A DNA stretch of 64,000 nucleotides from Verrucomicrobiota bacterium (GTDB lineage: Bacteria > Verrucomicrobiota > Verrucomicrobiia > Chthoniobacterales > Terrimicrobiaceae). The stretch is from contig JAPLTG010000015.1 of assembly GCA_026398255.1 (NCBI GenBank), positions 62,001 through 126,000 of the forward strand, in the 5' to 3' direction. This document shows positions 1 through 64,000 of the stretch, piece by piece. Below the pieces are notes generated by a model. It had not been told where the DNA came from. It ran no database searches and was given only the letters and a program-made list of their open reading frames with translations. The translations under genes were made by a program, and so were the position numbers. Every line of letters starts with the position of its first letter. Position 1 is the first letter of the stretch.

Positions 1-2580
1 CTCAATTTCCTCTATGTCGAAAAACAGGACAAAGACATCGAGGGATCCCTTTGGATCAGTGACGACGGAAAAAAATGGAACAAGCTCGTCAACTCGTATC
101 CTTGGAAGTCCGAAGGCTCACCCGGCGAAGCCGAGCTGATCGATGCTTTCCCCGAAACGACCTCCCGGTTCGTGATGGTGAACTTCGAGCGCGCGAACCA
201 AGGCTTTGATTTGCGTGAACTGAATTTCCAATCCGCACGCCTTGCGAAAATCAAAGAGAAGGCCGCCCGTATCCGGTCCGCACCGTTTATATCAGACCCG
301 TCGAAGCAAGTCTTTGCCGACTCCCAAATCATCGCGCCCGACCAAATCCTCGACATCAGCGCCGACCTCATCGATGGCGGCGTGTTGCAAACGACGCTGC
401 CCGCGGGTCGCTGGACGGTCCTGCGTTTCGGCCATACTTCGAACGGCAACAAAATCAAACCCGTCTCCGAGCGCTCGACCGGCTTGGAAGTCGACAAATT
501 CAGCGCGGAGGCGCTGCAATACCATTTCGACCACGGAATGCTCGGCCAGGTTCGCAATCGCCTCGGCCCGCTTTTCGGGACGGTTTTCAAGGATGTGAAT
601 ATCGATAGCTGGGAAGCCGGTTGCCAGACTTGGGGTGCGAAATTCCCCGCCGAGTTCCAGACGCGCAGAGGCTACGACATTACCAAGTGGCTCCCCGCCC
701 TCACCGGCCGCATCGTGGGCAATCTCGACGAGACCGAGCGTTTCCTCTGGGACTACCGCCGCACCATTTCGGACCTCATCAACGAAAACTTCTACGGGGC
801 GTTCCGGAAAATCCTCAATAGCCACGGCGTGTTGCTTGAAGCCGAAGCCCCCGGCATCGGAATGCCGATTCCCATCGACCAACTCCAAAGCCTCGGCATG
901 GTCGACATCCCGCAGGGCGAATTCTGGCTCGGCGGCAAACTCAACCCCGGCGACCCGCCTTATGCCAAGGGCGGACAGGACAACACTAAGGAACCGGCTT
1001 GCGCCGCGCATACCTACGGGAAGCCGATCGTCTCCTGCGAGGCATTCACCGCGTTCGGCAAGGATGACGGTTGGACGCAACATCCGTTCCGCTTGAAGCC
1101 TTATGCCGACAAGCAATTTTGCAACGGGCTCAATGAAGTGGTCTTTCACCGCTACGCGCACCAACCCGACGACCGCGTGCCGGGCATGAGCCTCGGGCAG
1201 TTCGGCCTGAACTTCGAGCGCACGCTCACTTGGTGGAACCAAGGCCGCAGTTGGGTGGACTACCTCACACGCTGCCAGCACCTCCTCCGCCAAGGCCGCT
1301 TCCACGCCGATGTGCTCTACTACTACGGCCGCGATGTTCCCGGCAGCGCAGGGTATTTTGTGCCCGATGCCTTGGACCCCAGGAAGTCCATGAAACCCGT
1401 CCTGCCGACAGGGTATGATTACGATGTCTGCGACTCGACGATTTTCCAGCAGATCAAAATCGAAAACGGCGAAGTCGTCCTGCCAAGCGGCATGCGCTAC
1501 CGCTATCTCGTCCTACCCGACCACGCACGACTCCTCCCTGCGGATGTGAAGGAAATCAAACGCCTCGCCGAGGCCGGGGCCACACTCATCGGCCCCGCGC
1601 CCACCCGCTCGCCCTCGCTGGCGGACTTCCCGCAAGCTGATCAAACCGTTCGCACCCTGGCGGCGGAAATCTGGCCTGCCGATGGCAAACCCGGCGAGCG
1701 GCCCATTGGCAAAGGCCGCGTGATCACAGGCAAGTCGTTCGAGGAAATCCTCGCTGCAGACGGCTTGACGCCCGACTTTTCCTCACAAGCCTCCACCGAT
1801 GCAAAAATCCACTACATCCACCGCATCCTGCCTGAAGGCGACCTGTATTTCGTCTGCAACCTCCAGGACCGCGCCGAGACGGCAAAGCTCCGCTTCCGCA
1901 CCACAGGGCGCACCATGGAAATCTGGGATGCCGTGACCGGTGCCATCGTGAAAAATGTGGTCGCCACAGATGACGGGCAGGCCACCTCCGTCACCGTGCC
2001 GCTCCAGCCTCACGAATCGCTCATCTTTGTTTTCACCGACAAAGGCAAAACGACAGGCACGCCGGTGGCTTTCCGCGAATCGCAGCCAACCGATGCACAG
2101 CCCATTGATGGCCCTTGGTCTGTCACCTTCCCGGTGGATCGCGGTGGACCGCCTGAGCCCGTGACCTTTGACAAACTCACCTCGTGGACTGACAACGCCG
2201 ACGACCGCATCAAGCACTTCTCAGGAACGGCCACCTACCGGAAAACCATTCCGCTTAAAAAACCCAAGTCCGGCTCGAAGCTCCTGCTCGATCTCGGCAA
2301 CTTGCCGCACCTTGCCGAGGTCATCCTCAACGGAAAAGACCTCGGCGTGGTCTGGATGAAACCCGCCGTGGTGGACATCACCTCTGCTGCCAAGTCCGGC
2401 AACAACGAGCTCGAAATCCGGGTCACCAATGTTTGGAAAAACCGCATGGTCGGCGACGCCAAGCTCGAACCCGCGAAACGCATCACTTGGAGCAACTGGC
2501 CCTTCTACAAAGGCAACGAGCCACTTGAAGTCTCCGGCCTCCTCGGCCCGGTGACGATTTCCACAATGAAGCAACCATGA
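1..2580 (+). CDS. GH106-like glycoside hydrolase (alpha-L-rhamnosidase type), 5' end cut by window
   Basis: The reading frame is open from base 1, so the gene begins outside the window; 859 codons are visible. The central part has a long TIM-barrel-like region with conserved-looking acidic segments such as LLEAEAPGIG (about 835-860) and DIPQGEFWLGG (about 903-935). The last ~110 codons form a galactose-binding-like beta-sandwich (DLGNLPHLAEVILNGKDLG, then NELEIRVTNVWKNR). This architecture is typical of the large GH106 and related glycosidases of Bacteroidota and Verrucomicrobiota that remove terminal rhamnose from plant or algal polysaccharides. The N-terminal part probably holds a signal peptide, which cannot be seen. 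It overlaps the next gene by ATGA, so the two are translationally coupled. Family call is solid; the exact sugar is inferred. Confidence 0.8.
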   Translation, partial: LNFLYVEKQDKDIEGSLWISDDGKKWNKLVNSYPWKSEGSPGEAELIDAFPETTSRFVMVNFERANQGFDLRELNFQSARLAKIKEKAARIRSAPFISDPSKQVFADSQIIAPDQILDISADLIDGGVLQTTLPAGRWTVLRFGHTSNGNKIKPVSERSTGLEVDKFSAEALQYHFDHGMLGQVRNRLGPLFGTVFKDVNIDSWEAGCQTWGAKFPAEFQTRRGYDITKWLPALTGRIVGNLDETERFLWDYRRTISDLINENFYGAFRKILNSHGVLLEAEAPGIGMPIPIDQLQSLGMVDIPQGEFWLGGKLNPGDPPYAKGGQDNTKEPACAAHTYGKPIVSCEAFTAFGKDDGWTQHPFRLKPYADKQFCNGLNEVVFHRYAHQPDDRVPGMSLGQFGLNFERTLTWWNQGRSWVDYLTRCQHLLRQGRFHADVLYYYGRDVPGSAGYFVPDALDPRKSMKPVLPTGYDYDVCDSTIFQQIKIENGEVVLPSGMRYRYLVLPDHARLLPADVKEIKRLAEAGATLIGPAPTRSPSLADFPQADQTVRTLAAEIWPADGKPGERPIGKGRVITGKSFEEILAADGLTPDFSSQASTDAKIHYIHRILPEGDLYFVCNLQDRAETAKLRFRTTGRTMEIWDAVTGAIVKNVVATDDGQATSVTVPLQPHESLIFVFTDKGKTTGTPVAFRESQPTDAQPIDGPWSVTFPVDRGGPPEPVTFDKLTSWTDNADDRIKHFSGTATYRKTIPLKKPKSGSKLLLDLGNLPHLAEVILNGKDLGVVWMKPAVVDITSAAKSGNNELEIRVTNVWKNRMVGDAKLEPAKRITWSNWPFYKGNEPLEVSGLLGPVTISTMKQP

Positions 2581-4442
2581 AAAAATCCGCAATCCTTGCC
2601 GTCCTAATGTCCACCCCCCTCCTGCAGGCAAGTCCACCGAAAGTTTTCTACGGCGATCCCCTCACGGGGGATGTGCCTCAAAACCGCACGGAACTATGGG
2701 CCGGAATAGACATGCGGGCCGAGCCTCTGGATGTCCATGTCCTGAAAGAGTGGGAAGAGAACGGCGTGGTTTTAAAAGTCCTGCGGTATCGCATCGGTAT
2801 TTTCAAAGGCCACAAAGCAAACATGGCGGCCGTGTATGGATACCCCAAGGGCGGCAGCAAACTTCCCGGGTTGGTGCAGATTCACGGCGGTGGACAATTT
2901 GCCCAATACGATTCCGTGCTGACCAATGCCAAGCGCGGCTACGCCACGATCTCCATCGCTTGGGCGGGAAGGATCGCCGCGCCCGACTACCATGTGAATC
3001 CCGAGCGGGTGAAACTTTTCTGGGATGGCAAAACCAAGGACCCGAATTTCAAGATCACCACCGAGTGGGGCCTGCTCGATGCCTACCACTCCCCGACCCG
3101 GCATCCCTCCACCGACTTCAATGGGTTGAAACCTTCGTCGTGGACCATGGATACCATCGAGTCGCCGCGCAACAGCCCGTGGTTCCTTTGCGCCTTTGGA
3201 GCGAGGAGGGCGCTGACATTTCTTGAACAGCAACCCGAAGTGGACGCCAACCGACTCGGGGTTTACGGCCATTCGATGGGCGGGAAAATCTCCGTGCTCA
3301 CTGCCGGCACTGACGATCGCGTGAAGGCCGTCGTGCCCTCCTGCGGCGGAATCAGCGACCGGCAAAACGACAGCGCCCTCTACACCACGACGATCACTGA
3401 CAACAACTATCTGGAAAACATCAAATGCCCGATTTTTTTCCTGAGCCCGTCCAATGATTTTCACGGCCGCATCAACGACCTGCCCGCCGCCGTGAAGGAA
3501 ATCAAAACCTCCGAGTGGCGGCTCAGCATCTCTCCGCACCACAACCATCAGGACACCGCCGAATACGAGGTCGGCACCCAAGTCTGGATGGATCACTTCC
3601 TCAAGGGCGAGGGCGTGATTCCCAAGACGCCCAAAACGACGCTCGCGCTCAAAACCGACAGCGGAGTGCCTGCTCTCACCATCGAAGCGGACGCCGCTAA
3701 GCCGATTTTGGGAGTCGAAGTTTACTACACCCGCGAAGGGCAGATGGATGGAAAGAAAGAGGACTTCACCAACACGAAAAACCGCTTCTGGTATTACGCC
3801 CCCGCCAAAAAGAATGGCAAATCCTGGAAAGCCGATTTGCCGCTCTGCGGTCTCGAAAAACCGCTCTGGGTCTATGCGAATGTGATCTACGGCTTGGACA
3901 AACCCATCCAAGGCGTCGGGTATTATTATCGCCCCTACTCCACAGACCGGTTTGTGATTTCCTCCCTGCCGCACAGGGCGGCAAGCAGCGAACTCCAAGC
4001 TGCGGGAGTCAAGTCCACCCGCCCCACCTCGCCAATCATCGAAACCTTCGAAGGCGATTGGAAAAAACAATGGTTCGCCTACAAGCCGGAAGACTGGGCG
4101 ATCTCCACCCACAAAATTTACACCGAAGAATGGAAGGCTCCGGCCGGCGCGCGGCTGTCGTTTGAGGTTCGCGCCGAACAGCCCAATAAACTCGCGGTCG
4201 GTTTGGACAGTTCCGCCGCCGAGGTCGTTCTCCAAGGAGGTTCCGGTTGGCAACCGATCGTGCTGGAACCGGCAAAATTCCTCAATGCGGCAAACGAACC
4301 CCTCAAAGACTGGAGCAACGCCAAGGAACTCCGCCTCGGCGCGAAGGAAAGCTTGGGCGGAAAAACCAACAAAGAGGTCGGCGGCAATTGGCAGGGATCG
4401 CCCCCGCAATTTCGCAATCTGCGCTGGGTTGTAGGAGGCTAA
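2577..4442 (+). CDS. secreted multidomain alpha/beta-hydrolase (acetylxylan-esterase-like)
   Basis: 621 aa. Residues 1-19 are a clear signal peptide (MKKSAILAVLMSTPLLQAS). The hydrolase domain follows, with an oxyanion-type HGGGQ segment near residue 103 and the nucleophile elbow GHSMG with Ser233. A later Asp in SPSNDFHG and a His in SPHHNHQD are candidates for the rest of the triad. After about residue 350 there is a beta-rich C-terminal half with no motif I recognise. Such proteins deacetylate or de-esterify polysaccharides in the periplasm. The start ATG at 2577 overlaps the stop of the glycosidase gene, and the kinase gene starts 8 bp after its stop, so it sits inside a polysaccharide operon. 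The substrate is not visible from sequence. Confidence 0.8.
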   Translation: MKKSAILAVLMSTPLLQASPPKVFYGDPLTGDVPQNRTELWAGIDMRAEPLDVHVLKEWEENGVVLKVLRYRIGIFKGHKANMAAVYGYPKGGSKLPGLVQIHGGGQFAQYDSVLTNAKRGYATISIAWAGRIAAPDYHVNPERVKLFWDGKTKDPNFKITTEWGLLDAYHSPTRHPSTDFNGLKPSSWTMDTIESPRNSPWFLCAFGARRALTFLEQQPEVDANRLGVYGHSMGGKISVLTAGTDDRVKAVVPSCGGISDRQNDSALYTTTITDNNYLENIKCPIFFLSPSNDFHGRINDLPAAVKEIKTSEWRLSISPHHNHQDTAEYEVGTQVWMDHFLKGEGVIPKTPKTTLALKTDSGVPALTIEADAAKPILGVEVYYTREGQMDGKKEDFTNTKNRFWYYAPAKKNGKSWKADLPLCGLEKPLWVYANVIYGLDKPIQGVGYYYRPYSTDRFVISSLPHRAASSELQAAGVKSTRPTSPIIETFEGDWKKQWFAYKPEDWAISTHKIYTEEWKAPAGARLSFEVRAEQPNKLAVGLDSSAAEVVLQGGSGWQPIVLEPAKFLNAANEPLKDWSNAKELRLGAKESLGGKTNKEVGGNWQGSPPQFRNLRWVVGG

Positions 4443-4450
4443 GATCACTC

Positions 4451-6496
4451 ATGGTGAAAGTGCTGTCCTTCCTTCTATTGGCCACGACCTTGCTGGCCGA
4501 CACGCTGGAACTTCCATTGAGGTCCATCGAATCTATGAGGAGGCTGTTGCAAGAGGATCCGGCGAAGCGCCACAAAGTCGAGATCGAGGGCACCGTTCTT
4601 TTTGTTTATTCCAAACACTCCGCAATAATTCTCCACGATGGAACCGGGAGTTGCTGGGTGGGGACTTCTTCGCCGTTAAACGAAAACATCAAATATGGCT
4701 CAAAAGTCCGAGTCACCGGTCAGACCTACATCCACAGCTCTTACTTGGCGAATATTGAAGAAGCCACAGCGGAGTTTCTAGGAGAGGGTTCCATCCCAGA
4801 ACCTCGAGTGGCGAGCGCGGAAGATTTGTTTGCCCAGTGGATCGACACCCAGTGGATTCAAATCGAAGCACTCATTGTGGGCACTGAAGAGGATGGTCTC
4901 GCTTTCACGCTGGTTCTCGACATCGCGGGAAAGATTTTCAAGGCTGATGTGCCTCTGGCTCCAGACGCCGCGCAGCGCGCTGCGGTATTGATGCAGCGCC
5001 GGGTCTTGTTCACAGGCGTCGCAGGCACAGTTGTGAATGACAGTCGGCAAATGACAGACAGGCATTTTCTCATTCCATCCTTTGATCAAATCATCCCGAT
5101 CGAAACGAAAACGAGCGAAGTGCTGCCACCTTTTCGAAAAATTGCAAACCTGCTTCAAAGCGACAACTCACTTAACGATGTCTCTCGAGTTGTTGGAACG
5201 ATAACCCAGGTGCAGAAGGGCGGGTTCTACCTCCGTGATGAAACGGCTAGCACTTTTGTCTATGCCGCAGGGGATGATATTTTTCCCGCTGGCAGCCGGG
5301 TGGAGGTGGAGGGATTCGCAACGGTCGCGCCGTTTCGTCCCATTCTTCGAGCTGGGAGGGTGCGTTTGATTGATAAAGGTGAAAAGCCGACCGCCCTGCT
5401 GCTGAAAGGAGGCTTGGAGATTCAGCCCAAACTTCACAATGCACTTGTGACGATTGATTGCGAGTTCCTTGCCGTGCGTGAGGGCTCCCAGGAGACGGTC
5501 CTGCAATGTCGCAGGGGAAACACCTATTTTGAAGCCTGGCTTCCGAAATTCGATCGGATTTTGAACGAGTTGAAACCCCGGGACACTCTGAGGCTCACGG
5601 GGGTCTATGAAGTCACGACGACCCATCCGATACCCAGAATCGAATGGGCCAATGGATTCAAAATAAATCTCGCCGGTCCGGATGCGATCAGCATTGTGAA
5701 ACGGGCTCCCTGGTGGACATTGAACCGCTTGCTATGGGCTCTGGGAATCGCCGTGGCGGCGATTTCGCTCATTTTGGTTTGGACGAACCTTCTGAGGAAG
5801 AGAGTGGCTATCCAAACGAAGATCATCTCGCGCCAAGTCGAACACTCCGCCATCAAAGACGAGCGCCAGCGGATCGCGAGGGAACTCCACGACACCTTGG
5901 AGCAGGATCTCACGGGTCTCTCGATGCAGTTGGAAAATGCCCTCGACGAAATCGGAGAGCTGAACGAACCAGCCAATCGAAGCCTCTCCCTGGTGCACAG
6001 GATGCTTCAGCGCAGCCGCTTGGAGGCCCATGCCTCCGTGAGCGATCTACGCAACCCCCAGTTGCTGATGCGGCCAATGGCCGAAGCAATGAAGGAGTCG
6101 TTGGAGGAAAAGGCCCGGGAGACTGGGGTTCACTTGGACTTTTTAGTGGAGGGCGAACCGCGCGTCCTGCGCTCGACGACGCAAAACCATTTTCTCCGAA
6201 TAGCCCGCGAGGCACTGAACAACGCCCACCGCCATGGCAAAGCATCCCGCGTGCATTGCCTTTTGGCCTACACCGAAGAGGGCGTCACCTTGAAATTCGA
6301 AGACAATGGAAGTGGTTTTGACACAAGTCTGCCAACGCCTGCGGGGCATTTCGGCCTGACTGGCATGAGGGAGCGAGCCAATAAGATTCACGCCCGTTTC
6401 TCCCTGAATTCCTCACCTGGCAACGGAACAAAAATCGAGGTTCACATGCCCTACACATCTCCAGAAGCCGGCATACGCGAACGAAAACTCCCATGA
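4451..6496 (+). CDS. membrane sensor histidine kinase, HisKA_3 (NarX/DegS-like) type
   Basis: 681 aa from the ATG at 4451, which has an AGGAGG box at 4433-4438; an in-frame extension into the upstream gene is not needed. Residues 1-16 are a signal or anchor segment. Residues ~20-400 are extracytoplasmic and look like repeated OB-fold-like beta units (for example the paired KVRVTGQ and RVEVEGFA segments). One membrane helix lies at about 425-450. The dimerisation helix contains RIARELHDTLEQ with His480 as the phospho-acceptor. The ATPase domain has the N-box EALNNAHRHG and the G-box FEDNGSGF. It shares an ATGA overlap with its partner regulator. It most likely senses a product of the glycosidase/esterase genes upstream; that is inference from context. 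Confidence 0.9.
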   Translation: MVKVLSFLLLATTLLADTLELPLRSIESMRRLLQEDPAKRHKVEIEGTVLFVYSKHSAIILHDGTGSCWVGTSSPLNENIKYGSKVRVTGQTYIHSSYLANIEEATAEFLGEGSIPEPRVASAEDLFAQWIDTQWIQIEALIVGTEEDGLAFTLVLDIAGKIFKADVPLAPDAAQRAAVLMQRRVLFTGVAGTVVNDSRQMTDRHFLIPSFDQIIPIETKTSEVLPPFRKIANLLQSDNSLNDVSRVVGTITQVQKGGFYLRDETASTFVYAAGDDIFPAGSRVEVEGFATVAPFRPILRAGRVRLIDKGEKPTALLLKGGLEIQPKLHNALVTIDCEFLAVREGSQETVLQCRRGNTYFEAWLPKFDRILNELKPRDTLRLTGVYEVTTTHPIPRIEWANGFKINLAGPDAISIVKRAPWWTLNRLLWALGIAVAAISLILVWTNLLRKRVAIQTKIISRQVEHSAIKDERQRIARELHDTLEQDLTGLSMQLENALDEIGELNEPANRSLSLVHRMLQRSRLEAHASVSDLRNPQLLMRPMAEAMKESLEEKARETGVHLDFLVEGEPRVLRSTTQNHFLRIAREALNNAHRHGKASRVHCLLAYTEEGVTLKFEDNGSGFDTSLPTPAGHFGLTGMRERANKIHARFSLNSSPGNGTKIEVHMPYTSPEAGIRERKLP

Positions 6497-7122
6497 AACC
6501 ACCCATCCGCATTCTGATCGTTGATGACCATGCCATGGTCCGCTTTGCGATATCCCAGGCCATTCAACGGCACTCCGACCTGACTCTCGTCGGCGAGGCG
6601 GAAAACGGCAAAAATGCTCTGGCGCTCTATCGCAAACTCCTCCCCGATGTTGTCACGATGGATTTCAAACTGCCGGATCGGGATGGCGACGAGGTCATCG
6701 CTGAAATTCGCGCCGAATTTCCCGAGGCCCGCATCGTCCTGATTTCCATCTTCGAAAACGCGGAAAGTATTTTTCGGGCCACCAAGGCTGGAGCCATTGC
6801 ATATGTGAGCAAAGCCGCAAAAGTTTCGGAAATCATCCAAGCCATCCGAAGAGTCGCCATCGGCAAGCCTTATTTCAGCGAGGGATTGGAGGAAAAACTC
6901 GCCAACCGCCACGCGCAGGAAAATCTCACACCACGCGAATTGGAAGTCCTGAAACTTGTGGCCAGCGGCCTCAGCAACAAAGAAATCGTCGCCGCACTGC
7001 ACATATCCCTCTCCTCTGTAAAACTCCACTTGCAAAACATCTTCTCCAAGCTCGGCGTCCAAGATCGCACCCAAGCCACAGCCATTGCACTCCAAAGAGG
7101 TATCGTGCGCTTAGGGGAATGA
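6493..7122 (+). CDS. NarL/FixJ-family response regulator
   Basis: 209 aa. The receiver domain (1-120) has the acidic pair D11-D12, phospho-acceptor Asp57 in VVTMDFKLPD, and a conserved Lys near residue 106 (SKAAKV). The C-terminal LuxR-type HTH starts with LTPRELEVLKLVASGLSNKE and ends in LGVQDRTQATAIAL. It overlaps the kinase gene by ATGA, making a cognate pair with the HisKA_3 kinase. Since both are transcribed with the glycosidase and esterase, the likely target is the same operon or a related polysaccharide locus. Length is normal for the family. Confidence 0.95.
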   Translation: MKPPIRILIVDDHAMVRFAISQAIQRHSDLTLVGEAENGKNALALYRKLLPDVVTMDFKLPDRDGDEVIAEIRAEFPEARIVLISIFENAESIFRATKAGAIAYVSKAAKVSEIIQAIRRVAIGKPYFSEGLEEKLANRHAQENLTPRELEVLKLVASGLSNKEIVAALHISLSSVKLHLQNIFSKLGVQDRTQATAIALQRGIVRLGE

Positions 7123-7553
7123 ACTAAACTTTGAACTTTGAGATTTATTTTCTCACCTAGTCGGCCCTGCTCGGCGATGCGGTTCGCTTCGCTCCCACAC
7201 CGCCGCTCAGCCCCCCGCTAAAATTAGCAGCAGAAAGCGCCGGCCGTGGCGGCGGGGCTGTCCGAAAAAAACTCGCCTCCGGGCTGGGAATTTTCACGGC
7301 ATGGCGAGGAAAAATTTTTTTGTCACTCACAAAAAAATTTCAGATTTTTCTTCGAAGCGATCCGGGCAGAAATCGTGTATGCTCGGGGAGCTTGATGTTT
7401 CCTAGCTTGGCAGCGGGCGAGAGTTTTTGATGACAACCGAGCGAGTGACAAACAGGCCGGATAGTGAAGTCAATTTACAACAACTTATGGCAACGGGCCA
7501 TTTTGGAGTTTTTGCTGATTTTCGGGGAAAGCTCCTCTCGTAACTTGCTGTTA
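7123..7553. other. non-coding stretch left of the integrative element; degenerate copy of the element's right arm
   Basis: No credible reading frame is present. From about 7165 onward the sequence aligns with 16308-16705 inside the element at roughly three-quarters identity by eye. Shared blocks include a CGCTCAGCCCCCCGC block, TTTTTTTGTCACTCAC, TGTATGCTCGGGGAGC and CAACTTATGGCAACG. It also contains the 9-mer GAGTGACAA once (7443-7451) and once inverted (7320-7328). It is either the original flank of tRNA-Tyr or the remnant of an older, related element. Confidence 0.6.
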
Positions 7554-7618
7554 GAGAGGGTGGTGGGCAGAACTGGATTCGAACCAGTGAAGGCGTAAGC
7601 CAGCGGATTTACAGTCCG
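7554..7618. repeat. left attachment site, with displaced 3' part of tRNA-Tyr
   Basis: All 65 bp are identical to 16706-16770. Bases 7561-7618 equal the tRNA-Tyr 3' half on the minus strand, from the anticodon arm to the CCA end. At 7619 the sequence diverges, and the 5' half of the tRNA is missing, so this copy is not a functional tRNA. Confidence 0.93.
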
Positions 7619-7642
7619 ATGGTTACCTACTGAAACTTGCCA

Positions 7643-7662
7643 AAGTGACAAAAAAGTGACAA
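7643..7662 (+). promoter_or_regulatory. tandem AAGTGACAA repeats beside the left att core (candidate integrase/Xis arm sites)
   Basis: AAGTGACAA occurs at 7643-7651 and 7654-7662, exactly 11 bp apart, about one helical turn. The same arrangement of GAGTGACAA occurs near the right core at 16584 and 16595. Placement on both sides of the core, upstream of int, suits arm-type binding sites. This is inferred from spacing and position only. Confidence 0.5.
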
Positions 7663-7706
7663 ATAGGGTCATTAGCGTTGCACCAAATTGACACTCGTTG
7701 AATCCT

Positions 7707-9053
7707 ATGAACTCTACCAGTAAAGCATCCCACACCGATCCGATTTCGGACTCTAAACGCAAACGCCGAGCTTGGGCGGTTATTCGGGAGACCTGGCCGA
7801 AGATTCGCAAACGTCCGCTGGCGGGGGGGAAGTTTGTTTTTGAAATCGATTGCCGCTACCTCGATGCGGGGGGGAGATCGGCGGGGAAGCGTTATCGTGA
7901 GGCGACTGAGGATGCCGCGTTGATTCTCGCGGAGCAGAAGGCGCAGAGCCGCACTAACGAGGGGAAGGTGCTTATTTCCTTGTCCACGGATCAACAGCGG
8001 CAGGCGGTGCGGGCGTTTGATGTTTTGAAGGCGCATGGCGTCGCGATGGACTTGGAGGATGTGGCGAAGGCTTATTTAAAGCATGTGGCGAAGACGGAGG
8101 AGCCGCTGTCTGTGGAGAAGCTTGTGGAGCGGTTTCTGGCGCACAAGCGCAAGAATCCCAAACGGGAATTGAGCAAGCGGCATCTGGATGATTTGCGGTT
8201 GCGGTTGGATCAGTTTTGCAATGGCCGGGGGGCGGGCGTTGTTGGTTTTGCTGAGCGGATGGCCCATGAGATTGGACACAAGGAGATCGAGGCTTGGTTG
8301 ATGGGATTGCCTTACAATCGGACGACTCGGGCGAAATACCGGACGCACCTTTCGGCACTGTTCAATTTCGCAAGACAGAATGGCATCGCGGGGGAGAATC
8401 CTATGGAGAGGGTGGCAGCGATGGCGGCTGGTGAGCCGCCGAGGGAGATTTTGACTCCTGCGCAGGCCGAGGCGCTGCTGAAGTGTGCTGATCCATCAAT
8501 CTGTGCGGCACTGGCTCTTGGCTTGTTTGCTGGCTTGAGACCGGAGAGTGAAATCTGCCGGTTGGATTGGAGCCTGATTCACTTGGTGCAGGAGACGATC
8601 ACGGATCCAGCGGGGAACAAGGTGAAGTCTTATGGCCACATTGATGTGCGGGAGTCGAAGGGCGTGGGGGGGGAGAGGTTGGTGCAGATCACGCCGAATC
8701 TTTACGCCTGGCTGAAGCGGGCGCGGCCTGTTTCGGGCAAGGGAGCGGTGTCGGTGTGTTATGACCGGTTGAATGAGTTGATCAAGGTGGCCGCCAAGAC
8801 GGCGGGGATCGAGCGCTGGCCGCATGACGGGATGCGCCACAGCTTTTGCTCGTATCACTTCGCAGCATATCGGGACGAGCACGCGACGATGGCCCAGAGT
8901 GGACACCGGAGCGTATCGACCTTCCGGCGGCATTACTGCAAGCCGATTCAACAGAAGGTGGCATTTGCGTATTGGAAGATTCGACCGACAGCGGGTGCCG
9001 GAAAAATTGTCGAGCCGAAGCCGTTGCAATCGCCTAAACGGAAATTGAAATGA
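7707..9053 (+). CDS. int: tyrosine-type site-specific integrase
   Basis: 448 aa from the ATG at 7707; an in-frame TTG at 7698 is possible and neither start has a good ribosome site. The N-terminal ~100 residues are the arm-binding part. A SAM-like core-binding domain spans about 105-225, and the catalytic domain follows. Counted from 7707, the active site is Arg278 (FAGLRPE), His373 and Arg377 (HDGMRHSF), His400 (SGHRS) and nucleophile Tyr410 (HYC). The HDGMR box has one more residue than classic HxxR, as in many phage integrases of this class. It lies next to attL and presumably catalyses integration into and excision from tRNA-Tyr. Its stop overlaps the next gene by ATGA. Confidence 0.93.
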   Translation: MNSTSKASHTDPISDSKRKRRAWAVIRETWPKIRKRPLAGGKFVFEIDCRYLDAGGRSAGKRYREATEDAALILAEQKAQSRTNEGKVLISLSTDQQRQAVRAFDVLKAHGVAMDLEDVAKAYLKHVAKTEEPLSVEKLVERFLAHKRKNPKRELSKRHLDDLRLRLDQFCNGRGAGVVGFAERMAHEIGHKEIEAWLMGLPYNRTTRAKYRTHLSALFNFARQNGIAGENPMERVAAMAAGEPPREILTPAQAEALLKCADPSICAALALGLFAGLRPESEICRLDWSLIHLVQETITDPAGNKVKSYGHIDVRESKGVGGERLVQITPNLYAWLKRARPVSGKGAVSVCYDRLNELIKVAAKTAGIERWPHDGMRHSFCSYHFAAYRDEHATMAQSGHRSVSTFRRHYCKPIQQKVAFAYWKIRPTAGAGKIVEPKPLQSPKRKLK

Positions 9054-10141
9054 AAGCCAAACCGTCGAAAGCAAGGGGGGGCAGGGGGGGTAAAAAAACG
9101 GCCGCGAAGCCGGTGAAGGATGTTAAGTTGGAAGTAGCCGAACAGCAAAAAAGGCGGAAACTCCGCAAGCGAGCAGCAAAGGCAGCGAATGCTTTGAACA
9201 TTCTGCCCAAGGTGGCGGATGTTGGGTTTCCAGAGGGTTTTCGCGTTCGTTTGTCGGAGGAGAGTTTGGAGGCCTTGTCGGCTCAGCCAGAGGCAAAAGG
9301 TCCAAAGAAGAGGAGATCGCAGCAAGAGGTGAAGGAGATTCGCCACATAAAGGATAAGCCCGATTTCCCATCCAAGGCACCGGAGGCCGAGCAATACTTT
9401 AATGAAAAGGCATCGGGGCAGTTCATCCGGTCGAGTGACGGTTTATTAAGCAGGGAGACACAGTGGATTTATCTCTTTATCCAGCGGCTGTCCTCATTCA
9501 CTCGCTGTTTGGGCGATGTCTTGCATGAGGGGTTGCCGCCAAAAAACTGGAAGCCTCATGCCGAGGCTGCTCTTCAAAAGCAAGTCCTGCCAGGCTGGTC
9601 GGGCAAATACACAGAGGAGTTGATAGCGATAGAGGCTTTGCGGGATTTTGCTCTCATGGCGTCGGTGACGCTTAGGCTGGCTTCGGACAGGGTTGATGAA
9701 AGTGAGCGCAGCAGTTTTATATCCGAGAAGGCGGCGGCGGCTTTTCTCGACCTGGAGAGCTTTTTTGTTCTGCCTGCAGAGCAGGCTCGAAAACGCAAGG
9801 AGCGTCGCTCGAAAAGGGCCGATGATCCCAGAGACTGGTCGCATGCTTTTACAGCCCAGTGCGTGAAGCTGATGTCGGATGCGCTGTATTTGCACGCTGG
9901 CGCCGTGGATAAGGGCGCGTGTCTAAAGGTGGAGGGCTATTCCAGCGCGCTTCCCAGCGTGGAATTCAATGCAGCTGCGGGGGCTTTCGAGGCATGGTCT
10001 CGTTGGTTCATGGGGTGGCTGGATACTTGTTCGCGGGGCGGGGTCATTGATCGGGAGATGTGGAACAGACGCCGCACCACCTTGATAGAAAAAGAGATAA
10101 TTCCCGAAATTCATCGGCGGTGGATGGCGGGGTTGTTGTAG
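9050..10141 (+). CDS. unknown element protein with basic N-terminus
   Basis: 363 aa, translationally coupled to int by ATGA. The first ~55 residues are very rich in Lys, Arg and Ala (for example KARGGRGGKKTAAKP and RRKLRKRAAKAA), which suggests nucleic-acid binding. The remainder is predicted mainly helical, with several conserved-looking Trp and Leu patches. There is no Walker motif, Cys cluster, signal peptide or membrane helix. I do not recognise a family. Its position between integrase and the Xis-like gene suggests a role in excision, copy control or replication initiation, but nothing in the sequence proves it. Confidence 0.75.
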   Translation: MKAKPSKARGGRGGKKTAAKPVKDVKLEVAEQQKRRKLRKRAAKAANALNILPKVADVGFPEGFRVRLSEESLEALSAQPEAKGPKKRRSQQEVKEIRHIKDKPDFPSKAPEAEQYFNEKASGQFIRSSDGLLSRETQWIYLFIQRLSSFTRCLGDVLHEGLPPKNWKPHAEAALQKQVLPGWSGKYTEELIAIEALRDFALMASVTLRLASDRVDESERSSFISEKAAAAFLDLESFFVLPAEQARKRKERRSKRADDPRDWSHAFTAQCVKLMSDALYLHAGAVDKGACLKVEGYSSALPSVEFNAAAGAFEAWSRWFMGWLDTCSRGGVIDREMWNRRRTTLIEKEIIPEIHRRWMAGLL

Positions 10142-10144
10142 CCC

Positions 10145-10166
10145 CCAAAGTGTCCGGACACTTTGG
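10145..10166. promoter_or_regulatory. perfect 22-bp palindrome upstream of the Xis-like gene
   Basis: CCAAAGTGTCC is followed directly by its reverse complement with no loop, 4 bases after the stop of the 363-aa gene. No T-run follows, so it is a poor terminator. A loop-free palindrome in the 130-bp gap before an HTH gene is better explained as a dimer-binding operator or an iteron/origin element. Confidence 0.5.
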
Positions 10167-10271
10167 TTAAAACATTGTGTATCATGTTGTTGTGATTTGA
10201 TTCTCCAGTCAACTCGCGTCATGTTGATGGTGCCCCGCGCAGTATGTGCGGGTCCAAACACCATAAACAAT

Positions 10272-10463
10272 ATGCAATACTCAAACATACCATCCGAGGC
10301 TGACCGCCTCGGCATCTCACAGCGCCTTCTTTGGCGTTGGATCAAAGCTCGGCGCGTTCCGAGCATCAAATGTGGCCGGCGGGTTCTTCTGCGGCCTGAG
10401 GAAGTGGACGCTGCACTCAACCGGTTCCGTGCGGCAGCTATCGGGGAGGGCAATCAGAAATGA
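10272..10463 (+). CDS. AlpA/Xis-like helix-turn-helix protein
   Basis: 63 aa from the ATG at 10272; in-frame upstream starts back to 10197 exist but add unrelated residues. The sequence is a MerR/excisionase-type winged helix: EADRLGISQRLLWRWIKARRVPSI is the HTH, then CGRRVLLRPEEVDAALNRF is the wing and last helix. Proteins of this size in integrative elements act as excisionase or as AlpA-type activators of int. Its stop overlaps the next small gene by ATGA, and a perfect palindrome lies about 105 bp upstream. Confidence 0.85.
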   Translation: MQYSNIPSEADRLGISQRLLWRWIKARRVPSIKCGRRVLLRPEEVDAALNRFRAAAIGEGNQK

Positions 10464-10621
10464 GAACGCTCCTTACAAAAAGAAAAGCCCAAGGAGGCTG
10501 GCGGGCCTCCAAGGGCGGGATTCCCGTGACAGGAATAAATAAAACCTACTTTGCGACAGGATGGGGGCAAGGCCTATTCTCGCGAGTGGTCCATGGTAGC
10601 GAGAGGAGGGGTGAAAAATGA
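10460..10621 (+). CDS. 53-aa small protein, coupled by ATGA overlap to both neighbours
   Basis: The ATG at 10460 overlaps the stop of the Xis-like gene, and its TGA at 10619-10621 overlaps the ATG of the primase-like gene; both junctions are ATGA. The product starts MRTLLTKRKAQGGWRASKGG, is strongly basic (about 13 Lys/Arg), and has a hydrophobic/aromatic middle (INKTYFATGWGQGLF). It also contains the ribosome site of the next gene (GAGGAGGGG at 10603-10611). The double coupling in a string where every other junction is ATGA is the main evidence that it is translated. No family is recognised; it may serve simply as a leader peptide that couples primase translation. Confidence 0.65.
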   Translation: MRTLLTKRKAQGGWRASKGGIPVTGINKTYFATGWGQGLFSRVVHGSERRGEK

Positions 10622-11523
10622 CAACATCCTTTCCATCGCTACCGCAGGAGCAAAAGCTCCCGCAATTCATCAGGGATTTGCTGAGCTCTCCGCCGCGACG
10701 CGGCGGGGGGCTTCACAACTGGTTTTTCAAAACAGCGCGGGTTCTGCATCCGTTCCGCTCGCGGGAGGAGATAGTGGAGTTGCTTCGCAGCGCCACGCAC
10801 GGGGAACCGGTGCAGGCAGGCGAGATCGAGAGCGCAGTGCACAATTCTGCGGAGTGTGCTTGGCAGCCAGGGCAGTTCGCGCCAAGGGCGCGGATTTCGC
10901 CTTGGCCTGCTCTGGATCAGGCGAAGCGGGCGGAAATCATCGCCGGAGGCGGCGAGCTTTCCGACCTGTGGGAGTTGAGTCCGCTGCGGGTCAAGGGCGA
11001 GGAGTCGCAAACTGAGGAGATTATTGACGCTCTATTCCCAAGCGATTCGTTGCTCTGTTGCGGAGCTTCGAACAAGAGCTTCTCCACTCGTCCGAGATCG
11101 GCGTGGCGGGGGAAGTTGGCTGGGCTTCAGTTGATCGTCCCGAGTCCCATGTCGGCAGTGACCGGAAAGACAAAGGACGGTCGAGACAGCGGCCACACGC
11201 TCTCAAACACAGGGCCAAGAAGATTTCTCGTCATCGAGCAGGACTCGGGGACGCAGGATGAGCAGGCAGCGGTGCTCATGCATCTCGCATCGCGAGCGCC
11301 GCTGGCTCTGGCCGTTCACAGCGGCAGCAAGAGCATCCACGGTTGGTTCTACTGCGAAGGCAGGCCAGAAGCGCTTTTGCGCCGCTTCATGAACTATGCG
11401 GTGAGTCTCGGCGCGGATCGCGCCACCTGGACTCGCTCGCAGTTTGTGCGGACGCCGGATGGCACTCGCGACAATGGCAAGCGGCAGGAGGTTTATTTTT
11501 TCAACCCGGAGGTAGTGAAATGA
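10618..11523 (+). CDS. primase-like protein (possible archaeo-eukaryotic-primase fold)
   Basis: 301 aa with a strong Shine-Dalgarno (GAGGAGGGG, 7 bases before ATG). The N-terminal half has a helical segment and an SPWPALDQAKRAEII-like region seen before primase domains of mobile elements. The C-terminal half has FLVIEQDSG, then AVHSGSKSIHGWF, then QFVRTPDGTRDNGKRQ. These resemble the three AEP motifs: an acidic motif, the SxxxH motif and a basic R...G..R motif. Motif I shows only one Asp here (EQDSG), so catalytic activity is uncertain. It is coupled by ATGA to the helicase gene, which fits a split primase-helicase. The family assignment is a motif-level inference. Confidence 0.6.
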   Translation: MTTSFPSLPQEQKLPQFIRDLLSSPPRRGGGLHNWFFKTARVLHPFRSREEIVELLRSATHGEPVQAGEIESAVHNSAECAWQPGQFAPRARISPWPALDQAKRAEIIAGGGELSDLWELSPLRVKGEESQTEEIIDALFPSDSLLCCGASNKSFSTRPRSAWRGKLAGLQLIVPSPMSAVTGKTKDGRDSGHTLSNTGPRRFLVIEQDSGTQDEQAAVLMHLASRAPLALAVHSGSKSIHGWFYCEGRPEALLRRFMNYAVSLGADRATWTRSQFVRTPDGTRDNGKRQEVYFFNPEVVK

Positions 11524-12890
11524 AGCCGCCTAAACTTGCAAGAGGCTGGGCCGAGGAGGAGCTGGAATCCGGCTTGGGAGCAGAATCTACCGAACAATCC
11601 GTCATCCGTCATGGAATGCCGGAGGTCTACTACGACGCGGGGCGGAAAGAGTTTTTGATGCAGGATGAACGCGGGGTGTGGTTCGGAGTGAGCATCTCCC
11701 AGTTCAGCCGCAAGTGCCGCCTTCATGGAATCAGTAGCGCGAAGTTACCAGATTGCTGCCACAGCGCGTTCGATGCCTTTGCGGATGATATTCAACATCG
11801 GCGGGCAGTTGATTTCGCAGGCCAGATCGCAGGCTTCAAACCGGGGTTGCTGATCGAAGGTGGAATGCGGTTCCTTGTAACCAAGGGACCGGATGTGATC
11901 GAACCGAGGAAGGGCGACTGGCACACGCTGGAAGCGGTTTTTCGGGCGGTGTTGAGTGAAGAGGATTTCGATCAGCTTTTCTACTGGCATGCTTGGTTGA
12001 AAATGGGATTCGAGGCCCTTGCCGCCGGTAAGAGAAAGCCGGGGCAGGCGATGATTCTTGTCGGCCCAGCGGAATGTGGAAAATCGCTCCTGCAGGATAT
12101 CATTACCTCCGTCCTCGGGGGGCGGGAGGGGAAGCCATACAAGTTCATGACGGATGCCACCCGCTTCAACTCAAACCTCGCTGGCACAGAGCATCTACGG
12201 ATCGGGGATGAAAACCCGCACACCGACATTCGTGCTCGTCGCAACTTCGGTGCGCAGTTGAAAAACATAACGGTTGAGGAATCCCATCAGGTCGAGGCGA
12301 AGTATCGCGATGCGCTCACGCTTCGCCCATTCTGGCGGCTCTCGATCTCGCTCAATAACGAGCCGGAGAACCTTCTGGTCCTACCTCCGCTCGACGAGCA
12401 CATCATGGACAAGATGATTATTCTGAAATGCACTCGTCGGGGGATGCCGATGCCCACGGCCACGCTGGAAGAGCGCGGAGCGTTCTGGCAGCAGTTGGTC
12501 GATGAGCTTCCGGCCTATCTCGATTGGCTTTCAGACTTCGAGATTCCCGCCCACCTTGTCTCCCAGCGCTTCGGTGTGCAGGCGTTCCTGCATCCGGCTA
12601 TCAAGTCCGAACTCCTCACCTTCGAGCCACCGATGGTGTTGCTCGACTTGATCGACGCCTATCTCATCGGCCCCAATGAGCCGTTCGTTGAAATGACGGC
12701 GGCGGAAATTCAACGCGAACTGACCTGTGACACCTCCGACTGTCGTTTTGAGGCGAGAAAGTTGCTTCCCCGAGCGACAACCTGCGGGCGCTACCTGAGC
12801 AGCTTGGCGGGGATGTGCGCTCGGGTGAAGGAGGCCAGAACTTCGACCCGCCGCGCCTATCGGATCACGCGGCGCCCAGATGACGGATGA
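11520..12890 (+). CDS. SF3/VirE-type replicative helicase
   Basis: 456 aa from the ATG overlapping the primase-like gene. The Walker A motif is GPAECGKSLLQ with Lys188; Walker B-like LRIGDEN and the motif C/sensor SISLNNEPENLLVLPP follow, and then MDKMIILKC. The order and the Asn of the sensor match SF3 helicases of phages, plasmids and satellites (the primase C-terminal helicase and VirE groups). The C-terminal 150 residues probably form a DNA-binding winged helix. Together with the preceding gene it would unwind and prime element DNA after excision. It ends the plus-strand module. Confidence 0.85.
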   Translation: MKPPKLARGWAEEELESGLGAESTEQSVIRHGMPEVYYDAGRKEFLMQDERGVWFGVSISQFSRKCRLHGISSAKLPDCCHSAFDAFADDIQHRRAVDFAGQIAGFKPGLLIEGGMRFLVTKGPDVIEPRKGDWHTLEAVFRAVLSEEDFDQLFYWHAWLKMGFEALAAGKRKPGQAMILVGPAECGKSLLQDIITSVLGGREGKPYKFMTDATRFNSNLAGTEHLRIGDENPHTDIRARRNFGAQLKNITVEESHQVEAKYRDALTLRPFWRLSISLNNEPENLLVLPPLDEHIMDKMIILKCTRRGMPMPTATLEERGAFWQQLVDELPAYLDWLSDFEIPAHLVSQRFGVQAFLHPAIKSELLTFEPPMVLLDLIDAYLIGPNEPFVEMTAAEIQRELTCDTSDCRFEARKLLPRATTCGRYLSSLAGMCARVKEARTSTRRAYRITRRPDDG

Positions 12891-12952
12891 CGGAGAGTTT
12901 GGGGGGATAGTTTGATGGAGCAGAGCAAAATGTGATGCAGCTTATCTGGGGG

Positions 12953-14308
12953 TTAGTGCAGAAGGCATACGGTCTCGACTACTTCGTAAAGTGCGGGGAG
13001 ATTTTTTGCGCTGACTCGGAATTGGCTTCGTTTTTTTGGCTTAGGCTTTGCTGACGATACCTCTTCAAGTTTAATTCCGGGGTCATAATACATTGTGCCA
13101 GTGGCAAAGGCCCTTAGTAGTCGCAGCCCGTCTGTCTGTTGTGCCAATCTCACTTTGTGGCCGTAGCGGTATTGGCGCTCAGGCTCATATCGACAGTTGG
13201 ACGGCACATACACAGCTTTCGAGTGTTTAAGAGACCAGTGCTCAAGAATTTTACCGAAACTCCATGATGCGGCGACATCGCCAGCAGTATTGATCAGCGC
13301 TATACATCCACCAGCGTCTGTAATCCTACCGGAAGGAATATCATACCCGGCAAGATGCATGGTCAAACCTGTGGCAGGACATTTTTGACCAACAAAGTGT
13401 CGACCTCCAAAATTCAGTCTGTCGGGTTTGCCGTTTTTGTCTGCATACCCAAACTTGTGCATAAAATCAGCAAAGTCATTTTCCCGGTAAAAACCAGCAT
13501 CTGGTTCGGGAGTAAAAAGCGTGATAGGCTTTGAAGTTTCGATTTTTTCAAAGTTACCGACAGCGTATTGTTTTACTTCCCACCCTAAAAAGTCAGGTTC
13601 CGCGTCGCTGTTCTTTGGAATGTTAAGTTCGGCCTCAAGAGTAAATCCGCCACATTGAGATGCGTTGCAGGGTGAAATAATTCCATTCCCATCGAGTTGT
13701 TTGGATTTAATCCACCCAAGGCTGTTAATTCTAATTAATTCAGCGAGAAGTTTAGTTTTAGAATGCTCTTCATCATCTACATTAGGTAGGGGAACATCCT
13801 TAAAAACTACAAAAGCTGTTTGAAATTCTCCTGCCAAGAATTCTTTGGCAATAATTGACCCGCCAGGGGCAACAAATCCAACGACTCTCCTGTCGGCTGT
13901 AACGCCTAAAAAAAGAACTCGTCCTTTGAGTTGAGCCTGTAGTTCATGGGGGAAACTTGACGCCCTTCCCCTGTCAGCCATCAACTTGCTGGGCGCGCAC
14001 TCGCAGCCTTGAAGAAAGCCCGAAAAACGAACTTCAGGATATTGCGCATACAAGATCAATTGGGCATTTGGAGCAGGAGCAACCCTGCCATCTTCCAAAA
14101 GCCACCCAAAGTTTAATTTCGCCTTAAAACTCGGTCCCTGAGCAGTATTTTCAGCGAAAATCTGGCTGCTGGGGAACACATTCAGCGTCTCTACTGCTCC
14201 TGCGAAATAGATTTGATTTTTAGAATTGTCGTTTTCGGCCAATGTCTTTGCATAAAGTTTTATGGCCCCGTTTTTGGCAAAGAGCGATATGAGGTCGGAG
14301 AGATTCAC
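12953..14308 (-). CDS. type II restriction endonuclease, MvaI/BcnI family
   Basis: 451 aa. The catalytic region is LEAELNIP (225-231) followed by [11 protein letters not shown], giving the nuclease pattern Asp239...Glu244-x-Lys246 of the PD-(D/E)XK superfamily in the arrangement of the MvaI/BcnI group. The N-terminal ~200 residues are an additional domain that I do not recognise. The start codon overlaps the stop of the methylase gene by ATGA, so nuclease translation depends on the methylase being made first. Family members cut CCWGG or CCSGG-like sites; the target here is not deducible. Base composition is visibly more AT-rich than the neighbouring replication genes, pointing to separate acquisition. 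Confidence 0.85.
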
Positions 14309-15468
14309 ACGGCTACCTTCATCATTTCTCGCTTGGTTTTGTAGCGGGCAGGAACTCTTTTAGCAGTATTATCTTGTAAAATAGAATCGCCGTCCTCGCA
14401 GAAACTTAGAATCAATTCCGGGCGGTGATCAGAAGGAAGAGAAAGGGTTTGAATAACTTGTTGGGCGATCCTCTCCACGACCGGAACAACAACGGAGTTG
14501 CCAAATTGTCGATAAGCCTGAGTATCAGAGACCGGAATCTTGAAGGAATCTGGATAACCCATTAAACGCGCACATTCCCGTGGCGAGAGCCTGCGGGGCG
14601 TCATACCTTTTCCTCTTGAAACAAGTATTTCAGATCCATCTTTATAGTAACGAGCACTTAAAGTTCTTGTTGTGTCGTTTTCATTTACCAAGCCGAATCC
14701 AAATCCATTCCCTGCTTCTTGATGCTTTTTTGCATAGTTCTGAAGATAGGTCCATAGATTGTTAGTCAGAATGTATTTATCTGAAACATTGGAATCCAAT
14801 ATACTTCCCAACTTAGGCCCCTTATCGGGAAAATCAGGAAACTCGAAGTAACGTGGCTCCCGAAATCCAACTATAAAAATCCTCTCGCGGTGTTGTGGAA
14901 CTACTGACTGCGCATCGATAATTTTATAATAAACCTTATATCCAAGCTGTTCAGTCAAGGTGCTGTGGATGATCTGGAATGTGCGCCCCTTGTCGTGCCC
15001 TTTGAGATTTTTTACATTCTCAAGCACGAAAGCGGAGGGCTTGTGGTGGTCTATGATCTCCGCGAGTTTAAAAAAGAGGTTACCTTGCCTTTCATCATCG
15101 AAGCCGTGTTTTCTCCCTAAGCTGAGTTTTTTCGATACACCGGCGATACTAAAGGGCTGACAAGGAAAGCCCGCACAGAGCACATCAAACTTGGGAATAT
15201 TTTCAATAGGAACGGAGTGAATATCGCCCTCTGGCTTCTCTCCAAAATTCGCTTCGTATGTAATTTGGGAATGCTTGTCCCAGTCGCTTGAGAAAACGCA
15301 ACTCCCGCCCGCTTTCTCAAATGCGATACGAAAGCCACCAATTCCGCAGAACAAGTCAATAAAACGCGGCTTGGGCTCTGACGCTTGATAAATACTTACT
15401 TCCTCGCAGAGCCTGAGCGCGCTACCTACCGAAGCGTCTTTGCTCGTCTTTTCAGAAGTCTTTGGCAT
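14305..15468 (-). CDS. DNA (cytosine-5)-methyltransferase
   Basis: 387 aa. Motif I is [12 protein letters not shown] (36-47), motif [10 protein letters not shown] with catalytic Cys103, motif VI ENV (150-152), motif VIII QHRERIF (192-198), then the target-recognition region, and motifs IX-X near the end ([27 protein letters not shown]). All core motifs are present, so it should be active. It lies directly upstream of the MvaI/BcnI-type nuclease and forms a type II restriction-modification cargo on the element. Known MvaI and BcnI partners are N4-methylases, so pairing this nuclease family with a C5 enzyme is a point of interest. Composition is AT-rich compared with the host genes. Confidence 0.95.
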
Positions 15469-15790
15469 TTGAGGTATCTAATATGAAATGCTTTTTTGGC
15501 ACCATGCAAAATACTTTCGCTACAAAAACTGGTAAATCATCTGTGTTTCCCTTCGAAATTTTGGATGAGCATTTGCTTGGCGATTAAAGAACCCGTCTCC
15601 GTAAATCCGAGGGTCGTTGAGATGCCTGTTGCCGCCGACCGGATGGCCATCTCCGCCGACACACTGCCGCGAGAAAATATCTGAATTGCTGATCTTCGCC
15701 GATTGTTTTTAAAAGATAATCTACCGTGTGTCCGCGAAGCTGCTCCACCCGCGCTGCATCTTGCGTCCGGCTTCGCCGCAATGTCACGAA
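15469..15790. other. non-coding stretch upstream of the methylase gene
   Basis: The first 70 bases are AT-rich and probably hold the promoter of the leftward methylase-nuclease operon. The rest has short open frames on both strands, none with a ribosome site or a recognisable product. I see no tRNA or clear terminator. Confidence 0.5.
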
Positions 15791-16137
15791 TGGCGCCACG
15801 AACCGCTCCGCTCCACCTCCGCTGCGCCGAATCCTCCACTCCGGCAGGCTCTCCGATAGCTGCGATAAACGCTCACTCTGGACGGGGCGTTGTTCGGCCT
15901 CCGCGCTCGTTCCTCGCACATCGGCCTCTGGGGCGTCTTTTTTTCGTTTCGCTGGTCCGATAGCGTGCAGTAGTCGGCAGAGACTTCGCTGCGCTCAGCC
16001 GCTGGCCCGCCGCCGCATGGCGGCCCAGCGGTTCTGCCGACTACTCACGCTATCCGACCTTATCTCCGCTATCTCCGAGCCTGCCGGAGTGGAGGATTCG
16101 GCGCAGCGGAGGTGGAGCGGAGCGGTTCGTGGCGCCA
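15791..16137. repeat. nested long inverted repeat (61-bp perfect arms)
   Basis: The outer arms are 15791-15851 and 16077-16137, perfect reverse complements over 61 bp. Inside them a second inverted pair, 15955-15981 and 16033-16058, matches except for one mismatch and one extra base. An innermost stem lies at about 15999-16013 and 16019-16031. The whole 347 bp can fold into one long hairpin or cruciform. No transposase gene or target-site duplication is visible. It may be a MITE-like insertion, two copies of a repeat in head-to-head orientation, or a structured RNA locus. Confidence 0.9.
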
Positions 16138-16307
16138 GCAGCCACGCGGGGCTGCGGTTTCGGCGGCGATGGTTGCTCCCTGTGCTGATGAAGTCCTGCG
16201 CGCCGCCGTTGTAATGCGAAAGCCGATCTTCATGCGTTGAGTGCGGGGGTGGGATGGTGGCTCGTGCCGGAGCAATACTCCGCCACATTGCCCCCACCCA
16301 CCCGGCT
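16138..16307. other. non-coding stretch within the element's right end
   Basis: GC-rich sequence between the nested inverted repeat and the att arm. Only overlapping short frames without start signals are present. An imperfect inverted pair (about 16243-16258 and 16288-16306) is the only structure seen. Confidence 0.4.
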
Positions 16308-16705
16308 GCTCGGCGCTGCGGATCGCTAAAGCTCCCGCATCGCCGCTCAGCCCCCCGCAAACCAGCAGGCAGGCAGAAGCGGCGTTGCGCACCGGTCGAC
16401 ATCGAAGAACCTCGCCACCGCAGCGCAGGAGAACCAACGCGGCAGCGAGTGACAATTTTTTTGTCACTCACAGAAAATTCGTGAGAATTTTTTTGAGCAA
16501 TCCGGAACAAGGAGCGTGTATGCTCGGGGAGCCTTATGTTTCCTTGCTTAGCGGCAACCGTGAGTTTTTGGACAAAGCCAAGCGAGTGACAAACGAGTGA
16601 CAAGCAGGCCGGTTAGTAAGGGCATTTCCCAGCAACTTATGGCAACGAGCCATTTTTTGTTTTTGATGAATTTTGGAGGGATTCTCCTCTCGCAAACTGC
16701 TGTTG
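16308..16705. repeat. right att arm; homologous to the host-side flank at 7165-7553
   Basis: Colinear with 7165-7553 outside the element. It contains a GAGTGACAA hairpin (16446-16454 with 16460-16468, T5 loop) and tandem GAGTGACAA copies at 16584-16592 and 16595-16603, 11 bp apart. The host-side copy has only one of this last pair. These repeats are candidate integrase arm sites. Confidence 0.7.
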
Positions 16706-16770
16706 GAGAGGGTGGTGGGCAGAACTGGATTCGAACCAGTGAAGGCGTAAGCCAGCGGATTTACAGTCCG
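16706..16770. repeat. right attachment site (overlaps tRNA-Tyr)
   Basis: Identical over 65 bp to 7554-7618. It supplies the 3' half of the functional tRNA-Tyr, so integration leaves the gene intact. The crossover is presumably in the anticodon or T-arm part of the shared block. Confidence 0.93.
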
Positions 16771-16798
16771 CCCCGTTTGGCCACTTCGGTATCTACCC
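16713..16798 (-). tRNA. tRNA-Tyr (anticodon GUA)
   Basis: 86 nt, class II. The acceptor stem GGGTAGA pairs with TCTGCCC (one G-U), the discriminator is A, and CCA is encoded. The anticodon loop reads CTGTAAA, a long variable arm follows, and the T-loop is GTTCGAATC. It begins 18 bp after the cyclophilin stop codon on the same strand, so it may be cotranscribed. It is the integration target of the element to its left. Confidence 0.96.
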
Positions 16799-16816
16799 TT
16801 GATTGCTTCGCGAGGG

Positions 16817-17422
16817 CTACCGCTGGATGGCGGCTTGGTCGCGAGGGGTGAGGACTATGGATTTGATGCGAATTTTGGGCAAGGGAAAATCGTCACTATT
16901 CGTCGGGGCCTTGCTGATTTCTTCGAGGACATCCAAGCCTTCGAGGACGGTGCCGAAGACGGTGTATTGGCCGTCGAACTTCGGCATGGGCGCGAGGCAG
17001 ACATAGAACTGGCTGCCGTTCGAGTTTTTGGCGGGGTTGATTTTGTCGGGGAGGCGGGCCATGGCGATGGCGCCTTTTTCATGCTTGAGACGGATTTCGG
17101 CGGGGAGCGTCCAGCCCGGGCCACCGGTTCCGGTTTTGTCACCCTGACCGCGGCGGCTGGCGGGATCGCCGGTCTGGACAAGCGTTCCGGGGAAGGCGCG
17201 GTGGAATCGGAGGCCGTTGTAGAATTTTTTTTGGATGAGTTTTTTGAAGTTCTCAACGGTGTAGGGAGCGGAGTCGTCGTGGAGGCCGATGATGACTTGG
17301 CGGGGTAGCTTTTCCTTGGGGAATTGGATTTGGACGACGGCGACTTCGGGGCCGAGATTGGCGGCGCGGGCGGGGATGGCGGCGAGAAGCGCGAGGAAAA
17401 GGGCGGTGGCGAGTGTTTTCAT
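16817..17422 (-). CDS. periplasmic cyclophilin-type peptidyl-prolyl isomerase
   Basis: 201 aa. Residues 1-20 are a signal peptide ending ARA, so it is exported. The cyclophilin core shows FHRAFPGTLVQTGDP with the catalytic Arg, NSNGSQFYVCLAP, and LDVLEEI near the end. The usual Trp of human cyclophilin is replaced by the KFDGQYTVFG form common in bacteria. It overlaps ygfZ by ATGA and precedes tRNA-Tyr. With the parvulin lipoprotein two genes upstream it forms part of an envelope-folding string. Confidence 0.92.
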   Translation of the reverse strand: MKTLATALFLALLAAIPARAANLGPEVAVVQIQFPKEKLPRQVIIGLHDDSAPYTVENFKKLIQKKFYNGLRFHRAFPGTLVQTGDPASRRGQGDKTGTGGPGWTLPAEIRLKHEKGAIAMARLPDKINPAKNSNGSQFYVCLAPMPKFDGQYTVFGTVLEGLDVLEEISKAPTNSDDFPLPKIRIKSIVLTPRDQAAIQR

Positions 17423-18357
17423 AAAATGGGAAATTCTCGGCGTTCGACTTCGCCTAGCGTGCAGCCGGTTTTATCGGCGACTTCGAAGCGCGGGAGGCTT
17501 TCGAACTGTCGCTTGAGATATCCGAGGGCGGCGGTTTGCGCCATGTCAAAATGGCGGGCGTGGCTGGTCAGCGTGCCGGCGGCGGTGGAGGGTTCGCCGG
17601 GGAGACGCAGAAAAAGAGGGACGCCGGAAGGGAGTTCAAGGGAACCGAGAAAACCATGGAGGCGTTTGTTCACGCGGCCGACGCTCTTAAGGCGCGAGAC
17701 GGTTTCCTGGCCGACATAGCAGCCTTTGTCGAAATCGACTGCGCGGTCTTCGAGTCGGGCTTCCTGCGGGAGGGTGTCTTCGGAGAGTTCGCGTCCCCAG
17801 ATCGGCACGCCGTGAAGGATGCGGAGGAGTTCGATTTCCTCGGGAGAAAATTCGCGGAGATCGGTGGGTTTTTCTTGGGAATCGATGCCGAAGAGGCCGA
17901 GGCGTTCGATGGTTAGTGCGGGGTTCGCAGGATTAAGAGAGTCGCTCCGGCCCTGACAAGCAGGGCCCTCCTGGGCGTTTGGTTGTGCAGGAGCGATGAG
18001 GTGGTAGAGAGGCTCGGGGGCTGGCAGCGGGAGGAGCTCCACATCGTCGGCGATGATGTAACGCTCGAGGCGGGCTTGGATATTTTCTGCAAGCTCCGCG
18101 GGACCTTCGACCACGAGTGAATCGTTAGACCGCCAGACTTGGAGGAGGGCGCAGAGTTTTCCCTTCGCATTGAGAAGGCAGGCGGGGCGGGCTTTTCCGG
18201 GCGTGAGGCGGGAGATGTCGATGCTCACTTGGCCATTGAGGTATCGGATTGCGTCAGGGCCCCGGAGTGCGAAACGAACGCGGTCGGTGACTTGGAAGTA
18301 GCCGGAAAGCGGGGCGGTGGACGACACGGAGGTCGTCCCTCCAGGGGAAGCGTTCAT
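17419..18357 (-). CDS. ygfZ: YgfZ/GcvT-fold folate-binding protein
   Basis: 312 aa from the ATG at 18357, fixed by an ATGA overlap with the dehydrogenase gene. The signature KGCYVGQE lies near residue 210, followed by TVSRLKSVGRVNKRL. YgfZ proteins use tetrahydrofolate to support maintenance of certain Fe-S enzymes such as MiaB. Unusually, residues about 129-138 (EGPACQGRSD) are encoded by a 25-bp palindromic repeat that also occurs in a non-coding gap at 45980-46053. The first codons (PGGTTSVSST) also come from a palindrome-like stretch. Both are in frame and likely lie in loops. Confidence 0.9.
   Translation of the reverse strand: MNASPGGTTSVSSTAPLSGYFQVTDRVRFALRGPDAIRYLNGQVSIDISRLTPGKARPACLLNAKGKLCALLQVWRSNDSLVVEGPAELAENIQARLERYIIADDVELLPLPAPEPLYHLIAPAQPNAQEGPACQGRSDSLNPANPALTIERLGLFGIDSQEKPTDLREFSPEEIELLRILHGVPIWGRELSEDTLPQEARLEDRAVDFDKGCYVGQETVSRLKSVGRVNKRLHGFLGSLELPSGVPLFLRLPGEPSTAAGTLTSHARHFDMAQTAALGYLKRQFESLPRFEVADKTGCTLGEVERREFPIL
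17947..17971. repeat. 25-bp REP-like palindromic repeat inside ygfZ
   Basis: It begins CCGGCCCTGACAAGC and ends CAGGGCCCTCC, with arms GGCCCTG and CAGGGCC around ACAAG. Two copies that match except at a few compensating arm positions lie at 45980-46004 (inverted) and 46029-46053. Confidence 0.85.
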
Positions 18358-19334
18358 TTTTTCCAGCCCAGGAGGCCCCAGAGGTTGGCCAGGCTTTTGA
18401 CCGGAGCGGGGTTCGACGGCGATTCGCCGGAGGGCAATTCCCCCCAGGGAGCGGGTTCGGAGTTTTGCGGGTTGCGACCTGTGTAGCCGTAGAAGCGGGA
18501 CAAGACGGAGAAATCCTCCTCGCCCCATCCGCGCTGGAGACCAGCCATGGCCATGCCGGCGAAGGCCGAGGCAGCGGGGAGTTCGACATCCTTGTCCTCT
18601 GCCATGGCGAGGGCGATTTGGATGTCTTTGAACATATTTTTGAGTGAAAAGCGTGGCTCGAAATCGCCGCTGAGGATGCCGGGGAGTTTCATGTCGATGA
18701 CGCCGGATCGGGCGGCGTTATTTTCGAGAGCGAGGGAGAGTTTGGTGAGGTCCACCCCGTGCCGGTCGAGAAGGGCAAGGGCCTCCGTGAGGGCGGCAAT
18801 CTGCGTGGCGGAGATGACATTCGTGGCGACCTTCATGGCCGATGCATGGCCGATGGCGCCGATGTGGAGGATTTGCTTCGCAGCGACCTCGAGAACTGGA
18901 CGAACGGTCTGCAAGACCTCCTCGTCACCGCCGATGTAATAAATCAACTCCCCTCGCCCAGCGGCGTCGCGGCTGCCGGTGAATGGGGCATCGAGAAAAG
19001 AGGCTTGGCGATCTTTGACGATTTCCGCGGCCTCGAGGGTCTCGGCGGGCGATACGGTCGAGTGATTGATCACGACATGGGCCGGGGTGAGGGCGGGGGC
19101 CATGTTGCGGATGACGGAAAGGAGCGCCTCGCCATTCGAGACAAAAATCTGAATGAACCTGGAGGCCTCCGCGACCTCGGCCGGGGAGCTGAGGAAATTC
19201 GGCTCTGGCCGCACGGTGCGGTTCCAGAGCCAAACCGGGTAGCCCGCGCGGCGGAGATTCGCCACGACGCGGCTACCGATGATTCCCAACCCGATGACGC
19301 CGACGGCCGAGTTCACAGGCTTTTCGGCGGTCAT
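18354..19334 (-). CDS. beta-hydroxyacid dehydrogenase (3-hydroxyisobutyrate dehydrogenase family)
   Basis: 326 aa. The Rossmann motif VGVIGLGIIGSRVVANL is at residues ~11-28, then NRT (NADP-type), and NHSTVSPAET matches the substrate loop. The catalytic Lys lies in SAMKVATN near residue 170. The family reduces or oxidises short beta-hydroxyacids or semialdehydes; the substrate cannot be assigned. The last ~30 residues form a Pro/Ser-rich tail longer than usual. It starts 6 bp after the parvulin gene and overlaps ygfZ. Confidence 0.9.
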   Translation of the reverse strand: MTAEKPVNSAVGVIGLGIIGSRVVANLRRAGYPVWLWNRTVRPEPNFLSSPAEVAEASRFIQIFVSNGEALLSVIRNMAPALTPAHVVINHSTVSPAETLEAAEIVKDRQASFLDAPFTGSRDAAGRGELIYYIGGDEEVLQTVRPVLEVAAKQILHIGAIGHASAMKVATNVISATQIAALTEALALLDRHGVDLTKLSLALENNAARSGVIDMKLPGILSGDFEPRFSLKNMFKDIQIALAMAEDKDVELPAASAFAGMAMAGLQRGWGEEDFSVLSRFYGYTGRNPQNSEPAPWGELPSGESPSNPAPVKSLANLWGLLGWKK

Positions 19335-19340
19335 TCGGGA

Positions 19341-20561
19341 TTAGTTCGAGGCGGGCTGGGATGCTGCTGCGGGAGCTGGCGCAGCGGATTCAACCGCAGG
19401 AAGGAAGGTCTGGATTTTGGCTGAGTCCTTGAGGTCCTTCATCACCTTCTGCACCGCTTCGCGCTGGCGCGTGGATTTGAGGTAAGAGGTGATTTGGTTA
19501 TTCACTTCGTCGAAGGGCACGGTGCCGGCGGCTTTCTTGTCGGTGACCTTGATGACATGCCAGCCGAATTGGGTTTTTACGGGCTCGCTGATGTCATTGA
19601 GATTCGCGGCGAAGGCGGCGTTTGCGAATTCGGGCACCATGCGGTCTTTCGGGAAAAATCCGAGGTCGCCACCGGATTCCTTGGCACCGGGCTCCTCGGA
19701 GAGTTCCTTGGCGAGCGTGGTGAAATCCTCGCCTCCCTTGGCGCGGGCGGCGGCTTTTTGGGCGGCTTCTTGTTTCTCCTTCACGACCTCGGGAGCGGCA
19801 TCGGCATCCACCATGAAAAGGATGTGGCTGGCTTTGACGGTCTCGGGCTGCTCGAACTCCTTGAGGTTCGATTCGTAGAAGGACTTCGCATCGGCGTCGG
19901 TCACATCGGGAGTCTTGACTTGGGATTCCATCCAGCGGCGGATTTTCAATTCTTCGCGAACATCACTTTGGAGTTTCTCGGGAGTCATTCCGGCCTGCTT
20001 CATCTGGGTGTCGAAGATGGCCTCGTCAGGGAATTGGGATTTGAATTTTTTGATCTCGGCCTCGACATCCTCGCTCGTGATTTCCTCTTTCGAGGCGGCG
20101 TCGAGAAGGAGTTGGCGGTCGATCAAGTCATTCAACAGCTGGGTGTAGCCGCCGAGTTGTTGGGCGGAGGAGAGATCGGCGACATTCATGCCGGAGGATT
20201 GCACGGCGGCGTTGAAGATGTCTTGGAGCTGGGTGCGGGTGATGTCCTTGCCGTTGACGGTCGCGACGACCTCGGGGAGTTCGATCGGCTTGGCATCGGC
20301 TGCTGGTTTTTGCTCGGCAGCGGGCTCATCAGCGGAGGGAGCGGCTGGCGTGGTTTCTGCCGGAGCAGGAACAGGAGCGGTGGCGGGCGCTGGCGTGGTT
20401 TCCACTGAAGCTGGAGCGGCTTGGGCAGGCGCCTCGGTGGCTGGAGCGGCTTCAGGCTTGGGAGCGGTTTCGGCGGGAGCTGGTGGCTTGCAGGCCGGGA
20501 GCGCCAAGAGGCCGGTGGCGATAGCGGTGGCAAGTGTGGCGCGGGTCGTTGGGAATTTCAT
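19341..20561 (-). CDS. parvulin-type peptidyl-prolyl isomerase lipoprotein
   Basis: 406 aa. The lipoprotein signal peptide ends in LPAC with Cys24. A Pro/Ala/Thr/Glu-rich spacer spans about 25-95, which would hold the foldase away from the membrane. A SurA-N-like chaperone helical domain (from VATVNGKDITRTQL) follows, then the rotamase domain starting VKASHILF and including GGDLGFFPKDRMVPEF and FGWHVIKV. It acts on outer-membrane or periplasmic proteins. It starts a short operon with the dehydrogenase, ygfZ and cyclophilin genes. Confidence 0.9.
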   Translation of the reverse strand: MKFPTTRATLATAIATGLLALPACKPPAPAETAPKPEAAPATEAPAQAAPASVETTPAPATAPVPAPAETTPAAPSADEPAAEQKPAADAKPIELPEVVATVNGKDITRTQLQDIFNAAVQSSGMNVADLSSAQQLGGYTQLLNDLIDRQLLLDAASKEEITSEDVEAEIKKFKSQFPDEAIFDTQMKQAGMTPEKLQSDVREELKIRRWMESQVKTPDVTDADAKSFYESNLKEFEQPETVKASHILFMVDADAAPEVVKEKQEAAQKAAARAKGGEDFTTLAKELSEEPGAKESGGDLGFFPKDRMVPEFANAAFAANLNDISEPVKTQFGWHVIKVTDKKAAGTVPFDEVNNQITSYLKSTRQREAVQKVMKDLKDSAKIQTFLPAVESAAPAPAAASQPASN

Positions 20562-20733
20562 GTTTGGAATGGAATTGAGCGGTTTGTCTTCTCACGGCTG
20601 GTGGGCAAATGCCACTTTTTTCTGTTTGAGGACGGATGGGGTTTTGACCTCAAAAAATCAGGCTGGACGGAAAAAATCGTCTTTGGGCGTTATCGAAACA
20701 CGTTCCGTGTTCCGCTACCGGCGAAAGAGGAAA

Positions 20734-22344
20734 TCAACCGGCCGTGAGGGCGAAGCGTTCGGAGCCGAGGAGTCCGGATTTTTCGAGGAAGTAATCGTAG
20801 CCGCCGGGGTAGGAGGTGACTTGGCCGGCGTTGATGTGGAGGATTCGGTTGGCGAGCTTTCGGATGAAGTGCACATCGTGGGAGATGAAGACGAGGGTGC
20901 CTTCGTAGGCTTCGAGCGCGAGGACGAGCGATTCGACGGTGAGGATGTCGAGGTGGGTGGTCGGCTCGTCCATCAGGAGAATGTTGGGGGGATTGACGAG
21001 GAACTTGACGAGGTTGAGGCGGGTTTTTTCGCCACCGCTGAGGACGGCGGTTTTTTTGAGGATGTCGTCTCGCTTGAAAAGGAAGGAGCCAAGGATGCTG
21101 CGGGCCTCGTCTTCGCGGAGGGCGCCGTTGGTGGAGAGGATTTCGTCGAGTAGGGAGTTATTGGGATTGAGCGTGGCGGCGCGGTGCTGGCTGAAGTAGC
21201 CGATCTTGGAGTTGCTGCCGTAGGTGAGTTTGCCTTTTTGAAATTCGACTTCGCCGGCGAGGATTTTGATGAGGGTGGATTTGCCGGCGCCGTTGGGTCC
21301 GACGAGGGCGACGCGTTCGCCACGTTCGACTTGGAGGTCGAGGCCGCGATAGACGACATGGTTGCCGTAGGCCATGTGGACGCCCTCGAGCAGGACGGAG
21401 CGCTGACCGCCGCGTTCGGGTTGGGGGATGCGGAAGCGGAAAGGTTTTTTCGGCGGCTCGGGGCGCTCGATTTTTTCCATGCGCTCGATCTGCTTCAGCT
21501 TGCTCTGGGCCTGGGCGGCCTTCGAGGAGACGGAGCGGAAGCGGTCGGCGAATTCCTGGAGCGCGGTGATTTCCTTTTGCTGGTTTTTGTAGGCAGCGGC
21601 TTGGATTTCGTAATTGCGCTCGCGCTGGTCCATCGCGGCGGAGTAGTTGCCGGAGTAGTGGACGAGTTTTTTGGCGGAGATTTCGTAAACGCCGTCGATG
21701 AGGGCGTCCATGAATTCGAGATCGTGGGAGATGAGCAGGAGGGCGCTGGAGCAGGTTTTGAGATACTGCTGGAGCCAGAGGAGGGAGAGGAGGTCGAGGT
21801 GGTTGGTGGGTTCGTCGAGGAGGAGGAGGTCGGGCTCCATGACGAGGAGGCGGGCGAGATGAGCGCGCATGACCCAGCCGCCGCTGAGTTCCTTGGCGGG
21901 GCGGGACCAATCGGTCTCGCGGTAGCCGAGGCCGGTGAGCATTTTTTTCGCGCGGGCTTCGACCTGGGGGTTGGAGAGGGCTTCGTGTTTCGCGTGGGCC
22001 TCGAGGTAGGTGGCGCTGGAGACATCGCCGGCGGCTTCGCAGGCGGCGAGGGTTTTTTCGAGGGCCTGGACTTCCCCCGCGCGGCCGGTGGTGATGTCGA
22101 GGGCGGTTTCGGAACCGACGGCTTCGGCTTCCTGCGGGAGGTAGCCGAGGGTGGTCCATTCGTCGCGCTGGATGGTGCCGGCATCGGCCTCATCGCGGCC
22201 AAGGATGAGGGAGAAAATGGTGGATTTGCCCGCGCCGTTGGGGCCGACGAGCGCGATGCGCTCGCCGTAGTTGACCTGCATGTCGGCCTCCTCGAAGAGG
22301 AGTCGGCCGCCGTGGGATTTTTTGAGGTTGCGGATGGTCAGCAT
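20734..22344 (-). CDS. ABC-F family ATPase (ribosome-associated type)
   Basis: 536 aa from the ATG at 22344 (MLTIRNLKKSHGG), the usual ABC-F start; an in-frame upstream extension is low-complexity and unlikely. There are two nucleotide-binding domains, each with Walker A GPNGAGKST (first at 34-42). The signatures are LSGGW and LSGGEKTR, and the Walker B motifs LLLLDEPTNHLD and LLMDEPTTHLD. A charged ~80-residue linker joins them. There are no membrane segments. ABC-F proteins act in ribosome E-site translation control or antibiotic protection. It lies downstream of rpsB-tsf on the same strand. Confidence 0.93.
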   Translation of the reverse strand: MLTIRNLKKSHGGRLLFEEADMQVNYGERIALVGPNGAGKSTIFSLILGRDEADAGTIQRDEWTTLGYLPQEAEAVGSETALDITTGRAGEVQALEKTLAACEAAGDVSSATYLEAHAKHEALSNPQVEARAKKMLTGLGYRETDWSRPAKELSGGWVMRAHLARLLVMEPDLLLLDEPTNHLDLLSLLWLQQYLKTCSSALLLISHDLEFMDALIDGVYEISAKKLVHYSGNYSAAMDQRERNYEIQAAAYKNQQKEITALQEFADRFRSVSSKAAQAQSKLKQIERMEKIERPEPPKKPFRFRIPQPERGGQRSVLLEGVHMAYGNHVVYRGLDLQVERGERVALVGPNGAGKSTLIKILAGEVEFQKGKLTYGSNSKIGYFSQHRAATLNPNNSLLDEILSTNGALREDEARSILGSFLFKRDDILKKTAVLSGGEKTRLNLVKFLVNPPNILLMDEPTTHLDILTVESLVLALEAYEGTLVFISHDVHFIRKLANRILHINAGQVTSYPGGYDYFLEKSGLLGSERFALTAG

Positions 22345-22489
22345 GGACGCGGGAGTAGATCGCGGATGGGGGTGGGAATCAAGTCGGGCGGCAAGGGCAC
22401 GAGGCCGCACCCGAAATCACTCGGGGGCGGGTGCTATCCTAGGGATCTTGGTGGGCGGGGCGCCCACGCTCCTTGAGGGCGAAAGAAGG

Positions 22490-23089
22490 TTAGGCGAGTT
22501 CTTCGCCGACGCCGTAGCGGGTAAAGCGGCGGATGATGATATTCTCGCCGAGTTCCGCGATTTTCGACTTCACGAGGTCCTCGATGGTGACATCGGGATT
22601 CTTGATGAAGGACTGCTCGAGCAGGCAGATCGTGCTGTAGAATTTGTCGATTTTGCCATCGACGATTTTGTCCACAATGTTGGCGGGCTTGCCGACGACT
22701 TGGGCTGCAGCGATTTCACGCTCTTTGGTGATGAGGGCTTCTGGCACCTGGGCGCGGGTGACATAGAGCGGATGCGCGGCGGCGATGTGAAGGGTGATGT
22801 CCTTCACGAAGTCGCGGAAGTTGTCGTTCTTGGCGACAAAGTCGGTTTCGCAGTTGATCTCGACGAGGACGCCGACCTTGCCCTGCATGTGAATGTAGGA
22901 GGCGATCGTTCCTTCTTTGGCGGCGCGGTCGGCTTTCTTGCCGGCGCTGGCGATGCCTTTTTTACGAAGGAATTCTTCGGCGGCGGCGAGGTCCCCACCG
23001 GTTTCGGCGAGGGCTTTTTTGCAATCCATCATTCCCGCGTTGGTTTTTTCGCGGAGTTCTTTGACGAGTGCGGCAGAGATTTCGGACAT
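22490..23089 (-). CDS. tsf: elongation factor Ts, short form
   Basis: 199 aa, the short EF-Ts type as in Thermus (E. coli is 283 aa). The N-terminal UBA-like domain carries VKELREKTNAGMMDCKKAL, and the core has INCETDFVAKND, the segment that contacts EF-Tu. The protein is nucleotide-exchange factor for EF-Tu. It follows rpsB by about 54 bp, the usual pairing. No Shine-Dalgarno is visible before the ATG. Confidence 0.97.
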   Translation of the reverse strand: MSEISAALVKELREKTNAGMMDCKKALAETGGDLAAAEEFLRKKGIASAGKKADRAAKEGTIASYIHMQGKVGVLVEINCETDFVAKNDNFRDFVKDITLHIAAAHPLYVTRAQVPEALITKEREIAAAQVVGKPANIVDKIVDGKIDKFYSTICLLEQSFIKNPDVTIEDLVKSKIAELGENIIIRRFTRYGVGEELA

Positions 23090-23102
23090 AGTAATTTTGT
23101 GG

Positions 23103-23133
23103 GATCGGTCGGATCTGACGGACCGGTCGGATC
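23103..23133. repeat. tandem 13-bp repeats in the rpsB-tsf gap
   Basis: GATCGGTCGGATC (23103-23115) and GACCGGTCGGATC (23121-23133) differ at one base and are 18 bp apart. They fill most of the gap and can form short hairpins. Their function is unknown. Confidence 0.6.
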
Positions 23134-23143
23134 TTTTATTTTC

Positions 23144-23893
23144 TTACTCGGAGACGGCGGCGAGCTCGGGGGCGCGGGATTTGCCGCGGGTGCCTTTGGC
23201 CTCCATGATCGACTCGACGAGTTTGCCGAGGATCACGCGGATCGATCGGATGGCGTCGTCGTTGCCGGCGATGGGGTAATTGATTTTGTCGGGGTTGCAG
23301 TTGGTATCCACGATGGCGATGATCGGGATGCCGAGGCGGTTGGCTTCGGCGACGGCAATTTCCTCGCGGACGGTGTCGATGACGATCATCGCGGCGGGAA
23401 GTTTATCCATCTCGACGATACCGCCGAGATTGTGGAGGAGCTTGACTCCTTCACGGCGGATGCTCGAGGCCTCGGCTTTATTGATCTTGGCGAAGGCGGG
23501 GGATTTTTCCAGAGCCTGGATTTCCTTGAGACGGCCGACGCTGCGACGGATCGTGGTGAGGTTTGTGAGTGTGCCGCCGAGCCAGCGTTGATTCACATAG
23601 AACTGGCCAGTGGCCTCGGCTGCCTCGCGGATGGCTTCCTGGGCCTGCTTCTTGGTGCCGACGAGAAGAATCTTGCCGCCATCTTTGACGAGGCCCTTGA
23701 GGAAGGAAGTCGCATTGTCGAGTTGATCGATCGTGAGCTCGATATCGATGATGTAGATCGAGTTTTTTTCCTCGAGGATGTAATCGCGCATTTTCGGGTT
23801 CCATCGTTTGGTCTGGTGCCCGTAATGGACGCCGGCCTCGAGGAGCTCGGTCATGAGTTCGATGTTTGGTTGGGTGGCTGTGGATTCAGACAT
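23144..23893 (-). CDS. rpsB: 30S ribosomal protein S2
   Basis: 249 aa. Family blocks are present: [20 protein letters not shown], then [22 protein letters not shown] and [25 protein letters not shown]. It begins only 13 bp after the rpoC stop on the same strand, which places rpsB-tsf in the rpoBC transcription unit. That order is uncommon. No Shine-Dalgarno is visible. Confidence 0.98.
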
Positions 23894-23906
23894 GATATGA
23901 TTTTAA

Positions 23907-28019
<4,113 letters not shown>

Positions 28020-28054
28020 GTGTGGAATGGTTCGTCAGTTTTTGGTGGTTGGGA

Positions 28055-31000
28055 TCAGGCGAGAGCGGCTTCGGTGAGGGACGGCTGTTTGCCGCCGACG
28101 CGAACATCGAGGCCGAGGCCCTGCATTTCCTTGATGAGCACATTGAAGGACTCCGGAGTGCCGGCTTCGAGCGAGTTGTCGCCCTTGACGATGCTCTCGT
28201 AAATGCGGGTGCGGCCGGCGACATCGTCGGACTTGACCGTGAGGAGTTCCTGGAGCGTGTAGGCGGCTCCGTAGGCTTGAAGCGCCCAGACTTCCATTTC
28301 TCCGAAACGCTGGCCACCGTATTGGGCCTTGCCTCCGAGCGGTTGCTGGGTGACGAGGCTGTAGGGTCCGACAGCGCGGGCGTGGATTTTGTCCGCGACC
28401 AAGTGGCCGAGCTTGAGCATGTAGATATAGCCGACAACGACATCTTGGTCGAAGGCGTCCCCGGTGAGGCCGTCGTAAAGCGTGGCCTTGCCGTTTTCCT
28501 TGATCCAAGTGTAGCCGTCCACCTTACTGGCTTCCTTGAGGTATTCGCGGATTTTCGATTCGGGAATGCCGTCGAAAACCGGAGTCGCGACCTTGAAACC
28601 AAGCGCCTTGGCAGCAACGCCGAGGTGGGTTTCAAGAACCTGGCCGACATTCATTCGGCTCGGCACACCGAGCGGATTGAGAACGATGTCCACAGGTGTG
28701 CCGTCCGCGAGGTAGGGCATATCCTCTTCGGGAACGATCTTGGCGACGACGCCTTTGTTTCCGTGGCGGCCGGCCATTTTGTCACCCACGCTGAGCTTGC
28801 GCTTGCTGGCGATGTAGACTTTGACCTGCTTGATGATGCCGGGGTCGATATCGTCCCCGCTCTCGATGCGGCCGAGGTTTTGGTCGCGCTCGTTGTCGAG
28901 GTCGACAAACTTGTGTTCGAACTGGCCGATGATCTCGTGGATTTTGTTCCGGATCGGGCTCGGGTCGATTTCGACATGGTTGTAAACACCCGCGAGCTTG
29001 CGAAGGAGTTGCTTCGTGATCTTGCGGTTCGCCGGGATGATGATCTCGCCGGTCTGGGCGTTCACCACATCAAGCGGGATTTTTTCGTTGAGGAGGATGT
29101 TCGAGAGCGCGGCGGTGAGTTGCTCGTGGAGGTCTTCTTTCCGCTTCTTGTGGTCCTCACCGATCATCTTTTGCTGACGCTTTGACTCGGATGGGGTCAT
29201 TTTGGTGCGGGTGACCTCTTTTTTCGAGGAGACCTTCACATCCATAACGATGCCGTAGGTGCCGGACGGAACAGTCAACGAGGTGTCTTTCACATCGGCT
29301 GCCTTTTCGCCGAAGATGGCGCGCAGGAGGCGCTCTTCGGGGGCGAGTTCGGTCTCGGATTTCGGAGTGATCTTGCCAACGAGGATGTCGCCGGGTTTGA
29401 CCTCTGCTCCGATGCGGATGACGCCGTCGCTGCCGAGGTTTTGGAGCGCTTCTTCGCTGACATTCGGAATGTCGCGGGTGATTTCCTCGGGGCCGAGCTT
29501 GGTGTCGCGGGCGCCGATCTCGAATTCATCGATGTGGATGGAGGTGTAGATGTCCTCCTTGACCACGCGCTTGGAAATGAGAATCGCGTCCTCGAAGTTA
29601 TAGCCGTTCCAAGACATGAAGGCGACGAGCACATTGCGACCGAGGGCGAGTTCGCCTTTTTCGGTGTTCGGTCCGTCGGCGATGACATCACCCTTCTTGA
29701 TCGATTGTCCCTTTTTGACGATCGGTTTTTGGTTGATGCAAGTGCTTGCGTTTGAGCGCATGAACTTGCGGAGCTCGTAAACGAACACGCCATTTTCGGG
29801 ATCGTGTTTGATTTTCTTTTTGCCTTCCGGGAGCGCGCCGTCCTTGGTGATGACGATCTGATTTGCGGTGACCGAGGCGACCTTGCCAGCGGATTCGGAG
29901 CAAATCACAGCGCGCGAGTCACGGGCGACGCGGCCTTCGATTCCGGTGCCGACGAGCGGCGAGTCGGAGGTGAGGAGCGGAACGCCTTGGCGTTGCATGT
30001 TCGAGCCCATGAGTGCACGGTTGGCGTCGTCATGCTCGAGGAACGGAATCAAGCCGGCCGCGACAGAGACGAGTTGCTTGGGTGAGACATCCATGTATTG
30101 CACTTTGGATGGCTCGACTTCCAAGAAGTCACCACGATAGCGGGCGGAAACTTTCTCTCCGGTGAGGTTGCCTTTGGCGTCCACCGTGGAGTTCGCCTGC
30201 GCGATGTAGAAGTTTTCGTCACGATCGCCGCTGAGGTATTCCACCTCATCGTGCACGCGGCCATTGGCCACCTTGCGGTAGGGCGTTTCGATGAAGCCGA
30301 AATCATTGATTCGGGCAAATGTGCTGAGTGAGCTGATCAGGCCGATGTTCGGGCCTTCGGGCGTCTCAATCGGGCAAATGCGGCCGTAGTGCGAAGGATG
30401 CACATCTCGAACCTCGAAGCCCGCGCGATCACGGCTGAGGCCTCCTGGCCCGAGGGCGGAGAGGCGGCGCTTGTGGGTGAGTTCCGACAGCGGATTCGTC
30501 TGATCCATGAACTGGCTCAGCTGCGAACGACCGAAGAAATCGCGAACGACGGCGCTGAGCGACTTGGGATTGATGAGCTTCTGCGGAGTGATCTGATCTG
30601 TGGTGGGATCAAACAGGGTCATGCGCTCGCGGACGAGACGCTCGGTGCGGGCGAGGCCCACGCGGCACTGATTCGCAAGAAGTTCGCCAACGGTGCGGAC
30701 GCGGCGGCTGCCGAGGTGATCGATGTCATCGGTCACGCCATCACCCGCGCGGAGGCGGACGAGATATTTCATCGCAGCGACGAAATCCTCCTTGGTGAGC
30801 GTGCGCTCCTCCTCGGAGACCTTGAGATCGAGTTTTTGGTTGATCTTGTGACGGCCGACGCGGCCGAGATCGTAGCGCTTGGCGTCAAAGAACAGGCGCT
30901 TGAGCATGCTGCGCGAGTTTTGAACGGTTGGTGGATCGCCAGGGCGGAGCTTGCGGTAGATGTCTTTGAGAGCCTCGTCCTCGTCGTGGGCGGGATCTTT

Positions 31001-31852
31001 TTTGAGAGACTTGATGATGGTGTCGTCCTCTTTGGTATCCACGACCTTGACGGTCTTGTGGCCAAGGCGGAGGAGTTCACGAACGATCGCGGTGGTGAGG
31101 GGCTCGAATGCGCGACCGACGGTGATTTCGCCGTCGCGGATGTCGGCGATCAGAACCTTCGTGGCGATCTCTTCCTCGTCGAGTTTCTCGCTGAGTTTGA
31201 GGTCCTCGGTTTTGTAGAAAAGTTTAACAATTTCCTCATCCGACGGATAGCCGAGGGTGCGAAGGAACGTGGTGGCCAAAAATTTGCGGCGGCGCTTGCG
31301 GCGGTCGAGATAGACATAGAGCAGATCGCTGGTATCGAACTGCACCTCGATCCAAGAGCCGCGGTCGGGAATGATGCGGAAGCCGTGGAGGACTTTTCCA
31401 TTCGTGTGAATGGAGGTCTCGAAGCAAATGCCGGGTGAACGGTGGAGCTGGGAAACGACGACGCGCTCGGCGCCGTTGATCACGAAAGTGCCCTGTGGAG
31501 TCATGAGCGGGAGCTCGCCCATGTAAACTTTTTCTTCCTTTGTGCTGCGTTCGTCCTTGTAGCGGAAGGTCACATAAAGCGAGGCGCTGAAGGTCTGGCC
31601 TTCGCGCTGGGATTCGAGCGCGGACATTTTGGGTTCGCCGAGCTCGTAGCTGACGAAGTCGAGGGAGGATTTGTCCTCGAAACCATGGATCGGGAAAAAT
31701 TCGCGGAAAACGGCCTGAATGCCGACATTCCGGCGCTTACTAACCGGAACATCCCTTTGGAAAAACTCGTCGTAGGAATTAATCTGGAGCTCGATGAGGT
31801 TAGGTGGCTCGATGGCCTCTTTCAATTTACCGAATTGGATGCGTTCAGACAT
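28055..31852 (-). CDS. rpoB: RNA polymerase beta subunit
   Basis: 1265 aa. Diagnostic blocks include the rifampicin region ([20 protein letters not shown], then [12 protein letters not shown]), [13 protein letters not shown], and [14 protein letters not shown]. The C-terminus has [20 protein letters not shown]. The rifampicin-region residues look wild type. A 258-bp gap with a strong hairpin separates it from rplL. Confidence 0.99.
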
Positions 31853-32059
31853 GGTTTTGGTGCGGTGCCGCGGGTTGGGTTGGCCGGGTTCAGTCGGCCG
31901 GGTTCATTCGCCGATCACTGGAAACAAAAGATCCGGCATCGATGAACGACCTCTTTGTGAGGCGGTTGCGATGACGGAGACTTGTTTGTTTTGTGGTGCT
32001 GGACGGCAGATGTTTGTGAGAAAAACGGATGAAGCGAGCGAGGAAAAGTAGGGAGTTTG

Positions 32060-32096
32060 GCAGAGGGATCAAGGAAATTTTTCCCGATCCCCCTGC
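32060..32096 (-). promoter_or_regulatory. hairpin between rplL and rpoB
   Basis: GCAGAGGGATC (32060-32070) and GATCCCCCTGC (32086-32096) pair over 11 bp with one G-U, extended by GGAAA/TTTCC. It lies just after the rplL stop and has no adjacent T-run on the minus strand. It resembles the attenuator or RNase processing stem found at this junction in other bacteria. Confidence 0.6.
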
Positions 32097-32110
32097 GCAA
32101 AAAATCCGAC

Positions 32111-32488
32111 TTACTTGATGTCCACTTTGGCGCCAGCGGCCTCGATCTTTTTCTTGATCTCGGCGGCTTCTTCCTTGGTGACACCTTCTTTGAGAGCCTT
32201 GGGTGCTCCTTCGACGAGGGCTTTCGCCTCGGCGAGTCCGAGACCGGCCACAGCGGCGCGGACCTCTTTAATGACGGCAATCTTGTTGCTGCCTGCATCG
32301 GTGAGGATGACATCGAAGGATGTCTTCTCCTCAGCGGCGGGAGCTGCAGCGGCGGGACCGGCGGCTGCAACAGCTACGGGAGCAGCGGCGCTGACGCCCC
32401 ATTTTTCTTCGAGTTGTTTAACGAGGTCAGCGATTTCGAGGACGGTGAGTCCGCTGAGCTGATCGACGAGTGCTTGTGTGTCTGCCAT
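32111..32488 (-). CDS. rplL: 50S ribosomal protein L7/L12
   Basis: 125 aa from the ATG at 32488 ([14 protein letters not shown]). The N-terminal dimerisation helices (1-32) are followed by an Ala-rich hinge (about 36-55) and the C-terminal factor-binding domain with [11 protein letters not shown] and [13 protein letters not shown]. The length is standard. A stem at 32591-32618 precedes it. Confidence 0.98.
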
Positions 32489-32590
32489 ATGATGTGTGTG
32501 TTTTGGTATCGTCGCTTCCCGAGGCATCGGGTCGATTGAGCTGAGCAGCCGCCCAGCCGACGAGGAACCGGTTTATGTTTGGTTGGTATC

Positions 32591-32618
32591 CGCGCAGAGG
32601 TCCGAAAACCTCCGCGCG
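32591..32618 (-). promoter_or_regulatory. stem-loop in the rplJ-rplL gap
   Basis: CGCGCAGAGGT (32591-32601) pairs with ACCTCCGCGCG (32608-32618) over 11 bp with a single G-U and a 6-base loop. It starts about 17 bp after rplJ. Such stems often stabilise or process the rplL message, which must be made in excess over rplJ. No T-run is present. Confidence 0.5.
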
Positions 32619-32635
32619 AAAGTGTTGAATTCGGT

Positions 32636-33157
32636 TTAGCTGGCGGAGCCGAGGGCGTCGGCTTTGGCTTTGAGGACGCGGGCGAGGCTCGAGGCGGGCT
32701 CGTTGAGCACACGCACGAACTGGCTGGCCGGGGTCTGCAAGAGTCCCAGGAGTTTGGCGCGGAGGACATCCTTGCTCGGGAGGTCGGCAAGTTCATTGAC
32801 TTGCGTTGCATTGAGCGGAGCATTGTCGAGCACGCCAGCGCGAACGGTTGGGAGCTTGAACTCCGCTGCAAAGGATTTGATCACCTTGGCGGCGGCGCAA
32901 ATGTCGGTCTCTCCGGTGACCATGGCGGTCTGACCGGCTAGTGAGTCGGTGAGCTCGGGCATCTGCAATTCCTGCGCCGCGATGCGGAGGAAGGTATTGC
33001 GGACAACGCTCATCCGGGCGCCAGCCTCGGAGAGGCGGGTGCGGAGCGACTCGAAGTGGGGCACTTTCATGCCGGAGTAATCGACGATCAGGAGATAAGG
33101 CGAGGCTTGAAGCTTCTCGCGGATGTCGGAAACGATGTTTGTTTTCTCGGGTCTCAT
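32636..33157 (-). CDS. rplJ: 50S ribosomal protein L10
   Basis: 173 aa. The family pattern is clear: LLIVDYSGMKVPHFESLRTRL, RVVRNT-like SVVRNTFLRIA, then the C-terminal helix that binds L7/L12. Only 12 bp separate it from rplA, so the long L10 leader that mediates autoregulation in E. coli is not present here. Confidence 0.97.
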   Translation of the reverse strand: MRPEKTNIVSDIREKLQASPYLLIVDYSGMKVPHFESLRTRLSEAGARMSVVRNTFLRIAAQELQMPELTDSLAGQTAMVTGETDICAAAKVIKSFAAEFKLPTVRAGVLDNAPLNATQVNELADLPSKDVLRAKLLGLLQTPASQFVRVLNEPASSLARVLKAKADALGSAS

Positions 33158-33169
33158 GGATGAAATGGC

Positions 33170-33898
33170 TTAGTTTTTGAGATAAGGAGCCGGATCCACA
33201 CGGAGACCGGGCGACATCGTGGCGCTGAGGGTGATCGCGTCGACAAACGCGCCCTTGGCGGTGGCGGGGCGGGCTTTAACCACGGCGTCAATAACGGCGC
33301 TGCCGTTTTCAACAAGGGATTTCGCGTCGAAGGAAAATTTGCCGACGGGAACGGCGATGTTGCCGTTTTTATCGAGTTTAAATTCCACGCGGCCGGCTTT
33401 GACTTCTTTCACGGCCTTCGCGGTGTCGTCCGTGACGGTGCCGGTTTTTGGATTCGGCATGAGGCCACGAGGTCCGAGGACCTTGCCGAGCTTGCGGACT
33501 TCCGCCATGGCAGCGGGAGTGGCAACGGCGACATCGAAATCGGAGAAGCCGGAGGTGACTTTTTTGATGAGATCCTCGAATCCCACATATTCCGCACCGG
33601 CCTGCTTGGCGGCTTCAGCGGCTTGGCCGCTGGCGAAAACAAGCACTCGGACATTCTTGCCGCTACCATTCGGGAGTGGGCAAGTGCCGCGGACCATCTG
33701 GTCGCTCTGCTTGGGATCGACACCCAGCTTGAAGGAAAGAGTCACCGTCTGGTCGAACTTGACGGGAGGAAGGGTTTTCAAGGTTTCAACGGCGTCATTC
33801 AGAGAGAATTTTTTATTCGCCTCTACTTTGGCCGCTGCCTCGCGGTAGCGTTTGCTGCGTTTTTTTTGCATGTATTTTTTTGCAGTGCGAACGACCAT
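33170..33898 (-). CDS. rplA: 50S ribosomal protein L1
   Basis: 242 aa. Conserved L1 segments include RYREAAAKVEANKKFSL, SFKLGVDPKQSDQMVRG, LGPRGLMPNPKTGTV and GRVEFKLDKNGN. The ATG at 33898 has an AGGAG box 6 bases upstream, so it is preferred over the internal ATG at 33871. It is the first gene of the operon; rplK, nusG and secE, which usually precede it, are not upstream. A promoter-like sequence lies at 33942-33969. Confidence 0.96.
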   Translation of the reverse strand: MVVRTAKKYMQKKRSKRYREAAAKVEANKKFSLNDAVETLKTLPPVKFDQTVTLSFKLGVDPKQSDQMVRGTCPLPNGSGKNVRVLVFASGQAAEAAKQAGAEYVGFEDLIKKVTSGFSDFDVAVATPAAMAEVRKLGKVLGPRGLMPNPKTGTVTDDTAKAVKEVKAGRVEFKLDKNGNIAVPVGKFSFDAKSLVENGSAVIDAVVKARPATAKGAFVDAITLSATMSPGLRVDPAPYLKN

Positions 33899-33941
33899 CC
33901 GGTCTCCTGCGGTTGAAGTGCCCCGGTTCGCGGGAGGGGAG

Positions 33942-33969
33942 AGATTAGGGGCGAGTCAACAACTGTCAA
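33942..33969 (-). promoter_or_regulatory. sigma-70-like promoter for the rplA operon
   Basis: On the minus strand a perfect -35 TTGACA (33964-33969) is followed 16 bases later by TAATCT (33942-33947). The start of transcription would lie about 35 bases before the rplA ATG. Confidence 0.55.
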
Positions 33970-33988
33970 ACAAATTTCCAAAAAAAAT

Positions 33989-34016
33989 TTGACTCCGTGA
34001 CGACGACTTCTAGTGT
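33989..34016 (+). promoter_or_regulatory. sigma-70-like promoter for rpoZ-smpB
   Basis: TTGACT (33989-33994) and TAGTGT (34011-34016) are 16 bases apart, 38 bases before the rpoZ ATG. It is divergent from the rplA promoter, with the two -35 boxes about 19 bp apart. Confidence 0.4.
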
Positions 34017-34053
34017 GCACCTCCGCGCTTCCGCCCAACGGCGCCACCATTTC

Positions 34054-34263
34054 ATGAAAGCCAAAAACATCGAAGCAGCCTCCAAGGTCATCACCGAGTC
34101 CCAGATTTTAATCAACATGGTCTCCCGTCGTGTTCGTCAGTTGAACGCCGGAAGCCGTCCACTCATCGACGCCGAGATCGGCGAAGGATTCGCGGACATC
34201 GCGCTGCAGGAAATCGCACAAGGCAAGATCGGCCTTGCAGCGCCCGAGCCTCTCGCGGCCTAA
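34054..34263 (+). CDS. rpoZ: RNA polymerase omega subunit
   Basis: 69 aa from the ATG at 34054. The omega core is recognisable: NMVSRRVRQLNAGSRPLI followed by GFADIALQEIAQGKI, matching the conserved VA..RA.QL..G..P.. / ..A..EI..GKI pattern. It is divergent from the operon that encodes beta and beta', and 28 bp upstream of smpB. Confidence 0.92.
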   Translation: MKAKNIEAASKVITESQILINMVSRRVRQLNAGSRPLIDAEIGEGFADIALQEIAQGKIGLAAPEPLAA

Positions 34264-34291
34264 GGCCTGCCCTGCGGTCGCGCACCGCTGT

Positions 34292-34753
34292 ATGTCCTCG
34301 GAAATTACCACAAACCGGAAAGCTTTTCGGGATTTCCACATCCTCGAGAAATTCGAAGCCGGCGTGGAATTGAAAGGCACGGAAGTCAAGTCCCTCCGGG
34401 CTGGCTTGGTTTCGCTCCAAGGCTCTTTCGCCCGCGTGCAAAACGGCCAGATTTGGCTGCATGATTGCACGATCCAACCCTACGAGCGGGCCAGCCACGA
34501 ACAGCACGAACTGAAGCGACCCCGCCGACTGCTGATGCACCGACTCGAGATTGATCGGCTTGCCGTCTCGGTCGAGCGGGAGGGTCTCACCATTCCCGTC
34601 CTCCGGCTCTATTGGAAAAAAGGCCGCGTCAAAGCCGAGATCGGCCTGGGCAAAGGAAAGCTCGATACTGATAAGCGGATGGATTTGAAAAAACGCGTCG
34701 AGACCCGCGAGGCGGAACGGGCTGTCTCGGCCTTCAACAAGCGCGGTCGCTGA
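34292..34753 (+). CDS. smpB: SsrA-binding protein SmpB
   Basis: 153 aa from the ATG at 34292. It has the family start NRKAFRDFHILEKFEAGVEL, then GTEVKSLRAG, RPRRLLMHR, and the C-terminal basic tail KGKLDTDKRMDLKKR. It partners tmRNA in ribosome rescue; no tmRNA gene is seen in the window. Its last 20 bp overlap the convergent RibD-fragment gene. Confidence 0.97.
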   Translation: MSSEITTNRKAFRDFHILEKFEAGVELKGTEVKSLRAGLVSLQGSFARVQNGQIWLHDCTIQPYERASHEQHELKRPRRLLMHRLEIDRLAVSVEREGLTIPVLRLYWKKGRVKAEIGLGKGKLDTDKRMDLKKRVETREAERAVSAFNKRGR

Positions 34754-35018
34754 CCCGCTGGTAAGTCGCCACGCAACGGCCCTCGACGACCTTCATCGAG
34801 GTCATTCGAAAATCGAGCGGCTTCGGCAAAAACTCCCCCGGCAATCCCGTGAGCGTTGGCGTTTTCGCGCCTCCGAGGATTTGCGGGAAAATTTCCACCT
34901 CGATTTCTTCAATCGAATCCGTTTCCGCCAAGGTCTGGAGCGCTTCTCCCCCGCCCTCGCCGGCCAGCAACTTGCCATCCGCCGACATCCCGAAGCGGGT
35001 CTTTTTTTTTGCGCTCAT
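34734..35018 (-). CDS. RibD C-terminal-domain fragment (reductase-like)
   Basis: 94 aa. LLAGEGGGEALQTLAETDSI and then VEIFPQILGGAKTPTL match the end of the RibD_C/dihydrofolate-reductase-like domain, whose full length is over 200 aa. The NADPH-binding N-terminal part is missing, and its place is taken by the coding sequence of the flippase-like gene, with an ATGA overlap. A run of nine A occurs near the start (minus strand). It is either a decayed gene whose end has become coupled to its neighbour or a small protein derived from it. Enzyme activity is unlikely. Confidence 0.55.
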   Translation of the reverse strand: MSAKKKTRFGMSADGKLLAGEGGGEALQTLAETDSIEEIEVEIFPQILGGAKTPTLTGLPGEFLPKPLDFRMTSMKVVEGRCVATYQRVSDRAC

Positions 35019-36058
35019 GCGCCGGGGTTGCGGCCCTGCTCGAGGTTTTGCTCGATGCGGCGCTCCAGGGCATCGACCTCATTTTCCATCTCGCCGAGCG
35101 GCATGGTCTGCGAGGCGCGGTAGCCGAGATAGATCGCGCCGCCGATGAGGCTCCAGAAAACCTGCATCATGAAACCCGAAAGCGAGACGAGCGTGGCGAT
35201 GGATTCCGGTGTGGCGTAGAGCGCACCGAGGATTTGGATGAAGAGACCCTCGCGGAGGCCCGCTCCACCAATGCTGATGGGCAACGCCGTCACGGTCGCC
35301 ACGATCGGCATCACACAATAAATGCTGAGCACATTCAGCCCGGCGGCGAAGGCTTTTGCCCCGAACCAGAAGGTGGAAAACATCAGCAGATGCGCGGGGA
35401 TCGAGAGCAGGAAGGCCTTGCCGACCGATCCGCCCGCCCGGGCGTATTCCACAAAAGCTCCTGCGGCCTCGACGAGCTTGTCGTGCGCGGGCAACCAGCG
35501 CGGAAGTTTCGCCGCGAGATGGAACCGCCCTGCCAGCCAGGCCACGACAACAAACCCGATCGAGCCGCCAAGAATCAAGGCCGCCGTGGCCACGCCGTAG
35601 CGGGTGACTTCGTGCGCCATGAGGTCCTGCCAGCGGAGCAGGATCACCACAGCCGAAACCGCCGCCAGCGCGAGCACACCGACCACGCGGTCGATGAAAA
35701 CACTCAGCAGCGCGCCGGCTTTTTTATCGGGAGCCTCGCGCATGATGAGGAAAATTTTGATGATGTCGCCGCCGGTGGCTCCGAGCAGAAAGAGGTTGAA
35801 AAACATCCCCACGAGAAGAATCCGCAAGCTCCGCCAATACGAAATCGCGATGCTCTGGACTTCGAGCAGGATCCTCCATCGCATGGCCTGCAGAAGCAGC
35901 CCGCCGCCGAGCGCGAGAAGGCCCGGCAGGAGCCACCACTCGTTCGCGACATCGAGCGCCTCGAGCATTTTTCGATTCTGCTCGGGGTTGCGGAAAATCC
36001 AAAAAAGCAGGCCGACAGTGACGAGCAACTGGATGGCCGTGAGGAGGTGTTTTTTCAT
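35015..36058 (-). CDS. flippase-like integral membrane protein (LPG synthase TM-domain/UPF0104 family)
   Basis: 347 aa from the ATG at 36058, fixed by an ATGA overlap with the isomerase gene. There are about eight membrane helices, with family features such as GATGGDIIKIFLI and PISIGGAGLREG. The C-terminal 30 residues are charged and cytosolic. The family covers putative lipid or glycolipid flippases without the aminoacyl-transfer domain of MprF. The substrate is unknown. Confidence 0.85.
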   Translation of the reverse strand: MKKHLLTAIQLLVTVGLLFWIFRNPEQNRKMLEALDVANEWWLLPGLLALGGGLLLQAMRWRILLEVQSIAISYWRSLRILLVGMFFNLFLLGATGGDIIKIFLIMREAPDKKAGALLSVFIDRVVGVLALAAVSAVVILLRWQDLMAHEVTRYGVATAALILGGSIGFVVVAWLAGRFHLAAKLPRWLPAHDKLVEAAGAFVEYARAGGSVGKAFLLSIPAHLLMFSTFWFGAKAFAAGLNVLSIYCVMPIVATVTALPISIGGAGLREGLFIQILGALYATPESIATLVSLSGFMMQVFWSLIGGAIYLGYRASQTMPLGEMENEVDALERRIEQNLEQGRNPGA

Positions 36059-36966
36059 TTGAAGCGTTTGGCCCAAGCCTCCGCCGCTTGCACGATGTCG
36101 GCCGCCTCGGTGCGCGGGGACATCTCCAAAACCATGGTGCATTTTTTGGGAAGGAGCGGCACGAGTTCGTCAAAGCGCGTTTCGCCAGTGAAGGGCGGGC
36201 AGTGGTCGCGGAACGGCCAACGCGTGTCGTGGATGTGGCAGCCGAGGAGCCGCGGAGCCATGGTTGCGAGATGTTCGCGGTGGTCGATGAGGCCAAGGTT
36301 TTCCTTGATCTGGGCGTGGCCGAAGTCGTGCCAGTAGCCGGCGTTTGTTGAATCGAGGCGTTTGAGAAAATCCGGGAATTCCCGCTCGCTCGGGATCGCC
36401 TCGTAGTGTTCGCGGTTCTCGATGCCGAGCTTCACCCCGCGCTTGCCGGCGTGCTCGGCGGCTTCGCGCAGAGTTTCCAGCACACGAGTGGTGTAGGCCT
36501 CGGCGACTTTCTCGCGTGTCTGCACAGCAGCGAGCTTTTGGCGGACATGTTCGCGGGAGTGGAGCTTGCCCTGCTCGACCATCGCGCGGAGCGGTTCGCT
36601 CAAATTCAGCGAGCGCATGCGGCCGGTGTGGACGACCACAAATGGCGCCTCAAGTTTGGCCGCCCAATCGATCGTTGCGAGTGTGAGCTTGAGGGCGCGC
36701 TCGCGGTCCGTCGCCCGGTCGGAGGTGAATTCGTAGCAATCCGGCGAGTCAGTCTGAACCTCGACCGGCATGGGCATGAAATTGTGGACGCTGGAGACCT
36801 GGAATTTCCGCTTTTCGCGGATTTGCAGGACACCCTCGAATTGGGACGGGCGGATGCCGTGGCTGAGCTCGAGCGAGTCAAAGCCGAGCGCTAGGATTTC
36901 CTCGATCATGGCGCGACCGTCTTGGTGACGCCAAGAATTCCAGCAGGTCGACAGCGAAAGTTTCAC
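36055..36966 (-). CDS. sugar phosphate isomerase/epimerase-like TIM barrel
   Basis: 303 aa of the xylose-isomerase-like/AP-endonuclease-2 superfamily. Recognisable strands include GFDSLELSHG, PFVVVHTGRM, GVKLGIENREHYEAIPSE, GYWHDFGHAQIKEN and GCHIHDTRWPFRDHCPPF. The Glu, Asp/His and His residues in these segments make the usual metal site. It is cotranscribed with the flippase-like gene by ATGA overlap. The actual sugar substrate is not evident. Confidence 0.85.
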   Translation of the reverse strand: MKLSLSTCWNSWRHQDGRAMIEEILALGFDSLELSHGIRPSQFEGVLQIREKRKFQVSSVHNFMPMPVEVQTDSPDCYEFTSDRATDRERALKLTLATIDWAAKLEAPFVVVHTGRMRSLNLSEPLRAMVEQGKLHSREHVRQKLAAVQTREKVAEAYTTRVLETLREAAEHAGKRGVKLGIENREHYEAIPSEREFPDFLKRLDSTNAGYWHDFGHAQIKENLGLIDHREHLATMAPRLLGCHIHDTRWPFRDHCPPFTGETRFDELVPLLPKKCTMVLEMSPRTEAADIVQAAEAWAKRFK

Positions 36967-37034
36967 GGGGTGGAGTTTAACAAAAACCAGCAGAAGGTCA
37001 CGGCCCTTGTCGGGTATGTTCGGAGAAGCAAAAA

Positions 37035-37063
37035 GGCGTTCCGCGGTGGGACTGCGGAACGCC
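37035..37063 (-). terminator. rho-independent terminator of the coiled-coil protein gene
   Basis: A perfect 10-bp stem, GGCGTTCCGC (37035-37044) with GCGGAACGCC (37054-37063), has a 9-base loop. On the minus strand it is followed by a T5 run (37030-37034). It lies 20 bp after the stop of the 37084-37503 gene. Confidence 0.88.
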
Positions 37064-37083
37064 CATTTGTGAAATGGCCTGAC

Positions 37084-37503
37084 TTATTGCTGGGCGGGTT
37101 TGTTGCGGTATTTGCCTGCGTCCGTCTTTTCAAAATGGCCGAGTTTCTTGCCTGTGCTGCTGAACCACACATAGATGTGCTGGATCGGCTTGCCGACTTG
37201 TGCAGCGATTTCCTTCACGCTGGCTCCGGCTTCTCCGGCAGCGTTAAGGATCGAGGTGATTTGCTCTTTGAGTTGGCCCTTGGGAGCGCGTGGGCGTGTG
37301 GATTTGGCTCTTTTCGCGCCGGCCTTGCGACCGCGTTTGGCTTTTTTTGCACGGAGCACGCGAATGGCCTCGCGAGTTTCGCCGGAGGCTAATGCGGAGA
37401 TTTGTTTCTCAACGGCTTCAACTTTCGCCAAGAGGGTTTCTTTTTTCTTGGTAAGAGAAAGAAGAGCCGACAAGGTTTTCGTATTAATATCTGCGAGTTT
37501 CAT
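37084..37503 (-). CDS. basic coiled-coil/winged-helix protein of unknown function
   Basis: 139 aa from the ATG at 37503. Residues ~5-45 form a coiled coil (LLSLTKKKETLLAKVEAVEK). Residues ~50-75 are a histone-H1-like basic stretch (KKAKRGRKAGAKRAK). Residues 76-130 look like a winged helix (QLKEQITSILNAAGEAGASV, then KEIAAQVGK). The layout suggests a small nucleoid-associated or regulatory DNA-binding protein. It has its own strong terminator and is divergent from the phosphopantetheinyl transferase gene. No named family recognised. Confidence 0.8.
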   Translation of the reverse strand: MKLADINTKTLSALLSLTKKKETLLAKVEAVEKQISALASGETREAIRVLRAKKAKRGRKAGAKRAKSTRPRAPKGQLKEQITSILNAAGEAGASVKEIAAQVGKPIQHIYVWFSSTGKKLGHFEKTDAGKYRNKPAQQ

Positions 37504-37559
37504 GAGGCCGATAGAAAAACCAGAAATCGCTTCCGTGCACAATCTTTTTTTTACAACGA

Positions 37560-38204
37560 ATGAATCACTTTGAAATCCCAGCTCCAGGGGAGTTTCATAT
37601 TTACAATGTTACCTCCAAAGGGGACGAAAGTGTTTTGAGTATTTTTGAAAATCAAAGGTATGCGTTATTTTCTTCGACGCAATCCCGGGATGTTTATCTC
37701 AAGAGCCGCAGTGCGGTGCGACATTTAGCGGCGAATTATACAGGAAAAAAACCTTCGGATTTGGAATTAGAAATCTCACCGCAAGGGAAACCTTTCTTAA
37801 AATGCATGCCGCACCTTCATTTCAACCTGAGCCATTCGGGGGATTCCGTTTATATTGCTTTCTCATCGGATCCAGTGGGTTTTGATATCGAAAAAAACTC
37901 CAGAAAAGCAAACTTCTCGAAGCTGGCGCAGCGGTATTTTCAACCGAGCGAGAGGGAACTTATGGATGCCTCTTCAAAGCTCGAATCCATCGCTTTTTTG
38001 GAGCTTTGGACTGCCAAGGAAGCCATGCTGAAACTCCTCGGCATCGGCATTGCTTCTGGGTTGGACAACAGTCTCGTTTTGAATGATGAGGAGGGGCTTT
38101 TTAAGGACACTAAAATCTACTTCAGCCGCTATGTTTGCGGGGATATTATTGGAAATTTAGCGAGTTTTTCCAAGATTTGCTTGGTGCGCGAATTCACTTA
38201 TTGA
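37560..38204 (+). CDS. 4'-phosphopantetheinyl transferase (Sfp/Gsp type)
   Basis: 214 aa. The motifs are LSHSGD (90-95), VGFDIE with metal ligands Asp109 and Glu111, and WTAKEAMLK (150-158). It moves phosphopantetheine from CoA to an acyl or peptidyl carrier protein. No carrier, PKS or NRPS gene is nearby, so it may serve the fatty-acid ACP or a distant cluster. The gene is more AT-rich than its neighbours, which hints at acquisition. Its stop overlaps the convergent TPR gene by 11 bp. Confidence 0.9.
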   Translation: MNHFEIPAPGEFHIYNVTSKGDESVLSIFENQRYALFSSTQSRDVYLKSRSAVRHLAANYTGKKPSDLELEISPQGKPFLKCMPHLHFNLSHSGDSVYIAFSSDPVGFDIEKNSRKANFSKLAQRYFQPSERELMDASSKLESIAFLELWTAKEAMLKLLGIGIASGLDNSLVLNDEEGLFKDTKIYFSRYVCGDIIGNLASFSKICLVREFTY

Positions 38205-39912
38205 CCGGAGGATTTTCGACTTCTTCCATAGCAGCGCGAAGGTTTTCCCAAGCATCCGGAAGATTTGGATCAATCTCCAAGGCGCGACGAAAAATCGCGA
38301 TCGCCTCGGTTTTTTTTCCAGATTGATAGAGCGTTACCCCGAGATTGCACAGGAAGGTGGGGGTATCCGGATAACGCCGGCAGAGGTCGGCATAAAGCTC
38401 GGCGGCCGCAGCGGGTTGGTTATCCAGCAGCAGCGCCCGCGCGAGATTGGATTGGATTGCAACGATATCCGGGGATAGCCGAAGCGCCTCTTGAAAATGC
38501 TGGATGGCGGCTTTTGTGTCCTTCTTGGCGAGAACGGCCGATCCGAGGTTGTTCTGCGTCTCGGCCAAATCAGGCCGCAGCCGCGTGGCCTCGCGGAAAT
38601 GATCCAGGGCGACATCGACATTGCCTCGATTGAACTCCCTCGCGCCGATTCGGTTGTGAGCCTGCCAGCATTCCCAGTTATGCTTTAAGGTGTAGCTCCA
38701 AAGCTTGTCCTCATTTTCCCAAATTCCCGCGTAGCGATAGCTCCAGAAGGCAAGCAAACCCACCCCCCCCGCCGCCAAAATCCCAAACGCCGGTTTCCAT
38801 TTCGCCCCGGCCAAGTCACTCGCCCTCACCCCCACCCCGACGACGAGCGCCACGATTCCGATCATCGGGATGTAGAGAAAATGGTCGGCCACCCAACCCA
38901 CCCTCATATACGACATCGCCACGAATCCCAGCACGGGCAGAAGCGTGATCAGATAAAAACCCACGCCCATCAGCGCATGCAGGCCCCAGGTTTTTCGACG
39001 CATCCAAAAAACTCCCAGCACCCCCGCGAGCACGGGCCAAGCGAGGAATTGGGAGAACTCGGGCGGGTTGGCGGCCCATTGCGGGTAGATGGGCAGGAGC
39101 AGGGCGGGCCAGAGGATTTTCGAGAAGTAAAAGAAGATCGCCATGCCGGCGATGGCGAACCGCGAGTCGAGCCCGCCAATCGGGATTGGCTCATTGCCGA
39201 TCGCACGACTGTGCTGGAAATGGAGCGTCACCAAGCCGAGCAGAAGCGACACCAAAAAAAAGGGCGCGGCGTTCCAGAGGTCGCGCCAGGCGATCCGATC
39301 GCGCCGCCACCAGACATAAAGCAGCATCACGACCGGGAACATCACGACCGAGCTTTTGGCCAGCATCGCGGCCAGGAAAAATCCCAGCGCCACCCAGTAA
39401 AAAACCCGCCGCCCCGTGTCCTCAAACCTCACGAAGAAACACCCCGCCGCCAAAAAAAACGGCAGCGAGAGGGTGTTTTTTAATTCTGAAACCCAGGCAA
39501 CAGACTCCACAGCAAGTGGATGAACTGCAAAAATCAAACCCGCTAGCCAAGCACCCCGAAGGTTCATGGTTCTGAACAACGCCCAAACGAGGCAAGCTCC
39601 CAGAGCATGGAGCAACGCCGCCGCGATATGATAGCCGGTAGAGTCGAGCCCGAACCATTTCCACATCAGCCAAAGCGCACTCATTGTAAGCGGGAAGTAG
39701 TCGGCCGTTTTCGGCTCCACCCAAAAGCTCGCCAACCCGTTCGGCGACTGCACCACCGGATTCGCCGTGATCAGATAGTCGTCATCCCAGAGCCAATCGC
39801 CATCGAAGACCGGCGAGTAAATCCAAAGGCTCGCCAGCAGGATCACGATCGCCTTCACGAGAACGGATTCCCATTTTGAAAAACCGATTGGCTTTTTGCG
39901 AGTGGCAGTCAT
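38194..39912 (-). CDS. TMTC-like membrane protein: polytopic glycosyltransferase-type domain plus TPRs
   Basis: 572 aa. Residues 1-~400 hold about ten membrane helices. After the first comes the loop DGDWLWDDDYLITANP with the DD pair typical of GT-C transferases, then YFPLTMSALWLMWKWFG. The C-terminal ~160 residues form four TPRs (for example AIQHFQEALRLSPD and AIAIFRRALEIDPNLPDAWENL). This two-part plan matches the TMTC family, which O-mannosylates proteins in eukaryotes and has bacterial relatives of unproven function. No neighbour reveals the substrate. Confidence 0.8.
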   Translation of the reverse strand: MTATRKKPIGFSKWESVLVKAIVILLASLWIYSPVFDGDWLWDDDYLITANPVVQSPNGLASFWVEPKTADYFPLTMSALWLMWKWFGLDSTGYHIAAALLHALGACLVWALFRTMNLRGAWLAGLIFAVHPLAVESVAWVSELKNTLSLPFFLAAGCFFVRFEDTGRRVFYWVALGFFLAAMLAKSSVVMFPVVMLLYVWWRRDRIAWRDLWNAAPFFLVSLLLGLVTLHFQHSRAIGNEPIPIGGLDSRFAIAGMAIFFYFSKILWPALLLPIYPQWAANPPEFSQFLAWPVLAGVLGVFWMRRKTWGLHALMGVGFYLITLLPVLGFVAMSYMRVGWVADHFLYIPMIGIVALVVGVGVRASDLAGAKWKPAFGILAAGGVGLLAFWSYRYAGIWENEDKLWSYTLKHNWECWQAHNRIGAREFNRGNVDVALDHFREATRLRPDLAETQNNLGSAVLAKKDTKAAIQHFQEALRLSPDIVAIQSNLARALLLDNQPAAAAELYADLCRRYPDTPTFLCNLGVTLYQSGKKTEAIAIFRRALEIDPNLPDAWENLRAAMEEVENPPVNK

Positions 39913-40008
39913 GTAGAAATTTTATCGGAAAAAATCGGCGTCGCGTGCCGAATTACCATCAACTTAAAAATTGAGCGAAAAAAAATAATTTCCGATCCGT
40001 TGTGTTCG

Positions 40009-40016
40009 TATATAAA
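40009..40016 (+). promoter_or_regulatory. possible -10 box of the cytochrome oxidase operon
   Basis: TATATAAA lies 34 bases before the ctaD ATG in an AT-rich leader. No convincing -35 sequence is found at the correct distance, so an activator or alternative sigma factor may be used. Confidence 0.35.
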
Positions 40017-40049
40017 GCGACGGACCTTTTTTAAACCAACCACTCAACA

Positions 40050-41825
40050 ATGAGCGCCATCACAGCCGAAGCACCCGCCGATACAAGCCACCAACCCCAC
40101 GATCACAACGATCATCATGAGGTCGGATTCGTCCAAAAATACCTCTGGACCTACGATCACAAGATGATCGGGCTCCAATATCTCTGGACCGCGCTCGCCT
40201 TTCTCTTCATCGGCGGCGCCCTCGCTCTTGGCGTTCGCTGGCAACTCGGCTTCCCCGGCGCGCAGATTCCCATTATTGGCCAACTCCTCCCTTCCACGGT
40301 CGCCGTGGACGGATCGATCATCCCCGGCGGCTACAACATGCTCGTGACCATGCACGCCACGGTCATGGTTTTCTTTGTGGTCATGCCCCTGCTCATCGGA
40401 GCATTCGGAAATTACCTCATTCCTCTTCAAATCGGCGCAGGCGACATGGCGTTTCCTCTTCTGAACGAACTCAGCTACTGGCTTTATGTGCTCTCGGGCG
40501 TGATTCTGGTCGCAGCGTTTTTCGTGCCCGGTGGCGCACCCGGCACCGGCTGGACCGCCTATGCCCCTCTGAGTTCCGTGGCCGCCTATAACGGCACCCC
40601 GATGGGCCAGAGCCTCTGGTGTATTGCACTTTTCGTGAACGGACTCTCCTCGATCGCCGGCGCGACAAACTACATCACGACCATCGTCAACATGCGCGCT
40701 CCGGGCATGACCATGTTCCGCATGACTCTGCCAGTCTGGTCACTCTTTATCACCGCGATCCTCCTTGTTCTGGCCGTTCCGGTTCTTTCCGCTGCTGCAG
40801 CGATGCTTTTTGCGGATCTCAATATGGGCACGAGCTTCTTCTCGCCCGCTGGTGGTGGACAGCCCCTCCTCTGGCAGCACCTCTTCTGGTTCTTCGGTCA
40901 CCCCGAGGTTTACATCATGATTCTTCCCGCGATGGGCCTGACCTCCGAAATCCTCGCTGTTTTCTCACGCAAGCCAATTTTCGGCTACAAGGCCATGGTC
41001 TACGCCATGATCGCCATCGGATTCCTCGGGTTCATCGTCTGGGGCCACCACATGTTTGTTAGCGGAATGAACCTCACGCTCAGTGCGGCCTTCTCCGTTT
41101 CGACCATGATCATCGCCGTCCCCTCGGCCATTAAAACCTTCAATTGGATGGGCACTATCTGGCGCGGATCGATTGAGTTCACAACCGCGATGTGCTTCGC
41201 CCTGGCCTTCGTTTCGATGTTCGTCATTGGCGGCCTGAGCGGCATTTTCATGGCCTCCACGCCAGTCGACCTCTTTGTTCACCATACCTACTTCATCGTC
41301 GCCCACTTCCACTATGTGCTCTTTGGCGGAAGTATCTTCTCGATCTACGCAGCCATCTACTTCTGGTTCCCGAAAATGTTCGGCAAGATGCTGAATGAAA
41401 CACTCGGTAAGTGGCACTTCTTCGCCACTTTGATTTTCTTCAATCTGACCTTCTTCCCGATGCACAACCTCGGCCTCGGCGGAATGATGCGCCGCATCGC
41501 GGATCCGACCGTTTACGAGCACCTGCGCCAACTCCAACCCCTCAATGTGCTCTGCACCATCGGCGCGATGGGCCTTGGATTCTCGACCTTCCTATTCATC
41601 TGGAATGTCGTCATCAGCCTCCGCAATGGCAAAAAAGCCCCAGAAAACCCTTGGCACGCGAACACTCTCGAATGGACGATCCCATCGCCTCCGGGCCACG
41701 GCAATTTCGCCAAGACCCCGACCGTTTACCACGGACCCTACGAATACAGTGTTCCCGGCATGGACAAGGATTACCTCCCGCAAAACGAGCCAGCACCAGA
41801 AGGCGCCCGCTTGGAATCCCACTAA
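40050..41825 (+). CDS. ctaD: cytochrome c oxidase subunit I
   Basis: 591 aa with 12 membrane helices. The haem-copper core is present: FFGHPEVYIMILPAMGL with the cross-linked His-Tyr, WGHHMFVSGM with the two CuB His, and VHHTYFIVAHFHYVLFGG with the haem ligands. A His/Asp-rich N-terminal tail (HQPHDHNDHHE) could bind metal. It forms the catalytic subunit with haem a, haem a3 and CuB. The operon continues with haem A synthesis and assembly genes. The CuA-bearing subunit II gene is neither upstream nor downstream here. Confidence 0.97.
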   Translation: MSAITAEAPADTSHQPHDHNDHHEVGFVQKYLWTYDHKMIGLQYLWTALAFLFIGGALALGVRWQLGFPGAQIPIIGQLLPSTVAVDGSIIPGGYNMLVTMHATVMVFFVVMPLLIGAFGNYLIPLQIGAGDMAFPLLNELSYWLYVLSGVILVAAFFVPGGAPGTGWTAYAPLSSVAAYNGTPMGQSLWCIALFVNGLSSIAGATNYITTIVNMRAPGMTMFRMTLPVWSLFITAILLVLAVPVLSAAAAMLFADLNMGTSFFSPAGGGQPLLWQHLFWFFGHPEVYIMILPAMGLTSEILAVFSRKPIFGYKAMVYAMIAIGFLGFIVWGHHMFVSGMNLTLSAAFSVSTMIIAVPSAIKTFNWMGTIWRGSIEFTTAMCFALAFVSMFVIGGLSGIFMASTPVDLFVHHTYFIVAHFHYVLFGGSIFSIYAAIYFWFPKMFGKMLNETLGKWHFFATLIFFNLTFFPMHNLGLGGMMRRIADPTVYEHLRQLQPLNVLCTIGAMGLGFSTFLFIWNVVISLRNGKKAPENPWHANTLEWTIPSPPGHGNFAKTPTVYHGPYEYSVPGMDKDYLPQNEPAPEGARLESH

Positions 41826-41837
41826 TCGCGTCCGAAA

Positions 41838-42884
41838 ATGGACGCCACCTGCAAGACAGTCACTTCACGCCGCGTCGCCTTGCACCTCTGGTGTCTGGCG
41901 ACCTTGGCGGCCACTTTTGTGCTCCTCTGCAGCGGGGGGCTTGTAACCTCCAAAGGTGTCGGAATGTCCGTTCCAGACTGGCCGACTACCTACGGATACA
42001 ACATGTTTTTCTTCCCGTTCTCGAGTTGGGTCGGCGGGATTTTTCACGAACACCTCCACCGGCTCATCGCCTCGGGGATTGGCTTGATGACGATGATCCT
42101 GACGGTCATAACGCTGGCAGTGGAACCCCGCCGCTGGGTGAAAAACCTTGCTGTCATCGCCTTTGTTGCCGTCTGCATCCAAGGCCTCCTCGGCGGCCTC
42201 CGCGTTTCGCTCTTCAAAAACGAAATCGGCATCTTCCACGGCATGCTCGCCCAATCGTTTTTCTGCCTCCTCGGCATTCTCACGGTCAGCACCAGCCCAA
42301 GCTTCTTGCGGGCAAAATGGGACATCTTCCTTCCCCTCCCCTTTCTGAAAAAAATCGTCCTTCTCGCAACCGCGCTGATTTTCCTTCAGCTCGCCCTCGG
42401 CGCCTCCATGCGCCACGCGCACCTCGGACTCTCGATCCCCGACTTCCCTCTCGCTTACGGAAAAATCCTTCCCGACACCTCCGCCACAACGATCGGCAAG
42501 ATCAACGAAGCCCGCCTAGCCGATAGCCAGATGCCGACGACTCCCACCCAGATCTGGCTTCAAATGGCCCACCGCACGATGGCCTTCGTTATCCTCGGCG
42601 TCGTCATCACCGTGGCTGGAATCGTTTTTTCGAATCCCATCGCTCGCTCCGCCTCGACCTGGAGCGCGATTTGGCTCGTCATGATCCTTTGCCAAGTCGC
42701 CCTCGGTGCTTGGACCGTTTGGTCGAACAAAGCAGCTGACGTCGCCACTGCCCATATGGCCCTCGGCGCACTCTCCCTGCTCGTCGGCGTCCTTTTCACA
42801 TTCCGATTGTTCCGAGCTTCGGAGAGTGGACGATTCACCGTTCCGGATGATTTCCGCGCCTCGGATCTCTCCCGCGTCGCATGA
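41838..42884 (+). CDS. ctaA: haem A synthase
   Basis: 348 aa, eight membrane helices of the COX15/CtaA family. Family motifs include VTSKGVGMSVPDWPTTYG, FHEHLHRL with the haem-ligand His, and LGASMRHAHLGLSIPDFPLAYG in the second half, then AHRTMAF and TAHMALGA. It oxidises the methyl group of haem O to form haem A. It starts 12 bp after ctaD and overlaps ctaB by ATGA. Confidence 0.95.
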   Translation: MDATCKTVTSRRVALHLWCLATLAATFVLLCSGGLVTSKGVGMSVPDWPTTYGYNMFFFPFSSWVGGIFHEHLHRLIASGIGLMTMILTVITLAVEPRRWVKNLAVIAFVAVCIQGLLGGLRVSLFKNEIGIFHGMLAQSFFCLLGILTVSTSPSFLRAKWDIFLPLPFLKKIVLLATALIFLQLALGASMRHAHLGLSIPDFPLAYGKILPDTSATTIGKINEARLADSQMPTTPTQIWLQMAHRTMAFVILGVVITVAGIVFSNPIARSASTWSAIWLVMILCQVALGAWTVWSNKAADVATAHMALGALSLLVGVLFTFRLFRASESGRFTVPDDFRASDLSRVA

Positions 42885-43771
42885 AGCCCGCCGCCGCTTC
42901 AACAGATTTGCAAAAGACCGGCCTCCTTGACGATGTCATGGAGCTCGTAAAAGCACGCCTCTCGCTTCTCGTCCTCCTGACCACCCTCGTCGGCTTCCTC
43001 ATCGCCTGGCGCGGCCCGATCCCCTGGATTCTTCTCACCGCCACCCTTCTTGGCACAGCCCTCTGCGCGGGTGGCGCCGCCGCTTTGAATCAATGGATGG
43101 AGCGCGACATCGATGCCCGCATGAAGCGCACCCGCGAGCGCCCCCTCCCCGCCGGCCGCATGTCACCGCGCGACGCCCTGCTTTTTGGCCTGCTTTTTTC
43201 CCTAGCCGGCATTGCGATTTTGGGCCTCTTCACCAATCTCCGCGCAGCCTTCCTCGCGTTCGCCACCATCGCGATCTACATCATTGTTTACACCCCGATG
43301 AAGCGCATGAGTTCACTGAACACCCTTGTCGGCGCGGTCCCCGGCGCGCTTCCGCCTCTTATCGGCTGGGTCGCCGCGCGTGGCAGCTACAGCCTCGAGG
43401 GCGGCCTCCTTTTCGCGACGCTCTTCTTCTGGCAAATGCCCCACTTCCTCGCCATCGCTTGGATGTTCCGCGACGACTACAAAGCCGGCGGATGCGTCAT
43501 GCTCACCGACAGCGATCCCGACGGCTCGATGACCGGACGCCAAGCCCTGCTTTACTCGATTTGCCTGATTGTGATTTCACTCCTTCCCGGATTCCTCGGC
43601 TTCAACTCCCCCCTGTATTTCTACGGCGCGCTTCTTCTGGGCCTCGCCTTTTCCGCCTTCGCCGCGATTTTTCTCAGGCGCCGCGACCGCGACTCGGCCC
43701 GAAACCTCTTTTTCGCCTCCATCATTTATCTCCCGCTTTTGCTTGGCCTCTTGGTCGCCACCATTCGATGA
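42881..43771 (+). CDS. ctaB: protoheme IX farnesyltransferase (haem O synthase)
   Basis: 296 aa UbiA-family prenyltransferase. The first Asp-rich motif is NQWMERDIDARMKRTRERPL and the second lies in MFRDDYKAGGCVML. There are about eight membrane helices. It adds a farnesyl group to haem B, providing the substrate of CtaA. It is coupled by ATGA overlap to genes on both sides. Confidence 0.96.
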   Translation: MKPAAASTDLQKTGLLDDVMELVKARLSLLVLLTTLVGFLIAWRGPIPWILLTATLLGTALCAGGAAALNQWMERDIDARMKRTRERPLPAGRMSPRDALLFGLLFSLAGIAILGLFTNLRAAFLAFATIAIYIIVYTPMKRMSSLNTLVGAVPGALPPLIGWVAARGSYSLEGGLLFATLFFWQMPHFLAIAWMFRDDYKAGGCVMLTDSDPDGSMTGRQALLYSICLIVISLLPGFLGFNSPLYFYGALLLGLAFSAFAAIFLRRRDRDSARNLFFASIIYLPLLLGLLVATIR

Positions 43772-43890
43772 GCAACAAGCCCCGCCGCGCCAATTTTCGT
43801 CTCATAGTCATCCTCTGGATTTTCGCCGTGGGATTGACCGCCCTCGTTTTAATCCTTATGAACCTCCGTGGTCCAATGACCGCGCCTTGA
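43768..43890 (+). CDS. 40-aa single-span membrane protein in the oxidase operon
   Basis: The ATG at 43768 overlaps the ctaB stop (ATGA). The product begins MSNKPRRANFR, which is basic and cytosolic, followed by a ~22-residue hydrophobic helix (LIVILWIFAVGLTALVLILM) and a short tail. Tiny single-helix proteins are common in haem-copper oxidase operons as subunit IV-like or assembly parts. No family is recognised from sequence. The coupling and position make it a probable real gene. Confidence 0.7.
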   Translation: MSNKPRRANFRLIVILWIFAVGLTALVLILMNLRGPMTAP

Positions 43891-43920
43891 TTTTTTCCAT
43901 AAAAAAACACCACGCACACC

Positions 43921-44544
43921 ATGTCCAGCGCCGCCCTGACTCACGATTCCAACGCCCATCCTAGCGCCCCTCCCGCCGTCGCAAAATTCGGCATGATCAT
44001 GTTCCTTCTCTCCGAGGGGATGCTTTTCGCCGGACTCCTCGGCGGCTACTTCGTTCTCCGCTGGTCGGAAGTCGGCTTCCCTTGGCAAACCGGCCATGCT
44101 TGGCCCCGCGGCGAGGGCGTTCCAGCCCTTCCTGTCTTCCTCACCTCGATCAACACGATTTTCCTCGTCGCCAGCAGCTTCACTTTCCACTTCGCCGAAG
44201 CCGCCGTGGCCAAGCGCAAGTCCGGCCTCGCCTGGCTTTTCGTTACCATCGTGTTGGGCTCCATTTTCGTCGGCGTGCAATGCTACGAGTGGTGGCACCT
44301 CCACCACGAAGGCCTTTGGTTCAATACCGGCGGTGTTTACGGTTCGAGCTTCTTTGTGATCACCGGATTTCACGGATTGCATGTGGTCATCGGTGTTCTG
44401 CTCATCGTCTGGTGCTTCCTGCGCCAGCTTTTCACGAAGTGCTTCACGCCCGAATACCACCCCGCCCTCGCGAATGTCGCCCTCTACTGGCACTTCGTTG
44501 ATGTCGTTTGGCTCTTCGTGCTCACACTTCTCTACTATGTCTGA
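43921..44544 (+). CDS. ctaE: cytochrome c oxidase subunit III
   Basis: 207 aa with five membrane helices, the short form lacking the first two of the mitochondrial protein. Family features are FLLSEGMLFAGLLGGYFVLR, FFVITGFHGLHVVIGVLL, and YWHFVDVVWLFVLTLLYY at the C-terminus. It stabilises subunit I and proton uptake. Its end overlaps the sco start by 8 bp. Confidence 0.95.
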   Translation: MSSAALTHDSNAHPSAPPAVAKFGMIMFLLSEGMLFAGLLGGYFVLRWSEVGFPWQTGHAWPRGEGVPALPVFLTSINTIFLVASSFTFHFAEAAVAKRKSGLAWLFVTIVLGSIFVGVQCYEWWHLHHEGLWFNTGGVYGSSFFVITGFHGLHVVIGVLLIVWCFLRQLFTKCFTPEYHPALANVALYWHFVDVVWLFVLTLLYYV

Positions 44545-45184
44545 CCTCCCGGCTCGTTCCGGGATCAAACCAATCGTCTGGGTCATCGCCTTCGTCGCGG
44601 TGGCCGTTCTCATCGGGCTTGCCTATGTGAGCCTGAAAAACACCCGCCCCGCCACACCCGCCGTCCCGTTGGAAAAATTCACGCTGGTGCCCGAGTTCAC
44701 GCTCACCGACCAAACCGGCACCGCCTTCAGCTCCGCAGACCTCCAAGGCAAAATCTGGATTGCCAATTTCATCTTCACCCGCTGCAAAGGCCCCTGCCCG
44801 CTGATCTCCACCCGCATGGCAGAACTCAACGGCAAATTGAAAAAAATCCACGACGGCGTGAAACTCGCAAGCTTCACCGTCGATCCCGAACATGATACCC
44901 CCGAAGTCCTCTCCAAATACGGTGCGAACCTTGGCGCCAATCCCGCAGACTGGAAATTTCTGACCGGCACACCCGAAGCCACCAACGAAATCATCGTTAA
45001 AGGCCTCCTCCAACCCATCGCCAAAGAACCCGATGGCACCCCAGCCCACTCCCAACGCTTCGTCATCGTGGACGGCAACGGCTGGATCCGAGGCTTCCAA
45101 AACGGTGAAGACCCCGAGGTCGTCCAAAAGCTCATGGTGGACATCGGCGAGCTTTTGCGCGAAAGTCCGGCGTCGCAAAAATGA
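44537..45184 (+). CDS. SCO1/SenC copper chaperone
   Basis: 215 aa from the ATG at 44537, inside the end of ctaE. One N-terminal membrane anchor (13-30) is followed by a thioredoxin-fold domain. Copper ligands are Cys83 and Cys87 (RCKGPCP) and His171 (AHSQRF). SCO proteins deliver copper to the CuA centre of oxidase subunit II. That implies a subunit II gene elsewhere in the genome. ATGA overlap with the next gene. Confidence 0.95.
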   Translation: MSDLPARSGIKPIVWVIAFVAVAVLIGLAYVSLKNTRPATPAVPLEKFTLVPEFTLTDQTGTAFSSADLQGKIWIANFIFTRCKGPCPLISTRMAELNGKLKKIHDGVKLASFTVDPEHDTPEVLSKYGANLGANPADWKFLTGTPEATNEIIVKGLLQPIAKEPDGTPAHSQRFVIVDGNGWIRGFQNGEDPEVVQKLMVDIGELLRESPASQK

Positions 45185-45426
45185 AAACTGCCACGGCACT
45201 CCTCGCCTTCTTTTTCCTCGCTCGCCTGCCCGCAGCCCTCGCTTGCGTCGGTTGCCGCGCCCCTGGCACCTCCGGCCCAGATGAACCCCAAACCATCACC
45301 GCCGGCATCGCCCTCTCTTGGGGCGTCATCGGAATGCTCGGCGTCGTATTTCTCATCATCTCCGGCCTCGTCTACTACATCGTGGACACCTGCCGCAAAC
45401 TCGACCGCCAAAATTCGACCCAATGA
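45181..45426 (+). CDS. 81-aa membrane protein with CxxC, oxidase operon
   Basis: A signal-like helix (1-21) is followed by ACVGCRAPG with a CxxC pair just outside the membrane. A second helix spans about 39-65 and a basic tail follows. The CxxC could bind copper or act as a thiol pair in CuA or subunit I assembly; this is inference from context. It is linked by ATGA to sco and to the DUF420 gene. No named family recognised. Confidence 0.8.
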   Translation: MKTATALLAFFFLARLPAALACVGCRAPGTSGPDEPQTITAGIALSWGVIGMLGVVFLIISGLVYYIVDTCRKLDRQNSTQ

Positions 45427-45857
45427 GCGTCTCCGATCTGCCGGCCCTTAACGCCGGACTCAACAGCATCGCCACCCTCCTCCTCCTCGCTGGTTTCGTT
45501 TGCATCAAAACCGAACGGAAAATCGCCCACCGCTTCTGCATGCTCGGAGCATTTTTTGTCTCCTGCGTTTTCCTCGCCACCTATGTCCTCCACAAATACC
45601 TCGTCCAAGGAGTCCACACCCCCTTCGGCGGCGAAGGCCTCTGGCGAACATTTTACTACGGGATGCTTTTCACCCACATCGTGCTGGCGATCACCATCGT
45701 CCCGCTGATCCTCGTCACAATGACCCACGCCCTGAAAGGCCGCTTCGAGCGCCACCGCGCCTGGGCCCGCTGGACTTTCCCCCTCTGGCTCTATGTCTCC
45801 GTCACCGGCGTCCTGGTCTACTTCATGCTCTACCAGTGGTTCCAGAAGGTGGCGTGA
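45423..45857 (+). CDS. DUF420 (CtaM-like) membrane protein
   Basis: 144 aa with four membrane helices. The DUF420 pattern is visible: LNSIATLLLLAGFVCIKTER at the start, then HRFCMLGAFFVSCVFLATYVLH and FTHIVLAITIVPLILVTMTHAL, with conserved His in helices. The Bacillus/Staphylococcus homologue CtaM is needed for haem-copper oxidase maturation. It is the last gene of the operon. Confidence 0.88.
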   Translation: MSVSDLPALNAGLNSIATLLLLAGFVCIKTERKIAHRFCMLGAFFVSCVFLATYVLHKYLVQGVHTPFGGEGLWRTFYYGMLFTHIVLAITIVPLILVTMTHALKGRFERHRAWARWTFPLWLYVSVTGVLVYFMLYQWFQKVA

Positions 45858-45979
45858 AACATGACGCCGCCGCTTGACCAACTCATTCGCACCGTGAGGC
45901 TTTACTTTTTTAAGGTCACAAAAAGTGGCCATATAAAATCCCCCCTCCTCAAAAAAACGCTCTCTCCCGCGCTATGCGA

Positions 45980-46053
45980 GGAGGGCTCTGCTTGTCAGAG
46001 CCGGAACGATTTGTTTGCAAAAGCCGCCCCGGTCCTGACAAACAGGACCCTCC
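45980..46053. repeat. head-to-head pair of 25-bp REP-like repeats after the oxidase operon
   Basis: Copy A (45980-46004) is inverted relative to copy B (46029-46053). Each is itself a palindrome (GGTCCTG and CAGGACC around ACAAA in B), and together they can form a larger hairpin. A third copy lies inside ygfZ at 17947-17971. The pair may limit read-through from the oxidase operon. Confidence 0.85.
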
Positions 46054-46090
46054 TGAGCTAATTACTTAATTCCCAACGCTCAAAAAGTCC

Positions 46091-46513
46091 ATGAACCCGC
46101 CCGACACCTCCACCCGCCCGATGGGCCTTTCCCATCCCGGCGTGCTCGACGCCTTCGCCCACGACAAGCGCCGCGACCTCCTCGTCCTCGCCATGTATGA
46201 GAGCCGCCCGTGGAAGGGCGACGAACGCCAACTCCAGCAACTCCAGGAAAAACTCAACGCCTACGCCTCCTTTATCCTCGACGGCGAAATGGCCGAATCG
46301 TTCCCCCAATTCGTTGGCAAGCCCGTCGAAATCCAACTCCGCACACGCCACCAACCGGATCCCCTCGCACTCGGCCTTCTCGCCCAAGCCCGAGAACAAC
46401 TCTCCCTTCAAAAAATCTCGCTCGAGACCATCCAGATCGAGCCGGAATTTGAGGTCCAGCCCGAACCCGCCTCCGGCGGCTGTGGGTGCGGCGCGGGCCA
46501 TTGCCAAAGCTGA
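46091..46513 (+). CDS. unknown soluble protein with Cys-rich C-terminus
   Basis: 140 aa. The sequence has MGLSHPGVLDAFAHDKRRDL, LVLAMYESRPW, QLQEKLNAYASFILDGEM and FVGKPVEIQLRTRHQPD. This pattern resembles a small DUF found next to other unknown proteins (DUF6572-like, low certainty). The end is GGCGCGAGHC, three or four Cys with a His, a likely metal site. A 16-bp gap separates it from the HAD gene, so they may be cotranscribed. No function can be assigned. Confidence 0.75.
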   Translation: MNPPDTSTRPMGLSHPGVLDAFAHDKRRDLLVLAMYESRPWKGDERQLQQLQEKLNAYASFILDGEMAESFPQFVGKPVEIQLRTRHQPDPLALGLLAQAREQLSLQKISLETIQIEPEFEVQPEPASGGCGCGAGHCQS

Positions 46514-46529
46514 GCGCCCCACCCGGACT

Positions 46530-47306
46530 ATGGCCCGAATCAAGCTCCTCAGCACCGACTTCGATGGAACGCTGATCGAGCACGGGGCGAACCTTCGATG
46601 CACGGCCGCCATGGCCGAGGTGCTCCTCCACAACAAGCACCAAGGCGGTTTCTGGACCATCAATACGGGCCGTAGCCTCTGGCACGCCATCGAGGGCCTC
46701 GACGAATTCCACCCGCCCGTGCCGCCGGATTTTCTACTCACCAACGAGCGAGAGATTTTCCACCGAACCCCCGAAGGCCGCTGGGTTCCTGAGCACCACT
46801 GGAACCACACTTGCATGGAGCGACACGCCGAGCTTTTCTCTCAAGCTGACGACCTCTTCGCCAAAATCCGCACCCACACCACCGAGCATCCCGGCATCAA
46901 TCTCGTGGAGGAAAACGACGAGCCCTCCGGCGTGATCACCTCGAATGAGAAGGTGATGGAGGAATTTGTCGCGTTTCTGGAAAACGAGATCCGCACTCAC
47001 CCCGATTTTTCCTACCAGCGAAACACAATCTACCTCCGCTTCAGCCATCGCGATTACCACAAAGGCTCCGCGCTCGCGGAACTCACCCGCCTGATCGGCC
47101 TCACGCGCGCCGATGTCTGCGCCGCCGGCGACCACTTCAACGACATCCCGATGCTTGATGGACTCCACGCCAGCCACGTCTGTTGCCCATCCAATGCCAT
47201 TCCCGAAGTGCGTGAGATCGTCCTCCGATCGAACGGCCACATCGCCTCCAAACGAGCCGCCGACGGTGTCGCCGAGGCTTGGCATTTTTTCGAGAACGCC
47301 CCATGA
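46530..47306 (+). CDS. HAD-superfamily phosphatase (Cof/type IIB-like)
   Basis: 258 aa from the ATG at 46530. Motif I is STDFDGTLI with nucleophile and acid Asp. Motif II-like INTGRS is near residue 46. Motif III Lys lies in HKGSALAEL, and motif IV is GDHFNDIPML. Proteins of this type dephosphorylate sugar phosphates, trehalose/sucrose phosphate or phosphoglycolate. ATGA overlap with the GlcD-type oxidase raises the possibility that this is a phosphoglycolate phosphatase feeding glycolate to that oxidase; this is inference only. Confidence 0.88.
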   Translation: MARIKLLSTDFDGTLIEHGANLRCTAAMAEVLLHNKHQGGFWTINTGRSLWHAIEGLDEFHPPVPPDFLLTNEREIFHRTPEGRWVPEHHWNHTCMERHAELFSQADDLFAKIRTHTTEHPGINLVEENDEPSGVITSNEKVMEEFVAFLENEIRTHPDFSYQRNTIYLRFSHRDYHKGSALAELTRLIGLTRADVCAAGDHFNDIPMLDGLHASHVCCPSNAIPEVREIVLRSNGHIASKRAADGVAEAWHFFENAP

Positions 47307-48670
47307 CCGACGCCTTCCGCAAGAAGCTCTTCAAAAAACTCGGCGGCGCTGCCGTGATGACATCCCCCGCGCCCGAGTTCGCCTCCGACAAATGGTTCGC
47401 CAAAGGCTCGCCCGAGCTGGTCGTTTTTCCGAAGTCCACCGAGGAAACCTCCTTCGTCCTGCGTGAGGCCTACAGCGCCGGAATCCCCGTCACACCTCGC
47501 GGCGCGGGCTACGGCTATGTCGGCGGATGCACACCTGTGGCGGGCGGCATCGTGCTGTGCCTTGACCGCATGAACCGCATCCTCGAAATCAATGAGCGCG
47601 ATTTCGTCGCCGTCGTCGAGCCAGGCGTCATCACCGAGAAACTCCAACTCGCCGCCCGCGCCAAAAAACTCTTCTACCCGCCCGACCCCGCGAGCCTGAA
47701 AGATTGCAGCCTCGGCGGGAATATCGCCACCAACGCCGGCGGCCCGCGCTGCCTCAAATACGGCGTCACCCGCAGCTATGTCCTCGGCCTCACCGCCGTC
47801 CTGCCCGATGGCACGATCATTCGTTGCGGCGGCCGCACCCACAAAAACAAAACCGGCTTCGACCTCGTCGGCCTCTTCACCGGCTCGGAAGGCCTGCTCG
47901 GCGTCGTCACCCAAGCCACGCTCCGCCTCCTCCCCCTCCCTCCCGCCCGCGCAGTGCTCACGGCGGGTTTCCCCACGATGAAAAAAGCCGCCGCCGCCAT
48001 CCAGGCCGTTTTCGCCGCCGGCTTCCTCCCCGCCGCCGTCGAGGTTGCCGATGAATTCACGCTCAATTCCGCCCGCAGCTACAACCCGAAGGCCGAGTTC
48101 CCGCCGGGCAAAGCCCAAGTCATCCTCGAAGTCGACGGCCAACCCGCCAGCGTCAAAAGCGAAGCCGCCGCCCTCGAAAAACTCCTCAAAAAATCCGGAG
48201 CCCTCGGCATCCGCAAAGCAACCACCGAAAAAGCCTGTGAAGCCCTCTGGGCCCTCCGCCGTGTCTATTCCCAGTCCCTCAAAGCCACCGGCCTCAAGAA
48301 ACTCAACGAGGACATCGTCGTTCCCCGCGGGCGGCTCGTGGACCTCATGGACTTCGCCGCCAAATTGCAAAAAAAATCCGGCTTCCCCATCGCCTGCTTC
48401 GGCCACGCGGGCGACGGCAACATCCATGTGAACATCATGGTCGCCGACCCCGAAAATCCCACCGTCCAAAAAAAGGCCACCTCGGCCTTGAACGAACTCT
48501 TCCGCCAAGTCCTCGCCTGGGACGGCGCGATCACCGGCGAGCACGGCATCGGCCTCGCCAAAATGCCTTGGTGGAATCTAGCCGTCTCCCCCGAAACCCG
48601 CGAACTCCACCGCCGCCTCAAATCCGCCCTCGACGCCAAAAGCCTACTGAATCCCGGCAAGTTTGTTTGA
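47303..48670 (+). CDS. FAD-linked oxidase, GlcD/D-lactate dehydrogenase family
   Basis: 455 aa. The FAD-binding half shows TPRGAGYGYVGGCTPVAGG, YPPDPASLKDCSLGGNIATN and GPRCLKYGVT. The C-terminal half has GHAGDGNIHVNIMV and GEHGIGLAKMPW, which bind substrate and metal. It oxidises glycolate, D-lactate or another 2-hydroxyacid. GlcE and GlcF partners are not adjacent, so it may work alone as the D-lactate dehydrogenase type. Its stop codon lies in a 19-bp inverted-repeat arm. Confidence 0.92.
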   Translation: MTDAFRKKLFKKLGGAAVMTSPAPEFASDKWFAKGSPELVVFPKSTEETSFVLREAYSAGIPVTPRGAGYGYVGGCTPVAGGIVLCLDRMNRILEINERDFVAVVEPGVITEKLQLAARAKKLFYPPDPASLKDCSLGGNIATNAGGPRCLKYGVTRSYVLGLTAVLPDGTIIRCGGRTHKNKTGFDLVGLFTGSEGLLGVVTQATLRLLPLPPARAVLTAGFPTMKKAAAAIQAVFAAGFLPAAVEVADEFTLNSARSYNPKAEFPPGKAQVILEVDGQPASVKSEAAALEKLLKKSGALGIRKATTEKACEALWALRRVYSQSLKATGLKKLNEDIVVPRGRLVDLMDFAAKLQKKSGFPIACFGHAGDGNIHVNIMVADPENPTVQKKATSALNELFRQVLAWDGAITGEHGIGLAKMPWWNLAVSPETRELHRRLKSALDAKSLLNPGKFV

Positions 48671-48786
48671 CCACAGAGGACACAGAGTTTTTGCAGGGAA
48701 AATTTATCCCGCAGGTGAGCTTATCGCCCTCTTTCTTGTTCCACCAAATTTTCTTCCTCTTTGTGCTCTCTGTGTCCTCTGTGGTC
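48669..48786. repeat. inverted repeat with 19-bp arms (ACAGAGGACACAGAG type) between convergent genes
   Basis: GACCACAGAGGACACAGAG at 48669-48687 and its exact reverse complement at 48768-48786 flank an 80-bp AT-rich centre. The left arm includes the glcD-like stop codon. This sequence family is widespread in bacterial genomes as an intergenic element. Lying between convergent genes, it may end transcription in both directions. Confidence 0.9.
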
Positions 48787-48812
48787 AATCCCCTCTCAGG
48801 GCTTCGCCGCAC

Positions 48813-49805
48813 TCAGGACAGGATTTTGATATAAGCCTTGCGGCGGAGCGTATCGATCCAGCGCTGCTGGGCTTTCATGCGCTCCTGTTGGATCAAGTTG
48901 CGCTCGATCTCCTCGCGCACCTCGGCCATCGGCTTGACCGAGGCATTTTTGCGGGCCTCGCAAAAGAGGATGTAGTAGGAATCGCCGATTTGCATCACGG
49001 GCCCGGTCTCTCCCGCTTTCAGCGAAAAGGCCGCTTTCGTGAGTTCCTCGTTCAAAGTATTGCGCTCCACCCAACCCCAGTCGCCACCAAGGTCGCTCGT
49101 CGCCTCGTCCTCGGAATACATCTGCGCCATGCGTTCGAACTCGGCTCCCTCGATGATTTTCTGGCGGATCTCCTCGGCCGTTTGACGCTTGTTGGCGCCG
49201 ATCACATCGTTCGACCCTTCACGCAGCACAATCATGCGCAATTTGATCTGTTCGGGCACCGAGTAAGCCGACCTGTTTTTGTCGTAGAAACTTTGGATTT
49301 GCTTCGGGGAAACCACGAAGTTGTCCGAGATTTTTGCCTGCCGCATGGCTTGGACGATGATTTTCTCGCGTTCGATTTCCTTGAAGCGGGTGAGCGTAAA
49401 GCCCTGCGCCTGGAGCGTGCGAATGAACGCCGCACGGTCGCCGCCGAATTCCTCGCGGATGATCGTCTGCACACGGTCGTCGATCACATACTCGGGGATG
49501 TTCGCCCCTTTTTCCTGCATGGCGCGGAACTCCTGGATGATGAGCTGGCGGTCCACGAGGTCCTTCAGCGCGCCAAGGCGCATTTCTTTGATCTTATCCG
49601 CCAAATCCGGCCCGGTGTAGGCCTCGCGCATGGCCCGTTCACGGGCGCCGACGAGTTCGCGGACCTGAGAGATTGTGACGACATCGTTGTTAACAATGGC
49701 CGCCACGCCATCGACTACCTCGGCTTGCTGAGCCGGAGCCGTTTGAAGAATCCCGCCAAGGAGGAATCCTCCCAGCAAAATCGCGGCGAAATATCTTATC
49801 GGCAT
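48813..49805 (-). CDS. SurA-like periplasmic chaperone/peptidyl-prolyl isomerase
   Basis: 330 aa. Signal peptide 1-25 (ends APA). A SurA-N domain (VVDGVAAIVNNDVVTISQV to about residue 170) includes LVDRQLIIQEF. One parvulin-like domain follows (PEQIKLRMIVLRE, SEDEATSDLGGDWGWVERNTL, FSLKAGETGPVMQIGDSYYI). E. coli SurA has two parvulin domains, so this is the single-domain form. It escorts outer-membrane proteins. It overlaps the mfd stop by 10 bp. Confidence 0.92.
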   Translation of the reverse strand: MPIRYFAAILLGGFLLGGILQTAPAQQAEVVDGVAAIVNNDVVTISQVRELVGARERAMREAYTGPDLADKIKEMRLGALKDLVDRQLIIQEFRAMQEKGANIPEYVIDDRVQTIIREEFGGDRAAFIRTLQAQGFTLTRFKEIEREKIIVQAMRQAKISDNFVVSPKQIQSFYDKNRSAYSVPEQIKLRMIVLREGSNDVIGANKRQTAEEIRQKIIEGAEFERMAQMYSEDEATSDLGGDWGWVERNTLNEELTKAAFSLKAGETGPVMQIGDSYYILFCEARKNASVKPMAEVREEIERNLIQQERMKAQQRWIDTLRRKAYIKILS

Positions 49806-52800
49806 GGCATTTTTTCTAGGCAGGTCAAAACTTCGCGGAGCCTAGAATCGGGGTCTGGAGCCGTCAAGCGGGGAAACCTTCCGCCGATGAGCACAAAGCT
49901 TCCGCCGCGCGTGAGCATGAGTTTTTCGCCTCGGACTTCCACCATAGGAATCCTGCGCCGGGTCGCCTCGAGCTTGATCGCAGCACAAAGAAGGGCGTTC
50001 TCCACCGCGGGCGGCAAAGGGCCAAATCGGTCCCTCCACGCGGCTCGGAGTTGGTCGATCTCGTCACGCGAGGCGGCCTCGGCCATACGGCGGTGGGCAT
50101 CGATCCGCATCTTCGATTCCGGCATGTAGGAATGCGGCACGAAGGATGCCGCCAGATCACCCCCGGAAGCGAATGCACCCTCTTCGGTGGCGACAAAATC
50201 CAACCGTAGCGTGGCGGTGCCGCCGCCGGATTTTTTGCCCTTCAGGGAATCGACGGCACGGCGGAGCATTTTGCAGTAAAGGTCGAATCCCACCGTGATG
50301 ATGTGCCCGCTCTGCTCCGTGCCAAGCAGGTTGCCGGCGCCGCGGATCTCGAGGTCGCGCATGGCGATTTTAAAGCCCGAGCCAAGTTCCGAATATTGCT
50401 TGATCGCCGAAACACGCTTCCGGGCGGCTCCGACGGACATCAACTCGCGCGGCAACAGCAGGAACGCGTAGGCTTTCGTGCCCGAACGCCCGACCCGGCC
50501 GCGCAACTGATAGAGATCGGCTAGGCCAAAACGGTCGGCGCGGTCGATAAGGATTGTGTTGGCATTGGGAATATCCAGCCCGCTTTCGATGATCGTGGTG
50601 GAAACCAGCACATCGGCCTTGCCCGCAACGAAGGTCTGCATCACGGACTCGAGCTCCCCCTCCTCCATTTGGCCGTGGCCGACAATCACACGCGCGCCTT
50701 CGCAAAGCTCACCGATGCGGTTCGCCACTCGCTCGATGGATTGCACGCGGTTGTGCAGGAAATAAACCTGCCCGCCACGGGCGAGTTCGCGGTTGATGGC
50801 ATCGCGGATCACCCGCTCGTCGTAGCCGCAAACGATGGTTTCGACTGGTTGGCGGTTCGGCGGCGGCGTTTCGATCACCGACATGTCGCGCGCGCCCATG
50901 AGCGAGAGGTAGAGCGTGCGGGGAATCGGCGTGGCCGAGAGCGTGAGGACATCCACAAGGCGGAATTTTTCCTTTAGGGCGTCTTTGTGTTTCACGCCAA
51001 AGCGCTGCTCTTCATCCACCACCACCAGGCCTAGGTTTTTGAAATGCACATCGGAGGAAATGACGCGGTGTGTTCCGACGACAATGTCCACGCTGCCATC
51101 GGCCAGAGCCTTGATCACGCGGCGTTGTTCGGCAGCGCTCCGGTAACGGCTTAAAAGCTCGATCGTCACCGGATACTCGCTCATGCGCTCGCGGAGATTT
51201 TGCCAATGCTGCTGGGCGAGAACCGTCGTGGGCGCGATGAGCGCGGCCTGCTTGCCGCCGGTCACGGCCTTGAACGCCGCGCGGATGGCGACCTCGGTTT
51301 TTCCGAATCCCACATCGCCACAAATGAGGCGGTCCATCGCGCGCGAAGATTCCATATCCTCCTTCGTCTCGCGGATGGCTCGGAGTTGGTCAGGGGTTTC
51401 GGTGTAAAGAAACGATCGCTCGAATTCCTGCTGCCAATGCGAATCCAGCTGGAAGGAAAACCCCGTCGCCGTCTCCCGTTCGGCCTGCACCTTGAGCATT
51501 CGGGCGGCATATTCGTAGATGCCGCGCGTGGCTTTTTCCTTGGCCTTCTTCCAGCGACCGGAGCCGAGATCGGAAAGATCGGGATGCTTTTTGCCCAGAC
51601 CGACATACCGGGCGACCTGCCAAGCCTGATCGAGCGGCACATAGAGCCGGGCGTCGTTGGCGAACTCCAGCACGAGCACATCGCCCAAGCCGTCGGGGGC
51701 TTTTTCCAAACCCTCATAGCGCCCGATGCCGTGGTCGAGGTGAACGACCAAGTCGCCCTCCTCAAATTCCGAAAAATCCATCGCATGCCGTCCAGCCCGC
51801 ATCCGCTCGCGGCGGAGCGCGGCGCAGTGGGCGCGTTGGCTCGCCGAGCGCCCCAAAACCTCGGACTCCGAGAGAACGGCCAGTTTTAGCGAAGGACACA
51901 TGAAGCCGCGCGTGGCCGGCGTGGCGAGGAAGACCACCCCGGCGGTGTCGAAATCAAAGTCCGCCGCCAACTCCCGAAACCGCTCCCCCTCGCCCTCGTT
52001 GGCACAAGCAAAGGCAATCGTCCAACGGTCCGCTGACCACGAATGGAGCTGGTTGAAAAACCTGTCGCGCTTGGCTTCGTTCAGCACCAAATCCCCCGCA
52101 GCGAGATCGCCGAACGGCGGCGGGTGGAATTCGACCGCTCTCCCATTCTCTGCGGGAGAGGAAAAAATCGCGCGACCCTCGAACCCTTCCTCCGGCTCGA
52201 TTTCAAGAATCGTGTCCGCTTTTTGAATGTAGTCCCTCAGCGTGGCGCTGGACGCCTCTCCCTTCCCTGTAAAAACCTCCAGGCTCTCGACCGCGCCCAC
52301 CGAGCCCTGCGTGTCGATGTCAAACTCCCGCATCGACTCGATCTCCACATCAAACCACTCGAGACGCACCGGTCGCGATTGCTGCCAGGAGAAGACATCA
52401 ACGATGCCGCCCCGCCGTGCAAATTGCCCGCGAGCAGTGACGGTCGGCGTGGAAACATAACCCGACGCTTCCAGCCGGCGTTCGATGTCCTCGATAGCGA
52501 TTTTTTCTCCGCGCCGAAGTTCGAACAAACCCGACTTCAGGGAGGATTTGGCCGGCGCGGGCGAATCCCACTGCGCCGCGTGGATCACCACCACCTCATC
52601 TCCTTTTCCCACCAACGAACGAAGCAGATCCAGACGCTCGGACTCGGTCTCGGCATCGGGCAATGCCTCTTCGCTGGGAACCTCCAAGTCAGGAAACAAC
52701 CGCACCTTCGGGCACCAAGCCGCCAGCTCCGAGGCGAATTCCTCCTGCCCTTTGAGGTCACGGCACACGACCCACACACGCCCTGTCAGCTTGCGCACCC

Positions 52801-52909
52801 AAAGCGCCGCGACAAACGGCTGCGCAGGCTCAGCAACGCCATGCAACGCCCCCGAAGGCTTGGTGAATTTCACCGAGCCAAGGAACGAATCAACAGGTGA
52901 AAATTTCAT
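49796..52909 (-). CDS. mfd: transcription-repair coupling factor Mfd
   Basis: 1037 aa from the ATG at 52909, about 110 aa shorter than E. coli Mfd, mostly in the N-terminal UvrB-like region. The RNA-polymerase-interaction domain has EEGDLVVHLDHGIGRYEGL. The translocase has Walker A GDVGFGKTEVAIRAAF, the DEEQ box DEEQRFGVKHKD, SATPIPRTLY, and QLRGRVGRS. It removes stalled RNA polymerase and recruits UvrA. Its start overlaps the end of the aminotransferase gene by 20 bp and its end overlaps the SurA-like start. Confidence 0.96.
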   Translation of the reverse strand: MKFSPVDSFLGSVKFTKPSGALHGVAEPAQPFVAALWVRKLTGRVWVVCRDLKGQEEFASELAAWCPKVRLFPDLEVPSEEALPDAETESERLDLLRSLVGKGDEVVVIHAAQWDSPAPAKSSLKSGLFELRRGEKIAIEDIERRLEASGYVSTPTVTARGQFARRGGIVDVFSWQQSRPVRLEWFDVEIESMREFDIDTQGSVGAVESLEVFTGKGEASSATLRDYIQKADTILEIEPEEGFEGRAIFSSPAENGRAVEFHPPPFGDLAAGDLVLNEAKRDRFFNQLHSWSADRWTIAFACANEGEGERFRELAADFDFDTAGVVFLATPATRGFMCPSLKLAVLSESEVLGRSASQRAHCAALRRERMRAGRHAMDFSEFEEGDLVVHLDHGIGRYEGLEKAPDGLGDVLVLEFANDARLYVPLDQAWQVARYVGLGKKHPDLSDLGSGRWKKAKEKATRGIYEYAARMLKVQAERETATGFSFQLDSHWQQEFERSFLYTETPDQLRAIRETKEDMESSRAMDRLICGDVGFGKTEVAIRAAFKAVTGGKQAALIAPTTVLAQQHWQNLRERMSEYPVTIELLSRYRSAAEQRRVIKALADGSVDIVVGTHRVISSDVHFKNLGLVVVDEEQRFGVKHKDALKEKFRLVDVLTLSATPIPRTLYLSLMGARDMSVIETPPPNRQPVETIVCGYDERVIRDAINRELARGGQVYFLHNRVQSIERVANRIGELCEGARVIVGHGQMEEGELESVMQTFVAGKADVLVSTTIIESGLDIPNANTILIDRADRFGLADLYQLRGRVGRSGTKAYAFLLLPRELMSVGAARKRVSAIKQYSELGSGFKIAMRDLEIRGAGNLLGTEQSGHIITVGFDLYCKMLRRAVDSLKGKKSGGGTATLRLDFVATEEGAFASGGDLAASFVPHSYMPESKMRIDAHRRMAEAASRDEIDQLRAAWRDRFGPLPPAVENALLCAAIKLEATRRRIPMVEVRGEKLMLTRGGSFVLIGGRFPRLTAPDPDSRLREVLTCLEKMPCR

Positions 52910-53657
52910 CGAAATACCGGCGCTGGATTTCGGCACAAGCCAACTCCAGCGGGCGACCATCCAACTCGGCAATCGGTCGAATGCCAATCCGACTGTTCGT
53001 GAGAAACGCACCGGAGCAATTTCTCAACGCCTCGACATCGAAAATTTCCTCCGAGGCACCCATCGCGGCCAGCACCCAGGACCTCACCGCCCCATCCCGC
53101 GCGCCGCTCTCCAGCGCGGGCGTGATCCAGCGTCCATCGATCTGCAGAAAAACATTCGCCATGGCCGCTCCAACCAGCATCCCAGCGGGATTGAACACCA
53201 ATGCCTCGTCGCATTGGGATCTCTTTACTGACGCCAGCGCATCGAGGTTTTGCCAGTAATTGCCCGTCTTCCACCCACCCGGCCGAGGCAAATACGGCGC
53301 GGCGCTCAAAGCCACCCGCAACGCCGGGAGATTCCAACCCACCTCCGCCTCGTCGAAGAGCCCATAGGCATCTCCGGCAAACGGAGCCTCAAGCCCGCCC
53401 GCGCCAGCCGTCAGATAAAATCGCAACAGACCAGTTCCGAGCTGTGAAAAATCAAACACCGGCATCTCAGGAACTTCTCCTCCGCAATCCTCTGCTGCCC
53501 GCCCGAGTCGCTCCAAATGGGCTTCCAACAAAAGTGGACGCCCCTCGCACACGGCGACACTCTCAAAAACGCTCATGCCATATCGAAACCCCCGATCCGC
53601 CAACGGAAGGTGCTCCGACGGCACCCAATGGCCCTCGTGTTTTTTCCAAGATCTCAT
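52890..53657 (-). CDS. class IV PLP enzyme (aminodeoxychorismate lyase/branched-chain aminotransferase-like)
   Basis: 255 aa. LADRGFRYGMSVFESV is the family start, followed by LLLEAHLERL. The PLP-binding Lys lies in GWKTGNYWQNL, and QCDEALVFNPAGMLVGAAMANVF holds the conserved Glu and phosphate-binding loop. KTGNY and the short length favour aminodeoxychorismate lyase (PabC, p-aminobenzoate for folate), but a small D-amino-acid or branched-chain aminotransferase cannot be excluded. It overlaps mfd by 20 bp. Confidence 0.82.
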   Translation of the reverse strand: MRSWKKHEGHWVPSEHLPLADRGFRYGMSVFESVAVCEGRPLLLEAHLERLGRAAEDCGGEVPEMPVFDFSQLGTGLLRFYLTAGAGGLEAPFAGDAYGLFDEAEVGWNLPALRVALSAAPYLPRPGGWKTGNYWQNLDALASVKRSQCDEALVFNPAGMLVGAAMANVFLQIDGRWITPALESGARDGAVRSWVLAAMGASEEIFDVEALRNCSGAFLTNSRIGIRPIAELDGRPLELACAEIQRRYFDEIFTC

Positions 53658-53851
53658 ACCCCCAAGGCATTCAAGCAGCAGCGCCGAGTCAAGCTTCCCT
53701 GATTTGGCATCTCACTCAAAGGCGACGGCAAAACGGGCAGCGAGAAGGACGAGACCTACGACTTCCTTTTCGGGCCATCCCCACACGGGTGGGGAAATCT
53801 TGCAGGGCAGATTGGATCGCGGCAACGGCCGCGATGGGCGGGAAGATGGTT

Positions 53852-54283
53852 TTAGCCGATGACATTCCGGCCTTTCAGACCGAAGTGTTTGGCGGCGGCG
53901 AGGAGATGCTTGTCGTTCGAGTAAATCTCGCGAAAACCGTGCTCCTTGGCACAAACGAGGTGGAGGGCATCGGAGGCGCGGAGGAAGATTTGTTTTGGGA
54001 GGTCCAAGTAGAATTGGCGGACATGCTGCACGAGGTTCGCGGTGATTGGAAAAAACGACCAGCATCCGGAAATGACATCCTGATTAAACTGGTTCATCGA
54101 TTGCTGGCACAGTTCCTTGCCAATGAGTCCCTCTCGCCATTTGCGATGGATTGCGGAAGGCACTTCGATTTCCGCCAGGCTGCTGGAGGACACATCATGG
54201 CTCTCAAAAAGCTCCCGCACCTCCTCGGAGCCGGGCTCTGGAATGTAGAACTTCAGGATGTAAGCCGAATCGGAATAGATCAC
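53852..54283 (-). CDS. VapC-type PIN-domain toxin
   Basis: 143 aa. PIN-domain acids are in MIYSDSAYILKFY (Asp5), SSSSLAEIEVPSAIHR (Glu), and LRASDALHLVCAKEHG (Asp). The end has FREIYSNDKHLLAAAKHFGL with a further Asp. It likely cleaves RNA, often tRNA or rRNA. It overlaps the antitoxin gene by ATGA, giving the normal antitoxin-first order. Confidence 0.92.
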   Translation of the reverse strand: MIYSDSAYILKFYIPEPGSEEVRELFESHDVSSSSLAEIEVPSAIHRKWREGLIGKELCQQSMNQFNQDVISGCWSFFPITANLVQHVRQFYLDLPKQIFLRASDALHLVCAKEHGFREIYSNDKHLLAAAKHFGLKGRNVIG

Positions 54284-54555
54284 CAGTTGCTCCCGCGATC
54301 ACGGTCCTCCGAAATGTATTTCGTCGAATCGCCTTTCACCGGTTTGTTCATGAGGGCGGCGTAGCCTGGCAGAAGAACGCGGTCTTTCCACTTCGGGCGG
54401 CTCGATTTTCCATCGGAGAGCGTGGAAAGGGGTTGGATTTGGGCGATAGGTTTGCCGTTGTCGGTGATGACGACGCGGAAGTTTTCCGACGCCTTCCGGA
54501 CAAAGTGTCCGGTGCGGGCGTGGAGTTCCCGGATCGGGATTTCGATTGTGGTCAT
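54280..54555 (-). CDS. Phd/YefM-type antitoxin of the VapC pair
   Basis: 91 aa. The N-terminal DNA-binding part is IEIPIRELHARTGHFVRKAS, then FRVVITDNGKPIAQIQPL, the standard Phd/YefM pattern. The C-terminal 45 residues, unstructured when free, would cover the toxin. The operator-like tandem repeat at 54564-54580 just upstream suggests autoregulation. Confidence 0.9.
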   Translation of the reverse strand: MTTIEIPIRELHARTGHFVRKASENFRVVITDNGKPIAQIQPLSTLSDGKSSRPKWKDRVLLPGYAALMNKPVKGDSTKYISEDRDRGSNW

Positions 54556-54563
54556 GCGCCAAG

Positions 54564-54590
54564 CGTGACACGCGTGACACGGTTTGTCAA
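54564..54590 (-). promoter_or_regulatory. promoter/operator of the toxin-antitoxin pair
   Basis: Two direct copies of CGTGACAC (54564-54571 and 54573-54580, 9 bp apart) lie between a perfect -35 TTGACA (minus strand, 54585-54590) and the antitoxin ATG. The -10 is poor. Repeats there are well placed for antitoxin binding. Confidence 0.5.
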
Positions 54591-54594
54591 AAGG

Positions 54595-55869
54595 TCAACC
54601 GATGGCTAGACGGGCGGCGAGGAGGCCTTCGAGGTGAAGGCGGAGCGGATCGTTTTCGATGTGAGTGAGGAGGCTGTTGAAGAAGCCGTTCACAATGAGG
54701 CGGCGGGCTTTGTCGGCGGGGATGCCTCGGGCTTCCATGTAAAAAAGTTCGTCAGCGCTGATGGGGCCGTTCGTGGCACCGTGACTGCAACGGACTTCGT
54801 CGTTCAGGATTTCGAGGCCGGGCATGGAGTTTGGGTCGGCATCGTCGCTGAGAATGAGGTTTTTGACCTTCTGGTAGGCGTCGGTGCCCTTGGCGCCGGG
54901 CTGGACCTTGATGAGGCCGGCGAAGATGGTGCGCGATTTGTCGTCGAGCGCGTTGAGGTAAAGGAGGTCGCTGGTGGCGTTGGGCGCGACATGGTCTTGC
55001 AGGGTGCGCTGGTCGATCTCGCGGGTGCCTTCGACGGGGTTGATGGAATACATTTCGCTGCGGGAGCCTTCGCCGACGAGCCGGCTGAGACTTTCTCCAC
55101 GGATGAAGGCTCCACCAAAATTTGCAATGAGCGCGGTGGCGGTGGCTTCACGATCCACAATGGTGGAGTTGAGATGGAACGCGGTGGTCTCCCGGGACCA
55201 ATCCTGGACGGAGATGTAGGTCAGCTTCGCGCCGCGGGCGAGGTGGAGGTCGTTCACGCCACAGGCGAAGGCTGGGAGCTGGTCGGCGGACTTGAAATAA
55301 TCCACAACCGTGACGCGGCTGTTCTCGCCGCAGACGATCAGAGTGTGTGGGAAGACGGAGGCGTTGGCGCCTTCGACCCACTGGAAGAGTTCGATCGGGA
55401 GTTCGACGCTGGTGTTGGCCGGGACATAAAGGAATGCGCCGGCGGCGACGCGGGCTTTGTGGAGCGCGGCGTATTTGCGGGAGCCGAGTTCCACGGGTTG
55501 GGCCATGAAATATTTTTTGAAGAGCTCGGTGTGGTTCGCGGCGGCGGACTCGAGGGTTTCGAGGATGACGCCTTTCGGGAGCAAGCCTGCCTCACGGTGC
55601 AGCAGGGCATTGTTGCCGAGGATGAGCTTGGCGGCGGTTTCCTTGAGGCCGGTGGAGGCATTGATGAGGCGGCCTTCGCTCGCGACGGGGTTGGCATCAA
55701 CAAATGCGGAGAGGTCGAGGGCTTTGAGATTCGCGAAACGCCAGGACTCGTCCTTGCGGACGGGGACGGGGAGTTTTTCGTATTCGGCGAGCGCGGCGGA
55801 TTGTTCGGCCTGGAACCAGGCGGGCCATGCGGACGGGGCCGCGGCGGGTTTTTCCATAAGAGTGGTCAT
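54595..55869 (-). CDS. sufD: Fe-S cluster assembly protein SufD
   Basis: 424 aa from the ATG at 55869, which has an AGAGGA box. Family features include the beta-helix core with HTLIVCGENSRVTVVDYF, NFGGAFIRGESLSRL, DDKSRTIFAGLIKVQPGA and EVRCSHGATNGPIS near the C-terminus. SufD partners SufB and SufC in the SufBC2D scaffold. It starts 16 bp after sufB and is the last gene of the fur-suf operon. Confidence 0.97.
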   Translation of the reverse strand: MTTLMEKPAAAPSAWPAWFQAEQSAALAEYEKLPVPVRKDESWRFANLKALDLSAFVDANPVASEGRLINASTGLKETAAKLILGNNALLHREAGLLPKGVILETLESAAANHTELFKKYFMAQPVELGSRKYAALHKARVAAGAFLYVPANTSVELPIELFQWVEGANASVFPHTLIVCGENSRVTVVDYFKSADQLPAFACGVNDLHLARGAKLTYISVQDWSRETTAFHLNSTIVDREATATALIANFGGAFIRGESLSRLVGEGSRSEMYSINPVEGTREIDQRTLQDHVAPNATSDLLYLNALDDKSRTIFAGLIKVQPGAKGTDAYQKVKNLILSDDADPNSMPGLEILNDEVRCSHGATNGPISADELFYMEARGIPADKARRLIVNGFFNSLLTHIENDPLRLHLEGLLAARLAIG

Positions 55870-55885
55870 TGGGTTTTCCTCTGGT

Positions 55886-57292
55886 TCAGCCGACGGAGCC
55901 TTCCATTTCAAGGTCGATGAGGCGCTTGAGTTCGACCGAGTATTCCATGGGGAATTGCTGGACGAGGTCGTTGACGAATCCGTTCACGGCGAGACTCATC
56001 GCGGCGCCCTCGGAAATGCCGCGCTGTTGCATGTAGAATATTTGCTCCGCGCTGATTTTGCTAACTGAGGCCTCGTGCTGACAGGCGTTCTCTTTTCCAC
56101 GCACGGTGATGGCGGGGTAGGTGTCCGTGCGGCTGTCGGTGTTGATGAGGAGGGCGTCGCACTCGGTGTTGTTTTTGCAACCTTTGAGGTGGCGGCCGAT
56201 CTGGACGAGGCCGCGGTAGGTCGAGCGGCCTTTGCCGATGCTGATGCTCTTCGAAACGATGTTGCTCGTGGTTTCATCGGCAGCGTGGACCATTTTGGCA
56301 CCGGTATCCTGGTGCTGTCCGTCACCGGCGAGCGCGATAGAGATGACCTCTCCACGGGCTTTGCGGCCTTTCATGATCACGCCGGGATATTTCATGGTGA
56401 GACGGGAGCCGATGTTGCAATCGATCCACTTGATCTCGGCTTCCTCGTGGGCGAGGCCGCGTTTTGTCACGAGGTTGAAAACATTCGCCGACCAGTTTTG
56501 GACTGTGATGTATTGGATTTTTGCACCCTTGAGCGCGACGAGTTCCACGACCGCGCTGTGGAGCGTGGAGGTCTCGAATTTCGGCGCTGTGCAGCCTTCC
56601 ATATACATGACCTCGCTGCCTTCGTCTGCGATGATGAGCGTGCGCTCGAACTGGCCGAAATTCTCCGCGTTGATGCGGAAGTAGGCCTGGAGCGGGTGCT
56701 TCACCTTCACGCCCGGTGGGATGTAGATGAACGAACCGCCGGAGAAGACGGCGCTGTTGAGCGCGGAGAATTTGTTGTCACCGGTCGGGATGACTTTTCC
56801 GAACCACTTCTTAAAAATCTCGGGGTGCTTTTGGAGTCCCTCGGTCGAGCCGACAAAGATCACGCCCTGTTCGCCGACGGCGGCTTTGATGTTCGAGTAG
56901 GCTGCTTCGCTGTCGAACTGGGCCTCGACGCCGGCGAGGAATTTCCGCTCCTGCTCGGGGATGCCGAGTCGCTCGAAGGTGCGCTTCACATCCTCGGGCA
57001 CATCGTCCCACGAGCGCTTCGGCTGGGTGCCTTGCGAGAGGTAGTAGCGGATGTTGTCGAAAACGATGTTCTCCAAGTCGTGGCTCGCCCAGTGGGTGGG
57101 CATGGGCATGGAGTTGAACTTGCGGAGGGCTTCCTTGCGGAACTCGCGGATCCAGTCCGGGTCTTCCTTCACATCCGAAATGTAGTCGATGGTTTTTTCC
57201 GTAAGGCCGGTGCCGGCATCGAATTCGTAGTCCACATCGTAGTGGAAGTCGCCGACCGAGCGGTCGATGTTGAGATCAGGTTTGGTTTCCAT
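55886..57292 (-). CDS. sufB: Fe-S cluster scaffold SufB
   Basis: 468 aa from the ATG at 57292 with a GGAGG box 8 bases upstream. Family segments include [51 protein letters not shown] and [19 protein letters not shown]. The [20 protein letters not shown] segment is near the end. Nascent clusters are built on SufB with sulfur from SufS; sufS, sufU and sufE are not in the window. Confidence 0.98.
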
Positions 57293-57318
57293 GGTTTTTT
57301 CCTCCGGAGAAGCGGGAA

Positions 57319-58077
57319 TCAGGCGGTGGCGAGAATTTCTTTTTCGACCCAATCGTAACCTTGGGCCTCGAGTTTGTGGGCGAGGTTTTTGTCGCCGCTC
57401 ATGACGATGCGGCCGTCCACCATCACATGGACAACATCGGGCACGATGTAGTCGAGAAGGCGCTGGTAGTGGGTGATGACGAGAAACCCGCGCTCGGGAC
57501 TGCGCATCGCATTGACACCATCCGAGACGATGCGGAGGGCATCGATGTCGAGGCCGGAGTCGGTCTCGTCGAGCACGGCATAAACGGGATTGAGCATGGC
57601 CATCTGGAGGACCTCGCAGCGTTTCTTTTCGCCGCCGGAAAAACCCTCGTTCACCGCGCGGGAAGTGAATTTGCGGTCGATCTTGAGCGAATCCATTTTT
57701 TTGTAGAGGTGCTCGTAGTATTCGACGGCGTCGAGTTCCTCGCCCTCGGGCAGACGGGCCTGAAGAGCGGCTCGGATGAAGTTCGCAATCGTTACACCGG
57801 GGATTTCCATCGGGTATTGGAAGGCAACGAAAAGACCGGCGCGGGCGCGCTGGTCGGGCTCTTGCATTTCAAAAAGATTCAAGCCGTCGAGCGTGACCGA
57901 GCCGCCGGTGACCTCATAGTCCGGGTGGCCCGCCATGACTTTGGCGAGGGTGGATTTGCCGGAACCGTTCTTGCCCATGATCGCGTGGACTTGGCCCTTG
58001 GGAACTTCGAGGTTGAGGCCTTTGAGGATTTGGCGGTCGCCGATGTTGGCGGAGAGGTTTTCGATTTTGAGGCTCAT
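57319..58077 (-). CDS. sufC: Fe-S assembly ATPase SufC
   Basis: 252 aa ABC ATPase. Walker [10 protein letters not shown] is at 35-43, the signature is [15 protein letters not shown], and Walker B is [14 protein letters not shown]. The family-specific [13 protein letters not shown] is present. It powers conformational change of SufBD. It starts 11 bp after the Fur-family gene and lies 26 bp before sufB. Confidence 0.98.
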
Positions 58078-58088
58078 GGTGTGCTATT

Positions 58089-58529
58089 TCAGTTGTTGGA
58101 TTTTTTGCAGTTTGGGCAGGTGCCGCGCAGGGTGATTTCGGAATTGTTGACGGAAAACCGGGCGGGAACTTTGAGGAATTGGGTTATTTTGCCTTCCTTC
58201 GCGATCGGGATGTCGGTCACCGCGCCGCAGGATTGGCAAATGAAATGCCCGTGGTCGCTGACATTCGGGCAATAGCGGGTCGCCTCGCGCTCGACATTGA
58301 CCTGCTTGGCGAGACCGCAATCGACCAGCGTCTCGAGGCAGTTGTAGACTGTGGCCAGCGAAATGCCGGGTATGCGCTGCTTGGCGCGAATGAACACCTC
58401 GGTCGCCGTCGGGTGGTCCCGCTCGTCGAGGAGGACATTGTAAACCTCGCGGCGCTGGGGCGTAAGGCGATGACCATTGTGGCTGATCGTCTCCTCGTAG
58501 TCGGAAGGCACTGTTTTTCTCGCAGGCAT
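58089..58529 (-). CDS. Fur/PerR-family regulator of the suf operon
   Basis: 146 aa from the ATG at 58529. The winged helix has NGHRLTPQRREVYNVLL and GISLATVYNCLETLVDCGLA. Metal-binding features are SDHGHFICQSCG and the C-terminal CPNCKK, two CxxC pairs forming the structural zinc site. As first gene of fur-sufCBD it presumably represses the operon according to iron or peroxide. A palindrome typical of PerR/Fur boxes lies 35 bp upstream. Whether it is Fur or PerR cannot be settled from the sequence. Confidence 0.92.
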   Translation of the reverse strand: MPARKTVPSDYEETISHNGHRLTPQRREVYNVLLDERDHPTATEVFIRAKQRIPGISLATVYNCLETLVDCGLAKQVNVEREATRYCPNVSDHGHFICQSCGAVTDIPIAKEGKITQFLKVPARFSVNNSEITLRGTCPNCKKSNN

Positions 58530-58564
58530 GGCGGGACAACTTATCCGCCAAGCTTCCCCTAACA

Positions 58565-58575
58565 AGAATTATTCT
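58565..58575. promoter_or_regulatory. Fur/PerR-type operator upstream of fur-sufCBD
   Basis: AGAATTATTCT is a perfect 5-1-5 palindrome, flanked by A/T, in the gap between the regulator gene and the SYLF gene. It matches the A/T-rich inverted repeat of PerR boxes (ATAAT-N-ATTAT) at most positions. It is the obvious site for autoregulation. Confidence 0.6.
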
Positions 58576-58593
58576 AAATAAAGGCCATGCCAC

Positions 58594-59148
58594 TCACTCG
58601 CTCGGCGAGTATTCGGTGAGTTTGTTTTTTCCGATCCCGAGCGAAATCATGAGCCCTTCCTGACCGAACAGAAACGGGTGCACGCCGGATTTTACCGAGG
58701 AGGTGGAAAGTTTTCCGCTGAGGATTCCATCAGCCACCACGAGAGATGGAGCGATTCCAAATTCAAATCCTCCCCAACGGTAGAGTTCGTCTAGGGCTGT
58801 TTGATCCTCGAAGAAAATCACGTAGTCGAATTTTTGCACTCCGAGTTCCAGCCCCGCTGAAATTCCCGTAAGATTGAAATAGGCTGCTGGGGCGTTTTTA
58901 AAAAACAGGACGCCGGTTCCAGATTGAATCGCTAGGCCGAGCCCCACCATGTGCGCATCGGGAAACACCAATACTGCCAAGCAGCGGCGACCTAAGTCAG
59001 CCGCCGCCGAATTTCTCGAGTAGACCTTGGATAGCGCGCCGCGGGCCTCGCGCTCGAGTTCGGGTTTTGAAAACGCAGCGGCGTCCGACAAGCAGGCCGC
59101 CGCCACAGCCAGAAGGAGACCCCATTTCACCAGCCAAGACATTCTCAT
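58594..59148 (-). CDS. SYLF-domain (YSC84-like) secreted lipid-binding protein
   Basis: 184 aa from the ATG at 59148 (a TTG at 59154 and an ATG at 59142 are alternatives). A signal peptide of about 25 residues ends AAA. The SYLF core is visible: CLAVLVFPDAHMVGLGLAIQ, SGTGVLF, GISAGLELGVQKFDYVIFF, and WGGFEFGIAPSL. Eukaryotic members bind phosphoinositides; the bacterial role is unknown, probably in the envelope. Confidence 0.88.
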   Translation of the reverse strand: MRMSWLVKWGLLLAVAAACLSDAAAFSKPELEREARGALSKVYSRNSAAADLGRRCLAVLVFPDAHMVGLGLAIQSGTGVLFFKNAPAAYFNLTGISAGLELGVQKFDYVIFFEDQTALDELYRWGGFEFGIAPSLVVADGILSGKLSTSSVKSGVHPFLFGQEGLMISLGIGKNKLTEYSPSE

Positions 59149-59207
59149 GCGCAAACCCTAAGGCCCGCCCGCCCCCTGCCAATGCGGGGAAAACCCCCGT
59201 CGGCTTT

Positions 59208-60326
59208 TTAGCGAGCGAGGCTTGGCTTGGGCGGCGGGTCGGACCTCACTCCCACGCGCACCAGATCGATGTCCTCCTCGCGAAAATTTCCGAGCCCGAG
59301 GGCCGAGGCGCTCTCAAGCCAACGCGTCATATCGACCAACGAGGGCAATTTCGAAGGCGTGCGGTTTTCATCGAGCAACCGCAACGCCGTGGCATCGATC
59401 GCCACCGGATCCTTGCTCGCAAAAAGGGTGTGATACTCGACGAGGAATCCGGGGTTCGGAAATGGTCCGCCGGCGTATTGCAAAACAAGACCATCCAAAA
59501 TCGTGAGGACAACTTTCCCGCTGATCATGGCATCGGCGTAGATTTCGGCGAGGTAGGGATCGCCGTGCTCGGGCGCGCGGGTGAAGCGGCGCCAATTGTC
59601 GAGATTCGACAAGGCCATGTTCGCAAGGGCTCCATGGATTCCTGTCTGGAAGCTGTCTTGGAGCGAGGGGACATTCACGACTTTGTCCACTTCGGCGCTC
59701 AGGATTTTCGACCAACTACTCGTGCTGCTGAGCTGATCGCCGTTCCCCAAAACATCCACCATGCTCGAGCCCTCGCGGTCGCCAAATTTGCTGTCGCCCC
59801 AGATCAAGCGACCGATGACCGGGGCGGTGACGATGGATTTCGTGTCATAGCCCTTCGCGGGATCGATCCAGCGCAAGCGGTAGAGCGAGCTTTTGGGATT
59901 GAATCCGGCTGTCAGCAAATCCTCGGAGTTGCGGTCCCATACGATGATGTTCGATGGCAGGATTCCCGCCGAGGCGAGTCCGATGGCGATCGCATCCACC
60001 ACCGCCGGGTGCGTTCCACTGACCGCCCCGCCCGACGCCGCGACCTTGATTCCCACGCGGTCGGTGGGTTTCACCAGCGAGGCCCAGGCTGCGGCGGGAT
60101 TGGGTTTTCCAGTCGTCGCGCAGACGAGGTTGTCCACCATGCGGCGCACGACGGCGGGATTTACACCGCGCCCGGACGGCTTAGAGGCGGTTTCCATTGC
60201 GTAGTAGACGGTGGATTTTGGAGAACCCGCAAAAGCGATCCCGGCCAAGGCGAAGATAAAAAACAGAACGGCGCGGACATTGCGGCGGCTAATCGTGGAG
60301 GCTAGGGTCGGGCGGTGGTCCGGCAT
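59208..60326 (-). CDS. exported DUF362 protein
   Basis: 372 aa from the ATG at 60326. The N-terminus has ISRRNVRAVLFFIFALAGIA, a signal peptide with a twin-Arg-like start. The DUF362 pattern follows: DRVGIKVAASGG near residue 80, HPAVVDAIAIGL, NIIVWDRNSEDLLTAGF, VDKVVNVPSLQDSFQTGIHGALANMALSNLDNWRRF split across ~190-235, and SKDPVAIDATAL. There is no ferredoxin domain. The function of the family is unknown. Its start overlaps the divergent hemW start by 12 bp. Confidence 0.85.
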   Translation of the reverse strand: MPDHRPTLASTISRRNVRAVLFFIFALAGIAFAGSPKSTVYYAMETASKPSGRGVNPAVVRRMVDNLVCATTGKPNPAAAWASLVKPTDRVGIKVAASGGAVSGTHPAVVDAIAIGLASAGILPSNIIVWDRNSEDLLTAGFNPKSSLYRLRWIDPAKGYDTKSIVTAPVIGRLIWGDSKFGDREGSSMVDVLGNGDQLSSTSSWSKILSAEVDKVVNVPSLQDSFQTGIHGALANMALSNLDNWRRFTRAPEHGDPYLAEIYADAMISGKVVLTILDGLVLQYAGGPFPNPGFLVEYHTLFASKDPVAIDATALRLLDENRTPSKLPSLVDMTRWLESASALGLGNFREEDIDLVRVGVRSDPPPKPSLAR

Positions 60327-61400
60327 CTTTATGTTCACATTCCGTTTTGTCCGAAGGTATGTCCCTATTGCAGCTTCTACAAGGAGGCGAGCGACCGGAA
60401 TAAAACCAAGGCCTTCCTCGACGCCGTGCTTGCCGAGGCTGAGATCGAGGCCGAGGGACTCGCGCCGTGGACGATTTTTTTCGGCGGCGGCACCCCCTCC
60501 GCTCTCTCGACCTCGCAACTCCAATACCTGATTGGCGGACTGCGCGAGCGGGTGGATTTTTCCGAGGTGCGGGAATTCACCCTCGAGATGAACCCAGCCA
60601 CTGTTTCACTGGAAAAAGCCAAGGCCCTGCTCGCACTCGGCGTCAACCGCGTGAGCATGGGCGTGCAGTCTTGGGACGAAGAGCTTTTGAAAACCCTCGG
60701 TCGCGTCCACTCCGGAACACAAGCCCGGCGCAGCTACGAAATCCTCCGCGAGGCGGGCGTGCCCAATGTGAACCTCGACTTGATTTTCGGTATTCCCGGG
60801 CAGGATCGCGGGCAGTGGATCGAATCTCTGCGCCAGACGGTCGCGCTCGATCCTGACCACATTTCCGCCTATTGCCTCACCTACGAGGAGGACACTGAGT
60901 ATTTCGAGCGCTTCCGCCGTGGAGAACTTGTGCCCGTGACAGAAACGGACGCCGATTTTTTCGAGGTCGCGATGGATACCCTCGAGCAGGCGGGCTACCG
61001 GCAATATGAAATCTCGAACTACGCCAAGCCCGGTCGCGAGTGCCTGCACAATCTCGGCTATTGGCAAGGATCGGACTACGCTGGCTTCGGCCCCAGTGCG
61101 GTTTCGACCCGCGGCGGCTGGCGACGGAAAAACCTCGCCGATACCGAGGCCTACACCCAACGCGTCCTCGTGGGCGGGGATCGCTTCGAAACCCTCGAGC
61201 GACTGGACGCCGAAACGCTCCGCTTCGAAAGCCTATCCCTGGGGCTTCGGACCCGCGAGGGAGTTCCCTCGGATTCTTTCGACGAGGGCCGGCTTCGCAC
61301 GCTCGCGGCGCATGGGTTTGTTGGAATTTCCGATGGCCGAGTGACACTCACGCGCCAGGGCCGACTCGTGGCCGACCAAGTCACCACCGAGCTCCTCTAG
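60315..61400 (+). CDS. hemW: HemW-like radical SAM haem chaperone
   Basis: 361 aa from a GTG at 60315. The radical SAM cluster is Cys12, Cys16 and Cys19 (CPKVCPYCSF), preceded by HIPFC as in HemW. FFGGGTPSAL, GVNRVSMGVQSWDEELLKTL and NLDLIFGIPGQ are conserved. The extra Cys of true HemN is absent, so haem trafficking rather than coproporphyrinogen oxidation is expected. It fits with the haem-copper oxidase genes elsewhere in the window. Confidence 0.93.
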   Translation: MVRHLYVHIPFCPKVCPYCSFYKEASDRNKTKAFLDAVLAEAEIEAEGLAPWTIFFGGGTPSALSTSQLQYLIGGLRERVDFSEVREFTLEMNPATVSLEKAKALLALGVNRVSMGVQSWDEELLKTLGRVHSGTQARRSYEILREAGVPNVNLDLIFGIPGQDRGQWIESLRQTVALDPDHISAYCLTYEEDTEYFERFRRGELVPVTETDADFFEVAMDTLEQAGYRQYEISNYAKPGRECLHNLGYWQGSDYAGFGPSAVSTRGGWRRKNLADTEAYTQRVLVGGDRFETLERLDAETLRFESLSLGLRTREGVPSDSFDEGRLRTLAAHGFVGISDGRVTLTRQGRLVADQVTTELL

Positions 61401-61559
61401 CCTCGGCTGATTCAAAATTTGGAAAGTGTCTAAAATTCGGCAGATGGGGTGAATTACTGATTAAAAAAAACCAAATTCGAATTGACCTGACCTAGAAAAC
61501 TCATCATACACCGCCCATCACTTTGCTAACCCAAGGTGACCAAAAACAAAAAACCACAT

Positions 61560-62081
61560 ATGAAAAAACTCACAATCGCACTCGTTGCAGTTGCTGTCTC
61601 CGTCACTGGCGCCTTCGCAGGCACCACCGCGAAGACCTTCAAAGAAACCGTCGCTCCAGCCCCGGAATGCAAATTCCGTGACCAAGAGCTTCAAGTTGAC
61701 GCCTTCGCTGCTGGCGCCTTCTACAATTCCGGCCGTCCCTTCTGGGGTGGTGGTCTCGGAGTCAACTACTTCTTCACCAAATACATTGGTCTCGGCGTCG
61801 AGCAACTCATCGGCGGCCGCGGCGACAACGCGGAATGGGCTACCATTGGTAACCTCTTCATCCGTTACCCATTCTGCTTCGGCCTCGCTCCTTACGCGAT
61901 GGTCGGCGGTGGCGCCGCTTACGGCACTGGCGTCGGACACGGCTTCGGCCATGTCGGTGGCGGTCTCGAGTATCGCGTGACCGACAACATCGGTCTCTTC
62001 AGCGACGCCCGTTATGTCTATTCCTCGGAAGATCCGAAGAATGGTCTCCTCGGCCGCGCTGGTCTCCGCTTCGCGTTCTAA
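61560..62081 (+). CDS. outer-membrane beta-barrel protein
   Basis: 173 aa from the ATG at 61560. Signal peptide 1-20 (ends AFA). The mature protein has alternating Gly/aromatic strands (FWGGGLGVNYFFTKYIGLGV, APYAMVGGGAAYG, LEYRVTDNIGLFSDARYVY) and ends in Phe, the outer-membrane insertion signal. Probably eight strands, OmpA/OmpW-like. It is followed by a strong terminator and codon use suggests high expression. The role is unknown. Confidence 0.85.
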   Translation: MKKLTIALVAVAVSVTGAFAGTTAKTFKETVAPAPECKFRDQELQVDAFAAGAFYNSGRPFWGGGLGVNYFFTKYIGLGVEQLIGGRGDNAEWATIGNLFIRYPFCFGLAPYAMVGGGAAYGTGVGHGFGHVGGGLEYRVTDNIGLFSDARYVYSSEDPKNGLLGRAGLRFAF

Positions 62082-62106
62082 GATCCGTTTAGAAACTCAA
62101 CAAAAA

Positions 62107-62134
62107 AAGCCGACTCGCAAGGGTCGGCTTTTTT
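62107..62134 (+). terminator. rho-independent terminator after the beta-barrel gene
   Basis: Stem AAGCCGAC (62107-62114) with GTCGGCTT (62123-62130), 8-base loop, then further T residues to 62134. A-rich sequence on the 5' side would let it work in both directions. Confidence 0.93.
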
Positions 62135-62150
62135 ATTTTCCATACGCTTC

Positions 62151-63689
62151 GTGAAAAACACCCTGCTCATTCTTGGCGATCAACTCACCTTGGAGAACAC
62201 TGCCCTCGACGCCGGGGAGATCGGGCGGGATCGCGTTCTCCTCATCGAGGCGCGCGACTCGGGGCCGGCCCACAAGATCAAGCGCGTCTTCCACCTCGCC
62301 GCACTAAAGGCCTTCGCCGAGGAATTGCGCGGGCATGGTTGGGAGGTGGAGCATCACCGGATCGGCGAGACGCCGACTTTTCGCGAGGCGCTTCTTGGGC
62401 ATCTCCAAAAAAACCACCCCTCCGCGCTGATCGCGATGGAGCCGAATAATTGGTCCCAGCTCAAAGCCCTCGAAGAAGTCACCGCCGAAACCGGAATCCC
62501 CCTCCGCCTCACACCGACATGTCAGTTTGTTTCGCCGCGCGAGGAGTTTTTGAAATCCGCCCAAGGCAAAAAACGCCTTCTCATGGAGTCCCACTACCGA
62601 AGGATGCGCCAGGAACTCGGCGTCCTCATGCACTCCGATGGGGAACCCGAAGGGGGCGCATGGAATTTCGACTCGGAAAATCGCAAAACCGTCCGCGATT
62701 GGAAAAAAGACGGCGCGCCAAAACCTCCCCGACCGGTGACTTCGCAGCGACCACAGGATCCCATCGTGCTCGAAGCCATCGCCGAGGTGAACCGGTGGTT
62801 TCCGAACGACCCCGGTCGCGCCGAGGATTTCTGGCTGCCCCACACCCGCGAGGGGGCGCTGGAGTTGCTCGAGGAATTTGTCTCAAAACGCCTTGCGCTT
62901 TTTGGGAACTACCAAGACCTTATGCTGCTCGACTCGCCCACGATGTTTCACAGCATCATCGCAGCTCCGCTAAATCTCGGGCTACTCCTTCCCATGGAAT
63001 GCATCGATGCCGCCATTCGCGCCTACCGGGGCGGCCGCGCTCCGATCGCGGCGGTGGAAGGATTCGTGCGGCAAATCATCGGCTGGAGGGAATTTGTGAA
63101 TGGCGTTTATTGGCTGAAAATGCCCGACTACCTCGCATCGAACTCACTGGAGGCCAAACGCCCGCTGCCGGAATTTTTCTATTCTGGCGACACCTCGATG
63201 AACTGCCTCCGGAGTGTCATCGGCGAAGTCCGCGGCACTGCCTACAACCACCACATCCAGCGACTCATGATCCTCGGGAATTTCCTCCTCCTTGCCGGAA
63301 TCGATCCGCAGCAGTCGCACGATTGGTTTTTGGAAATGTATATCGACGCCCACGAATGGGTCATGGCCGCCAATGTGCTCGGCATGGCCCTCCATGCGGA
63401 CGGTGGATTCATGGCCACCAAGCCCTACGCCGCCTCGGCCGCCTACATTTCGAAGATGAGCAACTACTGCTCCGGCTGCGCCTACGACCCCGCCAAAAAA
63501 TCCGGCCCCGGCGCGTGTCCCTTCAATTTGTTGTATTGGGATTTCTACGACCGCCACGCCGACCGCTTTGCCTCGAACCCTCGCACGAGCATGATGGTGA
63601 ACTCCTGGAAAAAACGCCCCGAGCCCGAACGCGAAAAAATCAAAAACGAGGCGCGTCAATTTCTCGAGAAACTCACCGATAATCCTTGA
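62151..63689 (+). CDS. FeS-type cryptochrome/photolyase (PhrB-like, FeS-BCP class)
   Basis: 512 aa from a GTG at 62151, just after a terminator. The N-terminal alpha/beta domain starts TLLILGDQLT. The FAD-binding helical part has FVRQIIGWREFVNGVYW and LMILGNFLLLAGIDPQQSHDW. The four 4Fe-4S ligands are Cys352, Cys440, Cys443 and Cys456 (YCSGCAYDP and GACPFNLLYW). This class contains prokaryotic (6-4) photolyases and cryptochromes. It would repair UV photoproducts using light. It shares the need for Fe-S supply with the nearby suf genes, though not their operon. Confidence 0.93.
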   Translation: MKNTLLILGDQLTLENTALDAGEIGRDRVLLIEARDSGPAHKIKRVFHLAALKAFAEELRGHGWEVEHHRIGETPTFREALLGHLQKNHPSALIAMEPNNWSQLKALEEVTAETGIPLRLTPTCQFVSPREEFLKSAQGKKRLLMESHYRRMRQELGVLMHSDGEPEGGAWNFDSENRKTVRDWKKDGAPKPPRPVTSQRPQDPIVLEAIAEVNRWFPNDPGRAEDFWLPHTREGALELLEEFVSKRLALFGNYQDLMLLDSPTMFHSIIAAPLNLGLLLPMECIDAAIRAYRGGRAPIAAVEGFVRQIIGWREFVNGVYWLKMPDYLASNSLEAKRPLPEFFYSGDTSMNCLRSVIGEVRGTAYNHHIQRLMILGNFLLLAGIDPQQSHDWFLEMYIDAHEWVMAANVLGMALHADGGFMATKPYAASAAYISKMSNYCSGCAYDPAKKSGPGACPFNLLYWDFYDRHADRFASNPRTSMMVNSWKKRPEPEREKIKNEARQFLEKLTDNP

Positions 63690-63736
63690 AAATATAAAGT
63701 TGATATTTCGATTTTAAAGGATTATTGAGGCATCAA

Positions 63737-64000
63737 ATGCTTGATCGATCTGATGCCTTAAAATCTGTCCGCAATGCTTTTGCGGCGCATCCGGCCGTTG
63801 GAATTGTCGGACCTCGCCAATGCGGCAAGACCACCTTGGCCCGATTTTTCGCTGAAGCGGAAGGAAACTTCACTTTTTTTGATCTGGAGCGGGCGGTGGA
63901 TCGCCGCAAGTTGGAGGCACCGGAACAAACTCTGGCACCTTTGGAAGGGTTGGTGGTCATTGATGAGATCCAGCGGCAACCGGCCTTGTTCGAAACACTC
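63737..64000 (+). CDS. AAA ATPase of the DUF4143-associated type, 3' end cut by window
   Basis: The frame from the ATG at 63737 stays open to the window end (88 codons); a GAGG box lies at 63727-63730. Walker A is GPRQCGKTT (25-33) and Walker B is LVVIDEIQ (72-79). The order DxxxALKS...VGIVGPRQCGKTTLA...LEGLVVIDEIQRQP is that of predicted ATPases that carry a C-terminal DUF4143. They are common as solitary, mobile or defence-associated genes of unknown role. The rest of the protein lies outside. Confidence 0.88.
   Translation, partial: MLDRSDALKSVRNAFAAHPAVGIVGPRQCGKTTLARFFAEAEGNFTFFDLERAVDRRKLEAPEQTLAPLEGLVVIDEIQRQPALFETL

Follow-up and report, generated by a model that had tools for sequence, protein, structure and literature searches.

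A tRNA-Tyr integrative element and its genes

Within the window, by which we mean the whole 64-kb stretch of DNA analysed here (taken from a MAG assembly), lies an integrative element of about 9.1 kb that occupies a tRNA-Tyr gene and ends on its far side in a duplicate of that gene's 3' part (Table 1). Both an integrase and the duplicated tRNA end are present, and the same duplication at the far end was found in genome G014, these being the two elements in which both ends were seen. Beside the integrase, a 363-aa protein (9050-10141) matched no family and no solved structure. The candidate primase is tentatively assigned to the archaeo-eukaryotic type on its motifs; it returned no match in Pfam or PDB searches, and its AlphaFold model was poor (pLDDT 46.5) and was not used. 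The DUF5906 protein that follows matched TIGR01613 at 7.1e-06 and 25.1 bits, and the element was not assigned to the P4-like satellites because the curated cut-off of this P4-family primase model (108.7) was not reached. The initial annotation of the locus had reported neither a reverse transcriptase nor a transposase gene, which holds, although a tyrosine integrase is present. Between the cytosine methyltransferase and tRNA-Tyr stretches about 1.2 kb of non-coding DNA, and it is here that a long hairpin is found, at the right-hand end of the element; that annotation had likewise put it at the element's end. The GTGACAA/TTGTCAC motifs near both ends of the element are probable integrase arm-type sites.

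Table 1. Features of the integrative element and its end module (positions in the window)
Feature	Position	Strand	Remarks
Duplicate of tRNA-Tyr 3' part (attL)	7561-7618	-	tRNA-end duplication; position approximate
Tyrosine integrase	7698-9053	+	PF00589 2.3e-06; PHROG integrase 3e-35
Excisionase-type helix-turn-helix protein	10197-10463	+	PF12728; TIGR01764 4.9e-07
Candidate primase	10618-11523	+	LVIExD and SGxKSxH motifs
P4/D5-type primase-helicase C-terminal protein (DUF5906)	11343-12890	+	PF19263 2.5e-09; PHROG DNA primase 1.9e-06
MvaI/BcnI-family restriction endonuclease (cargo)	12953-14308	-	PF15515 7e-41
Cytosine-5 DNA methyltransferase (cargo)	14305-15468	-	PF00145 4.9e-91
Whole structured non-coding module	15600-16360	.	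Variable hairpin core between conserved flanks; limits approximate
Left outer arm	15791-15851	.	61 nt, perfect complement of 16077-16137
Left-side unpaired segment, outer arm to inner stem	15869-15953	.	Conserved in G014 and G017:C165
Inner stem, left strand	15954-15981	.	Covaries in seven copies
Inner stem, right strand	16033-16059	.	Pairs with 15954-15981
Right outer arm	16077-16137	.	Perfect complement of 15791-15851
Conserved domain right of hairpin	16149-16303	.	Basis of covariance model R1
GTGACAA/TTGTCAC repeated motifs	16445-16603	.	Similar motifs at 7316-7335, 7443-7453 and 7644-7664
tRNA-Tyr(GTA), integration site (attR)	16713-16798	-	95% identical duplicate at opposite end

To the left of attL (7167-7618) lies a second copy of the right side of the end module, the arm-site region and the tRNA end, 81-90% identical and without the hairpin, probably left behind by an older element that sat at this tRNA-Tyr gene.

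Anatomy of the hairpin

Perfect 61-bp arms enclosing a second 26-bp inverted pair and a terminal stem had been claimed for this site, and all three were recovered. The full arms (15791-15868 and 16060-16137) measure 78 nt each and are 94% complementary, with 61 outer pairs free of any mismatch giving way to a broken extension. Inside them, and separated from the outer arm by about 85 nt that are unpaired on the left side of the hairpin only, stands an inner stem of 26 Watson-Crick pairs with one C.C mismatch and one bulged C, whose loop holds an apical stem. Such a structure is far beyond chance expectation: folding z-scores against shuffled sequence were -19.6 for the plus strand and -22.2 for the minus strand, and the hairpin's inverted-repeat score of 63 compares with 21 for the runner-up in the 64-kb window.

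A genus-restricted module at the tRNA end

The hairpin forms the core of a larger module of about 0.75 kb at the right end of the element. Homology to G014, G024, G011, G013, G021 and other genomes sets in at its left limit (about 15600) and runs on past its right limit (about 16360), and the block is classed as non-coding by eye, from differing ORF ends and frame-breaking indels. DNA and covariance-model searches found copies or remnants at 15 places in ten genomes, all of one Terrimicrobiaceae genus (G000:C17, G011:C59, G011:C8, G012:C67, G012:C39, G013:C123, G013:C29, G014:C2, G017:C165, G017:C335, G018:C415, G021:C54, G024:C7, G024:C228 and G025:C81), several of these being short pieces only. 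Model R1 matched 8 of the 16 genomes of the genus, with E-values down to 1.5e-39; across 171 genera sampled from the class it matched one genus only, under stricter filters with which weak matches may be lost. BLAST hits beyond the genus (G004, G049, G118) were short and near threshold and were excluded from the count of copies.

A tRNA gene adjoins the module at 12 of the 15 places (Tyr four times, Lys three times, Phe and Arg twice each, and Cys; seven kinds of tRNA gene as we count them). In all of these save G025 the right end of the module faces the 3' end of the tRNA, and in 11 of the 12 the tRNA gene is oriented so that its transcription heads for the module. The tRNA was also the sole Rfam match in the window: no covariance model reached its gathering threshold on the module, which is thus no known Rfam family, and permissive searches gave hits at chance level. 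Collections of phage and plasmid DNA held no match to the module, and pattern hits in viral contigs proved to be chance matches in unrelated, apparently coding sequence from which the module was absent. The module is real, well conserved and restricted to the genus, apparently a previously undescribed structured block; its structure and evolution are well supported, and its function is what we infer below.

This distribution bears on the more mundane explanations. The initial annotation had listed a MITE and a head-to-head repeat pair among its options, beside an origin of replication and a structured RNA, both of which stay in contention below, and the arms do enclose no gene and do come from a MAG assembly, in which an inverted repeat might be an artefact. 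A genome-wide search of the 2.6-Mb genome found a single copy of the hairpin, however, so that an ordinary repeat scattered over many unrelated loci is not what lies here, and its homologues keep to one position, the tRNA end, within a single family of elements, with no sign of dispersal. Homologous modules occur in independent genomes, in one case on a 1-Mb contig, and the centre of the hairpin and the sequence on either side of it are non-palindromic. The head-to-head pair is accordingly unsupported, the MITE option was rejected, and we consider a MITE, a dispersed inverted repeat or an assembly artefact very improbable. The genome has four matches to Y1 transposases, and the three loci checked (G000:C14, C26 and C4; L141-L143) had no similar hairpin nearby; a REP/RAYT link was rejected.

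Exchange of cores and apparent copying between arms

Between the window and G024 the flanks of the module are 97% identical and the hairpin cores cannot be aligned, which implies that cores are exchanged like alleles within conserved flanks. Against G014, core and right flank are alike at 82% identity. The arms themselves have a traceable history. The left arm of the window resembles the left arms of relatives (29 of 37 positions with G014), and its right arm, once reverse-complemented, also agrees with relatives' left arms at 29 of 37 positions, against 21 of 37 with their right arms. The left arm thus looks like the original and the right arm like its inverted copy, and copying of one arm onto the other would account for the perfect 61 bp. 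In G017:C335 the left arm agrees with the reversed right arm of relatives at 35 of 41 positions, the alternative giving 20 of 39, and the simplest reading is that copying ran in the opposite direction, right arm onto left.

Compensatory change and what maintains it

Pair counts were taken from seven copies of the inner stem aligned stem by stem, and not from an initial MAFFT alignment of the whole hairpin, in which the copies were misaligned. They gave 186 Watson-Crick pairs, five A-C pairs and no G-T pair, and every copy is interrupted past its GATA-containing segment by a bulge or a mismatch. When arms were permuted among the copies, own-arm pairing ranked first of 5040 arrangements, with a mean of 26.6 Watson-Crick pairs for own arms and 20.0 for mismatched ones. 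By these alignments the inner stem is maintained by compensatory change. It had been proposed that so perfect a palindrome implied either recent origin or selection, and elements of both are visible: outer arms that appear to be a recent inverted copy, and an inner stem kept by compensatory change. The permutation result establishes that the arms change together, and is compatible with either selection or template switching as the keeper.

The hairpin might also be a quasi-palindrome kept by mutation alone, its stems repaired by template switching with no selected function. Arm-to-arm copying in two copies in opposite directions, together with the literature on quasi-palindrome correction, speaks for such a process, yet correction would be expected to erase the internal bulge that recurs throughout, and the module persists at one place and in one orientation in most of the 15 places. 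As its flanks are also conserved, and parts of the hairpin are missing from truncated remnants elsewhere, we judge mutation alone an unlikely explanation.

The main rival to a role in DNA replication is a structured non-coding RNA encoded by the module. The hairpin would form its variable domain, and the RNA, which might for example serve the element in immunity or regulation, would possibly be read from the strand leading on from the tRNA gene. The orientation of the tRNA genes in 11 of 12 linked copies would suit such a transcript, whereas the minus strand of the module carries only marginal promoter-like sites and no terminator was found on it. All eight copies examined fold more stably than shuffled sequence on both strands, and in all eight the minus strand lies further below its shuffles than the plus strand, though the copies are not independent and the margin in G021 is narrow; RNAalifold, for its part, favoured neither strand consistently. 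Compensatory change in the inner stem, where covariation is strong, is likewise congenial to an RNA, and RNA stems are known to stay perfect through template switching (PMC8794818), but the inner stem contains no G-T pairs, and alignments of the outer arms show a slight, weak excess of A-C over G-T. Adding the lack of an Rfam match, we regard a structured RNA as a serious contender that is nevertheless rather unlikely.

A proposed DNA site recognised by its shape

The absence of G-T pairs fits a function in DNA and is not decisive proof of one, because template switching alone could keep the stems complementary, those of an RNA gene included (PMC8794818). A fold that is kept while its sequence is free to change, a constant position beside the tRNA and the company of replication-type genes, among them a DUF5906 gene with weak matches to DNA primases, nonetheless lead us to propose, tentatively, that the hairpin is a structure-recognised DNA site used when the excised element is replicated or its second strand is made, an origin or single-strand origin (sso) being the likeliest form. 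In the excised element, single-stranded during replication or transfer, the module would fold as DNA, and its shape more than its sequence would mark it as an initiation site, either a double-strand or a single-strand origin, with the primase/helicase encoded by the element as a plausible partner. Folding of the single strand could likewise permit template switching, and with it repeated copying from arm to arm. Against this reading, no replication gene was recognised on the short contig of G017:C165, where an integrase adjoins the module, and the genome yielded no PF03432 relaxase.

Precedents exist in the literature. For the primase-helicase plasmid pRN1 a stem-loop of 100 bp, lying 3' of the helicase gene, is essential (PMC3869888), single-strand origins may stay functional with altered sequence if their structure is kept (PMC4595007), and template switching is able both to create and to mend perfect stems (PMC8794818). 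The likeness to the sso of rolling-circle plasmids and of ICEs such as ICEBs1 lies in folded stem-loops within the non-coding DNA of a mobile element and in a function that can rest on structure rather than sequence (PMC4595007); the stem described here is much longer, and no rolling-circle Rep or relaxase was recognised in the element. With pRN1-type plasmids it shares genes of primase/helicase type alongside a long non-coding stem-loop (PMC3869888), whereas pRN1 is an archaeal plasmid and this is an integrating bacterial element of putative origin activity, in which restriction-modification genes separate the helicase from the hairpin. A tyrosine integrase in a tRNA gene, an excisionase, a P4/D5-type primase-helicase part and exchangeable defence genes recall P4-like satellites and the tRNA-integrating islands that serve as defence hotspots, from which the element differs in its weak, sub-threshold TIGR01613 match, its lack of a known helper phage and its large structured end module. 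GOLLD and ROOL are large structured RNAs of mobile elements, and they too are large, variable, structured non-coding blocks near tRNA genes; unlike them, the module has no Rfam match and its best-supported stem is without G-T pairs.

DNA that folds into stems of variable sequence with a conserved bulge would also fit a site by which the element or its cargo is moved, either a transfer origin or an attC-like recombination site of folded single-stranded DNA. At the left boundary of the module the cargo is indeed exchangeable, comprising restriction-modification pairs and, in G024:C7, a toxin-antitoxin-like pair. Paired RYYYAAC and GTTRRRY boxes were nevertheless absent from all eight copies on either strand, so an integron attC site was rejected; no PF03432 relaxase was found in the genome, although a helper could act in trans, and the Y1-transposase loci checked offered no similar hairpin. 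Such a site seems to us quite improbable. The G024:C7 pair (L033, about 190-945; RelE/ParE type by eye) is flanked by direct repeats of about 75 bp, which suggests cassette-like exchange of cargo.

A bolder form of the shape-recognition proposal, which we hold to be doubtful, is that this is a sequence-swappable DNA hairpin of a new kind, serving this family of tRNA-integrating elements as origin or compatibility determinant, with allele-like cores exchanged between near-identical flanks and stems renewed by template switching. If true, nature has supplied a set of hairpins whose fold is uncoupled from their sequence, and whether a replication or transfer system reads shape becomes directly testable. 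Long inverted arms rewritten in both directions among close relatives also bear on what creates and sustains perfect palindromes in bacterial DNA.

Related elements beyond the genus

Elements of other genera that carry the candidate primase yielded no comparable long hairpin, and the hairpin is therefore not a universal or obligate origin of this replication module; nor was a long hairpin found as a general trait of those elements with the same primase genes that were checked. One weaker inverted repeat lies near tRNA-Lys in G007:C111. In a related element of another genus, integrated in tRNA-Lys, GTGGCAAGT motifs make up a shorter inverted repeat next to the tRNA (L132, 6063-6400). On their tRNA-Gly side, two related elements of another genus (L133 and L134) are alike in a long region that is apparently non-coding and contains motifs found in both. 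The same adjacent pair of genes, candidate primase and DUF5906-like, also occurs on an IMG/VR contig (L140, 5575-7987).
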